Shown here: positions 1-41,789 of the stretch, piece after piece
How positions within the stretch are numbered: the stretch's first letter is position 1
How the letters are laid out: every line of letters begins with the position of its first letter
Origin: Patescibacteria group bacterium
GTDB taxonomy: Bacteria; Patescibacteriota; Minisyncoccia; Minisyncoccales; JAHCRE01
NCBI GenBank assembly: GCA_020148055.1
Contig: JAHCRF010000005.1
Coordinates: 1-41,789, forward strand
Length of the DNA: 41,789 nucleotides
Direction of reading: 5' to 3'
Notes under the pieces: generated by a model
The model's database searches: none
The model's input: only the letters and a program-made list of their open reading frames with translations
Told to the model about the DNA's origin: nothing
Translations under genes and position numbers: made by a program

Positions 1-1418
1 TTACCATCTTTTTTTTCTACTGCCTCCTCAGGAATAACTAATACATTTTCTCTTGAGGCAGTTTTAATAATGATATCTGCTGTCATTCCAGGCTTGATTT
101 TCTCGGGAGAATCTTCAAAATCAATAGTTATTTCATAATAAACTACTCCTTCGATTAGTTTTTCGGCAGGATCTATCGAGACTACTTTTCCTTTTAGAAT
201 CTCGTCAGGAAAAGCAGTAAGAAAAATATCAACTGGATTGCCGATCTTTATCTTAACAATGTCTTCTTCATAGATATCTACTTTAATTTGGAAAGGATTA
301 GTCGGTAAAAGAGAAATTATTGATTCAGCTAAAACCGGCTGAACCATTTCTCCTACTCTTTTATTTATTTTAGTGATTTCTCCTTCAGTGGGACTTTTGA
401 GAGTCGCTTCTTGAATCTGATTTTCCAAAAGAGCCACTTTTGCCTCTGCCTGTCTCAGTAAAGCCTCTTGATAAGTAATTTGCTCAGGTGTACTACCAGC
501 TAATTTAAGATTGAGTTCCTCCTGATAGTTTTGGATAATTAACTTTTGTGCTTCTATAGCTTTTCTCTGACTGTAAACAGAAGTCAAAGCTGTATTTACA
601 TCTGTTAAAGCTAAATTAGCCGCTGATTTATAAGTATTAATTTTATTTATATCTTCCGAGCTAAGTTTGCAATCAGTAGTTAATGTATCGTTTAACCTGT
701 TGAGGAAATTTTGCAACACCGTCAAATACTCTTCCGCTTTAGTGATAGCCTCATAAAGTATTGTGGGTTTATCATTCAAATTTTGAAGTTCAGTTCGCCA
801 AATATTTAATTCGTCTTCGACAATTTTTCTCTGATAAGTAGAATCGTTAGCTGCTTGATCGTTGCAATATTTATAAGTTAATTCATAATAGTGGGTTGTT
901 GTTTCTGCTCTATATAGAAATAATGCTGCAATCCGTTGTCTAATTCCATTATCAGCTAAATTATAGGCTTGATTTAAAACAGTTGGAGTATCCTTGTATA
1001 AATTATCTAAATCAGTTTTTGCCTTATCCAAGAGGGTTTGGCTAATTTGAATCTCCTCGGGCCTGGTACCTTTCTGTAATTCTGTTAACCTTGATTTTTG
1101 AGCTTCGACATTAGCTTCAGCTTCTCTAAGCTGGATAGAAAGCTGGGTTGTTTCGAGTTTTATTAGTTTTTGTCCAGGCATAACTTCATCTCCAACCTTA
1201 ACATATATTTTTTCAATTCTACCAGCATTCTTGAAACTAAGGCTTATCTCTTCTCCTTTCTTAACTGTTCCTGTCTCTGAAACCTCTTGGAAAACATTTC
1301 CTCGAGCCACTTCGGCCAAAGTAAAAGTTGGTTCTTCTTTTTTAATAAAACCCTGGTAAACTCCAAAAATGATTACTAAGCCAATAACAATTGTGATTAA
1401 AATTATTTTTCTGCTCAT
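1..1418 (-). CDS. HlyD/RND-type efflux periplasmic adaptor (membrane fusion protein), 3' end truncated by window edge
   Basis: Open minus frame from CAT at 1416-1418 to the window edge: MSRKIILITIVIGLVIIFGVYQGFIKKEEPTFTLAEVARGNVFQEVSETGTVKKGEEISLSFKNAGRIEKIYVKVGDEVMPGQKLIKLET...; N-terminal TM helix, lipoyl-like 'VGDEVMPGQKL', coiled coil, 'GEITKINKRVGEMV'. Missing from the ORF track because it is incomplete. Confidence 0.85.
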   Translation of the reverse strand, partial: MSRKIILITIVIGLVIIFGVYQGFIKKEEPTFTLAEVARGNVFQEVSETGTVKKGEEISLSFKNAGRIEKIYVKVGDEVMPGQKLIKLETTQLSIQLREAEANVEAQKSRLTELQKGTRPEEIQISQTLLDKAKTDLDNLYKDTPTVLNQAYNLADNGIRQRIAALFLYRAETTTHYYELTYKYCNDQAANDSTYQRKIVEDELNIWRTELQNLNDKPTILYEAITKAEEYLTVLQNFLNRLNDTLTTDCKLSSEDINKINTYKSAANLALTDVNTALTSVYSQRKAIEAQKLIIQNYQEELNLKLAGSTPEQITYQEALLRQAEAKVALLENQIQEATLKSPTEGEITKINKRVGEMVQPVLAESIISLLPTNPFQIKVDIYEEDIVKIKIGNPVDIFLTAFPDEILKGKVVSIDPAEKLIEGVVYYEITIDFEDSPEKIKPGMTADIIIKTASRENVLVIPEEAVEKKDG

Positions 1419-1610
1419 ATTTTTAACCTTTTTTCAATTTTATTTTATTTTTATAAAAAAATCAAGGTTTACTCAAAAATCAAGAGTAAAAATTCAGCCG
1501 ATACAGAGTTTTCCACAGCTTAACATAGAAGAGTTTCAAGAGATATTATATAATTTAAAAATGTTTTCCCTCTTAGTCGAAGGGGAAAAATAAAAGAAAT
1601 GAGATAAAAA

Positions 1611-1931
1611 ATGGTTGATATAATTGCATTTTTTGGCACCTGGCAGATGCGAGTCATCGTAACTTTAATAACCGTTGATGTTGTGTTGGGAATTATTGCT
1701 GCTTTGATTAAGAAAGAATTTGTTTTTGGTAAATTGGCTAACTTTATGAAAGGACCGGTTCTAGCTTACGTTTTTGGCTTTGTCATTGTTGAAATAATAG
1801 GAAAAGTTCTAGATCCTTTGGATTTTGTTGTCCCGGCAGCTTTTGTCTTGATAGTTATTGTTCTTTTGGCTTCGATTTTTAAGAACTTATCGAGATTGGG
1901 GATACCAGTGCCAGACGGCTTCAGAAAATAA
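1611..1931 (+). CDS. small multi-TM protein, phage-holin-family-like
   Basis: 106 aa, 3 hydrophobic segments, C-terminal 'SIFKNLSRLGIPVPDGFRK'; followed by hairpin at 1991-2018. Confidence 0.5.
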   Translation: MVDIIAFFGTWQMRVIVTLITVDVVLGIIAALIKKEFVFGKLANFMKGPVLAYVFGFVIVEIIGKVLDPLDFVVPAAFVLIVIVLLASIFKNLSRLGIPVPDGFRK

Positions 1932-1990
1932 TTTATTGAAAATATAGAAAAATAGAAGCCCACCGGTAAGTGAGCTAGGTTATAATTTTA

Positions 1991-2018
1991 AAAAATGCGT
2001 GTTAAAAACACGCATTTT
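1991..2018. terminator. bidirectional intrinsic terminator
   Basis: AAAAATGCGTGTT-aaaa-ACACGCATTTT between convergent genes. Confidence 0.75.
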
Positions 2019-2040
2019 CGATTAGCAAAAATGAGTTTTT

Positions 2041-2385
2041 TTAAATTTCTCTAATGAAAATTTTATGCCAATCGGAATAGCAAAAAATACCTTGAATCAC
2101 CAAACCTCCTAAGAAACTCAAAGAGAATTGAGAAAAAGGAAAAGAGAAGTTAGGTAAAAAATTAAAAATCAAAATTCCTAAAGATAATAACCAGTGATGG
2201 AAGTGCAATCTATAATTACCAATATTAAGAACGATCGATTTTATTATTCCTGATTGGCCAGTTTTTCTACCAGAGAGAAACTTTCCCAAAAAATATCCTA
2301 AAATTATTCCCAAATAAATCTCGAAAGATATTATAGCCAAGGGAATTCCCAGAAGGATTTTTCGATTAATTTTAATTTTTGTCAT
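2041..2385 (-). CDS. hypothetical membrane protein
   Basis: 114 aa ORF, hydrophobic; overlaps upstream ORF by 4 nt. Confidence 0.55.
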   Translation of the reverse strand: MTKIKINRKILLGIPLAIISFEIYLGIILGYFLGKFLSGRKTGQSGIIKSIVLNIGNYRLHFHHWLLSLGILIFNFLPNFSFPFSQFSLSFLGGLVIQGIFCYSDWHKIFIREI

Positions 2386-2723
2386 TTTTTTATTAATTTA
2401 ATACCGAGACCTGATATTTGACTTCCAGCAAAAATTAAAATTCCAACGAAAACTGACCAACTTGTTAAGTTTGAAAGTTTTACCAAAAACTCAACTGGAA
2501 AAATCTCCCCTAATTTCTCCTCAACTATCTTTTCCATTTCTTCTGGAGTTAAGTCTGACTTTTTCTCCTCGGGTAAAGAAGTTTTGTTTTTCTCTTCCAT
2601 TTGAAAAATAACTGGGACCTGGGTTTTTCCAGTAAAAATATTATAAGAAGTGAAAAGAGGCCAGACTATTAGAAAAATTCCTAAAACTAATAACCCCCAA
2701 CCAATATTTTTTTCAATTGCCAT
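2382..2723 (-). CDS. hypothetical membrane protein with two TM segments and charged middle
   Basis: 113 aa ORF; ATGA overlap with 2041..2385. Confidence 0.55.
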   Translation of the reverse strand: MAIEKNIGWGLLVLGIFLIVWPLFTSYNIFTGKTQVPVIFQMEEKNKTSLPEEKKSDLTPEEMEKIVEEKLGEIFPVEFLVKLSNLTSWSVFVGILIFAGSQISGLGIKLIKK

Positions 2724-2762
2724 ATCTTTAAAGGTAAGTTCAATTATGAAAAAAATTCTAGG

Positions 2763-2836
2763 CGGGGACGGCAGGACTCGAACCTACAGTTTTCCTCTTT
2801 TGGAGAGAGGTGGTTTTCCAATTAACCAACGCCCCC
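2763..2836 (-). tRNA. tRNA-Trp (anticodon CCA)
   Basis: Minus strand GGGGGCG-TT-GGTT...AACC-A-CCTCT-CTCCAAA-AGAGG-...-GTAGG-TTCGAGT-CCTGC-CGTCCCC-G; 3' CCA not encoded (CCT). Confidence 0.93.
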
Positions 2837-2837
2837 T

Positions 2838-2999
2838 TTATCTTTTAACTTCTTTATGCAGAGTGTGTTTTCTGCACCATTTACAAAATTTTTTCAATTC
2901 AAATTTTTTACCACTCATTCCTTTTGATTTGTGGATAAAATAATTTACTCTTTTACAATCTTGACATTGAAGTTTTACAAAAGCTTTTTTTACAGCCAT
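2838..2999 (-). CDS. rpmG: 50S ribosomal protein L33
   Basis: Below ORF-track threshold: MAVKKAFVKLQCQDCKRVNYFIHKSKGMSGKKFELKKFCKWCRKHTLHKEVKR* (53 aa) with CxxC...CxxC; located between tRNA-Thr and tRNA-Trp. Confidence 0.93.
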   Translation of the reverse strand: MAVKKAFVKLQCQDCKRVNYFIHKSKGMSGKKFELKKFCKWCRKHTLHKEVKR

Positions 3000-3000
3000 G

Positions 3001-3072
3001 AGCCGGGAATGGGAATCGGACCCATGCTTTCTTCTTTACCAAAGAAGTGTTTTACCACTAAACTATCCCGGC
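3001..3072 (-). tRNA. tRNA-Thr (anticodon GGT)
   Basis: GCCGGGA-TA-GTTT-AGTGGTA-AAAC-A-CTTCT-TTGGTAA-AGAAG-AAAGC-ATGGG-TCCGATT-CCCAT-TCCCGGC; full cloverleaf; CCA not encoded. Confidence 0.92.
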
Positions 3073-3074
3073 TG

Positions 3075-3157
3075 TGGGTAGGGAGGGACTTGCACCCCCG
3101 AAGGTCAGTGACCGCTAGTTTTACAGACTAGTGCGTTAGCTACTCCGCCACCTACCC
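3075..3157 (-). tRNA. tRNA-Tyr (anticodon GTA), class II with long variable arm
   Basis: GGGTAGG...CTAGT-CTGTAAA-ACTAG-CGGTCACTGACCTTC-GGGGG-TGCAAGT-CCCTC-CCTACCC. Confidence 0.92.
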
Positions 3158-3187
3158 TTTTCTTCAACTATAATACAATAAAATCAG

Positions 3188-3913
3188 TTAGTTTTCAATC
3201 CTTCGACAGACGCAGGACGAGATAATTTTTGAGTGTTTTTTTCGCCACTGGGCGATTTTTTTGTGATCTCCAGAAAGTAATACTTTTGGTACTTTCCATT
3301 TTTTTCGTTTTTTCACTTGCCCTCGGCGAAGGCGAGGTGAGAAAACTTCCGGCCTCGTGTATTGAGGATATTCTATAAATCCCCTTTCTTTGGTAATTCT
3401 TTCTTTTAGCAACTGTGGTTTACCCAAAACCCCAGGAATTAATCTAGCCACCGTTTCAATTGTAATCATAGCTGGTAGTTCTCCTCCCATTAAAACATAA
3501 TCCCCTGTTGATATAGTTTCATCTGCAATATATTTTGCTACCCTTTCATCTATTCCCTCATATCTCCCACAAATTAGAATAAGTTGATTAAGTTTGCTAA
3601 GAGAAAAAGCTAATTTCTGATTGAATTTTTTCCCGCGGGGTGTAAATAAGATTATCTTTCTTTTTTTAGAACTTAATCGCTTGGTTCGCTTAATCGCTTC
3701 TATAGCTTTATATATCGGCTCAACCTTCATTACCATTCCAGGTCCTCCTCCGTAAGGTCGGTCATCAACAGTTTTATGTAGATCTTTAGTCCAATCTCTT
3801 AAATTGTGAATCTTAATCTTAATTAAGCCCGCTTTAATGGCCCGCGAAATTATTGATGTTTTTAAATAAGAATCAAATATCTCTGGAAAGATTGTGATAA
3901 TATCAAATTGCAT
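3188..3913 (-). CDS. trmD: tRNA (guanine-N1)-methyltransferase
   Basis: MQFDIITIFPEIFDSYLKTSIISRAIKAGLIKIKIHNLRDWT...DDRPYGGGPGMVMK...ILICGRYEGIDERV...EISTGDYVLMGGELPA; carries an insertion SPRLRRGQ near the C-terminus. Confidence 0.97.
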   Translation of the reverse strand: MQFDIITIFPEIFDSYLKTSIISRAIKAGLIKIKIHNLRDWTKDLHKTVDDRPYGGGPGMVMKVEPIYKAIEAIKRTKRLSSKKRKIILFTPRGKKFNQKLAFSLSKLNQLILICGRYEGIDERVAKYIADETISTGDYVLMGGELPAMITIETVARLIPGVLGKPQLLKERITKERGFIEYPQYTRPEVFSPRLRRGQVKKRKKWKVPKVLLSGDHKKIAQWRKKHSKIISSCVCRRIEN

Positions 3914-3922
3914 ATAACAAAC

Positions 3923-4000
3923 GAAAACCGTACTACCCCGCCTGCTAGAGCCTTCGGCTCAGGCCGATGGCGGGCAGGCAATAATGATAGCACGGTTTTC
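3923..4000. repeat. nested inverted repeat: outer hairpin with inserted GC-rich palindromic repeat
   Basis: GAAAACCGT (3923-3931) ... ACGGTTTTC (3992-4000) enclosing GCCTGC...GCAGGC and GAGCC-ttc-GGCTC. Confidence 0.7.
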
Positions 4001-4021
4001 TAGTTCCTGTAAACTTTTAGT

Positions 4022-4345
4022 TTACAATTTCAATTCCTCAAGCTCTTCTCCGACAGCTGGAGCTTTTCTTCCTCGAGTAGGACGAGCACCCTCTGGTTCC
4101 TCAATCTTTAGATTCACTCGAGCATGATTCTTTAGACCAACAATCCGGACTAAAGATCTAATCGCTCGAGCAGTAGAACCAGCTTTTCCAATAATCTGGC
4201 CCATATCTTCGGGGTTAACTTTCAGAGAAAGTAAAACTCCCATTTCGTCCACCTTTCTATCAATCTTCACATCTTCAGGGTGATCAACTAGAGCTTTTAT
4301 CACATACTCAAGGAATTCTTGATCAGCAGTATCTGTTTTTGGCAT
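4022..4345 (-). CDS. khpA: KH-domain RNA-binding protein (KhpA/YlqC family)
   Basis: FLEYVIKALVDHPEDVKI...EDMGQIIGKAGSTARAIRSLVRI (KH GxxG = GKAG); next to rpsP and trmD as is common. Confidence 0.9.
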   Translation of the reverse strand: MPKTDTADQEFLEYVIKALVDHPEDVKIDRKVDEMGVLLSLKVNPEDMGQIIGKAGSTARAIRSLVRIVGLKNHARVNLKIEEPEGARPTRGRKAPAVGEELEELKL

Positions 4346-4407
4346 AGTCGTCTCTTCTCTAAACCGCTATTGACGATTTCGAGATCATAACTGATAAAAA
4401 TCTTACA

Positions 4408-4480
4408 AGTAGCTCGACCTTTTCAGCCTTTTCTCTCTTTTAAGACATCGGAGATTCGGCTAAACTGAAAAAGCTACTAT
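4408..4480 (-). ncRNA. structured 5' leader or small RNA upstream of khpA
   Basis: AGTAGCT (4408-4414)/AGCTACT (4472-4478) plus TTTTCAG/CTGAAAA inner arms; predicted transcription start at base of stem from promoter 4487-4514. Confidence 0.45.
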
Positions 4481-4486
4481 TATCTA

Positions 4487-4514
4487 ATTATACTCTTTCC
4501 AAAATTCTTGTCAA
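4487..4514 (-). promoter_or_regulatory. sigma70-like promoter TTGACA-16-TATAAT, -35 within 17-bp palindrome
   Basis: Minus strand TTGACA(4514-4509), TATAAT(4492-4487); palindrome AATTCTTG-T-CAAGAATT at 4503-4519. Confidence 0.7.
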
Positions 4515-4566
4515 GAATTAAATTAACAAGAATAGTTTTCGGCATTGAGAAGAAAAAACCGTAATC

Positions 4567-4938
4567 TTATACTTTTTTCTCTATAGTTTTTTTCGCTGGT
4601 TTTTCTTCTTCTTTTCCGGCTGGTTTTTCTGGGACTGGCTTCTCCTCCTCTGCTTCCTTCTTTAGCTTTTTGGCTTTTTTATGAACAGGAATTTTCTTAC
4701 CTTCTAAGATTTTTTCTTTAACCAATAGATTATAAACAGTATTTGAGGGTTTAGCCCCTACGGATATCCAATATTTAATTCGCTCTTTCTTTAACACTTT
4801 TTCTTTAGTCAAGGGATTATAAAAACCAACTTCTTCCACAAAACGGCCACTTCTTGGTGGCCTTCTTTTATCTGTAACAACAATCTTGAAAGAAGGCTGA
4901 TTTTTTTTACCGACTCGTAAAAAACGAATAACTAACAT
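4567..4938 (-). CDS. rpsP: 30S ribosomal protein S16 with K/E/P-rich C-terminal extension
   Basis: MLVIRFLRVGKKNQPSFKIVVTDKRRPPRSGRFVEEVGFYNPLTKEK... Confidence 0.96.
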   Translation of the reverse strand: MLVIRFLRVGKKNQPSFKIVVTDKRRPPRSGRFVEEVGFYNPLTKEKVLKKERIKYWISVGAKPSNTVYNLLVKEKILEGKKIPVHKKAKKLKKEAEEEKPVPEKPAGKEEEKPAKKTIEKKV

Positions 4939-4978
4939 AAATTTTTAATCTTTAAGCGAGGGAACCAAAAGTGATGGA

Positions 4979-5118
4979 ACCAATTTTTATGGACCATCCG
5001 CAGCGAGTTGGCATGGTCTCGCCGAAGGCGAGCAACTCGCGAGGAAATGAGCTTGCTCCTCGCTGGGGAGCAGAGCGTGTCCTAAAAATTGCGTTGCCGA
5101 GCGTATCACCAATTTTTA
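4979..5118. repeat. MITE-like multi-hairpin element between rnc and rpsP flanked by 11-bp direct repeats
   Basis: Direct repeats ACCAATTTTTA at 4979-4989 and 5108-5118; inverted repeat CAATTTTTA-t-GGAC (4981-4994)/GTCC-TAAAAATTG (5079-5091); internal hairpins CGAGTTG..CTCGCC-gaa-GGCGAG..CAACTCG, GCGAGGA..TCCTCGC, TGCTCC..GGAGCA. Confidence 0.65.
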
Positions 5119-5795
5119 ATCTCCAAAGCTCTTTTAGCTGCTTCTTCTTCTGCCTCTTGTTTTGAGGAACCTTCTCCTTTGGCAATTAATGCCTCTCTCA
5201 AAAAAACTCCGATTATAAAATGCTTTGCATGGTCAGGACCCCATTCTTCTAAAACTTTGTAAGTAGGAGTAATCTTCACCCTTTCCTGAGCCTCTTCCTG
5301 AAAGCATGATTTAGCATCTTTGTAAAGACCTTCTTCAATAATTTCTGGTAATTCTTTTATTAAATATTTTTTGATAAAATCCTGACAAGCTTTATATCCT
5401 TGATCTAAATAGATTGCCCCTATTAGAGCTTCAAAAGTATCCGCTAAAATATATTGACGGGCCTTTCCCACTTCTTTTTCCTCGCCTCGGGAAAGTAATA
5501 AAAATTTATTAGAATCTAAATCCTGGGCGACTTTCGCCAGCATCTTAGCATTAACTAAAGCTGCCCGCCAATTAGTCAGTTCACCCTCTGATTTTTCTGG
5601 ATAACTTTGGTAAAGGTATTCGGTAACAACTAATTCTAAAACAGCATCTCCTAAAAACTCTAATCTCTCATTATGAGGTAAATAAAAATCAGGGTTTTCA
5701 TTCAGATAAGATCGATGAACAAAAGCCTGAATTAAAAAATCTTTGTTTTTAAATTTAAGATTTAACTTTTCTTCAAGAGGCGAAAAATCCTTCAT
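5106..5795 (-). CDS. rnc: ribonuclease III
   Basis: LEEKLNLKFKNKDFLIQAFVHRSYLNENP...HNERLEFLGDAVLELVV...ADTFEALIGAIYLDQG plus C-terminal dsRBD. Confidence 0.97.
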   Translation of the reverse strand: MKDFSPLEEKLNLKFKNKDFLIQAFVHRSYLNENPDFYLPHNERLEFLGDAVLELVVTEYLYQSYPEKSEGELTNWRAALVNAKMLAKVAQDLDSNKFLLLSRGEEKEVGKARQYILADTFEALIGAIYLDQGYKACQDFIKKYLIKELPEIIEEGLYKDAKSCFQEEAQERVKITPTYKVLEEWGPDHAKHFIIGVFLREALIAKGEGSSKQEAEEEAAKRALEIKNW

Positions 5796-5796
5796 C

Positions 5797-6219
5797 TTAT
5801 TTTTTTATTTCTCTATAAACCGTTCCCAACACGCCATTAACGAATTTCCCGGAAGACTCGCCGCCGAAACTTTTAGCTAATTCAATTGCTTCATTAATTG
5901 CCACCTTTGGCGGGACTTCATCCTTTTTCCCATATAATAATTCAAAAAGTCCAATTCTTAAAACATTTCGATCAATAATGCCTATTTGTTCAATTGGCCA
6001 TTCCGGGGCTGCCTTTTCAATAATCTTATCAATTTGAGAAAGATTAGTAGAAATTCCATCGACCAATTGCCAGATAAAATTTACATCCTCAAGACCCGGT
6101 CCGAATTCTTTGATATTTTTCTTAACAATCTTTTTAAAATCCTTAGATTTTTTTCCAAAAAAATCCCATTCATAGAGAGATTGCATCACAATACTTCTTG
6201 ATAAATGACGCGATGACAT
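5797..6219 (-). CDS. nusB: transcription antitermination factor NusB
   Basis: [19 protein letters not shown]...[15 protein letters not shown]...[27 protein letters not shown]. Confidence 0.96.
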
Positions 6220-6230
6220 AATCCGACCTG

Positions 6231-6298
6231 TGACTATTTGACTATTAACTATTTGACTATTGTCATTTAGTCAGGTTGTCAATTTGTCAAGTTGTTAT
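6231..6298. repeat. degenerate 7-8 nt tandem array
   Basis: TGACTATT|TGACTATT|AACTATT|TGACTATTG|TCATTTAG|TCAGGTTG|TCAATTTG|TCAAGTTG. Confidence 0.7.
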
Positions 6299-6591
6299 TT
6301 GCGAGACATTTCTTTCCAACTCAACGGCCTTTCTTTTTTGAGTTCTTTTTTCTCCTCTCTTTCTTTTACCTTTATTTCTTTTTCTCTTTTCTTTCTTTCT
6401 TTCTTTTCGAGTTTTGCTAAAACATCAATAACTTCTCTGCCTTTATAATATCCACAATTTGGGCAGATAGTATGGGGTAAAACTGGTTTTCCACACTTCG
6501 GACAACGAGTTAAAACAGGCTGCTTAAGAACAATATGCATCCTCCGTTTATTTCGCCTTGATTTTGTATGTCTTTGAGTGGGAACACCCAT
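6295..6591 (-). CDS. rpmF: 50S ribosomal protein L32 with long K/E-rich C-terminal extension
   Basis: MGVPTQRHTKSRRNKRRMH...RCPKCGKPVLPHTICPNCGYYKGREVIDV then ~35 aa lysine/glutamate-rich tail. Confidence 0.94.
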   Translation of the reverse strand: MGVPTQRHTKSRRNKRRMHIVLKQPVLTRCPKCGKPVLPHTICPNCGYYKGREVIDVLAKLEKKERKKREKEIKVKEREEKKELKKERPLSWKEMSRK

Positions 6592-6684
6592 ATGTGCTTA
6601 CGCTTAAATCAAAAATTAAAAATGAAAAGTTAAAAATTATTAACTAAAAACAATATTAGCATAGAAAATTTAATTTTACAAGGA

Positions 6685-7359
6685 TTATTTTTTATTCTTG
6701 CTGGAGCCTTTGGCTCCTCCCCGTAGGGTCCTTTTTGATTTTTGATATTTTATCACCGGCTTAAATGATTTTCGATGAATTTTGCAGGAACCGTATTTTT
6801 TTAACATTTTGAAGTGTAACTTAGTTGGATAGCCTTTGTGTTTATCGAAACCGTATCGGGGGTATTTTCTGTGAAATCTTCTCATTACTCTGTCGCGATA
6901 AACCTTAGCGAGGATAGAGGCGCAGGCGCAAGAAAAAACTTTTTCATCGGCTTTTTTAATTGATTTTTGAGGAATTTCAAGATCGATTTCCAAATTCCCA
7001 TCTAAAATTAAAAAAACAGGTTTCCTTTTTAATCTTCTAACCGCCTTTTTCATTGCCAATTCCGTCGCCTCTAAAATATTAATCTTATCAATTACTTTTT
7101 CTGAAACCTTACCTATTCCCCAGTCTATTTGAGGATGATTTGTTAAAATTTTATAAAGCTCTTCTCGTTTCTTTGGTGTCAACTTTTTAGAATCCTTAAT
7201 TTCTCGAATTTTCACGAATTTACCCCGAATCGGTTTTATTATCACAGCGGCAGCGGTGACCGGGCCAGAGAGTGGACCTCGGCCTGCTTCATCTAAACCA
7301 GCGATTTTTTTGTGTCCCTTTCTCCATAATCTTTTCTCGTTTCTTAAATTAGGAAACAT
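6685..7359 (-). CDS. rnhB: ribonuclease HII
   Basis: IAGLDEAGRGPLSGPVTAAAVII...DSKKLTPKKREELY...SILAKVYRDRVM...YPRYGFDKHKGYPTKLH; C-terminus runs through a GC-rich hairpin repeat. Confidence 0.97.
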   Translation of the reverse strand: MFPNLRNEKRLWRKGHKKIAGLDEAGRGPLSGPVTAAAVIIKPIRGKFVKIREIKDSKKLTPKKREELYKILTNHPQIDWGIGKVSEKVIDKINILEATELAMKKAVRRLKRKPVFLILDGNLEIDLEIPQKSIKKADEKVFSCACASILAKVYRDRVMRRFHRKYPRYGFDKHKGYPTKLHFKMLKKYGSCKIHRKSFKPVIKYQKSKRTLRGGAKGSSKNKK

Positions 7360-7432
7360 ATTTTTACATTCTATAACAAAACAGAATGTTTTGATATATC
7401 AAACTAGAGTTTGCTATAATAAAAAATATTCC

Positions 7433-7461
7433 TTGACAAAGGAAATTATATTTAGGATAAT
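7433..7461 (+). promoter_or_regulatory. sigma70-like promoter TTGACA-17-GATAAT for 348-aa gene
   Basis: TTGACA 7433-7438, GATAAT 7456-7461; AAGGTG Shine-Dalgarno 7 nt before ATG 7490. Confidence 0.7.
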
Positions 7462-7489
7462 ATAACAGTACATAAAAAGGTGAAAAAAA

Positions 7490-8536
7490 ATGGAAAGGAG
7501 GTGGATAGAAAGAATAAGAAAAATGGGTAATGAAGAACTACTGAAAACTACAAGGAGAGGGGGACTTCTTAGCCTAAAAATTGCAGAAGAAATATTTTCA
7601 AGGATATTAGAAGGAGGAATCACTGATGAAGATAAATATCTCCGAGCTATACTCGAGAGTATCAAAGTAGGAGGAGGGCCAAAAACTCAGAGAAAGGCAA
7701 AAGAAATGAAAGAGAAAGCTTCTAAAACAATGATTGAAAAGGGATACTTAGATGAACGTAATTTATCGACTATCCTCAGGGAGATAAACTCTCAGAAAAT
7801 ATTAGAAAGAGCAGTAAGAAAATGCCTTGCAAAAGATGGAAATATTCCAAATTATCTCTTAAGAGAGATGATTCGGCGGATTAAATCATTATCATTAAAA
7901 GAAACATTGGCAAAGAGGATTTTGAACCAAAATCCAAATACTGATGATCTCCTCGTTATCGTGGAAGAACTCGAAGGATCTCCATTACAAATCGAGGCCG
8001 AGGAAAAACTTTGGAAAAGAGAAATGGAACCAGAAAATTTCACATGGCTTACAGGATTTGGGTCACCCTCACAGGCTGAGAGAAACTGGGAAAGAGGTAA
8101 AAGAGAAGGTATGATTGAAAAATTATCTGAAGATGACCTTTCTGAAATTCTTCGCTACACTGATTCTCAGGAAATAAAAGAAGAAATGATGGAGATTTTG
8201 CTAAACTTGGAAGATTTAACTATTGACCATCTAAGACCTGTTGTTGAGGCTTTGGAATCAATCAAAGTAGATGAAGAAACTCTTAAAAAGATAATGGACA
8301 GATTAGAATCTTTAAGATCGGTAACAGAAAAAAAAATATCTGAAAAAGGCAAAAATAAATGGGAACAATCTGAGACTCTTGATTCAATAGGAAAGTTGAA
8401 GCAAAAAGTCAAAGAGGTCTTTAAAAATCTTAAGGAGGGAAATGAACTTGCGAAAGCTAGTTTTCTAGCAGAAGCTGGGAATGAAATTCTCAGCTCTTTT
8501 TATTTTCTCATTGACTTATCTTTTTTAAAAAACTAA
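7490..8536 (+). CDS. hypothetical alpha-helical-repeat protein
   Basis: 348 aa charged helical ORF; repeated pattern DDL..I...(x)S..I.EEA...L (e.g. NPNTDDLLVIVEELEGSPLQIEAEEKLWKRE; SEDDLSEILRYTDSQEIKEEMMEILL; TIDHLRPVVEALESIKVDEETLKKIM). Confidence 0.8.
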   Translation: MERRWIERIRKMGNEELLKTTRRGGLLSLKIAEEIFSRILEGGITDEDKYLRAILESIKVGGGPKTQRKAKEMKEKASKTMIEKGYLDERNLSTILREINSQKILERAVRKCLAKDGNIPNYLLREMIRRIKSLSLKETLAKRILNQNPNTDDLLVIVEELEGSPLQIEAEEKLWKREMEPENFTWLTGFGSPSQAERNWERGKREGMIEKLSEDDLSEILRYTDSQEIKEEMMEILLNLEDLTIDHLRPVVEALESIKVDEETLKKIMDRLESLRSVTEKKISEKGKNKWEQSETLDSIGKLKQKVKEVFKNLKEGNELAKASFLAEAGNEILSSFYFLIDLSFLKN

Positions 8537-8557
8537 AATTAGATAATAGATTTTCTT

Positions 8558-11500
8558 ATGCCAAAGTTTACTCACCTTCATGTCCATTCGCATTATAGTT
8601 TGCTTGATGGTTTGCCGAAAATCAACGAGCTTTTAGATTATGCGAAGGAGCTGGGAATGGAGTCCTTAGCCCTAACTGACCATGGAGTACTTTACGGAGC
8701 AGTTGAATTTTATAAAAAAGCAATGGAGCGCAAAATTAAACCAATCATTGGGTCAGAAATATATATGGCTCATGAGAAGATGAGTCAAAAGAGACCGAAT
8801 ATCGATGATAAAAGATATCATTTGGTCCTCTTAGTAAAAAATGAACAAGGTTACAGGAATTTGGTCAAATTAATAACTAAAGCTCACTTGGAGGGATTCT
8901 ATTATAAACCGAGAATTGATGAGGAATTACTGGCGGAGCACAGTTCAGGTTTAATTTGCCTTTCGGGATGTCTGCAGGGGAAAATTCCGAAATTAATTTT
9001 GGCTAAAAAAAATGAAGAGGCTGAAAAATTGGTTTTAAAATATCAAGAAATCTTTGGAAAAGATAATTTTTATTTGGAAGCTCAACATCATCCCAATATC
9101 AAAGAGCAAAAAATTGTTAATCAGGCTTTAATTTCAATTTCAAAAAAAATAGGTATACCTCTAGTTGCTACCAATGATATCCATTATCTAAGACCAGAGG
9201 ATGCTAAAGCTCAGGATATTTTAATGTTAATTAATACTGGGGCTGATCCAAACGATCCCGAAAGACTCACTTTAAAGTCTGATGATTTTTCGATGAGAAG
9301 TCCTCAGCAAATGGAAAGAGATTTCAGAGATTTGCCCGAAGTTATTGAAAATACCCAAAAAATTGCCAATCTCTGTGATTTTCAATTCAAATTAGGAGAA
9401 ATTAAGCTTCCAGACTTTCCTATTCCCTCTCAAAAGAATCCAGATGAATTTTTAGAGGAACTCTGTTTACAAGGATTGAAAGAAAGATATGGTTCATCCC
9501 CGAAAAAGGAGGCTCTGGAGAGACTAAAATACGAACTCTCAGTTATTAAAGAAACTGGTTTTTCCTCCTATTTTTTGATTGTCCAGGATTTTGTTAATTG
9601 GGCAAAGGAAAATAGGATTGTGGTTGGGCCAGGTCGAGGGAGTGTCGGTGGCTCTCTTGTAGCTTTCGCATTAGGAATTACCAACGTTGATCCTTTAAAA
9701 TATAACCTCTTGTTTGAGAGATTTTTAAATCCCTCTCGCATCTCAATGCCCGATATCGACCTCGACTTTACAGATAGAAGAAGAGATGAAGTAATAAATT
9801 ATATCACTCAAAAATATGGTCAAGATAAAGTAGCTCAGATTATCACTTTCGGAACAATGGCCGCTCGGGCAGTAATAAGAGATGTAGGAAGGGCTCTTGA
9901 ATATTCTTACAGTTACTGTGACCGGATAGCAAAGATGATTCCTTTTGGTTTCACTTTAGATAAAACCTTAGAAAAAATTAGTGATTTTCACCAAACTTAC
10001 GAAACTGACGAGAAAGCGAGAAAACTGATTGATTTTGCTAAGAAATTGGAGGGGGTAGTACGTCATGCCTCAACCCATGCTTGTGGAGTAGTAATCTCAA
10101 CCACACCTCTTGATAATATTGTACCCCTACAACATCCCACTCAGAACGATGAAGCTATTGTCACCCAATATGAAATGTATTCTATCGAAGATCTGGGACT
10201 TTTAAAAATGGATCTTTTGGGATTAAAAAATTTAACCATTATCGAAGATACTTTGGCTCGAATTTACGTAGTTCAAAATAAAAACGTTAATATTGAAAAC
10301 ATCCCTTTAGACGATGGAAAGATTTTCAAGCTCTTCCAAAAAGGAGAAACAATCGGAGTATTTCAGCTAGAATCGGAAGGAATGCGAAGATATTTAAAAC
10401 AATTGAGTCCAACTAAATTTGAAGATATTGTCGCCATGATTGCTCTTTATCGACCGGGACCAATATCTCTTATTCCAGAATATATTCAAAGAAAACAAGA
10501 GAAAAAAAAGATTGAATATTTGCATCCGAAATTAAAATCAATTTTAAAAAACACTTATGGCGTAATGGTTTTTCAGGAACAGTTAATGCAGATTGCCCAA
10601 AAATTAGCAGGTTTCTCTTTATCCGAAGCCGATATTTTAAGAAAAGCTATTGGAAAGAAAATTAGATCATTGCTCATCTCCCAAAAAGAAAAGATGATAG
10701 ATGGAATGATAAAAAATGGAATAAAAAGAGAGGTAGCTTTAAAAATCTGGGAATGGATTTTGCCATTTGCCAGATACGGATTTAATCGCGCCCATTCAAC
10801 AGCTTATGCCACTATTGCCTATCAAACAGCCTACTTGAAAGTTCATTTCCCAATAGAATTTATGGCAGCTCTTTTAACTTCTGAAAAAGCAGATACCGAA
10901 AGAATTGGCTTTTTAATTACTGAGGCTAAAAAAATGGGAATTGAAGTTTTGGCTCCAGATATAAATGAGAGTTTCAGGAACTTTTCGGTAATACCAAAAG
11001 AAAAAAAGATCCGTTTTGGATTATTAGCAATTAAAAATGTAGGAGAAAATATTGTTGAATCAATTATTTCAGAGAGAAAGGCAAGAGGTCCTTATCAATC
11101 AATCGATGATCTCATCTCCAGAATAAGTTCAAAAGATTTAAATAAAAAATCTTTGGAGAGTTTAATTAAAGCTGGGGTTTTTGATAAATTCACTGAAAGA
11201 AATCAGCTTTTATTCAACTTGGAAAGACTTTTAGAATTGAATCGAGAAAATCATAGAACAAGGATAACAGGTCAAAAAGGGCTTTTTGATGCCTTGCCTA
11301 CCGGCAGGCAGGGAATGAAATTTACCCTTTCACCCACTTCTCCAGCCACCAAATCGGAAAAATTAGCTTGGGAAAAAGAACTCCTTGGTCTTTTTGTTAG
11401 TTCCCATCCTTTGGAAGATTTTAGAAAAATTTTAGAAAAAAAGACAATGAAAATCTCTGATTTGGGTCCTACTTTAATTAATCGACAAATCAAAGTCGGA

Positions 11501-11734
11501 GGAATTATTTCAAAAATTAAAAAAATTATCACCAGAAACGGAAAACCTATGCTTTTTATGAAATTAGAAGATTTAACTGACAAAATAGAAATTGTTGTTT
11601 TTCCGGGAGTGATTGAGAAAAATCCCTCGGCCTTTCAAGAAAATAAAATTGTTTTTGTCTCGGGGAGAATTAATAATCGAGACGGAGTGCCCAAAATAAT
11701 TGCCGATGATATCGAAGAAATTGTAGAAACATGA
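8558..11734 (+). CDS. dnaE: DNA polymerase III subunit alpha
   Basis: FTHLHVHSHYSLLDGLPKI (PHP), GPGRGSVGGSLVAFALGIT, PDIDLDF, GVMVFQEQLMQIAQ, FARYGFNRAHSTAYA; contains LPTGRQG insertion. Confidence 0.98.
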   Translation: MPKFTHLHVHSHYSLLDGLPKINELLDYAKELGMESLALTDHGVLYGAVEFYKKAMERKIKPIIGSEIYMAHEKMSQKRPNIDDKRYHLVLLVKNEQGYRNLVKLITKAHLEGFYYKPRIDEELLAEHSSGLICLSGCLQGKIPKLILAKKNEEAEKLVLKYQEIFGKDNFYLEAQHHPNIKEQKIVNQALISISKKIGIPLVATNDIHYLRPEDAKAQDILMLINTGADPNDPERLTLKSDDFSMRSPQQMERDFRDLPEVIENTQKIANLCDFQFKLGEIKLPDFPIPSQKNPDEFLEELCLQGLKERYGSSPKKEALERLKYELSVIKETGFSSYFLIVQDFVNWAKENRIVVGPGRGSVGGSLVAFALGITNVDPLKYNLLFERFLNPSRISMPDIDLDFTDRRRDEVINYITQKYGQDKVAQIITFGTMAARAVIRDVGRALEYSYSYCDRIAKMIPFGFTLDKTLEKISDFHQTYETDEKARKLIDFAKKLEGVVRHASTHACGVVISTTPLDNIVPLQHPTQNDEAIVTQYEMYSIEDLGLLKMDLLGLKNLTIIEDTLARIYVVQNKNVNIENIPLDDGKIFKLFQKGETIGVFQLESEGMRRYLKQLSPTKFEDIVAMIALYRPGPISLIPEYIQRKQEKKKIEYLHPKLKSILKNTYGVMVFQEQLMQIAQKLAGFSLSEADILRKAIGKKIRSLLISQKEKMIDGMIKNGIKREVALKIWEWILPFARYGFNRAHSTAYATIAYQTAYLKVHFPIEFMAALLTSEKADTERIGFLITEAKKMGIEVLAPDINESFRNFSVIPKEKKIRFGLLAIKNVGENIVESIISERKARGPYQSIDDLISRISSKDLNKKSLESLIKAGVFDKFTERNQLLFNLERLLELNRENHRTRITGQKGLFDALPTGRQGMKFTLSPTSPATKSEKLAWEKELLGLFVSSHPLEDFRKILEKKTMKISDLGPTLINRQIKVGGIISKIKKIITRNGKPMLFMKLEDLTDKIEIVVFPGVIEKNPSAFQENKIVFVSGRINNRDGVPKIIADDIEEIVET
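11292..11313. repeat. palindromic repeat inside dnaE
   Basis: CCTTGCCTACCGGCAGGCAGGG, encodes LPTGRQG in the dnaE linker. Confidence 0.7.
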
Positions 11735-13467
11735 AAATTGAAACAACTCGTCATTCTTTAGCTCATATTATGGCTTATGCTGTCCAGGAACTTTTCCCTA
11801 GAACTAAATTTGGTATTGGGCCGGCAATTGAAAATGGATTCTACTACGATTTTGACTTACCTCGATCTTTAACTCCTGAAGATTTACCTAAAATTGAAGA
11901 AAAAATGAAAAAGCTAATTAAAGAGAATTTAACTTTTAGAAAGAGACTTTTGAGCATTAAAAAAGCTAAAGAAATTTTTAAAAATCAGTCCTACAAATTA
12001 GAACTTATAAAAGAACTTGCCGAGAACGGTTCCCGAGAAGTTTCAATTTATCAAGTAGGTAATTTTATTGACTTATGTAAAGGACCTCACGTCCGCTCAA
12101 CAAAAGAAATTCCAATAAACGCTTTTAAATTGACAAAAATTGCCGGCGCCTACTGGCGTGGCAATGAGAAAAATCCAATGTTGCAACGAATTTACGGAGT
12201 GGCTTTTAAAACTAAGAAAGAATTAGCAGATTTCCTAAAAATTCAAGAAAAAGCCGAAAAAAGAGACCACCGGAAAATCGGAAAAGAGTTAGATCTTTTC
12301 AGTATCAAAGAAGAGGTGGGGGCTGGATTGGTCCTCTGGCATCCAAAAGGAGCGATAATTAGAAATATTATTGAGGGTTTCTGGAGAAAGGAACATCGTA
12401 AGCGAGGATACTGGTATGTTTATACCCCCCACATCGCTAACATCAAGCTCTGGGAGAAATCTGGACATACCAAGTTTTACAAGGAGAATATGTATCCCCC
12501 GATGAGAATTGAGGAAACAGATTATCAGCTTAAACCAATGAACTGCCTTGCCCATGTCCAGATTTATAAAAATAAAATACGATCTTATCGTGACTTACCT
12601 ATTCGTTACTGTGAATTAGGAACAGTTTATCGTTATGAGAAAAGTGGAGTGCTTCACGGTATTTTACGACCTCGAGGTTTCACCCAAGACGATTCTCATA
12701 TTTTCTGCCAACCAAATCAAATAACAGAAGAGGTCAGTGGGGTCCTGGATCTAACTACCTTTTTGTTATCTAGTTTTGGTTTCAAAAAATATGAAATTGA
12801 TCTTTCAGTGCGCGATCCAAAGAATAAATCTAAATACCTTGGCGATGATAAAATATGGAAAAAAGCAGAAAAAGCCCTTGAATATGTGCTCAAAAAAAAG
12901 AAACTGAAATACATAAAAGTCGAGGGAGAAGCTGTGTTTTATGGTCCAAAAATTGATATTAAACTAGTTGATGCCATAGGCCGGCCTTGGCAGGGGCCAA
13001 CTATCCAGGTAGATTTTAACTTTCCAGAAAAATTTGATTTGAATTTTATTAATCAAAAAGGTAAAAAACAACGAGTAGTAATGATCCACCGAACAGTTTT
13101 AGGTTCAATGGAAAGATTTTTGGGGTGTCTTTTAGAAAATTATGGCGGAGCTTTACCTCTTTGGTTATCACCAGAACAGATCTGGGTAATTCCGGTAGGT
13201 GCTCGCCATAAAAAATATGCCCAAACTGTCCGAGAACAGTTCTCGGACAAGGGATTCCGAGTTGAATTAAAAGATACAGCGGAAACTGTCTCTAAAAAAA
13301 TTAGAGAAGGTGAAATTCAAAAAATCCCCTATCTTTTAGTTGTTGGCGACAAGGAAGTAAAAACAAAGTCGGTTAGAGTCAGAAAAAGGAAAAAAGGAGA
13401 TATAGGGGAAATGAAAGTTGAAAAATTTTTGAAAAAAATTAAAATAGAAATTGAGAAAAAGAAATAA
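11731..13467 (+). CDS. thrS: threonine--tRNA ligase, lacking N-terminal TGS domain
   Basis: RHSLAHIMAYAVQELFP...IGPAIENGFYYDF..., LYxK-like GPHVRSTKEI, MNCLAHVQIY, RPRGFTQDDSHIFC, IHRTVLGSMERFLG; 4-nt overlap with dnaE. Confidence 0.97.
   Translation: MKIETTRHSLAHIMAYAVQELFPRTKFGIGPAIENGFYYDFDLPRSLTPEDLPKIEEKMKKLIKENLTFRKRLLSIKKAKEIFKNQSYKLELIKELAENGSREVSIYQVGNFIDLCKGPHVRSTKEIPINAFKLTKIAGAYWRGNEKNPMLQRIYGVAFKTKKELADFLKIQEKAEKRDHRKIGKELDLFSIKEEVGAGLVLWHPKGAIIRNIIEGFWRKEHRKRGYWYVYTPHIANIKLWEKSGHTKFYKENMYPPMRIEETDYQLKPMNCLAHVQIYKNKIRSYRDLPIRYCELGTVYRYEKSGVLHGILRPRGFTQDDSHIFCQPNQITEEVSGVLDLTTFLLSSFGFKKYEIDLSVRDPKNKSKYLGDDKIWKKAEKALEYVLKKKKLKYIKVEGEAVFYGPKIDIKLVDAIGRPWQGPTIQVDFNFPEKFDLNFINQKGKKQRVVMIHRTVLGSMERFLGCLLENYGGALPLWLSPEQIWVIPVGARHKKYAQTVREQFSDKGFRVELKDTAETVSKKIREGEIQKIPYLLVVGDKEVKTKSVRVRKRKKGDIGEMKVEKFLKKIKIEIEKKK
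13227..13249. repeat. CGAGAACWGTTCTCG palindrome copy (in thrS)
   Basis: TGTCCGAGAACAGTTCTCGGACA perfect palindrome about a central A. Confidence 0.8.
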
Positions 13468-13539
13468 ACCCAATGGGGAGATTTGTATCTACTACTGGGT
13501 AAAGGTCGAAATAAAGCATAAAACCCAAATTAAAAAATA

Positions 13540-14883
13540 ATGACTAAAAAAACTTTATTCTTCTTGGTAGTCTTGGTGATTTTCTCTTTAGGTTTTGGTT
13601 TTTCTGCTATCTCCCAAGAAGAAGTATCGCCTGAAATAACTGAAGCTGTTAATCTTGATGAAGATATCCAGCCTGAAGATCTTGAAGTAGGTGAACCGAG
13701 AATCTTACCAGGTCATCCTTTATATTTCCTGAAAAACTGGGCAAGATCAATTAGATTATTTTTTGCCTTCCGTCCGGTTACTAAAGCTGAACTCAGATTA
13801 AAATTTGCCAATGAAAGATTGATAGAGGTAAAAAAAATAATTGAAGTAAAGAGAGATCCAAACAATATCAAAAAAGGAATAGAAAATTATCAGCAAGAAA
13901 TAGAAAAAATTAAAGCTCAAACAGAGAGAATTAGAGAAAGGGCAAGAGAAAATCAAAGAGTAGAAGGCTTCTTAGATAAATTTTTGCATCAGGAGATTTT
14001 ACACCAAAAACTCCTTTCAAAATTAGAAGATCAGGTTCCATCTGAAGCATTCGAAAAAATAAAAGAAGCCAGAGAAAGGCATTTGGAAAGCTTTCAAGAG
14101 GTAATGCTAAAATTAGAAGACAGGAAAGAAATAATTGCTGAAAAATTAGATGAAACTCTGGAAAAACAAAAGGGTTCAAAATACAAAAATTTCAAGAATT
14201 TAGAAATCTTGTTGCAATTAGAAGAAAAAGTTCCAGAAGAAGCTAAAGAAGCAATAAGAAAAGCCCAGGAAAATTCCTTAAAAAGACTAAAAGGAGATTT
14301 GGAAAAGATGAGTCCTGAAGACCAAGAAAGATTCGAGAGATACCTTGAGGGAATTTCCGGAGAAGAAGAAAAACAGCTCGAAATAATGGAAAATCTTAGA
14401 TTGGAGTTGAGAGAAAGAACGGAAATTGGGGAAAGAATAATAAGAGTTAGAGAAAGAATTATGGAGAGAGTAAGAGAGAGAGTTGAAGAGCTAAAATGTC
14501 CGGAAATAGAAAAACCGGCTCCCGATTTCTGTAGAGAAGGAAGAATTATAATAAAAAGAGATGAAGAAGGTTGTATAATTTCTTTCGACTGCCTAATCCC
14601 AGCTGACATCGAAATTTCTCCCAAACCAGAAAAACCAGCAGCTTGTATTACTTTGTGGAATCCGGTTTGCAGTAAAGATGGGAAAACCTATTCCAATGCC
14701 TGCTTTGCTAAATTAGCTGGTGCAGAAATTGCTTATAAGGGAAAATGTAAAGAAGTGGAATGTACAACTGATGCCGACTGTCCCCAACCGAGATGTGGTC
14801 CGGCAGGCACTATAAGTGCTAGATGTATCAACGTGGAAGCTAAGTGTATAGGGGGAAAGTGTCAAATTCAAGCGACACCTTAA
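13540..14883 (+). CDS. secreted DUF5667-like protein with Cys-rich C-terminus including a Kazal-type inhibitor domain
   Basis: Signal peptide MTKKTLFFLVVLVIFSLGFGFSAIS; PGHPLYFLKNWARSIRLFFAFRPVTKAELRLKFANERL; CITLWNPVCSKDGKTYSNACFAKLAGAEIAYKGKC matches Kazal spacing. Confidence 0.8.
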   Translation: MTKKTLFFLVVLVIFSLGFGFSAISQEEVSPEITEAVNLDEDIQPEDLEVGEPRILPGHPLYFLKNWARSIRLFFAFRPVTKAELRLKFANERLIEVKKIIEVKRDPNNIKKGIENYQQEIEKIKAQTERIRERARENQRVEGFLDKFLHQEILHQKLLSKLEDQVPSEAFEKIKEARERHLESFQEVMLKLEDRKEIIAEKLDETLEKQKGSKYKNFKNLEILLQLEEKVPEEAKEAIRKAQENSLKRLKGDLEKMSPEDQERFERYLEGISGEEEKQLEIMENLRLELRERTEIGERIIRVRERIMERVRERVEELKCPEIEKPAPDFCREGRIIIKRDEEGCIISFDCLIPADIEISPKPEKPAACITLWNPVCSKDGKTYSNACFAKLAGAEIAYKGKCKEVECTTDADCPQPRCGPAGTISARCINVEAKCIGGKCQIQATP

Positions 14884-14913
14884 ATTTGATTGATTCCCTG
14901 AAGATTTGACCTG

Positions 14914-14937
14914 AAAGCCCCGCCTCGGTGGGGTTTT
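14914..14937 (+). terminator. intrinsic terminator
   Basis: AAAGCCCCGCC-tc-GGTGGGGTTTT. Confidence 0.75.
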
Positions 14938-14977
14938 GAATTAAAATAGATTAAAAAAAACTGTTGAAATAAGGGGT

Positions 14978-16306
14978 ATGAATTATTTTATTATAACTTA
15001 CGGATGTCAAATGAATAGAAGTGATTCTGAAAGAATTGCTGCAGTTTTAGAGAAAATGAATTATGAAAAAGCTTCAAATATTAATGAGGCTGATTTGATA
15101 GTGGTTAATATGTGCTCGGTAAGGCAATCGGCAGTTGATAGAGTTTATGGAAACATAAAAAATTTCGAAAAATTGAAAAGAAAAAATAAAAATCTAAAAA
15201 CTTTATTGACTGGTTGTATTTTAAAATCAGATTTAGAAAAATTTAAAAAACATTTTGATTTTATTTTATCGATTAAAGCACTTTCTTATTGGCTAGAAAT
15301 TTTGAGAAAAGGGAAATACTTTTATTATCCCGATCCAAGAGATGACAAATTTAATGAAGAGTTTAATGCTTTCTATTTAAAAGAAAAACAAAAATACTCA
15401 AATAATTTTTCAGCCTTTGTGCCAATTATGACAGGGTGTAATAATTTTTGTGCTTTTTGCGTTGTTCCCTATGTTAGAGGACCTGAAATTTCAAGAAAAG
15501 CAAAAGATATAATTCTTGAGATTGAAAATCTTATAAAAAATAACTTTAAAGAAATTTGGCTCTTAGGACAAAATGTAAATAGCTACAAAGATGCAAATAT
15601 TAACTTTCCAAAACTTTTGAAAATGGTAAATGAAATCCCCGGTAATTTCTGGATAAGATTTACTTCTTCTTATCCGAGAGATTTCTCTGATGAATTAATT
15701 GATACGATGGCTGAATGTGAAAAAGTGACCGAATATTTGAATTTGCCAGTTCAATCAGGAGATGATGAAATTTTGAAGAAAATGAATCGCCCTTATACTA
15801 TTGAGAAATATAAAAAAAGAGTGAAAAAAATCCGAGAGAAAATTCCTAATCTTACTTTATCCACTGATATTATTGTTGGTTTTCCAGGCGAAACTGAAAA
15901 ACAATTTAAAAATACCCTATCGCTTTTTAAAGAAATAAAATTCGATATGGCCTATATTGCAAGGTATTCTCCTCGGCCTGGCACTGTGGCAGCAAAATTG
16001 AAAGATAATGTTCCATTAAAAGAAAAAGAAGAAAGACGGAAAACTTTAACCGAAATTTTAAAAGAAACTGCTTTAGAAAAAAATAAAAAATATGTTGGAA
16101 AAGAAGTTGAAGTTCTCGTGAATGAATCACGAATTATAAATAATGAATTACGAATATTTTTAGGTAAAACACGGGCTTATAAAACTGTAAAAGTTCAAAT
16201 ACCAGATACTAGATACCAAATACCTAATACTAATTTAATTGGCCAGTTTGTAAAAGTCAAAATCGTTGACGCTTTGCCCTGGGGTCTAAAAGGAATTTTG
16301 ATATAA
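14978..16306 (+). CDS. miaB: tRNA-2-methylthio-N6-dimethylallyladenosine synthase
   Basis: YFIITYGCQMNRSDSERI, GCNNFCAFCVVPYVRGPE (CxxxCxxC), LGQNVNSY, LPVQSGDDEILKKMNRPYT, DIIVGFPGET; C-terminal TRAM carries low-complexity insertions. Confidence 0.96.
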   Translation: MNYFIITYGCQMNRSDSERIAAVLEKMNYEKASNINEADLIVVNMCSVRQSAVDRVYGNIKNFEKLKRKNKNLKTLLTGCILKSDLEKFKKHFDFILSIKALSYWLEILRKGKYFYYPDPRDDKFNEEFNAFYLKEKQKYSNNFSAFVPIMTGCNNFCAFCVVPYVRGPEISRKAKDIILEIENLIKNNFKEIWLLGQNVNSYKDANINFPKLLKMVNEIPGNFWIRFTSSYPRDFSDELIDTMAECEKVTEYLNLPVQSGDDEILKKMNRPYTIEKYKKRVKKIREKIPNLTLSTDIIVGFPGETEKQFKNTLSLFKEIKFDMAYIARYSPRPGTVAAKLKDNVPLKEKEERRKTLTEILKETALEKNKKYVGKEVEVLVNESRIINNELRIFLGKTRAYKTVKVQIPDTRYQIPNTNLIGQFVKVKIVDALPWGLKGILI

Positions 16307-16313
16307 ATAAAAG

Positions 16314-16341
16314 AAGGTCTTAGTTTTGAGACTAGGACCTT
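16314..16341 (+). terminator. terminator-like hairpin after miaB
   Basis: AAGGTCtTAGTtttgagACTAgGACCTT. Confidence 0.55.
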
Positions 16342-16372
16342 ACTTAGCTCTTAAAAAGTTGTTCTAAGGAAA

Positions 16373-16786
16373 TTATTTTTTCTCCTCGGCTTTTAGATAT
16401 TTTGGGTAGTATTCCTGTGCTTTTTTTACAGCTTTGCCTGGAATCTTTAGGATCGGATACTTTTCATTAGATAATTCTTCACATTTGCCAAAGTATTTTC
16501 TTACTTTTGCAACATTGTCATGGTATATGGCTAACCCACCAGCGATTTCGTACCACATCCTTGCTCTTACCGTATCGCCAGATTTTTCGAATTTTTTTGC
16601 CTTTTTGGCTGCTTCTCCCATTGAAGTTCCTATCTTTCGAGGGTCTAAAAACATTGTGTTAAGCAATGCTTCATAGACTTCTTTATCATCACCGCAAAGC
16701 TTTTCCAGGTCAGTGATTATCTCTGTTACTTCTTCTTCGGTCTTCTCTTCTTTTTTCTTCTTTCTAAACCTATCAAGAATTCCCAA
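16373..16786 (-). CDS. hypothetical protein (single-gene unit)
   Basis: 137 aa; TTG start preceded by AAAAGGAGG; TTGACA (16848-16853) promoter with TATTAT. Confidence 0.65.
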   Translation of the reverse strand: MGILDRFRKKKKEEKTEEEVTEIITDLEKLCGDDKEVYEALLNTMFLDPRKIGTSMGEAAKKAKKFEKSGDTVRARMWYEIAGGLAIYHDNVAKVRKYFGKCEELSNEKYPILKIPGKAVKKAQEYYPKYLKAEEKK

Positions 16787-16919
16787 CTTTATTTCCCTCC
16801 TTTTAACTTAAACAGCTGTTGGTATAATAACATAAAAACAAATATTATGTCAAATTAAGCCGGGGCCACTCTCGGCCTTTTTATTATTTTTAAAATTTAA
16901 TTTAATATAAATATAGAGT

Positions 16920-17846
16920 ATGAAAAAAGAAAAGTTGCCAAAATTAATTGTAATCTTAGGACCAACAGCTTCTGGAAAAACAGAACTGGCAATTAAATTA
17001 GCCAAAAAATTTAATGGTGAGATTGTTTCGGCTGACTCAAGACAGGTTTATAGAGAAATGGATATCGGAACGGCAAAACCACTAAAGCAACAAGAGGCCA
17101 AGGACAAGAAACAAGAATATATAGTTAAAGGTGTCCCTCACTACATGATAGACATCGTTAATCCTGATGAAGAGTTTAACGTGGCGATTTATAAAAAAAT
17201 AGCAATAAAAGCCATTAAAAATATTCAAAAAAGGGAAAAGTTGCCATTTTTAGTTGGCGGAACAGGGCTTTATATTCAGGCAATTGTTGATAATATTGAC
17301 TTTCCAAGAGTTCCTCCTCAAAAGAAACTAAGAAAAAAATTGGAGAAAAAAACTAAAAAAGAATTATTCAAAATTTATAGAGAATTAGATCCTGAAGGAG
17401 CAAAATTGATTGATAAAGAAAATAAAAGAAGATTAATTAGAGCAATTGAAGTTTGTAAAGCTACAAAAAAATCTTTCTGGCAACAAAGAAAGAAAGGAAA
17501 ACCACTTTTTGATGTTTTACAGATTGGAATAAAACTGCCAAAAACTGAATTAAAAAAGAGAGTTGAGAAAAGAATAGATAAAATGTTTAAATTAGGATTA
17601 GAAAGAGAAGTAAAAAAATTAATTAAAAAATATGGATGGAATATTCCTTCGATGCAAGCAATTGACTACCAGGAATGGAAAAATTATTTTAAAGGAAAAA
17701 TTAAATTAGAAGAAATAAAAAAAGAGATTAAAATTCACACTCTTCAATTTTCCAAACGTCAGATGACTTGGTTTAAGCGCAATAAAAGAATCCACTGGAT
17801 AAAAAATTATCAAAAGGCAAAAAAATTGATAAAAAAAGTATTTTAA
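16920..17846 (+). CDS. miaA: tRNA dimethylallyltransferase
   Basis: LIVILGPTASGKTELAIKLAKKFNGEIVSADSRQVYREMDIGTAKP...VPHYMIDIVNPDEEFNV. Confidence 0.97.
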   Translation: MKKEKLPKLIVILGPTASGKTELAIKLAKKFNGEIVSADSRQVYREMDIGTAKPLKQQEAKDKKQEYIVKGVPHYMIDIVNPDEEFNVAIYKKIAIKAIKNIQKREKLPFLVGGTGLYIQAIVDNIDFPRVPPQKKLRKKLEKKTKKELFKIYRELDPEGAKLIDKENKRRLIRAIEVCKATKKSFWQQRKKGKPLFDVLQIGIKLPKTELKKRVEKRIDKMFKLGLEREVKKLIKKYGWNIPSMQAIDYQEWKNYFKGKIKLEEIKKEIKIHTLQFSKRQMTWFKRNKRIHWIKNYQKAKKLIKKVF

Positions 17847-17873
17847 GGGGATGCTATTTATATAATAATATTG

Positions 17874-19319
17874 CTAAGAAATCTTATCAAGAACTCTACC
17901 TAATATCTTTCTGACAATCTGAGGGTTAGCTCTTCCTTTGGTCACTACCATCACCTGACCGATTAAAAATTGAAGGGCGTTTTCTTTTCCTTTTTTGAAA
18001 TCTAAAACTGCCTTTTGGTTTTTTGAAATGACCTCTTTGATAGTCTTTTCAATCTCGACCTCATCGGTAACTAATGAGAGTTCTTTTTCCTCAATAATGT
18101 GGGAAGGGTCAGCTCCGGCTTTAAACATTTCCTCAAGCACGGTTTTGGCGATTTTGCTTGAAATTTTTCCATCAGCAATCAAAGTAATAAACTCAGCAAA
18201 ATTTTCAGGAGTTATCAAAAAATCTTCACCGGAAACCGAAGCTCCCTTTAATAATCCTTGTAAATCGGTAATCAGATAATTTGTTGCCAATTTTATTAAT
18301 TTTGAGAGTTTCTCAGGTGAAAGTCTTGGTTCAAATTCACTTACTACTTTTTCAAAATATTCTCCCAAATCCTTATTCTGAACAAAAAACTCCACTGTTA
18401 AATCTTTGAGTTTATATTCTTTTTTAAATCTTTTTCTTCTCTGCTGGGGAAGTTCAGGAATTTCAGCTCCAATTTCGTCAATCTCCTCTTTTCTAAAATG
18501 AAGAGGTGGTAAATCTGGTTCAGGGAAATAGCGATAATCGTGAGCTTCTTCCTTTTCTCTTTGAGATAAAGTCACTCCCCTACTTTCATCCCAACCTCGA
18601 GTTTCTTGAATAACTTTTTTACCTAAATCCAAAACTCTTGTTTGTCTTTCAATTTCATAATCAATTGCTCGCTCGACCGCTCTAAAAGAGTTTAAATTTT
18701 TAATCTCAACTTTTGTTCCCAATTTTCTTGTTGCTTGGAGTGAAACATTTACTTCTACTCTCATTTGTCCTTTTTCCATATCAGCATTAGAAACATTTAA
18801 ATAGCGTAAAATCAACTGGAATTCCTCGGCAAATTTCCTTGCCTCTTTAGCGGATTTCAAATCTGGCTTAGTTACTAATTCCATTAAAGGAATCCCAGCC
18901 CGATTAAAATCAACCAAAGAATAATCTTTTTCGTGAATTAACCTGCCAGTATCTTCTTCAAGATGAACTCTTTTGATTCTAATTTTCTTTCTATTTATCA
19001 GCAAAAATCCATCTTTACAAAGCGGCATATCATATTGGGAAATCTGGTACCCCTTAGGTAAATCAGGATAGAAATAACTTTTTCGATCAAATTTAGAATA
19101 TTCAAGAATTTGACAATTTAGAGCTAAACCAGTTTTTATTACTTTTTTAACTGCTTCCTTATTTATCACTGGAAGTGTACCCGGGTGTCCAAGGCATATC
19201 GGGCACACGTTGATATTAGGATGTTTTTCATCCGGATCGTTTGGACAAGAACAAAACATTTTTGATTTTGTATTTAACTCAACATGAATTTCTAGGCCAA
19301 TTACTGGTTGGTATTTCAT
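17874..19319 (-). CDS. gatB: Asp-tRNA(Asn)/Glu-tRNA(Gln) amidotransferase subunit B
   Basis: YQPVIGLEIHVELNTKSKMFCSCPND...NVCPICLGHPGTLPVIN...YFYPDLPKGYQISQYD. Confidence 0.97.
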   Translation of the reverse strand: MKYQPVIGLEIHVELNTKSKMFCSCPNDPDEKHPNINVCPICLGHPGTLPVINKEAVKKVIKTGLALNCQILEYSKFDRKSYFYPDLPKGYQISQYDMPLCKDGFLLINRKKIRIKRVHLEEDTGRLIHEKDYSLVDFNRAGIPLMELVTKPDLKSAKEARKFAEEFQLILRYLNVSNADMEKGQMRVEVNVSLQATRKLGTKVEIKNLNSFRAVERAIDYEIERQTRVLDLGKKVIQETRGWDESRGVTLSQREKEEAHDYRYFPEPDLPPLHFRKEEIDEIGAEIPELPQQRRKRFKKEYKLKDLTVEFFVQNKDLGEYFEKVVSEFEPRLSPEKLSKLIKLATNYLITDLQGLLKGASVSGEDFLITPENFAEFITLIADGKISSKIAKTVLEEMFKAGADPSHIIEEKELSLVTDEVEIEKTIKEVISKNQKAVLDFKKGKENALQFLIGQVMVVTKGRANPQIVRKILGRVLDKIS

Positions 19320-19329
19320 ATAAGTAATG

Positions 19330-19354
19330 TAGTCCGAGAACAGTTCTCGGACTA
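19330..19354. repeat. CGAGAACWGTTCTCG palindrome copy (gatB-deoC intergenic)
   Basis: TAGTCCGAGAACAGTTCTCGGACTA, 12-bp arms about a central A. Confidence 0.85.
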
Positions 19355-19363
19355 GTTTATAGT

Positions 19364-20038
19364 TTAGTATTTTCCTCTATCCTTGGTCTTCTTTACGCCT
19401 TCCATAATCTCCACGCCTGAACTTGTGCCAATAATGTCTGCGCCGGCTCTTAACATCGTTTTAAAATCTTTTATAGTTTTAATACTACCTGAGGCTTTAA
19501 TTTTAAGTCCAGGAGCTGATTTTCTCATAATTTTTAAATGTTTAGCTTTCTCTTTTAATTCAAATCTATCTAAGGGGTCTCTTTCAGTAGCTGTTTTTAC
19601 ACAGAAAGCCCCAGATTTTTTAACGATTTGAGAGGCCTTTTCGATTTCAGTATCAGTTAAGAAACCAGAGCCAATAATTACTTTTGTTGGTAAAATTTTT
19701 GAAATTTCCTTTAAATCTTTCAAGACTTTTTTATATCGTTGATATTTTAAATCAACAATATTCATCACCACATCTAACTCATCAACTCCATCTTTTTTAG
19801 CTTTCTGGCAAATTTTCATTCTTTTTGAATGAGGGGAGATTCCCATTGGTGGATCCACTAAAACCACAACTTTTATATCAGTTCCTTTTAATTCCTTTTT
19901 CACTAATTTCACCCATTTTGGATTAATACAAACCCCTCGAAAGTTATATTTTTTGGCTTCCTGACAAGTCCTTTTTATATCTTTTGTCGTAGCATCAGGT
20001 CTTATATTTGTATGATCAATTATTTTTGCGATTTTCAT
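19364..20038 (-). CDS. deoC: deoxyribose-phosphate aldolase
   Basis: MKIAKIIDHTNIRPDATTKDI...GVCINPKWV...VKTATE...APGLKIKASGSIKT...RAGADIIGTSSG. Confidence 0.93.
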   Translation of the reverse strand: MKIAKIIDHTNIRPDATTKDIKRTCQEAKKYNFRGVCINPKWVKLVKKELKGTDIKVVVLVDPPMGISPHSKRMKICQKAKKDGVDELDVVMNIVDLKYQRYKKVLKDLKEISKILPTKVIIGSGFLTDTEIEKASQIVKKSGAFCVKTATERDPLDRFELKEKAKHLKIMRKSAPGLKIKASGSIKTIKDFKTMLRAGADIIGTSSGVEIMEGVKKTKDRGKY

Positions 20039-20570
20039 ATCTTAAAATCTTTTTCCAATTATTTTTATAATATTCAAATTTTTGATTAAAGATCTTTTTT
20101 GGAGTAATTTTTATTCCTAAAGATTTTAATTTATTTTTTAAATTTTTATAAATTTTTTTTGCCTCCTTTACCTTTCCAATTTTTTCCAATTCAATAATGA
20201 AACCATAACTTTTTGTATCGTCGAGTAAAACCTTTATGCCTTTCCATTGATAAATCCTTCTCTTGCGAAACCATCTAATTTTAACTTTAAATCCCAATTT
20301 TTTGAGTAATTCTTCAAGTTTTCTAAAATCTTTTTTATCACATTTAACCTCCATTTCTTCTCGGGAATCCTCGTGTATTTTCCCTTCTTTTAAAATAAGA
20401 AAAGAATTTTTGCCATTAAAACGGATTCTTAAATCCTTTGGGCCTGAAAAGTAAACAGTCTCTTCTTTTATTGAATCAATAAATTTAGCTTCCTTATTTA
20501 ATCTTTTGAACAGCCTTTTAGATTCTTCTTTGGTAATAAAACTCCGAACTTCAATCTCGATGTTTTTCAT
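20016..20570 (-). CDS. CYTH-domain protein (class IV adenylate cyclase/triphosphatase-like)
   Basis: MKNIEIEVRSFI...LRIRFNGKNSFLILKEGK...EMEVKC...IYQWKGIKVLLDDTKSYGFIIELE (EXEXK-type tunnel pattern). Confidence 0.75.
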   Translation of the reverse strand: MKNIEIEVRSFITKEESKRLFKRLNKEAKFIDSIKEETVYFSGPKDLRIRFNGKNSFLILKEGKIHEDSREEMEVKCDKKDFRKLEELLKKLGFKVKIRWFRKRRIYQWKGIKVLLDDTKSYGFIIELEKIGKVKEAKKIYKNLKNKLKSLGIKITPKKIFNQKFEYYKNNWKKILRYENRKNN

Positions 20571-21189
20571 ATAAGAATTTTAATTGCAGTTTTACGTCTT
20601 CGGATACTTCCCTAATAGCTCTTTCACCATCTATTACCACCCAGTTCGTATAAATTTGATTTTTAATCAATTTTTCATAAAAATTAGCTACTTTCTCAAT
20701 AAATTGTTTGTTTGACTCATGTCTATCTAAATTATTTTTCTCTTTTAGTTTTCTTTGGATTCCAGTCTCAGGTGAAATTTTGAGATAAAGTATCAAATCG
20801 GGTTTGGGAAGCTCGAAAATCTCAGCAATATTAAGCGCTTCAGATAGAGAAAATTTTTGAGCACATTGATAAGCCAAAGTAGAAGCAAAATATCTATCAG
20901 AAACTATAATTTCTCCTTCTTTTTGCCATCTCTCAATCTTCTCTTTATCTTTTAAGAAATCTGAGAAATAGAGTAAAAATTGAACTCGAGGTGAAAAGTC
21001 ATATTTCCTATGAAGAAATTGATGAATTAATTCACCGATCGGCCCACGGTTATCAGGAAAAGACAATTTCTTAACTAGTTTTCCTTGTTCTTTAAAAAAG
21101 TCGAATAACAATTCACTTTGAGTTTCGCCTCCTGCTCCTTCAATTCCTTCAAAAACAATTAATTTACCAGCGTAGGGATTCTTCCTCAT
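20551..21189 (-). CDS. tmk: thymidylate kinase
   Basis: GKLIVFEGIEGAGGETQSELLFDFF...SDRYFASTLAYQ...LPKPDLILYLKISPETG. Confidence 0.93.
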   Translation of the reverse strand: MRKNPYAGKLIVFEGIEGAGGETQSELLFDFFKEQGKLVKKLSFPDNRGPIGELIHQFLHRKYDFSPRVQFLLYFSDFLKDKEKIERWQKEGEIIVSDRYFASTLAYQCAQKFSLSEALNIAEIFELPKPDLILYLKISPETGIQRKLKEKNNLDRHESNKQFIEKVANFYEKLIKNQIYTNWVVIDGERAIREVSEDVKLQLKFLYEKHRD

Positions 21190-21223
21190 ATCTTAATTAT
21201 ATCGGATTTTTCGAAAAGAAAAA

Positions 21224-21243
21224 GTCCTGCCAAATTGCAGGAC
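21224..21243 (-). terminator. intrinsic terminator
   Basis: Minus strand GTCCTGC-aatttg-GCAGGAC followed by TTTTTCTTTTC. Confidence 0.75.
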
Positions 21244-21253
21244 ACATTTTGTT

Positions 21254-21904
21254 TTAAAGGGCTATATCCACAGGAGAAGACAATAGTTCAAACCTTGCCT
21301 GGAAAATCGGCAGTCCAGGGGAAAGAGCTATAGGGCGATTGCCAGAGTTTTTAACATTGAGCGCTACTCTCCCAATAAATCCTGGTTTAAGGAAAATTGT
21401 TCCTCCAATGATCTCTAGGCCGTATCTTGCAAATTCCTTTTTAATGGTAACCTGAGCTATTAGATCTGTTGGGATTCCGAGAAGTTGTTTTGTCTCTATC
21501 CTGAGGAAAGTTCTTGGACTCGGATGAAGAAAAATTTTTTCTTCAGAAGAAATCTCGAATTTCTCCTTAAGACTTTTAGGTTGAGAAAAGTCTACGCAGA
21601 TTTCGCTTCTCGTCGAGGGATTTTCTGGGATTTTCATCTTCCCTATTTCAAGAGTTAAAGAGCAAGGACCAAGTAGTTTTTCGGGATTAAACCAGGAACC
21701 AGAAGTAATGTCGTGATGCATCTCAGCAATAATTATCTTTCCTTTGTTAAGGAGTCTCTGTATTCTTTCGTTAAGCTTCTCTACTTCCCTTCTCTCGGCT
21801 AATTCTATTGCTGCTGTTGGAGTCGGAAATGCTCCGGCTGGATTAATAAAGCATTCCTTAAGATCTGTCAATCTTAGCAAAATATTCTTCTCTGAAAGGA
21901 TCAA
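21254..21904 (-). CDS. dCTP deaminase/dUTPase-superfamily protein (start revised to TTG at 21904)
   Basis: LGPCSLTLEIG...PGFIGRVALNVKNSGNRPIALSPGLPIFQARFELLSSP; AAAGGAGG Shine-Dalgarno 7 nt before in-frame TTG at 21904, rather than ORF start 21952. Confidence 0.75.
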   Translation of the reverse strand: MILSEKNILLRLTDLKECFINPAGAFPTPTAAIELAERREVEKLNERIQRLLNKGKIIIAEMHHDITSGSWFNPEKLLGPCSLTLEIGKMKIPENPSTRSEICVDFSQPKSLKEKFEISSEEKIFLHPSPRTFLRIETKQLLGIPTDLIAQVTIKKEFARYGLEIIGGTIFLKPGFIGRVALNVKNSGNRPIALSPGLPIFQARFELLSSPVDIAL

Positions 21905-21942
21905 TACATCGCCTCCTTTTAAATTTACTAACCTCCGATTGT

Positions 21943-21971
21943 TTTTTAGCAAAAATAATAATCCCTGTCAA
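21943..21971 (-). promoter_or_regulatory. promoter TTGACA-17-TAAAAA embedded in upstream terminator
   Basis: TTGACA = 21971-21966, TAAAAA = 21948-21943 on minus strand; overlaps hairpin 21957-21987. Confidence 0.6.
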
Positions 21972-21987
21972 TTTGGCAGGGATTATT
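21957..21987 (-). terminator. intrinsic terminator of dcd-thyX-glyA operon
   Basis: AATAATCCCTGCC-aaatt-GACAGGGATTATT then ATTTTTGC on minus strand. Confidence 0.75.
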
Positions 21988-23221
21988 AGGCTTTGAAACA
22001 ATATTTTAGTTTTTTAAAACTCTTTCTAAATTTAATTACCTTTCTTTTAATTTTTTCCGGACTTTTTTTGTCTAAAATTACTTCTTTCATAAATTTAGCA
22101 ATTTGTTTTATTTCTTTTCCTTTCATCCCGAATCTGGTCATTTCTTGAACCCCAATTCTGAGACCGGCTGGATGTATTACATCTATCTTCTCCTCACCGG
22201 GAAGAACATTTTTGTTTAAAATAATGTTAGCTTTCTCCAATAGCTTAGCTACGAAATCTCCTCCCCCATTTTCTCTAACATCAACGACTATCTGATGGCT
22301 TTGAGTAAATCCTTTTTCTTTTCCTAAAACATTAAAACTCAAATTATAAAGTTCTTTAGCTAAAGATTTTGCATTTTTAATAACTTGTCTTGCATAACTT
22401 TTTCCGAATTTTTTCATTTCTAATAAAGTTAAATAAAGGGCTGGAATTCTATGAAGATGGTGATTAGATAAAACTCCAGGGAAAACTTTTTTTTGAATTT
22501 TCTTTTGAAGGTCTTTCTCAATATTTCCCAAAATTATTCCTCCTTGAGGTCCTGGAAAAGTTTTGTGAGTGGATGAAGTTATGATATCTGCTCCTTCTTT
22601 CAAAGGGTTTTGAAAAAAGCCAGCGCAAATTAAGCCAAAGACATGGGCGGCATCATAAATTATTTTTGTCTTAGTTTTTTGACAAATTCTTTTTAATTCT
22701 TTTACAGGTTGAGGAAATAAAATTACCGAACCTCCGAGAACGATAAATTTTGGCTTTATTTTTAAAATTTTCTTTTTCGCTTTTTCCAAATCAATATTCA
22801 AAATTTTTTCATTGAAATCGAAATGAAAAACCTTCAGCCCCAATAGACCAGCTGCTCCCGGTATTTCATGAGAAACATGAGAACCTCCCTGAAATCCTAA
22901 AGTCAAAATTTTATCTCCTTTTTTCGCTAGAGTAGAAAAAGTAGCTAAATTAGATATCGTCCCGGAAATTGGGCGAACGTCAACAAAATTTGCTTTAAAG
23001 TGGCTTTTAAATTTTTCAATCGTTCTATTTTCTATTTCATCAAAATATTTTAATCCTTGATAATATCTCTTGAAAGGAAGACCTTCTGCATATCTGTGCA
23101 TTAAATCAGAAAGATAAACTCTTTCAGCCAAAGGTGACATTACATTTTCTGAGGCAATCAAATTTATACAATTTCCCCGCCACTCTTGATGTTTTTTGAA
23201 CAAGCTTAATAATTTTTTCAT
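21986..23221 (-). CDS. glyA: serine hydroxymethyltransferase
   Basis: NLIASENVMSPLAERVYLSDLMHRYAEG...YYQG...GGSHVSHEIPGAAG...DAAHVFGLICAG...SSTHKTFPGPQGGIILGN. Confidence 0.93.
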   Translation of the reverse strand: MKKLLSLFKKHQEWRGNCINLIASENVMSPLAERVYLSDLMHRYAEGLPFKRYYQGLKYFDEIENRTIEKFKSHFKANFVDVRPISGTISNLATFSTLAKKGDKILTLGFQGGSHVSHEIPGAAGLLGLKVFHFDFNEKILNIDLEKAKKKILKIKPKFIVLGGSVILFPQPVKELKRICQKTKTKIIYDAAHVFGLICAGFFQNPLKEGADIITSSTHKTFPGPQGGIILGNIEKDLQKKIQKKVFPGVLSNHHLHRIPALYLTLLEMKKFGKSYARQVIKNAKSLAKELYNLSFNVLGKEKGFTQSHQIVVDVRENGGGDFVAKLLEKANIILNKNVLPGEEKIDVIHPAGLRIGVQEMTRFGMKGKEIKQIAKFMKEVILDKKSPEKIKRKVIKFRKSFKKLKYCFKA

Positions 23222-23222
23222 T

Positions 23223-23762
23223 TTAAATTTGTTTTTCTTTTATTATAGTAGAAACTCTCCCCCCTTGCCACTGGCCTCGATATAAGTTTGTTTTTCCTTT
23301 AATTTCAAAAAACATAACATGTAAAACTCGTGCTCCCATTTCTAACTCAAATTTTTCATTTCCTAAGTTGAAAATTCCTGTTGTCAGCTCTCCTCTATAT
23401 CCTGGCGCAGTTTGGCCACCAAAAATATAAATCCCTGATCGAAAAAGGCTCGAGCGAGGAGTAAATAAAGTTAGAAGATTATCCGGCATGTTTAATCGTT
23501 CAATTGTCTTCATCAAATAATAGGTGTTAGGCAAAAGGATTACTTTCCTTGATCTCTTTCTGTCAAATTTCGCCAAGAGTTTGACTTTCGGAGTTTTCCT
23601 TTCCTCAATTCCTAAAAATCTCCTTCCCTTGATTTCATAAATTTCGCCTATCCTAAAATCAAAACCAGCTCCTTCAGGATTCTTCAACTCCCTCTTAGAT
23701 AAATTCTCCACCAATTTTTTTTCCTTAACCAATTTCAAAATTTTTTTTACTCCCAAAATCAT
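23223..23762 (-). CDS. dCTP deaminase/dUTPase-superfamily protein
   Basis: TLFTPRSSLFRSGIYIFGGQTAPGYRGELTTGIFNLGNEKFELEMGARVLHVMFFEI. Confidence 0.82.
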   Translation of the reverse strand: MILGVKKILKLVKEKKLVENLSKRELKNPEGAGFDFRIGEIYEIKGRRFLGIEERKTPKVKLLAKFDRKRSRKVILLPNTYYLMKTIERLNMPDNLLTLFTPRSSLFRSGIYIFGGQTAPGYRGELTTGIFNLGNEKFELEMGARVLHVMFFEIKGKTNLYRGQWQGGRVSTIIKEKQI

Positions 23763-25369
23763 TTTCTCAAATTCTTTAATTTTTTCTCAAATTTCTTTCT
23801 CAACTCAGTCTTCATCTTCTGATGAAATTTTTTATTATATTTTTTAACCAATTTTTTAATATGGAAGCAGCTTTTCTCTTCAGGGCAAAATCCAATAGTC
23901 TCGCATTTTGGCCCAATAAATTTATTTAACCAGCCATATCCCCCTTTTTTCAGAGCTCTTTTAATTTGGGAAACCTCTTTTACGGTTTTTCTTTTCATCT
24001 CTTCTTCTGCAGTTGGGCAAAGCCGTAAAGGATAATATCCAGTTAGAAGATTGTATAAATCATATTGCTGCAAAATATCGATCTTTATTGCTCTCGGAAT
24101 TAAAAAAATCGCATTTCTTGGCTTAATTTTTAATCTAATCAAATTTTGATATCTCTCAAATGTCTCTTGGGCAACAGAAAGATATCCTAATAAAAACTCT
24201 GGGTTTCGCTTGACAGAAGGAGGAACGGAGAAAATTTCTTCTATTTCCTTCACCAATTTTTTATTGATTTTCTTTCTTTTAATTTGATTTTTAAATTTGT
24301 CAAATCTTTTAGCCGCTCTTTCAATACAAAAGTATATTGATTCTATAATCTGAGGGCAAGTTCTGTGCCTCTTTTTCTCTCCCCAAACGCGCCAAGGAAC
24401 CGAAGACAAAACTTTAAATCTCACGGCTTCATTATAATCCCTAAAAATTTCCTGACGAAAAACGAGAAGTCTCTGCCAATCCTTTTTAATCTGTTTTAAT
24501 GAACGAAATGTCTTTTCAGTAAGCTGCTCTAACTTTTTCAGTCTTTTCCTCAAGCCCGAAGTCATCAAGATATCCATTGAAACTAACCTTGTTCCCTCTT
24601 CCAATTTGATTCTTTCTCGAAGCTCTCTGGTCAGGTTTGATTTTTCTGGATCTTTAAAGATATTCGGGTAAGGATAAATATTTCTTGGTGCTAATTCTCT
24701 AGTGGCATAAATTAAATCGACTCCCAGATTCCTTAATTTTTTTTCAATTTCTTTAAGTAAAATTTTAATCTCCTCTGGCATCCATTCCTTTTCGTTCTCA
24801 TATTCTCTCTTCACTAGCACTATTGATTCGATTGGTAATTGAATTACGCCAGTGCCGTAAATTCCGTATTGTAAAATCTTACTTGCCTCATCTTTTGAAA
24901 TTCCTTGAGATAAAAGGAAATTAAAAAAAATAATAATTTTTCTTGAAATATCTTGATAAATCTCTCTTGCTTCTTTGTTTAAAAAGATTTCGTTAGGAAA
25001 AATGATGTCCTTTTCATCAGTTTCCGTTCTCCTTCCAGAGGCAACTAAAGAGGAAGAAAAAAGTATTCCAGTTAAAGCCGAATCCAAAAATTTGCTTCCC
25101 TCATAGTTCAAACAAAGAGAAGGAGTAGTGGCAATTGAAGCATGACCGATCAGGGAAGATTTCTGTAAGATATCCTTGATTGTTTTATTTAAATTTTTGT
25201 TTTTCTTTTTAATCTCCTCGGAAATAGCCTTTATTGATTCACCCTTATATGTTAAAAGACCAGAAAGTGAAACAATTTGCTGAGGATTTAAAATTCCTGT
25301 TTTATCTTTTAAAACAGGAATTATTCCTAAAATTTTTACATTTAAGTCTGAAACTAAACGAGGCTTCAT
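23759..25369 (-). CDS. divergent two-domain flavin-dependent thymidylate synthase (ThyX)-like protein
   Basis: 536 aa; N-half SSLIGHASIATTPSLCL..., C-half WGEKKRHRTCPQIIESIYFC and YYPLRLCPTAEEEM...GPKCETIGFCPEEKSC, resembling ThyX GHxSxxE, RHR and C-terminal Cys motifs; operon with dcd and glyA. Confidence 0.7.
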   Translation of the reverse strand: MKPRLVSDLNVKILGIIPVLKDKTGILNPQQIVSLSGLLTYKGESIKAISEEIKKKNKNLNKTIKDILQKSSLIGHASIATTPSLCLNYEGSKFLDSALTGILFSSSLVASGRRTETDEKDIIFPNEIFLNKEAREIYQDISRKIIIFFNFLLSQGISKDEASKILQYGIYGTGVIQLPIESIVLVKREYENEKEWMPEEIKILLKEIEKKLRNLGVDLIYATRELAPRNIYPYPNIFKDPEKSNLTRELRERIKLEEGTRLVSMDILMTSGLRKRLKKLEQLTEKTFRSLKQIKKDWQRLLVFRQEIFRDYNEAVRFKVLSSVPWRVWGEKKRHRTCPQIIESIYFCIERAAKRFDKFKNQIKRKKINKKLVKEIEEIFSVPPSVKRNPEFLLGYLSVAQETFERYQNLIRLKIKPRNAIFLIPRAIKIDILQQYDLYNLLTGYYPLRLCPTAEEEMKRKTVKEVSQIKRALKKGGYGWLNKFIGPKCETIGFCPEEKSCFHIKKLVKKYNKKFHQKMKTELRKKFEKKLKNLRK

Positions 25370-25953
25370 CTTATCTTCTTCCTAATCTCTTGATTTATTT
25401 TACTGGCTTGAGGAGATTTAGGTTTAGCATATTTGTGATCCCTTTGCTTTAAGTAAGGAATTTCAGCTGGACTGGATAAGGTCTCAAAAGTTAAAGCGCA
25501 AATTCTGGTCACTGCGGCGTATAAGATAACTGGCATAGTCCCCATATTGCCAAGCTCTATTACTCCCTTTCCTTTCCAACCAGGATCAAATCGAGCTGCT
25601 GTTAAATGAACTATTACTCCAAGCCTTGCCAAGGTAGATCTTCCATCGAGCCTGGCCATTAAGTCACCGCTTAAAGAAAATTCTTCCTTCGTCGTAGTTA
25701 AAACAAAGCCTCTTGGTTGCAAAATAAAAGGGGCCCCATCTTCAATCTTTATTTCTTCCATAATCTCTTCAAAATCAATTTTTCTTCTTGCATCCAAATA
25801 AGGATATTCAGAGGGCTTAAAGGTTTTGAAAATATTTCCCAGATGTAAATCCAAAGAACAAGGTCCCAATTGCTCTTTGAAATTTGGTTTGGGTGTGATT
25901 TTAATCTTCCCTTCTTTAATGTATTTTTTTATGTCGCGGTCAGAAAGGATCAT
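25366..25953 (-). CDS. dcd: dCTP deaminase
   Basis: MILSDRDIKKYIKEGKIKI...LGPCSLDLHLGN...ARLDGRSTLARLGVIVHLTAARFDPGWKGKGVIELGNMG...; TATAAT ends 6 nt before ATG. Confidence 0.93.
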   Translation of the reverse strand: MILSDRDIKKYIKEGKIKITPKPNFKEQLGPCSLDLHLGNIFKTFKPSEYPYLDARRKIDFEEIMEEIKIEDGAPFILQPRGFVLTTTKEEFSLSGDLMARLDGRSTLARLGVIVHLTAARFDPGWKGKGVIELGNMGTMPVILYAAVTRICALTFETLSSPAEIPYLKQRDHKYAKPKSPQASKINQEIRKKIR

Positions 25954-26028
25954 AAAAATATTATAACATTATACATCACTTAATAATAATGTCTAAAAGG
26001 TCTGTTAAATAAAAATTCTAGAAACATC

Positions 26029-26448
26029 CTATTCAATCTCAATTCCCATATTCTTTGCTGTGCCCTCGATTATTCTCATGGCTTTTTCTATATCCTGAGT
26101 ATTTAAATCCTCCATTTTCTTTTTGGCAATTTCCCGAAGCTGCAACCGAGTAATTTTTCCAACTTTAATTTTATTTGGTGTCCCCGAGCCTTTTTCAATG
26201 CCTGCTGCCTTTTTTAAGAGTTCAGAAGCAGGCGAAGTTTTTAACCTAAACTCATAAGATTTATCCTCAAACACAGTAATCTCAACGGGTATTGTAAATC
26301 CCGCCTGATTTTTGGTCTTTTCATTAAACTTCTGGCAGAATTCAGGAATATTTAAACCATGGGGAGCTAACGCCGGGCCAACCGGAGGAGCAGGAGTGGC
26401 TTGACCAGCCGGAATCTGTAATTTTATTTTTGCCTTAATTTTCTTCAT
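26029..26448 (-). CDS. rplK: 50S ribosomal protein L11
   Basis: [44 protein letters not shown]. Confidence 0.97.
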
Positions 26449-26476
26449 CGCGTTATTAAACTATACTGAATAAATT

Positions 26477-26501
26477 TACTACGAGAACAGTTCTCGTAGT
26501 A
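26477..26501. repeat. CGAGAACWGTTCTCG palindrome copy (rplK-nusG intergenic)
   Basis: TACTACGAGAACAGTTCTCGTAGTA, 12-bp arms about a central A. Confidence 0.85.
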
Positions 26502-26517
26502 TTGTAGAAATGACAAT

Positions 26518-27063
26518 TTAAAGTTTTTTAATTTGCAATGAATCTAATTCTACTGGTGTATCTCGGCCAAACATATTGATTAAAACCCTAACCTTACCTC
26601 GCTCTTCATCGATTTCTGAAACTTTTCCATCAAAATCCTTAAAGAGCCCGTCGACAATTTTTACCGAATCTCCAACTTTAAATTCAATTTTATATTGAGG
26701 TTCTTCAACTCCCATTCTCTTTTTTAAAATCTCAATTTCTTTGGATGAGATTGGAACGGGGACAGTTCCTGCCCCAACAAAACCGGTAACATTGGGGGTG
26801 TTGCGAACAACATACCAGGAGTCATCAGTAACAATCATTTCAACCAAAACATAACCAGGATAGATTTTTTCCTCAACTATTTTTCTTTTACCATCTTTTA
26901 TTTTAATCTTTTTTTCTTTCGGGACTATTACATTAAAAATTTTATCTTCCATGCCCAAAGCTTCAATCCTCTGTCTAAGATTTTTAGCTACTGCATCTTC
27001 ATAGCCAGAATAGGTATGGATAACGTACCAATTTCTTTCTTGAGGTAATCGTTGTTTTGCCAT
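26518..27063 (-). CDS. nusG: transcription termination/antitermination protein NusG
   Basis: NWYVIHTYSGYEDAVAKNLRQRIE...KIYPGYVLVEMIVTDDSWYVVRNTPNVTGFVGAG... KOW domain. Confidence 0.97.
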   Translation of the reverse strand: MAKQRLPQERNWYVIHTYSGYEDAVAKNLRQRIEALGMEDKIFNVIVPKEKKIKIKDGKRKIVEEKIYPGYVLVEMIVTDDSWYVVRNTPNVTGFVGAGTVPVPISSKEIEILKKRMGVEEPQYKIEFKVGDSVKIVDGLFKDFDGKVSEIDEERGKVRVLINMFGRDTPVELDSLQIKKL

Positions 27064-27077
27064 AAAACGGTTGAAAA

Positions 27078-27278
27078 TTATAGGACTAATCGATTTAATA
27101 GGGCGGTGAATAGGAAATCCAGGCCGCCCAAAAATATGGCTAATGCCAAAGAAACACCAATAACAATCAGAGTATTCTTAAAAAGCTCTTTTTTAGAAGG
27201 CCAACTAACTTTTCTTATTTCCAATCTCACTTCTTTTAGAAAAGTGATGATTTTTTTTGGGAATTTGCTAATTTGCAC
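27078..27278 (-). CDS. secE: preprotein translocase subunit SecE
   Basis: 66 aa: FLKEVRLEIRKVSWPSKKELFKNTLIVIGVSLALAIFLGGLDFLF; upstream of nusG. Confidence 0.95.
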   Translation of the reverse strand: MQISKFPKKIITFLKEVRLEIRKVSWPSKKELFKNTLIVIGVSLALAIFLGGLDFLFTALLNRLVL

Positions 27279-27307
27279 AAATTTGTCGCTAATTTTAATC
27301 TATTTTT

Positions 27308-27332
27308 TAAAAAGCCCTTCAGGGCTCTTTTT
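27308..27332 (-). terminator. intrinsic terminator after gyrB
   Basis: AAAAAGCCC-ttca-GGGCTcTTTTT between gyrB and secE. Confidence 0.75.
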
Positions 27333-27379
27333 ATATCTTAGTTGAAGAGTCCTTTACTGTCAAGCTTTCTCGAAACCTT

Positions 27380-29356
27380 TTAAATGTCTAAATTCTTTAC
27401 TTTTTTGGCGTGGGTTTGAATGAATCTTTTTCGAGGTAATACTTCCTCGCCCATTAAAGTATCAAAAATTCGATCGGCTCCCTTAGCATCTTCAATTTCT
27501 ACCTTTAATAAGACCCTGTTTTCAGGACTCATAGTTGTCTCCCAAAGTTGGTCAGGGTTCATCTCTCCTAATCCTTTATAGCGCTGAATTGAAATTCCTG
27601 AAATTTTCTCCTTTTTCATTGAATCTAAAATTTCAACTTTGTCAGCTTCGGTATAGGCATACTCAACCCTTTTTCCTGCCTGGATTCGATAAAGAGGAGG
27701 TTGAGCAATGTATAAGAAACCGGCTTCAATTATTGGTTTGAAATAGCGATAAAAAAGAGTTAGAAGTAAAGTTTTGATATGATTTCCATCTGTATCAGCA
27801 TCGCAGGTTATAATAACCCGGTGATATCTTATTTTCTCTAAATTAAAATCTTCGGCAATCGCTGTACCCAAAGCAATAATTAAAGATTTAATTTCTTTTG
27901 AGGATAAGATTTTGTCAAGCCGAACTCTTTCCACATTTAAGATCTTACCTCTTAGAGGTAAGATGGCTTGAAAATGACGGTCCCTTGCCTGACAACTCGA
28001 ACCGCCAGCTGACTTGCCTTCCACTATATATAATTCACTTTCCTCAGGTTTCCTTGAAATGCAATCAGCCAACTTTCCTGGCAAGGCTAATCCTTCTAAA
28101 ATTCCTTTTCTCAAAACTGTTTCTTTAGCTGCTCTGGCTGCTTTCCTGGCTTTTTGAGCTAAAATACAATTTTCAATAATTACTTTAGCATCTCGAGGAT
28201 TTCTCTCTAAAAAATCAGACAGAGTCTCGGAAACAACTGCTTCAACCGCAGCCTTAGCTTCGGTGTTGCCCAGTTTTTTCTTGGTCTGACCTTCAAATTG
28301 GGGTTCTCTTATTTTAATTGAAATTACTCCGGTTAAACCCTCCCTGATATCTTCACCGGTTAAATTACCATCGTCTTTTCTGAGAAGGTTATTTTTCCTG
28401 GCGTAATCATTTAAGGTTCTGGTTAGAGCAGTCCTAAAACCAGTAAGATGGCTTCCACCCTCTGAAGTGAAAATATTATTAGCAAAACTTTCTTCTAAAG
28501 ATTCATACTCAGTGGTGTATCGAAAGGCAGCTTCTGTAATTATTCCATTTCGTTCGCCCAAGCCATAAAAGATATTTTGGTGGCGAGGAGTGATTCCTCG
28601 AGTTAAATGTTTTATATAAGATACAAGACCTCCCTCAAAATAAAAGGTGAAACTTTTTTTATCCTCAGTTCTGAGATCAGAAAAGGTTATCTTTACTCCT
28701 TTGGTCAAATAGGCTTGTTGACGTAAATAATTAAAGATTTTCTTATAATCAAATTTTATTTCCCTAAAAATTTCAGGGTCTGGTTCAAAAATAACAGTAG
28801 TTCCTGTTTTTTTAGATTTGCCAATTTTTTTAACCTTGGTCTTTGCCTTTCCCCGAGAATATTCTTGATAGTATTTGAAACCTGACCGACTAACTTCAGC
28901 TCTTAAGAAATGGGAGAGGGCACAAACAGCTGAAATTCCCACTCCATGAAGTCCGCCAGTTGAGGCATAAACCTTTCCACCAAATTTTGCACCAGCATGC
29001 AAAGTAGTCATCACTGTTTCCAAGGCCGATTTTTTTGTTTGGGGGTGCTTCTCTACTGGAATTCCCCGGCCATTATCAGTTACCTTGACCCTATTTCCCG
29101 AAACTAAAGACACCCCAATCTCTGAGCAATGACCCATCAATGCTTCATCGATTGAATTTCCAACTGCCTCACAAATCAAATGGTGTAATCCTTCTACTCC
29201 GGTTGTCCCAATATACATCGCTGGTCTTTTTCGGATTGGCTCTAATCCCTTCAACACATAAATATCCTTAGCCCGGTAAGTTGTCTCCGTCTTTTTCTTT
29301 GTTCGGACCGCCCTCTTTTTTCTTTTCTTTTTAGTTTTAATTTTTTTGCGAACCAT
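27380..29356 (-). CDS. gyrB: DNA gyrase subunit B
   Basis: RKRPAMYIGTTGVEGLHHLI, GRGIPV, GGLHGVGISAVCALS, LYIVEGKSAGGSSCQARDR, TCDADTDGNHIKTLLLT, RYKGLGEMNPDQLWETTM. Confidence 0.95.
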   Translation of the reverse strand: MVRKKIKTKKKRKKRAVRTKKKTETTYRAKDIYVLKGLEPIRKRPAMYIGTTGVEGLHHLICEAVGNSIDEALMGHCSEIGVSLVSGNRVKVTDNGRGIPVEKHPQTKKSALETVMTTLHAGAKFGGKVYASTGGLHGVGISAVCALSHFLRAEVSRSGFKYYQEYSRGKAKTKVKKIGKSKKTGTTVIFEPDPEIFREIKFDYKKIFNYLRQQAYLTKGVKITFSDLRTEDKKSFTFYFEGGLVSYIKHLTRGITPRHQNIFYGLGERNGIITEAAFRYTTEYESLEESFANNIFTSEGGSHLTGFRTALTRTLNDYARKNNLLRKDDGNLTGEDIREGLTGVISIKIREPQFEGQTKKKLGNTEAKAAVEAVVSETLSDFLERNPRDAKVIIENCILAQKARKAARAAKETVLRKGILEGLALPGKLADCISRKPEESELYIVEGKSAGGSSCQARDRHFQAILPLRGKILNVERVRLDKILSSKEIKSLIIALGTAIAEDFNLEKIRYHRVIITCDADTDGNHIKTLLLTLFYRYFKPIIEAGFLYIAQPPLYRIQAGKRVEYAYTEADKVEILDSMKKEKISGISIQRYKGLGEMNPDQLWETTMSPENRVLLKVEIEDAKGADRIFDTLMGEEVLPRKRFIQTHAKKVKNLDI

Positions 29357-29365
29357 AATTTAGCT

Positions 29366-29402
29366 TATTATTTTGATTTTTGCATTTTAAATTTTGAATT
29401 TA
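29366..29402. repeat. 7-nt-period AT-rich tandem array (gyrB-pheT intergenic)
   Basis: ATTTTTG|CATTTTA|AATTTTG|AATTTAT. Confidence 0.5.
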
Positions 29403-31553
29403 TTTGCGGACTTCCCATTCCTTTTCTTTTTCTAAAGCTTTAATTATTTTTTGGTGGATCTTATCAATTTCTCTTGAACTTAAAGTTTTTATATCTGACT
29501 GGTAAATTATATGAAAAGCCAAATTCTTTTTTCCCTCAGGAATTTCCTCCCCTGTATAAATATCAAATAAATCAACATCTCTTACTAAGGAGCCACCTGT
29601 AATTTCAATTTTATTTAAAATCTCTTCAACTCTGACTTCTAATGGAACCAAAACGGCTAAGTCTCTGATTGCGGCTGGATATTTAGAAATCGGTAAAAAT
29701 TCATGCTCCTCGCAAGCTAATTTCTGTAATTTTTCGAAATCAAAATCAAAAACCACGACATTTCCAATTTGTTTGCCTTTGGCGCTGAATATTTTTAAGT
29801 CTTCTAAAATCTTAAGGGAAACTTCTCCTAAAAATCCAATTTCCTGATGATCAACCTTTATCTCGGCACATTTTTTAGGGTCCCAAATGGAAATTTTTGA
29901 GTCCTCAGGGGTAGGTTTGTAAGTATCGTACCAGAAATTTGAAATTCCCATTTTTTCTAAAAGTAAATCGCAGATTCCTTTTAGTTCATAAAAATTTTCA
30001 GCCTTTTTTTCTTTTTTGAAAATCAAGCCGGTCAGCGATCTTTTTTCAAAAATCTTTGAAGGTGTATCTTTTCTGAAAATTTTACCCAATTCAAAAATTT
30101 TAATCTCCTTAAAACCCGCTTGCCATTGCCCGGAGCGAAGGCGACTGGCGGGCAGGTTTTTCATATTTTCTTTCACATTTTTTAACAGATTGGGAATTAA
30201 GCTCGGGCGCAAATATTTTTGTTCAAGACTCATTGGATTCTCTATTTCCATTAAATTTTTTGGTCTGTATTCAAAAATTGTAGCCATTTTTTGGCTAATG
30301 AAAGAGTAATTATAAACTTCGGAAAAGCCAGCCTCTTTCAAAATATCTCTGGAGAGATTTTCCCAAAAACGGTCTATATTTCTTTTTGGGGGAATCAGAG
30401 AAACCAAGGGAAGAATGGCTGGAATTTTCTGAAAGCCCGAAATTCTGCCGATTTCTTCGATTAAGTCTTCAGGTAAAGAAAGATCTAATCTAAAAGTAGG
30501 AACCTCAACCAATATACTACGAGAACTGTTCTCGTAGAGTGGGAAGTTTAATCTTCTAAAAATATTTTTTATTTCTTTTTTTGATATTTTAACTCCCAAT
30601 AATCTATCAACATAAGCCAAGTTTAATTTAATTTTTTTGGGGTAAACTTTTTTGGGGTAAAAATCAATCAAACCCTGGGCTATTTTCCCACCTGCAATTT
30701 TTTGAACCAAAAATGCCGCTCTGTTTATTGCAAATTCCGTTAAATTAGGATCAATCCCATGTTCAAAACGCCAAGAAGCATCGGTTTTCAGACCTAATTT
30801 TTTTGAACCTCGGCGGATAACTTGGGGATTAAAATTGGCTGATTCAAGCACTACAATCTTCGTTTCTCTATCGATTTCTGGAATTATCCCTCCTTTAATT
30901 CCAGCGATAGCTACTGGCTTTTTGGCATCGGCGATTACCAGAATATTATCATTTAAATCGTATTTTTCTTCATCCAAAGTAACAATCCTTTCTCTTTTTT
31001 TTGCAAATCTAACAATGATTTTTTTGCTTGCCCCGTAGGAAGCCGAAGGCTTTACTTTGGGGCCTTCGAGTTTTTCACCATCAAAGGCGTGAAGAGGCTG
31101 ACCCGTTTCTAACATCACAAAATTAGCAATATCTACAATATTGTTAATTGGCCTTATCCCACAAACCTTTAATTTTTCCTTTAACCATTTTGGAGAAGGA
31201 GCTACTTTAACACCACTAATTACTCGAGCAGTATAGCGAGGACAAGCTTTCTGGTCTTTAACCTCTACTTTAATAAAGTCTTTAGCTTTAAGCCCCTTAT
31301 CTTCAATTATTTTTGATTTTGGATATTTAATTTTTGATTTCGTGAGTGCTGCACACTCACGAGCTATTCCAATATGAGAAAAACAATCAGGTCCCCTGTT
31401 TGGTAAAACATCAACATCTAAAACAAAATCTTTTCCAACTCTTTTAACTTCTGAAACTTCAAAAGAATGCGTTGTCAAAAGCTCAGCAAATTCTTTTGGC
31501 TTTAGCAACTTTTTTTTAAAAAAAGATTGTATCCAATTGTAAGAAAAAACCAT
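29400..31553 (-). CDS. pheT: phenylalanine--tRNA ligase subunit beta
   Basis: MVFSYNWIQSFFKKKLLKPKEFAELLTTHSFEV...DVDVLPNRGPDCFSHIGIARECAAL...RPINNIVDIANFVMLETGQPLHAFD...; several repeat-derived segments. Confidence 0.97.
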   Translation of the reverse strand: MVFSYNWIQSFFKKKLLKPKEFAELLTTHSFEVSEVKRVGKDFVLDVDVLPNRGPDCFSHIGIARECAALTKSKIKYPKSKIIEDKGLKAKDFIKVEVKDQKACPRYTARVISGVKVAPSPKWLKEKLKVCGIRPINNIVDIANFVMLETGQPLHAFDGEKLEGPKVKPSASYGASKKIIVRFAKKRERIVTLDEEKYDLNDNILVIADAKKPVAIAGIKGGIIPEIDRETKIVVLESANFNPQVIRRGSKKLGLKTDASWRFEHGIDPNLTEFAINRAAFLVQKIAGGKIAQGLIDFYPKKVYPKKIKLNLAYVDRLLGVKISKKEIKNIFRRLNFPLYENSSRSILVEVPTFRLDLSLPEDLIEEIGRISGFQKIPAILPLVSLIPPKRNIDRFWENLSRDILKEAGFSEVYNYSFISQKMATIFEYRPKNLMEIENPMSLEQKYLRPSLIPNLLKNVKENMKNLPASRLRSGQWQAGFKEIKIFELGKIFRKDTPSKIFEKRSLTGLIFKKEKKAENFYELKGICDLLLEKMGISNFWYDTYKPTPEDSKISIWDPKKCAEIKVDHQEIGFLGEVSLKILEDLKIFSAKGKQIGNVVVFDFDFEKLQKLACEEHEFLPISKYPAAIRDLAVLVPLEVRVEEILNKIEITGGSLVRDVDLFDIYTGEEIPEGKKNLAFHIIYQSDIKTLSSREIDKIHQKIIKALEKEKEWEVRK
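30117..30160. repeat. GC-rich hairpin repeat inside pheT
   Basis: GCTTGCCATTGCC-cggagcgaa-GGCGACTGGCGGGC; encodes LPASRLRSGQWQAG. Confidence 0.7.
30517..30537. repeat. CGAGAACWGTTCTCG palindrome copy (in pheT)
   Basis: CTACGAGAACTGTTCTCGTAG perfect palindrome about a central T. Confidence 0.8.
31026..31064. repeat. CCCCGTAGG-type hairpin repeat inside pheT
   Basis: GCCCCgtaggAAGCC-gaa-GGCTTtactttGGGGC; encodes GPKVKPSASYGAS. Confidence 0.65.
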
Positions 31554-31556
31554 ATT

Positions 31557-32582
31557 TTAAAACTGTTTTAAGAATCTTAAATCTCCACCATAAAACAATC
31601 TTATATCATTGATTTTATATCTCATCATTGCCAATCTATCTAATCCCATTCCAAAAGCAAAACCTTGCCAATCTCTTGGATTTAAACCAACTGCCTTAAA
31701 AACATTTGGGTGAACCATCCCCGCTCCCATCATCTCCATCCAGCCAGTTCTCTGACAGGCTGAACAGCCCTTCCCTCCACAAGTCAAACAGGTCATATCA
31801 ACTTCAAAAGAAGGTTCAGTAAAAGGAAAATAACTTGGTCGCAGTCTAATTTTGATCGATTTTTCAAAAAATCTTTTAAAAAGTTTTTGAATTATTGCCT
31901 TAAAATTTGCTATTGAAATATCTTTGTCAACCATTAATCCTTCAATCTGATAAAAATTTACCTCATGGGAAGCATCAGTGGCTTCGTGACGGAAAACGCG
32001 ACCTGGAACAATAATTCTCAAAGGAGGAGGATTTTTCTCCATATATCTTACCTGTACTGGTGATGTATGAGTTCGTAGTAATAATTTTTGATTTTTTGGC
32101 TTTAGCCAAAGAGTATCCCAAAAATCTCTGGCTGGATGCTCTTTGGGAATATTTAGGGCATCAAAATTGTACCATTCGGTTTCAATTTCTGGTCCTTCTA
32201 TCACTGAAAATCCCATCGATTGAAAAATCTCTTCGACTCTTCTTTGGACTTGAGTTAAGGGATGTAAATGACCAGGGAGAACTTTTTTACCAGGGGCAGT
32301 AACATCAATACGTTCTTTTTTAAAAATTTCGGCTCTGACTTTTTCTTTTAGTTTTTCGGCTTTTTCTCTTATGTTTTCCTCAATAATTTTTTTTAACAAA
32401 TTTGCTTCTTTGCCAATCTTAACTCTTTTTTCTTTTTTTAACTTCTTTAAAGAACGTAAAATCTGAGTAATTTTACCTCTTTTTCCTAAATACTTTCTAA
32501 AAATTCGATCTAATTCTTTTAGATCTTTGGCTTTTTTTATTTCTTTTTGAGCCCCTTTTTTAAGCAATTTAAGCTTTACCAT
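31557..32582 (-). CDS. pheS: phenylalanine--tRNA ligase subunit alpha (start revised to second ATG at 32582)
   Basis: PGHLHPLTQVQRRVEEIFQSMGF...LLRTHTSPVQVRYM...GRVFRHEATDASHEVNFYQIEG...GFAFGMGLDRLAMMRY; TAAAAT -10 overlaps the first ATG, 7 nt before the second. Confidence 0.95.
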   Translation of the reverse strand: MVKLKLLKKGAQKEIKKAKDLKELDRIFRKYLGKRGKITQILRSLKKLKKEKRVKIGKEANLLKKIIEENIREKAEKLKEKVRAEIFKKERIDVTAPGKKVLPGHLHPLTQVQRRVEEIFQSMGFSVIEGPEIETEWYNFDALNIPKEHPARDFWDTLWLKPKNQKLLLRTHTSPVQVRYMEKNPPPLRIIVPGRVFRHEATDASHEVNFYQIEGLMVDKDISIANFKAIIQKLFKRFFEKSIKIRLRPSYFPFTEPSFEVDMTCLTCGGKGCSACQRTGWMEMMGAGMVHPNVFKAVGLNPRDWQGFAFGMGLDRLAMMRYKINDIRLFYGGDLRFLKQF

Positions 32583-32628
32583 ATATTCCATTTTAACTTA
32601 TTTTCCCTCTTTTTGCAATAAAAAAAAG

Positions 32629-32653
32629 GGCCCAGTTTTTTGGAAACTAGGCC
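32629..32653 (-). terminator. intrinsic terminator
   Basis: GGCCtAGTTTccaaaaAACTgGGCC followed by CTTTTTTTT on minus strand. Confidence 0.75.
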
Positions 32654-32686
32654 TGAAGGGAAGTTATGAAGGTACTAAGGAATTAA

Positions 32687-32923
32687 CTAGAGAGTTGTCT
32701 CTTTTTCTAATAAATCGCTGAGGCAGAGTTGAAAGATTACTGTAGATTCTTTGACGCTTGTTGAAAAAATTCCTTCACCCGAAGTCTCGATAACAATCAT
32801 TTCTTCGTGGGGAACGTCAGTGAAATCGCCTTTTTCTGCTAATTCTATGATTTTTGGCAAAGATTTTTCTACCATTTTCAACTTTCTCACAACTTCTCTC
32901 CTTTTAGCTTCTGTTATTTCCAT
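32687..32923 (-). CDS. hypothetical small protein (78 aa from ATG at 32923)
   Basis: GGAGG 7 nt before ATG; TTGACA (32964-32969) and TAAAAT upstream; terminator downstream. Confidence 0.65.
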   Translation of the reverse strand: MEITEAKRREVVRKLKMVEKSLPKIIELAEKGDFTDVPHEEMIVIETSGEGIFSTSVKESTVIFQLCLSDLLEKETTL

Positions 32924-32975
32924 TTTCAAACCTCCAATTTTATTTTAATAATATTTTAAAAATTGTCAAGAAAAA

Positions 32976-32992
32976 AACCCACGAAGTGGGTT
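32976..32992 (-). terminator. intrinsic terminator
   Basis: AACCCAC-ttc-GTGGGTT then TTTTTC on minus strand, running into TTGACA of the next gene. Confidence 0.75.
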
Positions 32993-33003
32993 ATGGAAAA
33001 TTT

Positions 33004-33126
33004 CTATTGCTTTTTTTGTTGTCTGTAGATCATGTGCCACAAATCGTCCAACCATGTTCCCTGGAATTTTTTTGGTAGATATGGGATTGAGTGGATTAAA
33101 AAATCCAGAATTCCTAAGAAACACAT
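33004..33126 (-). CDS. candidate 40-aa small protein
   Basis: MCFLGILDFLIHSIPYLPKKFQGTWLDDLWHMIYRQQKKQ*; AAAGGTG Shine-Dalgarno 7 nt upstream, TTGACA (33206-33211) promoter, terminator immediately downstream. Confidence 0.5.
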   Translation of the reverse strand: MCFLGILDFLIHSIPYLPKKFQGTWLDDLWHMIYRQQKKQ

Positions 33127-33233
33127 CAACCATCACCTTTTTCTAAAAAATTTATTTGGAAAGGACTAACCCTCCTACTTTCAAGTTTATCATATTTTTA
33201 AAAATTGTCAATTCATTATTAATTAAAATAAAA

Positions 33234-33253
33234 GCGCCTAAATCTTTAGACGC
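33234..33253 (-). terminator. intrinsic terminator
   Basis: GCGTCTAAAgatTTAGGCGC followed by TTTTATTTT on minus strand. Confidence 0.65.
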
Positions 33254-33305
33254 CAATTTCATATTTTTAAGGCGCTGTTTCCTTTCTGCTCCGGTTCTTG
33301 TTAAT

Positions 33306-33545
33306 TTAGCTGATTCTCGGTCGCCATCTTTTTAGCCTTGTTCCGGCACCAAATGATAGTCTTTCCTTAGGATTGCCTCTGAGAACAATCAAGTTTTTCT
33401 CTCCATCTCTTCCGAGTACCACCTTCCCTCTATTAACTCGTATTTTATTGTTTACATTCCTAATTATAACAACTCCTTTCCCTTCTCCTGGTAGTAGGTC
33501 CTTTACTCTCTTGCCCGAATCTCTCTTGTTTCTTCTCCGCCCCAA
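33306..33545 (-). CDS. hypothetical basic small protein (79 aa)
   Basis: TTG start with GAGGAGGTG Shine-Dalgarno; TTGATA-17-TATAAA promoter at 33591-33619. Confidence 0.65.
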   Translation of the reverse strand: MGRRRNKRDSGKRVKDLLPGEGKGVVIIRNVNNKIRVNRGKVVLGRDGEKNLIVLRGNPKERLSFGAGTRLKRWRPRIS

Positions 33546-33650
33546 TCTATCACCTCCTCACATATTTTATTTTTAAGGATCAATTCTTTATTTATATTAT
33601 ATTTTAAAAAATTTATCAAGTCCTGATTTTTCCAATTCCTAAAAATAAAA

Positions 33651-33671
33651 GAGATGAAATTTTTTCATCTC
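33651..33671 (-). terminator. intrinsic terminator
   Basis: GAGATGAAAaaaTTTCATCTC then TTTTATTTTT on minus strand. Confidence 0.75.
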
Positions 33672-34304
33672 CTAGGGCTCTTTTTCAAGAGTGGCCAAGG
33701 CTATTTTTTCTCCTTTATTAAGTTTCTTAAGAGCTTTTTCTCGCTTTTGTTCTATTTTTGATTTCCGAGTAATCCCTTTTATTATTTCTCTGAGGTCTAA
33801 CCATTCATCACTTGCTCTTTTCAGCTCCTCAGAAAGCGAGGATGCTATACTTACTATCTTTACTTTTTTCCCTCTTTCTTTAGCGAAATTTACCGCCGGT
33901 AAAAAATGATGGTCACCAGATACAAGGATAATAGTTAAAATATCACTATCTATGGCTGAGCGAAAAATACCATCGCTTATCCATGGATCAATCTCGCTTT
34001 TTGGCTTTTTTCCTTTCAGAAGGGCTTTGGCTTTGATCTCGTATTCTTGACTTTCCAAATAGTCAAGGAATCTTAAAGTTTTCTCGGGATTTTCCGTATC
34101 CACGCTGGTGTAATAAATTGGCGGTCTAGCCAACTCTTCTCCTTTTCCTATTAGGCAGTTTTTAAATTTTCCAAAATCTATCCCTATTCCTCCCAACTCA
34201 ACCAGAGAATTGTAGAGATTCTCTCCATCAATGAGTATGGCTACTTTTTCTTTTTTAGGGAAAAACTTCTTCCAGATTTTTCCCAAACCTTCTCCAACTC
34301 TCAT
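33672..34304 (-). CDS. NYN/LabA-like (DUF88) PIN-fold protein
   Basis: KVAILIDGENLYNSL...DSDILTIILVSGDHHFLPAVNFAKERGKKVKIVS; TTGACA-17-TATATT promoter (34346-34374) and AAAGGAGG. Confidence 0.82.
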   Translation of the reverse strand: MRVGEGLGKIWKKFFPKKEKVAILIDGENLYNSLVELGGIGIDFGKFKNCLIGKGEELARPPIYYTSVDTENPEKTLRFLDYLESQEYEIKAKALLKGKKPKSEIDPWISDGIFRSAIDSDILTIILVSGDHHFLPAVNFAKERGKKVKIVSIASSLSEELKRASDEWLDLREIIKGITRKSKIEQKREKALKKLNKGEKIALATLEKEP

Positions 34305-34382
34305 TTCTCCTTACCTCCTTTATAAAGAACTATTTATTACAATTTAATATAATATTTAAAATCCAAACTGTCAAAGAAATTT

Positions 34383-36878
34383 TCAGTCGTATTTTGGCCA
34401 GCAACACTTTTTGTATTTCATTGGTTTTCCTGTTTTAGGATTGGTTTTTCCACAAGGGCAAGGGTCATTTCGGCCAACCTTCACTTTTTCCTTTTTATAA
34501 TGCGATTTCGACGGCCGTCGAATTTGGGTTATGTTGGTGGATGTTGATGGAACGACTTTTGCCGGCTCTCTTACTGTTTTAATTCTAAAAACTGTCTGGA
34601 CTATTGCTAGCTCAACAGCTGTTAGCAATCTTTGAAACATCTTATATCCCTCGTTTTTATATTCTACTAAGGGATCAAGTTTGCCATAGGCCCTCAGCCT
34701 CACTTTATCTCGTAATTGTTCCATCTCAGCTAAATGATCAATCCAATAAAAATTTAAAACTCGGAGGCAGAGAAACCGAATAGCCTTTAAAAATCTCTCA
34801 GAGCCGATTTCCTTTTCTTTTTTCTCAAAATCATCTCTAGAGAAACCTGCTTTTTTTATAATTTCAGAGATTTTTTCTTTCAATGTTGGCAAAGATGCCT
34901 CAAGAAATTCTCTCCTTTTTTTATAAAAAACTTCTCGATGCTTATTCATCACATCATCATATTCTAAAAGGTGCGATCTGGCATCAAAATGAAAACCCTC
35001 AATTCTGGCTTGGGCAGATTCAATTGCCCCGGAAATAAGCTTTGCCTCAATCGGCTGATCTTCGGGAATCTTTAAAATTTCCATCAAAGATTTTATTCTA
35101 TCTCCACCAAAAATCCTTAATAAATCATCTTCTAAAGAAACAAAAAATTGGCTAGATCCTGGATCTCCCTGTCTCCCTGCCCTTCCCCTCAATTGATCAT
35201 CAATTCTTCTGGCTTCGTGCCTTTCCGTCCCAATTACATGCAGGCCCTCAAAGTCAATCACTTTTTTTGCCTCTTCAGGATCTTGAGGATTTCCTCCCAA
35301 AATTATATCTACACCCCTACCTGCCATATTGGTGGCAATGGTTACTGCTTTTAATTTTCCTGCCTGGGCGATAATCTGACCTTCTCTTTCGTGATGTTTG
35401 GCATTTAAAATTTGATGGGGAATTCCTTCTTTTTCTAATAATTTTCCCAGATATTCATTTTTTTCAACTGATCTTGTGCCGACTAAAACTGGCTGGCCTT
35501 TTTGATACCTCTCTTTAATTTCCCTGACTACTGCCTTAAATTTCCCTTTTTCGTTTTTATAGAATCGATCAACCAGACCTTTCCTTATCATTGGCTTATT
35601 GGTCGGAATGCAAATTACTTCTAATTTATAAACCTTATCAAATTCCTCAGCCGAAGTAACAGCCGTACCCGTCATTCCAGCCAATTTTTTGTAAAGACGG
35701 AAGAAATTTTGAAAAGTGACGGTAGCTAAAGTCATTGATTCGGGTTGAATCTGAACCCTCTCCTTTGCCTCAACTGCCTGATGTAAGCCTCCCGACCATC
35801 TCCTTCCCGGCATTAATCTTCCTGTAAATTCGTCAACAATAATAACTTTCCCATCTTTTACTATATAATCTTTATCTTTTTTAAATAGAGTTTGAGCTCT
35901 CAGGGCTTGTTCTAAATGATGTAAATATCTTATCCCCCGCTCGGTATAGATATTTTTCATCCCTAAAGTTTTTTCTATTTTTGAAATCCCTCCTTCAGTT
36001 AAGGTAACAACTCTCATTTTTTCATCAATTTCGTAATCTGATTTAGAATCTAATTTGGGAATTATTCTGGCGAACTCTCCATACCATTTTGAACTCTCTC
36101 TATCTGGAGCTGAAATAATCAAAGGAGTTCTGGCCTCATCAATTAAAAGAAAATCGATTTCATCTACAATTGCGAAATTGAACCCCCGCTGAACTTCATC
36201 TGGCAAATTATAGACCATGTTATCTCTTAAATAATCAAAGCCAAATTCATTATTTGTTCCATAGGTAATATCAGCCAAATAGGCCTCTTTCCTTAAGCAA
36301 GGTCTTAAGAAATCTCCAACTACTTTAAAACCTCCCAATCTATCCCTCATTTCCTCCTTTGCCTCCGGCGGTCTTTTATAATCCGGGTCATATAAAAAGG
36401 ATTGCTCATGATTCAGGCATCCAACCGACAAACCCAATAGATGATAAATCTGTCCCATCCAGACAGTATCACGCCTGGCTAAATAGTCATTGACAGTTAC
36501 TAAGTGACAGCCTTTTCCGGTTAGAGCATTTAAATATAAAGGCAAAGTGGCAGCTAAGGTTTTTCCTTCACCGGTTAGCATCTGGGCAATTTTCCCCTGG
36601 TGTAAAACTATCCCTCCCATTAACTGACAATCATAATGTCTTTGATGAAGAGTTCTTTTAGAAGCTTCCCTGACTAAGGTAAAGGCTTCGGGTAATAAAT
36701 CATCAATACTCTGGCCTTTTTTTAACCTCTCTTTAAATTCAATGGTTTTTTCTTTTATTTTTTCATTAGAAAAACTCTCGAAATCTTTTTCGAGCTCATT
36801 TATTTTATCAACTAAGGGCTGAATTTTCCTTAGATATTTTTGGTTAGCGTCACCGAAAATTTTATTCAAAATTGACAT
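34383..36878 (-). CDS. secA: preprotein translocase subunit SecA
   Basis: MLTGEGKTLAATLPLYLNALTGKGCHLVTVNDYLARRD..., C-terminal NDPCPCGKTNPKTGKPMKYKKCC zinc motif; TATAAT 7 nt before ATG. Confidence 0.98.
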   Translation of the reverse strand: MSILNKIFGDANQKYLRKIQPLVDKINELEKDFESFSNEKIKEKTIEFKERLKKGQSIDDLLPEAFTLVREASKRTLHQRHYDCQLMGGIVLHQGKIAQMLTGEGKTLAATLPLYLNALTGKGCHLVTVNDYLARRDTVWMGQIYHLLGLSVGCLNHEQSFLYDPDYKRPPEAKEEMRDRLGGFKVVGDFLRPCLRKEAYLADITYGTNNEFGFDYLRDNMVYNLPDEVQRGFNFAIVDEIDFLLIDEARTPLIISAPDRESSKWYGEFARIIPKLDSKSDYEIDEKMRVVTLTEGGISKIEKTLGMKNIYTERGIRYLHHLEQALRAQTLFKKDKDYIVKDGKVIIVDEFTGRLMPGRRWSGGLHQAVEAKERVQIQPESMTLATVTFQNFFRLYKKLAGMTGTAVTSAEEFDKVYKLEVICIPTNKPMIRKGLVDRFYKNEKGKFKAVVREIKERYQKGQPVLVGTRSVEKNEYLGKLLEKEGIPHQILNAKHHEREGQIIAQAGKLKAVTIATNMAGRGVDIILGGNPQDPEEAKKVIDFEGLHVIGTERHEARRIDDQLRGRAGRQGDPGSSQFFVSLEDDLLRIFGGDRIKSLMEILKIPEDQPIEAKLISGAIESAQARIEGFHFDARSHLLEYDDVMNKHREVFYKKRREFLEASLPTLKEKISEIIKKAGFSRDDFEKKEKEIGSERFLKAIRFLCLRVLNFYWIDHLAEMEQLRDKVRLRAYGKLDPLVEYKNEGYKMFQRLLTAVELAIVQTVFRIKTVREPAKVVPSTSTNITQIRRPSKSHYKKEKVKVGRNDPCPCGKTNPKTGKPMKYKKCCWPKYD

Positions 36879-36962
36879 ATCTAAAATTATACAAAAAATT
36901 TAGCTTTTGTTAAAGAAAAAACCGCCACTTTGGCTGTTTTCAAAAATTAGAATAAGAAATAA

Positions 36963-37853
36963 TTACTTTTCAATCTTTTCCTTTAAATGTTTTGGTAAAA
37001 CTGTAGAAGAAAAATGAATTTCAGGAAACCAATATTGAAGATTAATTTTTAATTTTTTAAATCTTTTTTCCAACTTTTTTTTGGCAGCTAAGCTGTAATC
37101 TAAATTAAGTTTTGATGCTACTGTGAAACTATAATCTCCAGCTTGATAAGAAGGAATAACCGCTCGATGAACTTTAACATAGGGAAAAATCTTTCTCATT
37201 CTTTTATAAATAATTGCCACCAGTTTTGGCTGACAGGTTAAAGACCCACTTTGAATAGAAACTACTCCCTTTTCTTTCAGGGCTCTCTTAACATCTTTAT
37301 AAAACTTCAAACTAATAAGGTCTTTAGCCGGACCTAAGGGATCTGAAAGATCAAGAATTATTAGGTCAAAAAAATTTTTATATTTTTTTATGAACTTTTT
37401 ACCATTCCCAATAATAATCTCTGCTCTTTTGTCTTTAAATGCTTTCTTAGAAATCGAGGGGAGGTATTTTCTGCAATATTGAATTACTTTTTCATCAATC
37501 TCTACCATCCAGACTTTTTTTACCGGATGTTTCAAAACCTCTTCCAATGCCCCTCCGTCTCCTCCTCCAATAATTAAAACTTTTTGAGGATTAGGATGGT
37601 AAAACATCGGAATTTGACAAAGCATTTCATGATAAATAAATTCATCTTTTTCAGAAGTCTGCAAAATTCCATCCAGAACTAAAATTTTACCAAAACTAAA
37701 AGTGTCAAAAAACTCAATTTTTTGATAAGGAGATTTACCAGAATATAATCTTCTCTTTACTTTTATCCCAATCACAATCTCGGATTCATCAAAAGGTACT
37801 TCGTTTTCAAAAAACCATTGATTTTTTTTAAAAATCCAGAAATTTTTCTTCAT
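36963..37853 (-). CDS. speE: spermidine synthase
   Basis: SPYQKIEFFDTFSFGKILVLDGILQTSEKDEFIYHEMLCQIP...VLIIGGGDGGALEEVLKH...LDLSDPLGPAKDL. Confidence 0.95.
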   Translation of the reverse strand: MKKNFWIFKKNQWFFENEVPFDESEIVIGIKVKRRLYSGKSPYQKIEFFDTFSFGKILVLDGILQTSEKDEFIYHEMLCQIPMFYHPNPQKVLIIGGGDGGALEEVLKHPVKKVWMVEIDEKVIQYCRKYLPSISKKAFKDKRAEIIIGNGKKFIKKYKNFFDLIILDLSDPLGPAKDLISLKFYKDVKRALKEKGVVSIQSGSLTCQPKLVAIIYKRMRKIFPYVKVHRAVIPSYQAGDYSFTVASKLNLDYSLAAKKKLEKRFKKLKINLQYWFPEIHFSSTVLPKHLKEKIEK

Positions 37854-38248
37854 GACACCAGTCCTCTTTTTATCTCCTGAACTTGAATTTTTTTTGGTTG
37901 AAATTTCTTTTTCAAATATTCAAGGGCTTTTGAGGGAAGAGCTCTTTTGCCACAAGTGAAAATATCTATTGCCACATAATTTATTTCCGGCCAGGTGTGC
38001 AAGGCGATATGGGACTCGGCCAATAAAACAACCCCAGTTATTCCCTGAGGTGAAAATTTATGGATTGTAACTCCCAAAGGAGTATTCTCAGATTTCTTTA
38101 CCGCCTCAACTAAAATATTCTTAATCTCTTTTGGGTTTTCAATAATTTTTCCATTCCAAAATTCGGCAATCAAGTGAATGCCAGCGTAATTTAAATTTGT
38201 TTCTTTGGTCAGGATCCATTTCTTGGATCTCTTTGTTTTCTGGACCAT
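37850..38248 (-). CDS. speD: S-adenosylmethionine decarboxylase proenzyme
   Basis: GIHLIAEFWNGK...GVVLLAESHIALHTWPEINYVAIDIFTCGKRALPSKALEYLKKKF (pyruvoyl Ser motif ESH). Confidence 0.94.
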   Translation of the reverse strand: MVQKTKRSKKWILTKETNLNYAGIHLIAEFWNGKIIENPKEIKNILVEAVKKSENTPLGVTIHKFSPQGITGVVLLAESHIALHTWPEINYVAIDIFTCGKRALPSKALEYLKKKFQPKKIQVQEIKRGLVS

Positions 38249-38270
38249 ACTTCCCTACAATCGCTTTACC

Positions 38271-38446
38271 CCACAGCTTTGTGGAGCGTTCCGCTCTTTT
38301 ACCCCGTAGTGAGCTTGCCTGCCCCGTATAAAACTTGTTTTGCTCGGGGCTCTACTTCGGAGCTTAATTTAGATAGAAACGGAACTGTTTTAAAAGCTTC
38401 AGGCTTCTAAAACGATCTTGATAAAGTTTTTGTTAACTTTATCAAG
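38271..38446 (-). repeat. hairpin cluster in speD leader
   Basis: CCACA..TGTGG (38271-38284), GAGCG-ttc-CGCTC (38284-38296), GCCCCG..AAAAC-tt-GTTTT..CGGGGC (38321-38350), GTTTTA..TAAAAC (38387-38413), CTTGATAAAGTT-tttgtt-AACTTTATCAAG (38417-38446). Confidence 0.6.
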
Positions 38447-38503
38447 AAAAAACAAAGAGAGAAAAAAGCGATTGCTGCGATTATCTAATAATTATTCTAT
38501 TTT

Positions 38504-38866
38504 TTATTTTTTGGCATTAAAAAATTTTTTTGTAAAGTCTATCGCCTTTTTATCATTAAATAATTTACAAGAAAAAATATTAATGAAAGCCCCATTCCAG
38601 AGTTCAGAAAAATGACCGGAAATTAAGCTTGACTCTATCAATTGAACCAAAGAGAAACCTACAGTAAAATCTTTTCCAAAACCAAATCTTTCTATAATTG
38701 GTTTACCATACTTTTCAACTTTTATCAAATCACAAAGCCGATTTGAGTATTCCAAAATTTTTTTCTTAGAACGAATAATTTTTGGGTCGCAATCAAAAAG
38801 ATCCAAAATCAATTCATTTCCATAAACTTTTGATTTTTGATTTTTGATTTTTGATTTTTTTATCAT
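38504..38866 (-). CDS. SpeD-like (AdoMetDC-fold) paralog
   Basis: NELILDLFDCDPKII...GFSLVQLIESSLISGHFSELWNGAFINIFSCKLFNDKKAIDFTKKFFNAKK aligns by eye with SpeD ESHxxxHTWPE...AIDxFTCG; begins with KSKIKNQKSK heptamer-derived tract. Confidence 0.78.
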   Translation of the reverse strand: MIKKSKIKNQKSKVYGNELILDLFDCDPKIIRSKKKILEYSNRLCDLIKVEKYGKPIIERFGFGKDFTVGFSLVQLIESSLISGHFSELWNGAFINIFSCKLFNDKKAIDFTKKFFNAKK

Positions 38867-39309
38867 GTTCCTTCTTCTCTTATTCTTCCTTTTCTAAAAA
38901 ATCTGGCTGAGGGAGAAATCTTTAATTCCTTTTTAAAAGCTCTTTGTTTTCTTTTATCTTGGGTTGTTATTTTTTCTTTGTATTGTTTTAGTTGTCGCTG
39001 TAATTCGTCTTTGACTTCGACTATTGCTAACTTTAAATCCTTTAAACGAGCAGTTGCCCTCAAACTTTTGCTAGGAAATCTCATCTGGCATTCTGCCCAA
39101 AAAAATGGTCCTTTTTGATGATGTAAAGTTTCTTTTCCAATCTCTACCCAGACCTCAACCCTTGGTTTTCCCTTTCCAAAGAAATGATTAAAATATTTTT
39201 CCTTTTGAAAAATTTTTGCAAATTTTTCAAGGGGACTGAATTTTTCTTGAATATAATTTTCGAGAGCCCGAGTCAATTCTACATTTTTAGTTTTTATGAC
39301 GATTTTCAT
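38863..39309 (-). CDS. hpf: ribosome hibernation/translation inhibitor (HPF/RaiA)
   Basis: MKIVIKTKNVELTRALENYIQEKFSPLEKF...VEVWVEIGKETLHHQKG...AECQMRFPSKSLRATARLKDLKLAIVEVKDELQRQLKQYKEK. Confidence 0.88.
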   Translation of the reverse strand: MKIVIKTKNVELTRALENYIQEKFSPLEKFAKIFQKEKYFNHFFGKGKPRVEVWVEIGKETLHHQKGPFFWAECQMRFPSKSLRATARLKDLKLAIVEVKDELQRQLKQYKEKITTQDKRKQRAFKKELKISPSARFFRKGRIREEGT

Positions 39310-39361
39310 AAAAAAATGTTAATATCTGTAAATATTAACAAAATTATTTAAAAAAAACAAG

Positions 39362-39462
39362 ACCCCGCCTCCTATATTTATTCATCGAGATATTTGATTT
39401 GAACTAAACTCTTTCTTGTCTTAGAAATTTTACAAGTTTCCTACAAGCTTAAGTGGCGGGGT
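39362..39462 (-). ncRNA. candidate structured RNA or terminated leader upstream of hpf
   Basis: ACCCCGCC/GGCGGGGT closing stem enclosing ~85 nt, followed on minus strand by CTTGTTTTTTTT. Confidence 0.4.
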
Positions 39463-39471
39463 AAGAAGGTT

Positions 39472-39546
39472 TTATCTCTTCTTTCTTTTTTTTCTCTTCT
39501 TTGCCTTCTTTTTCTTTTTTGCCCTCTTTCTTTTTCTTTTTACCAT
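39472..39546 (-). CDS. candidate 24-aa polybasic micropeptide
   Basis: ATG GTA AAA AGA ... TAA = MVKRKRKRAKKKKKAKKRKKRKKR*; no convincing Shine-Dalgarno. Confidence 0.35.
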   Translation of the reverse strand: MVKRKRKRAKKKKKAKKRKKRKKR

Positions 39547-39697
39547 TTATGTGAGCAGATTATTTTAAAAAATTCTGAGCAAATATTCGACCGCTATTTG
39601 CAAAAATTTTTAAAAAACTTTTTCATTACTTTATTTTTTCACTTTAAGAAAGTTTGTCAAGTGTGAATAAGTAAAAATTTAAAAAATTTAAAAAATC

Positions 39698-40579
39698 TTA
39701 CTTCAGGTACTGTATTTCCTCTTCCAATTTTATGCCAAATTTATTTTTGACTTTCTGTTTTATTAATTTTATCAATTTTATTACATCTTTTGCTTTTCCA
39801 TTTCCTGAATTTACAATAAAATTGGCGTGTCTGTCAGAAATTTTAATATTTCCAATCGCTTTTCCTTTTAATCCACACTTTTCAATTAATTCTGCTGCAA
39901 AAAATTTTTTTGTATTTTTAAAAATAGAACCAACTGAAGAAAAATTCAAAGGTTGCGTTTCCTTCCGATACTCTAAGAATTCTTTCACCCTGTTTTTGAT
40001 TTTTTCTTTATCCCCTTTTTTGAGTTGAAGTTCGGCTGAAAGGATTATCAAATTTTTCTTTTTTTTGAAAACACTATCCCGATAACTAAATTTACAATCT
40101 TTTAATTCGTAATTCTTGATTCTTGATTCAGCCACATCAAATACCTCAACCTCTTTAACAATATCTGCCATCGATCTTCCAAAGGCACCGCAGTTCCCAG
40201 ATATCGCCCCACCAACTGTTCCCGGAATTCCTATTGCCCATTCTAGACCCGCTAAATTATTTTTAAAAGCAAAATTAACTAATTGACCCAAGAGTGCTCC
40301 CGCTTCAGTATAAATTCTTTGATTTTCGATTTTTGATTTTTGATTTTTGATTTTTATAACTAATCCTTTGTATCCCTCATCCGAAACCAAAATATTGCTT
40401 CCTTCCCCTAAAATAAAAAATGGCAAGTTATATTTTTTGGCCGCTGAAACTGCCGAGATTATTTCTTTTTTTGTTTTTGCCACAAAAAAATATTTGGCCT
40501 TACCACCAATTTTAAAAGTTGTGTAATTTTTCAACAAAACATTTCTTTTAACTCCAGGGGGTAATTTCTTAAAGTCCAT
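39698..40579 (-). CDS. murB: UDP-N-acetylenolpyruvoylglucosamine reductase
   Basis: NYTTFKIGGKAKYF...FFILGEGSNILVSDEGYKGLVIKI...GLEWAIGIPGTVGGAISGNCGAFG...NFSSVGSIFKN; two heptamer-derived insertions. Confidence 0.97.
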   Translation of the reverse strand: MDFKKLPPGVKRNVLLKNYTTFKIGGKAKYFFVAKTKKEIISAVSAAKKYNLPFFILGEGSNILVSDEGYKGLVIKIKNQKSKIENQRIYTEAGALLGQLVNFAFKNNLAGLEWAIGIPGTVGGAISGNCGAFGRSMADIVKEVEVFDVAESRIKNYELKDCKFSYRDSVFKKKKNLIILSAELQLKKGDKEKIKNRVKEFLEYRKETQPLNFSSVGSIFKNTKKFFAAELIEKCGLKGKAIGNIKISDRHANFIVNSGNGKAKDVIKLIKLIKQKVKNKFGIKLEEEIQYLK

Positions 40580-40604
40580 TATTTTATTTTAGCAAAAACT
40601 GTGT

Positions 40605-40677
40605 TAAAATGTAATTGGCCGGGAGGATAGCACTCACTAAAGACTTAGAATAGGAGTCAACTCTCCCGGCCTTTTTT
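40605..40677 (+). ncRNA. candidate small RNA (RNA-1) with extended -10 and self-terminating outer stem
   Basis: TGtTAAAAT (40602-40610); GGCCGGGAG (40617-40625) pairs with CTCCCGGCC (40663-40671) followed by TTTTTT. Confidence 0.45.
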
Positions 40678-40683
40678 ATTCCC

Positions 40684-40755
40684 AAAAGCAAAAGACCTCG
40701 CTCGAGTGAGGTCCTTCGCCGACTTTAGAATGGAACCCTTTCGGGTTGCACTCAC
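40684..40755 (-). ncRNA. candidate small RNA (RNA-2) with TTGACA-17-TAATAT promoter and intrinsic terminator
   Basis: Promoter TTGACA 40790-40785, TAATAT 40767-40762; transcript GTGAGTGCAACCCGAAAGGGTTCCATTCTAAAGTCGGCGAAG + GACCTCactcgagcGAGGTC + TTTTGCTTTT. Confidence 0.55.
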
Positions 40756-40813
40756 TATTTAATATTAGCAGATTTCAAAAACCTTGTCAAGATTTTCTTT
40801 AGAAACGTTTAAA

Positions 40814-41030
40814 TTAAAAAGCTTTAGCCGGAAGAAGATTCTTCATTAGAATTTCAGTTACTCTTTTCTTGCCTATCTTTTCACTTGCTCCAATTATCTC
40901 CAAATATAATGGATTATTTTTTTATCCAAATCTAAATTTATCTCTGGGGCAGTCTCCAGAGTCTTAGCAACTTAGCTCTTGTTGTACTTCCAACAAAGCC
41001 AGTCCCCTTCTCTAATTCCCAAGGAGTCAT
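40814..41030 (-). pseudogene. degraded coding remnant
   Basis: Coding-like text split over frames: MTPWELEKGTGFVGSTTRA / VAKTLETAPEINLDLDKKIIHYIW / IGASEKIGKKRVTEILMKNLLPAKAF*. Confidence 0.4.
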
Positions 41031-41034
41031 GTTT

Positions 41035-41742
41035 TTAAGTTTTATACTTTGCTTTTCTCCCACCACTCCTGGAAAAAGCCCAAAATATTCCAATAAAAAC
41101 TCCCAAAACAGCAGCTATTATTATATTTAACAAAGGTTTTGGTCTAACTGGATTTTCTGAAATAGTAGGTTCTCTTATTACTTGGGTGGGCTGAAGCGCT
41201 TCCTTTTTTCTTTGAAGATTATTTATTTCCAGCTGAAGAATTGCTGTTTCTTGACCTTTTGAAATAAAAAAATCAATTTTTTCTTGCAATTCCTCGATTT
41301 CTTTTTCTAAGAGATTCTTTTGGGAGTTAATTTTGTTGTTATGTTCAGCTAAAATTAATTCATTTATATTCTCCAGGATCTTTTTAGTTTTTTGGGGTTC
41401 TTTTGAAATTGCTTCAATTTTTATTAGATTTGTATCGGTTGGATTGCTAATTTTTATTCCTGGGAACCAGCCATAAATACCATTATTAATTTTCTCCACC
41501 AACTGTTCAGGTGGTTCTACTACCTCAAAAGGAGCTTCTGTCACCTGTCCTATTATCCTTCCTATTTCTAAAGAAGTATCAATTTTATAAAATTTTGGCG
41601 AAAACCAACTAAAAACTCCAGCTACTATTACTGCTGCTAAAAACACAGCCAAAATCAACCATTTCCTTTTAAGTATCACTTTAACATAGTCCATTAAATC
41701 AATTTCCTCATATTCGGTTTGAATTTTTTCTTCTTGATTCAT
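41035..41742 (-). CDS. Wzz/YveK-type polysaccharide chain-length determinant-like protein
   Basis: EEIDLMDYVKVILKRKWLILAVFLAAVIVAGVFSWFSPKFYK..., coiled coil, RPKPLLNIIIAAVLGVFIGIFWAF: Wzz topology with Pro-rich second TM. Confidence 0.85.
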   Translation of the reverse strand: MNQEEKIQTEYEEIDLMDYVKVILKRKWLILAVFLAAVIVAGVFSWFSPKFYKIDTSLEIGRIIGQVTEAPFEVVEPPEQLVEKINNGIYGWFPGIKISNPTDTNLIKIEAISKEPQKTKKILENINELILAEHNNKINSQKNLLEKEIEELQEKIDFFISKGQETAILQLEINNLQRKKEALQPTQVIREPTISENPVRPKPLLNIIIAAVLGVFIGIFWAFSRSGGRKAKYKT

Positions 41743-41789
41743 ATTACTTTTACTTTACTAATTTTTAAAGTAGCGTCAAGCTATAAAAT

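Follow-up and report, generated by a model that had tools for sequence, protein, structure and literature searches.

A hairpin-bearing khpA leader and a candidate 5′-UTR octamer element shared by many genes in Patescibacteria

The khpA gene in this Patescibacteria genome has a 5′ leader in which a predicted hairpin displays the octamer AAAGGUCG, and it is probable that AAAGGUCG is an RNA-level cis element of a regulon, read by a trans-acting factor. According to the mechanism that we favour, a near-perfect sigma70-type promoter would place the transcript start at or near the first base of the stem closing a 5′-terminal hairpin, which would present AAAGGUCG immediately 5′ of the closing strand. 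The same RNA element would be common to roughly a dozen genes of the genome. A trans-acting RNA-binding or ribosome-associated factor most likely reads it, and binding of the factor would change translation initiation or mRNA stability. Binding of this factor, its effect on translation or stability with the direction of that effect, and regulation of khpA through the octamer are what we infer; khpA is best read as the most elaborate target of the octamer regulon. Post-transcriptional gene control is almost unstudied in bacteria of the candidate phyla radiation, most of which are uncultivable. A conserved 8-nt RNA element that has defined targets and lies within a limited range of the start codon would provide a testable handle on how messages are chosen by ribosomes without an anti-Shine-Dalgarno (anti-SD) sequence and on the role of KhpA-type proteins in these bacteria.

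The khpA leader in the window

The window, which is the whole stretch of 41,789 nucleotides analysed, comes from an assembly of 487 kb in 14 contigs that is 91.6% complete (G000); its host resembles Nealsonbacteria. Gene calls (506 genes), start codons and 5′-UTR classes were obtained with simple scripts. The hairpin is followed by khpA and then trmD, and preceded by rpsP and rnc, both named from sequence. KhpA is 73-95% identical among relatives of the same order, and the named proteins closest to it are from Nealsonbacteria, Staskawiczbacteria, Wildermuthbacteria and other Parcubacteria/Paceibacterota. The intergenic stretch between rnc and rpsP (window 4970-5105) is G+C-rich and repeat-like relative to its surroundings; the khpA leader differs from it. 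The features are collected in Table 1.

Table 1. Positions of the khpA leader features, of a second octamer copy and of the 16S genes used for comparison.
Feature	Position or locus	Strand	Remarks
khpA	4022..4345	-	KH-domain RNA-binding protein, 107 aa; gene served by the leader; PF13083, 75.3 bits
5′-terminal leader hairpin of khpA mRNA (predicted)	4408..4478	-	fold z -3.1; stem kept or covarying across leaders
Octamer AAAGGTCG (AAAGGUCG in RNA)	4415..4422	-	77 nt before khpA ATG, beside the closing stem strand
-10 hexamer TATAAT, khpA promoter	4487..4492	-	part of 12/12 promoter match
-35 hexamer TTGACA, khpA promoter	4509..4514	-	part of 12/12 promoter match
Second octamer copy in the window	13501..13508	+	39 nt before the ATG of a secreted protein (13540-14883) with DUF5667 and Kazal-type protease-inhibitor domains
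16S genes examined	L383, L384, L385, L386		relatives G001, G020, G005 and G047, respectively

The near-consensus promoter reported in a preliminary description of this DNA is borne out: with a spacer of 16 nt it matches the consensus at every position and is one of only 7 such promoters in the genome. Judged from its position, transcription of khpA would start near 4478. The outer stem, in which AGTAGCT (4478-4472) pairs with AGCTACT (4414-4408) on the minus strand, begins 8 nt past the -10 hexamer and thus at the expected +1, in agreement with the earlier placement of a stem at this predicted start. The 72-nt hairpin has a folding energy of -23.4 kcal/mol against a mean of -14.5 for shuffled sequences (z -3.1), with 1 of 200 shuffles as good, while the whole 135-nt leader folds less remarkably (z -1.9). 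The hairpin originally proposed holds up beyond chance expectation, but its inner arms, TTTTCAG/CTGAAAA and GCC/GGC, are not exactly matched in the minimum-energy fold, where the inner pairing is UUUAGCC/GGCUGAA. When set against 4227 Rfam families the window reached the gathering score for tRNAs only, and at E up to 5 no credible match was seen between positions 4300 and 4600.

Conservation of the leader among relatives

Of 60 relatives, khpA was located in 54. In most of these the upstream region is built alike: there is a strong promoter, and AAAGGUCG directly precedes the 3′ strand of a stem that begins close to the expected +1. These three features recur before khpA across the order, whatever gene is found upstream. 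The exact octamer is also present in 68 of the 80 khpA loci of a second, named collection; with both collections pooled there are 118 distinct khpA leaders, of which 98 contain exact AAAGGTCG and 109 contain GGTCG. The octamer is the most conserved part of the predicted leader. In 82 of 112 distinct leaders the promoter matches 11-12 of the 12 consensus positions. The stem is absent from many khpA leaders, so the structure is optional, and the octamer is kept in stemless leaders such as L032, L052 and L057.

Where the stem is present its two strands change together. Wherever the 3′ strand contains CTACT, which is the case in 46 khpA leaders, its pairing partner is present at the predicted start of the transcript. 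For the 61 leaders with other 3′ strands the helices average 8.3 with their own partners versus 5.8 with swapped partners, and none of 500 swapped-partner permutations reached the observed mean, so that the search for compensatory changes suggested at the outset gave a positive answer. Stems that have been replaced and still pair include GGGUAG/CUACCC, UGUAGUUCU/AGAGCUACG, GCAG/CUGC, AUAGCGGU/GUCGCUAU and GGGUAU/AUACCC. These compensatory changes support a structure at the RNA level that is nevertheless optional, and the comparisons establish the predicted khpA leader RNA as conserved, its stem covarying and its octamer nearly invariant. Outside the order, khpA leaders of the same class often have the looser form (A/C)GGUCG(A) of the octamer, which in several of them remains within a hairpin.

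Some leaders show further features. Two copies of (A)AAGGTCG, approximately 15-50 nt apart, are found in L013, L015, L058, L217 and L476. An inner second hairpin, GATTCTC(C)...GAGAGAATC, is detected by a strict pattern in 13 of 118 khpA leaders and in none of the shuffled sequences; its carriers include L005, L006, L008, L012, L013, L017, L023, L037, L056, L107 and L131, and a looser form is present in G000. In two genomes khpA is present twice with the copies close together (L020 and L034 in G020; L047 in G054), each copy having its own leader with the octamer or an octamer-like word.

The octamer in front of other genes

The octamer, and its copies before many other genes, had been missed in the preliminary description. 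AAAGGTCG has 27 sites in the genome, which is not above the frequency of a reversed control, and it is the placement alone that is unusual: about half of the sites are intergenic and 30-83 nt upstream of a start codon on the same strand. In an unbiased k-mer count on G000, AAGGTCG is the top word of 5′ intergenic DNA once promoter and tRNA words are excluded, with 14 sense and no antisense occurrences where 1.5 would be expected. The genes that follow the octamer in G000 include those for two LemA-like proteins, a type IV pilin, a T4SS pilin, Hsp20, DUF3467, DUF5679 and DUF5320 proteins, a FIST protein, a rubrerythrin-like protein, a short-chain-dehydrogenase-like protein named from its sequence and, within the window, the secreted DUF5667/Kazal protein of Table 1.

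Across 13 genomes, some of which were only sampled, 96 sense and 5 antisense octamer sites were counted in 5′ UTRs (66:2 plus 30:3). Outside khpA the octamer is usually found without a hairpin, and its distance to the ATG is 29-50 nt at 48 of 61 sites, a range within which the khpA octamer of G000, at 77 nt, does not fall. In a directed test, exact AAAGGTCG preceded DUF5679 in 26 of 30 genomes, mostly 30-52 nt upstream. DUF5679, the dehydrogenase, LemA, pilin and Hsp20 beside DUF3467 recur as targets across families, and in further genomes targets resemble SSB, GroES, HU and a mechanosensitive channel in sequence. The sense orientation, the spacing to the ATG and the common target genes establish the octamer, at the level of sequence, as a sense-strand element of the 5′ UTRs of a conserved gene set. 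No published description was found in the open-access literature on KhpA/KhpB, the octamer, DUF5679 or anti-SD sequences of the candidate phyla radiation; judged from Rfam 15 and open-access papers only, this points to an undescribed element.

A possible role in translation initiation

The 16S 3′ tails of four relatives, GGATCACTTCATTT, GGATCACTACATTT, GGATCATTAAATTT and GGATCACTTCTTTT, have no CCUCC, a result that covers G001, G020, G005 and G047, the G000 assembly itself containing no 16S; in G000, SD motifs are found before few genes (6-9%). With such tails and so few SD motifs, the spacing between octamer and ATG makes a role in translation initiation worth considering. It is conceivable, if less probable than a regulon read by a trans-acting factor, that the octamer is an initiation or ribosome-recruitment signal which replaces SD pairing in a lineage without an anti-SD. 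Besides the 16S ends and the scarcity of SD motifs, the tight distance to the ATG and the resemblance of many targets to abundant proteins would be consistent with this. However, the octamer is found in just approximately 5% of genes with leaders, so that most are translated without it. Nor does it behave as an SD sequence: it is not complementary to the four 16S tails, it lies mostly at 29-50 nt rather than 5-12 nt before the start, and with 16S only short matches are seen, none of them a convincing complement. The regions of these short matches are broadly conserved. A role as SD substitute in particular genes was rejected, as the SD motifs of genes with the octamer are no weaker than those of others (permutation p 0.34). 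Just as tentatively, in a large Patescibacterial lineage that would have lost its anti-SD, AAAGGUCG at about -40 may be a sequence-specific mRNA tag read by the translation machinery or by a dedicated factor, which would recruit ribosomes to defined messages or stabilise them, the khpA version being displayed on a hairpin.

The octamer resembles an SD sequence in its purine-rich AAAGG part and in its restricted distance to the start codon, but differs in that it lies approximately 40 nt out, its UCG is invariant and the examined 16S tails have no CCUCC. A comparable situation is known from the Bacteroidia, where initiation is SD-independent, the anti-SD being kept but sequestered, and where the extended SD of rpsU is a special case (PMC9976891). 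That lineage also hardly uses the SD and has a special signal on some messages; here, in contrast, the four tails examined are without the anti-SD, and the signal has neither sequence nor position in common with theirs.

Candidate readers of the octamer

KhpA, alone or with KhpB, might bind AAAGGUCG and so combine autoregulation of khpA with a post-transcriptional regulon. We consider this rather doubtful. In its favour, no other target is as deeply conserved or as elaborate as khpA, whose KH-domain product shows unusual conservation within the order. Against this, G003, G044 and G056 (91, 100 and 99% complete) yielded no KhpA and yet retain the element before several genes, G003 above all, whereas a KhpA regulon would be expected to lose it together with khpA. 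The octamer is also absent from the khpB leader of G000. Because the regulon persists in genomes without detectable khpA, KhpA as an obligatory reader was rejected. DUF5679 was likewise rejected in this role, as G018 and G023, without a detected DUF5679, have clear regulons. In G042 and G031, where neither protein was found (86-87% complete), there are one and three 5′-UTR sites, respectively. KhpB-like open reading frames, with a weak PF13083 match, are present in most khpA-less genomes, and KhpB or a ribosomal component is a possible reader.

The khpA leader resembles the autoregulatory leaders of ribosomal- and RNA-binding-protein genes: a conserved structured leader precedes a gene for an RNA-binding protein and combines a covarying stem with a near-invariant single-stranded motif. 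It differs from them in that the motif is common to many unrelated genes and the stem is optional, and also in that the octamer regulon persists where no KhpA is found, KhpA binding being putative here. In CsrA sites a hairpin located at the SD carries the GGA core. The regulons of CsrA/RsmA type similarly have one short RNA word in many mRNA leaders, sometimes displayed in a hairpin loop, but the word here is AAAGGUCG and lies approximately 40 nt upstream of the ATG.

DNA-level readings, a small RNA and the palindrome

An RNA element read by a trans-acting factor accounts better for the orientation of the octamer than does a DNA element, either a transcription-factor site or an element of the initially transcribed region near the promoter, which we regard as improbable. 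In khpA leaders the octamer does follow strong promoters at a short distance, and in other targets it lies modestly near promoters. However, nearly all sites share one orientation (96:5), the gap between -10 hexamer and octamer in khpA leaders spans 8 to 118 nt, a wider spread than that of the spacing to the ATG, and the covariation of the khpA stem is that of an RNA.

The preliminary description had left open whether the hairpin belongs to a regulated small RNA or to a structured 5′ leader of khpA. A strong promoter of its own and a stable hairpin would suit a separate small RNA, but with no terminator-like site between hairpin and khpA, and with the hairpin directly upstream of khpA in every relative examined whatever precedes it, this is very improbable. 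The second option was upheld, since the leader recurs across the order with compensatory changes in its stem and runs on to khpA without such a site.

The palindrome over the -35 hexamer, AATTCTTG-T-CAAGAATT at 4503-4519, is as described an exact one of 17 bp; its reading as a repressor operator controlling khpA is the least credible of all and was rejected, the palindrome being neither conserved nor rare. At orthologous khpA promoters its arms are reduced to 4 in a same-genus relative, 6 in a same-family relative and 2-3 in most others, and the genome holds 46 perfect 8-1-8 palindromes, about one per 10.6 kb. The search for a matching palindrome, proposed with the operator, found nothing closer than 2 mismatches elsewhere in the genome. 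The TTGACAA core is palindromic by itself, and the palindrome is best read as the product of base composition and this intrinsic symmetry.

Follow-up and report, generated by a model that had tools for sequence, protein, structure and literature searches.

In Rickettsia, palindromic elements of several related families insert repetitive DNA in frame into permissive parts of conserved proteins; the arrays described here have neither a palindrome nor a common sequence. Heptanucleotide repeats are over-represented in prokaryotes, with a sporadic distribution across taxa, and slippage over the length of DNA contacted by the polymerase has been proposed as the reason (Mrazek et al. 2007, as related in PMC4679880 and PMC4692102). 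As far as those two accounts describe them, they share with the present arrays the excess of unit size 7, but here about 70% of arrays lie in ORFs, almost each locus has a unit of its own, and the same sites recur between relatives with other units. The TAACTGA direct repeats of Beggiatoaceae, Cyanobacteria, and Bacteroidetes, for which a nucleoid or regulatory role was proposed, are also few-copy heptamer arrays, some of them in ORFs at protein peripheries, but they have one fixed unit and are mostly intergenic, directly upstream of start codons (PMC4679880), whereas here many different units occur and 44 of the 63 arrays fall within ORFs. The GGGAATC and GGGGAYT repeats of Xanthomonas and Nostoc are likewise heptamers of about four units, some in inverted pairs, and vary in length and sequence between relatives; however, they form one G-rich, quadruplex-capable family of which only about 7–11% is intragenic in Xanthomonas (PMC4692102), whereas the present units are mostly A/T-rich and not of the G-rich type with G3–4 tracts. 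Borg tandem repeats resemble the present arrays in being A-rich, having site-specific units and fast turnover, lying within ORFs, and using hotspots common to relatives, but they belong to archaeal extrachromosomal elements, and in ORFs their units are perfect, often long, and divisible by three (PMC9879509), while the unit was 7 nt in all ORF arrays counted here. Finally, the constant-size, variable-sequence tandem repeats of Bacillus also hold their size while the unit sequence varies, though the unit is 52 or 20–21 nt, not 7 (PMC8161180). In the open-licence literature we found no account of recurrent-site, unit-switching heptamer arrays in essential genes of Patescibacteria. Heptanucleotide repeats and their excess are known; what appears to be new is dense, in-frame, site-recurrent, and unit-switching arrays in essential genes.

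Two heptamer arrays in the TRAM region of miaB

The window, i.e. the whole stretch of 41,789 nucleotides that was analyzed, is one of 14 contigs of a draft metagenome-assembled genome (MAG) of 487,415 bases from a Patescibacteria group bacterium. An uninterrupted ORF on its forward strand (14978–16306) encodes a genuine MiaB, tRNA N6-isopentenyladenosine methylthiotransferase: a profile search scored 428 bits against TIGR01574 (cut-off 355), Pfam recognized the UPF0004, Radical_SAM, and TRAM domains (the last at residues 370–441), the radical SAM motif CxxxCxxC is present, and the nearest solved structures are PDB 7mjz (E 7e-80) and 7mjv. A sequence-only reading of this gene had reported two in-frame heptamer arrays of strict 7-nt period and unrelated unit sequence in the TRAM region, where MiaB usually has short loops. 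Both arrays exist, are in frame and have unrelated units, though each begins one base earlier than had been given. Array 1 (16125–16159, forward strand) consists of five degenerate units of the AATNAYG type (AATCACG, AATTATA, AATAATG, AATTACG, and AATATTT), and array 2 (16197–16231, forward strand) of five NNATACY units (AAATACC, AGATACT, AGATACC, AAATACC, and TAATACT); the peptides they encode read NESRIINNELRIF and QIPDTRYQIPNTN, respectively. The strict period holds for array 2, in which 21 of 28 positions match at lag 7 (shuffle mean 9.1; none of 20,000 shuffles reached 21), but not for the degenerate array 1, which has 16 matches of 28 (shuffle mean 9.6; P about 0.005) and is absent from the TRF output. 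Array 1 would be weak if taken alone, but a near-identical sequence (NESRIMNNESRIF) at the same site of a congener supports that it is real.

The placement in the TRAM domain was borne out, both by the Pfam boundaries and by an AlphaFold2 model (mean pLDDT 88.4), in which array 1 forms the end of strand 376–387 and the turn after it, and array 2 lies in a loop with a mean pLDDT of 57 (residues 411–420) that drops below 50 at residues 412–414. At both sites most MiaB proteins of the order are 5–8 residues shorter, as the earlier reading had expected, and in the comparison with relatives that it had suggested the array residues were not found in order-level MiaB proteins. The site of array 2 carries NNATACY in this genome, CAATYAA in the congener, and CTACAAA in a further member of the family.

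It had also been singled out that the frame stays open although a period of 7 shifts it with each unit. The frame is indeed open, but no special explanation is needed: successive units of a tandem heptamer fall into each of the three frames in turn, and three or more of them stay open only where the unit is stop-free, so that the miaB arrays are open because survivors in genes must be of this kind. Stops occur on both strands in 15 of 19 intergenic units, while 37 of 44 coding units are stop-free on at least one strand.

A genome-wide population of 7-nt arrays

We counted islands with at least 22 of 28 matches at a given lag, excluding N runs (C6:7087–7186 and 8725–8824, about 100 bases each) and the contigs C2 and C3, which are wholly N. 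The genome contains 63 islands at lag 7, compared with 1, 0, 3, 3, 3, 0, 0, 2, and 0 at lags 4, 5, 6, 8, 9, 10, 11, 12, and 13, respectively, so that the genome-wide excess at lag 7, proposed earlier as a check, was confirmed; multiples of 7 are raised as well (23 islands at lag 14 and 5 at lag 21). Thus, 7-nt units exceed both chance and other unit sizes, which places the arrays among heptanucleotide simple sequence repeats. With ORFs called by a simple script rather than a trained gene finder and counted from 80 codons upward, 44 of the 63 islands fall within ORFs (0–3 at other lags) and 19 outside, which corresponds to densities of 10.0 and 39.6 per 100 kb. Array length is narrow (mode 32 nt, nearly all 25–42 nt, 4–5 copies), whereas units vary widely by locus (AAAAGTC, CTACAAA, AACAGAA, GCGACAA, and others), some arrays being mosaics of neighbouring variants. 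The arrays are therefore present in miaB but not peculiar to it, a respect in which the earlier reading was incomplete, and on the best reading miaB is a bystander whose two arrays are ordinary members of this population, with no miaB-specific role.

The window itself holds further members: an AAAAATC array inside murB (gene at 39698–40579; array at 40318–40355, reverse strand), a perfect AAAAATC array at the N-terminus of a 120-aa ORF (38828–38859, reverse strand), an intergenic AAAATTA array (6606–6639), and a weaker ATTTTGA array of 4.6 copies (29370–29401), the last three reported by TRF. Across the genome the hosts include LeuRS, GatA, a MurE-type ligase, TPI, Pth, MurB, a class I synthetase, GyrA, a P-type ATPase, ArgRS, UvrA, UvrB, TsaD, and TopA. 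In a few cases the array is found at a start codon or directly behind it (window 38828–38859; C9:15744–15774, C5:44620–44654, and C7:47794–47844), where it adds an array-encoded N-terminus or overlaps the gene start (the C7 gene begins MALTKTQKEKI). Such positions, together with the fact that a gene would be thrown out of frame if it lost or gained one 7-nt unit, might point to a regulatory or nucleoid role of the heptamer DNA or to a phase-variation switch. However, most arrays sit deep in essential housekeeping genes, the switching off of which would be lethal, and there is no common unit for one protein to bind. Given these hosts, a phase-variable contingency locus is unlikely, and we hold this group of explanations as a whole to be highly improbable.

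Intergenic AATTATG-type arrays also occur as inverted pairs a few tens of bases apart (C5:70414–70480, 101736–101808, and 108659–108759; C6:53024–53095), which can fold into long imperfect hairpins and may act as terminators.

Another candidate is selection at the protein level, with heptapeptide repeats kept as functional loops or amphipathic helices. A 7-residue pattern is already seen in the native consensus at MiaB 63–77 and LeuRS 270, and the array peptides reproduce it; of 84 coding arrays, 85% have an A-rich coding strand, and the T-rich ones give mostly hydrophobic peptides. Against this, array density is higher between genes, and the period is exact in the nucleotides; the hydropathy of an array does not track that of its flank (Spearman 0.13, P 0.24); and congeners have different peptides at a given site (amino acid identity 0.34). 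We accordingly regard protein-level adaptation as improbable.

Recurrent sites and switched units in relatives

For comparison, we used two related MAGs, the congener (G001, 613 kb) and the family member (G002, 703 kb read of about 800 kb), so that the conclusions below rest on three related MAGs and on the homologs of two genes. At lag 7 there are 39 islands in the congener and 17 in the family member, and array density varies about five-fold within the family. Among alignable ORF arrays of our genome, 18 of 35 have an array of the congener at most 12 residues away (1.97 expected from random placement in the same genes), and 9 of 33 have a co-located one in the family member (1.40 expected). 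Similar recurrence was seen in protein sets that include other families of the order: 30 LeuRS proteins contain 23 arrays at few sites, with 38 pairs within 12 columns against 6.4 expected, and 41 MiaB proteins contain 14 arrays with 22 close pairs against 3.7 expected, all pair counts ignoring shared ancestry.

The units at these recurrent sites are often different. In GatA the unit is AAAAGTC in our genome, AACATCC in the congener, and GAAATTA in the family member, and in TPI TCAAGTA is matched by GACAAGC. Nucleotide identity is 54% at aligned array positions, lower than at 4-fold sites (68.5%) and in the flanks (84%), and between congeners unit changes exceed length changes. That one site can carry different units speaks against simple inheritance. 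Some arrays are nevertheless inherited with small changes (ArgRS 67, LeuRS 271, and miaB array 1), and near-identical arrays occupy matching sites of separately assembled genomes at miaB array 1, ArgRS 67, TopA, and C6:21349. The latter observation bears on the suspicion, natural for a draft genome of 14 contigs, that the arrays are artefacts of MAG assembly; as reading frames also remain open across them and their length of about 32 nt falls below that of an ordinary read, this explanation is largely refuted and its residual probability is close to negligible.

Insertion of a mobile repeat element, like the palindromic elements of Rickettsia, has some points in its favour. Identical-unit pairs number 21 in our genome, about twice the 10.8 expected from composition, AAAAGTC alone occurring four times, and palindromic elements of 30–45 nt are found in relatives, in frame, at permissive sites where other genomes have heptamer arrays. 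These lie in the MiaB loci L064 and L067 and in the congener's orthologs of our C6:21223–22155, C6:82438–83271, and C7:9266–11899; examples are GACTGCGATTTCTACGATCGTAGAAATCGCAGTC and, within a CAATCAA array, TCCTTCGACGGGCTCAGG...CCTGAGCGAAGTCGAACGG. The heptamer arrays themselves, however, vary in unit from one to the next, the listed ones share neither unit nor flank and are not self-complementary as a mobile element would be, many add no length, and no reverse transcriptase (PF00078) was found in our genome or in the family member. A mobile origin is thus very improbable.

Across the phylum, 31 of 379 genomes have AAAAGTC arrays, whereas the reversed pattern gives about 5, and the phenomenon is therefore patchy. 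An 11.7-kb contig of an uncultured Clostridia MAG (L178) has three heptamer arrays (1794–1832, 4971–5016, and 8072–8113), so it reaches beyond Patescibacteria. We also noted an octamer array (CACTCAAT-like) within C6:3601–5463 of our genome and in the family member's ortholog; in the congener this site is taken by a heptamer array that is just as long, and the congener has, in addition, 12 lag-8 islands.

Length-preserving replacement and the origin of the arrays

Several array-bearing segments keep the modal length of their protein family (MiaB 63–77 in 6 of 6 cases, LeuRS 230 in 4 of 5, LeuRS 270 in 6 of 7, and LeuRS 711 in 2 of 2), while at other sites the net gain is mostly about 4–13 residues and rarely 7. 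In three cases, selected for display and giving no rate, an outgroup polarizes a switch of unit at a length equal in all three genomes: (i) Pth, with CCCTAWA common to the congener and the family member and ACAGAAA in our genome, (ii) MurB, with AAAAATC in our genome and the family member and AGGTTAC in the congener, and (iii) LeuRS 231, with an ACAAGCG-like unit in the two relatives and AAATCTC in our genome. In all three the replaced units are as different as random ones. Measured by the 4-fold identity of the gene concerned, the replacements in Pth and LeuRS are conspicuous, whereas that of MurB is weaker (array identity 0.31 to the congener against 0.48 at the gene's own 4-fold sites); the global value of 0.685 overstates significance in fast genes such as this. 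Native sequence was also replaced by an array at equal length, at MiaB 63–77 in the congener and at C9:11107 in our genome, two cases likewise selected for display. In Pth, the two relatives have arrays of 93% identity, while 4-fold sites of the gene are 54% identical (congener C7:43899–44498 and its family-member ortholog), which suggests constraint or exchange and fits no simple model; its unit CCCTAWA equals the plant-type telomere unit, probably by coincidence.

These cases bear most directly on classical replication slippage, a serious rival in which a heptamer is duplicated unit by unit, homogenized, and left to drift (concerted evolution). It would account for the arrays inherited with small changes (ArgRS 67, LeuRS 271, and miaB array 1), for the mosaics with neighbouring variants, and for TopA, which differs between our genome and the family member by exactly 21 nt; likewise, paired units differ at a mean of 2.2 of 7 positions (3.0 for random units), near the neutral 4-fold difference, and an in-register test for gradual unit change was partly positive. 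But slippage that keeps the frame needs steps of 21 nt, while the net changes are mostly 0 or about 4–13 residues and rarely 7; Pth, MurB, and LeuRS 231 had whole arrays exchanged, without a change in length, for ones whose units are as different as random; and the excess is at 7, with none at 5, 6, 8, 9, or 10. We consider this rival rather unlikely.

The observations, namely specificity for lag 7, narrow size, variable unit, location in ORFs, recurrence of sites, and switching of units with little change in length, led us to propose that the arrays are probably products of a mutational process that steps by 7 nt, filtered by protein tolerance and without a miaB-specific function. Its most likely source would be that replication or repair re-synthesizes a short patch of DNA with slippage or template switching, in which the unit size is fixed and the unit sequence free, giving 4–5 copies over about 32 nt. 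Within a gene, an array would survive only if its unit is stop-free on the coding strand, its net length keeps the frame, and its peptide can be accommodated in a tolerant surface loop or helix, and a new array of a different unit could take the place of an old one. As survival would be limited to tolerant sites, these sites may therefore have been struck repeatedly in different lineages. We infer a single generator for all arrays, patch re-synthesis, and selection acting only as a filter. A more specific version, tentative and on balance doubtful, is an undescribed mechanism of some Patescibacteria in which repair or synthesis copies a 7-nt template four to five times and overwrites about 30–40 nt with little or no change in length, so that the same permissive loops of essential proteins would be rewritten time and again with new heptapeptide repeats.

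As for the enzymes involved, MutS was not found in any of 60 relatives (a match was obtained in 11 of 14 control genomes), which counts in favour of the proposed process, and a Y-family polymerase (PF00817) was not found in our genome or in either relative. Loss of MutS was rejected as a sufficient cause, with short-period islands (lags 4–6) being scarce and density varying about five-fold within the family. The absences of MutS, Y-family polymerase, and reverse transcriptase do not account for the number 7. For this preference the literature consulted offers only the polymerase-contact guess; this lineage provides dozens of comparable events per genome in alignable essential genes, which makes the question of "why seven" testable, and the birth, length, unit choice, and replacement of arrays measurable against neutral sites. 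If length-preserving replacement is true, it would diversify protein loops in a way that escapes ordinary substitution and indel models, and it would make loops unreliable in alignments of Patescibacteria proteins.

Follow-up and report, generated by a model that had tools for sequence, protein, structure and literature searches.

Results

Two small RNA units between murB and a Wzz-type gene

The stretch of DNA analysed here (the window, 41,789 nucleotides) raises the question of how two small, facing RNA units are related to each other and to the neighbouring gene, as both occupy the interval that separates murB from a Wzz-type gene (41035-41742, - strand) and share motifs in swapped order. 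A sequence-only reading had offered two answers, namely a circularly permuted structured RNA or a trans-complementary RNA pair made from opposite strands.

The first unit, RNA-1, is a hairpin RNA of about 60 nt (~40616-40677, +), supported by a covariance model and folding z, which in the window ends with a U-tract as an intrinsic terminator. It is preceded by an extended -10 (TG-t-TAAAAT, 40602-40610, +) and closed by an outer stem of 10 bp (40617-40626 with 40662-40671, +) defined by covariation; as read from the sequence, GGCCGGGAG (40617-40625) faces CTCCCGGCC (40663-40671), followed by TTTTTT (40672-40677). Inside this stem lie two segments, A (GCACTCACTA, 40630-40639, +) and B (GACTTAGAATAGGAGT, 40642-40657, +), which are complementary to the segments A' and B' of the second unit, as supported by own versus swapped duplex energies (see below). 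The latter, RNA-2, is a small RNA of about 73 nt (~40756-40684, -; covariance model, folding z), whose promoter TTGACA-17-TAATAT with the TG of an extended -10 (40790-40762, -) is recognizable in the sequence and in homologues. From 5' to 3', RNA-2 runs from a single strand through a small hairpin and another single-stranded piece to a terminator, corresponding to A' at the 5' end (TAGTGAGTGC, 40748-40757, -; from motif count and duplex energies), the spacer hairpin AACCC-GAAA-GGGTT (40734-40747, -; from the alignment), B' (CCATTCTAAAGTC, 40721-40733, -; from duplex energies), and GCGAAGGACCTC...GAGGTCTTTTGC plus TTTT (40684-40719, -), a 12-bp stem with 12 covarying pairs. Hence the promoters, outer stem, terminator and T-run described for the two units by the sequence-only reading are all in place, as are the motifs it had found in both: TAGTGAGTGC has exactly two occurrences, both on the - strand, at 40630-40639 and 40748-40757 (with at most one mismatch, three matches versus a mean of 0.63 in shuffled sequence), GACTTAGAAT lies at 40642-40651 and GACTTTAGAAT at 40721-40731.

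The same reading had stated that no coding gene explains the region, and indeed no ORF of at least 60 aa covers the RNA-1/RNA-2 stretch. An encoded peptide, considered by eye, was discarded, as the length variation of the RNA-2 hairpin breaks the frame and RNA-1 lacks a conserved start codon. At the Rfam gathering threshold neither RNA was matched, the window's matches being three tRNAs elsewhere, and the best sub-threshold matches (SNORA36, ctRNA_p42d, RAGATH-14, Chlorobi-1) fell far under their cut-offs. Likewise, 6S RNA was rejected as an identity, since 30 relatives (G000-G029) yielded no RF00013 match above the cut-off and control genomes do match.

The gene murB (39698-40579, -; Pfam MurB_C, FAD_binding_4) is here divergent from RNA-1, and a Ribosomal_S30AE gene of the hpf/raiA type (38863-39309, -; Pfam PF02482, synteny) is the second gene of a conserved block. 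On the other side, 40800-41035 holds a remnant of a peptidoglycan-binding-type C-terminus (GFVG.TTRA-like) with no intact ORF; relatives possess an intact gene with such an end near the RNA pair. Furthermore, two nearby S-adenosylmethionine decarboxylase (AdoMet_dc) genes (37850-38248 and 38504-38866) adjoin a spermidine synthase.

Each RNA has its own conserved structure and promoter

Compared with shuffled sequences, RNA-1 and RNA-2 folded with z of -4.8 and -4.9, respectively. In the RNA-1 outer stem, all 10 modelled pairs have changed on both sides among 46 sequences, with 96.9% of cells paired and the same outcome in 61 further sequences, and sliding the partner by one column as a control lowered pairing to 58-59%. 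The RNA-2 terminator displayed covariation at all 12 pairs with 97.2% of cells paired; the alignments were fitted to these structures and hence favour them, the counts still being far above the slid controls. Covariation in the arms, which the sequence-only reading had set as a test, is therefore present (10/10 and 12/12 pairs), and stems do exist on both sides as it had claimed, but they belong to two different transcripts. Within the RNA-1 loop, ACUC of segment A is paired with GAGU of segment B in 99-100% of sequences, and this inner stem shows U-A to C-G double changes. The RNA-2 spacer hairpin varies in length and is missing in three genomes (G041, G010, G056). When folded singly, RNA-2 pairs A' with B' in 98/101 cases and RNA-1 pairs A with B in 84/101.

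With up to three mismatches, the RNA-2 promoter was found in 99 of 100 homologues versus 22 after shuffling, including an exact TTGACA in 91 and the TG in 88, and it is strong and probably constitutive. For RNA-1, a TAnnnT hexamer lies at most 16 nt upstream in 106 of 107 homologues. We infer that both RNAs are transcribed.

RNA-1 and RNA-2 co-occur across one order of Parcubacteria

When the 216 bases covering the units were compared with 60 relatives by blastn, many families of the order were matched, down to E ~1e-31, which places the units far beyond chance. Covariance models built from these matches for RNA-1 (R1) and RNA-2 (R2) detected them in 122 and 133 of the 247 genomes of the order, respectively, usually as one copy each per genome and nearly always together; among the 60 relatives, 43 have both, 14 lack both and three gave just an RNA-1 match, which was weak in two. 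Named matches comprise Nealsonbacteria, Wildermuthbacteria and other Parcubacteria, all within one Parcubacteria order. RNA-1 was not found outside it in 380 phylum-wide genomes, a search with few candidates scored per genome, which weak distant forms could escape, and viral contigs gave no match to one 19-base core. One genome (G479, L195) has a contig with one RNA-2 and two RNA-1 copies of identical loop (1140-1196 and 2880-2937); an apparent murB follows one of these copies, and no obvious gene the other.

Segments of the two RNAs change together

What looked like shared motifs turned out to be complementary segments, A and B belonging to RNA-1 and A' and B' to RNA-2. As the covariance models hold no information on pairing between molecules, comparing the duplexes of each genome's own RNAs with those of partners swapped between genomes is not circular. 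In 41 genomes the own duplexes reached -32.2 kcal/mol versus -25.8 for swapped ones (z -11.9, 0/20,000 permutations as good), with one genome per family the z was -10.6 (0/100,000), and 60 further pairs outside model building gave -32.0 versus -23.7 kcal/mol (z -17.8, 0/20,000); these permutations remove shared ancestry incompletely, but own pairs are favoured most when the families compared have dissimilar loops. Where loops are less than 70% identical, own pairs win 99-100% of comparisons. The B helix behaves in the same way, with -16.6 versus -12.5 kcal/mol in the 41 genomes and -16.4 versus -11.2 in the 60. Median lengths are 10 bp for A·A' and 14 bp for B·B'. Divergent complements include CACCCACA with UGUGGGUG and CUUAGGAUUGGG with CCCAAUCCUAAG in G054, UUUAGAGUUUAUA with UAUAAACUCUAAA in G042, AAAGGGUUGGAGU with ACUCCGAUUCUUU in G046, CACCCAA with UUGGGUG in G044, and CUACUAAAUUC with GAGUUUAGUGG in G056.

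Two genomes with RNA-1 (G031, G013) initially had no RNA-2 match, and a search for the promoter and the complement then located RNA-2 just upstream of RNA-1 in both, as predicted, the G031 duplexes amounting to -22.0 and -24.6 kcal/mol. The predicted complement did not reveal an RNA-2 in G017, G032 or G043; a pattern match in G032 had neither promoter nor terminator and was put down to chance.

In both RNAs the A-type segment comes first and the B-type segment second. The order seen on the + strand is permuted because RNA-2 read backwards gives B and then A, and with A first in both molecules, the pairing of A with A' and B with B' crosses and does not form a plain antisense duplex. That mutual pairing of RNA-1 and RNA-2 has been under selection is strongly supported by these comparisons, and the intermolecular covariation in 41 plus 60 genomes bears out the trans-complementary pair suggested earlier. 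On sequence grounds, RNA-1 and RNA-2 are two separate trans-acting RNAs.

Arrangement with respect to murB

Most genomes carry RNA-2, RNA-1, murB, the Ribosomal_S30AE (hpf-type) gene and secA in this order on one strand, the two RNAs in tandem a short distance apart. Co-occurrence at murB, the other test named beforehand, is thus conserved. In contrast, the notion of a pair made from opposite strands applies to the window and a few other lineages only. The first ATG follows the RNA-1 stem at a median of 16.5 nt, hence any transcript that starts at the RNA-1 promoter necessarily includes RNA-1 ahead of murB, and as judged from this gene order most genomes have RNA-1 as the murB 5' leader.

In seven of the 60 relatives RNA-1 is inverted with respect to murB: the genome of the window (G000), its family members G001 and G002, as well as G058, G019, G048 (one contig) and G035. 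Inverted copies either finish in a U-tract or have a terminator hairpin of their own behind them; a T-run of at least four after the stem was counted in 7/9 inverted and 46/98 non-inverted copies. In many non-inverted genomes (L098 and L123 are examples), the RNA-2 terminator tail TTTTGCTTTT sits at -35 distance from the RNA-1 -10, and may double as the RNA-1 -35 element. For the inverted genomes, a resemblance in G000 (GACTTTAAGAA..GGAGTT; p about 0.003 to 0.025) suggested that RNA-2 might pair directly with the start of murB; this idea was dropped since the other inverted genomes were mostly weak and non-inverted controls showed a similar slight excess.

The RNAs can also lie far from each other: in G033 they are separated by 50 kb, and in G006, G051 and G485 by kilobases, there with one RNA on each strand, so that they act in trans. 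Furthermore, the pair precedes hpf in G054, with murB 47 kb away, and in G031 a complete RNA-2/RNA-1 module (L138, about 1499-2750) is directly upstream of pheS, so that murB is not an obligatory target; in G039, RNA-1 is free-standing. Five relatives had no detectable murB (one of them only 79% complete), and the pair is absent from all five, a coincidence with a chance of about 4e-4 by a hypergeometric count that ignores relatedness. Nine relatives possess murB and lack the pair; by eye, no similar element was seen in the 560 bases upstream of such murB genes in eight relatives.

Discussion

Our preferred reading, which we hold with somewhat more belief than doubt, is that RNA-2 would be a chromosomal antisense RNA which regulates the RNA-1 leader by way of a strand-exchange complex similar to that of CopA and CopT. 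On this view RNA-2 is a short sRNA of the antisense type with a strong promoter, and RNA-1 is its sole detectable partner. Apart, RNA-1 would fold A on B and RNA-2 A' on B'; upon meeting, the arms would be exchanged to give A·A' (about 10 bp) beside B·B' (about 14 bp), both helices supposedly forming at the same time. The remaining arms of the resulting four-way junction would be the outer stem of RNA-1 and the hairpin of RNA-2, and this junction would keep the outer stem closed immediately before the start codon of murB, which would favour a stop or block of the leader transcript. In this manner RNA-2 would determine how much the RNA-1 promoter yields, in the way that CopA acts on CopT, and in the lineage of the window RNA-1 would be a free-standing terminated RNA. 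Regulation of murB by the pair, and its direction, are predicted from this arrangement: repression through a locked outer stem, by termination or by a blocked start, is a tentative choice of which we are less than half convinced, and activation appears less likely than repression.

Several observations complicate the proposed leader control. Single-sequence folds revealed no anti-terminator pairing with the RNA-1 outer stem, and as RNA-2 does not contact this stem, any influence of pairing on termination or on translation is conjectural. Among the non-inverted copies, about half have no clear U-tract, which weakens attenuation. Moreover, inverted RNA-1 copies and the free-standing one keep their sequence and lead into no gene; thus leader control cannot account for everything, and two rivals come into play, the pair itself as the product and a sponge.

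According to the first of these, which we regard as distinctly improbable though worth keeping in sight, the RNA-1:RNA-2 complex is itself the product, a two-piece RNA serving at any place in the cell as a scaffold, a protein-binding RNA or a trans-acting regulator, and murB is merely a conserved neighbour driven by the RNA-1 promoter. In its favour, RNA-1 is retained with a terminator where inverted, or free-standing, a single copy per genome is usual and the loop sequence is nearly invariant in many families; in addition, with no 6S RNA detected in the 30 relatives, one or more of the common housekeeping RNAs must be lacking or go unrecognized. However, most genomes tie the pair strongly to murB and both are absent together, and the intermolecular segments drift freely while staying complementary, which suggests no strict third-party constraint. 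A related proposal, to which we assign the same low probability, is a dedicated two-component RNA machine, in which two independently transcribed RNAs, each maintained as one copy throughout the order, would work only as a strand-exchanged, pseudoknot-like bimolecular complex in trans, control of murB being secondary.

RNA-1 might instead be a sponge or decoy for RNA-2, whose true targets would be other mRNAs. The RNA-2 promoter is indeed stronger than that of RNA-1, the seed at the RNA-2 5' end is its best conserved part, and inverted RNA-1 stands alone, the usual form of a sponge. We nevertheless consider this unlikely, as there is a single RNA-1-like site per genome and a third target would need to covary; in inverted genomes, the region of the murB start showed no stronger pairing than in controls. 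Far less plausible is a riboswitch-like leader in cis, with RNA-2 and RNA-1 in one read-through transcript: their tandem on the same strand at short distance in most genomes would fit, but separate promoters and the terminator are conserved, and a read-through structure is contradicted by the genomes in which the RNAs are inverted, on opposite strands or 1-50 kb apart with complementarity kept. Circularly permuted copies of one structured RNA, suggested by the same + strand motifs in swapped order, can practically be dismissed, since promoters and terminators are on different strands, the conserved helices differ (RNA-1 has an outer stem, RNA-2 a short hairpin and a terminator), and the RNA-2 motifs covary with RNA-1 as its complement, compensatory changes included, so that the two are not homologues.

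Antisense regulator and target of plasmid R1, CopA and CopT, are transcribed from opposite strands of the same DNA. Like them, the RNAs favoured here as regulator and leader comprise a small constitutive-type antisense RNA and a leader hairpin with inner loops, which would exchange arms to give two side-by-side intermolecular helices and a four-way junction, in our case computed from sequence complementarity. Mutual complementarity is common to both systems, compensatory changes being present in RNA-1 and RNA-2. The target of CopA is the leader of a downstream gene; RNA-1, the proposed target here, has this position in most genomes and not in the window's family or other inverted cases. CopA-CopT is an antisense-leader pair of near-perfectly complementary chains (PMC10798244, PMC4878617). 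In contrast, only two segments are complementary in RNA-1 and RNA-2, which are chromosomal and parcubacterial, and whose genes never overlap and can lie 50 kb apart; as RNA-2 is not encoded opposite its target, we do not count the pair as a member of the plasmid antisense-leader class. In pT181, antisense-mediated transcription attenuation operates by leader binding that favours the terminator (PMC4878617). An antisense RNA acting on a leader in favour of a terminator is also what we propose, but here the outer stem has no evident anti-terminator, the antisense RNA is not opposite its target and termination is only predicted. GlmY/GlmZ exemplify trans-encoded sRNAs and sRNA sponges. Such RNAs resemble RNA-1 and RNA-2 in their separate genes, partial complementarity and a seed as at the RNA-2 5' end; unlike them, RNA-1 and RNA-2 are dedicated one-to-one and covary order-wide in two segments of crossing order.

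RNA-1 and RNA-2 constitute a previously uncatalogued RNA partnership, neither member being in Rfam, and our literature search found nothing on the pair. Very little has been charted of the small RNAs in candidate-phyla-radiation bacteria. As a natural data set on RNA-RNA recognition, a one-to-one sRNA pair that is encoded on a chromosome and covaries between molecules in more than 100 genomes is rare, and it offers dozens of naturally divergent sense-antisense pairs. If the strand-exchange reading holds, a design known from plasmids would be employed by a chromosome with the two genes uncoupled. The pair probably controls a cell-wall gene in ultra-small, mostly uncultivated bacteria, and would then be a first RNA-level entry to the control of such a gene in organisms that are hard to manipulate.
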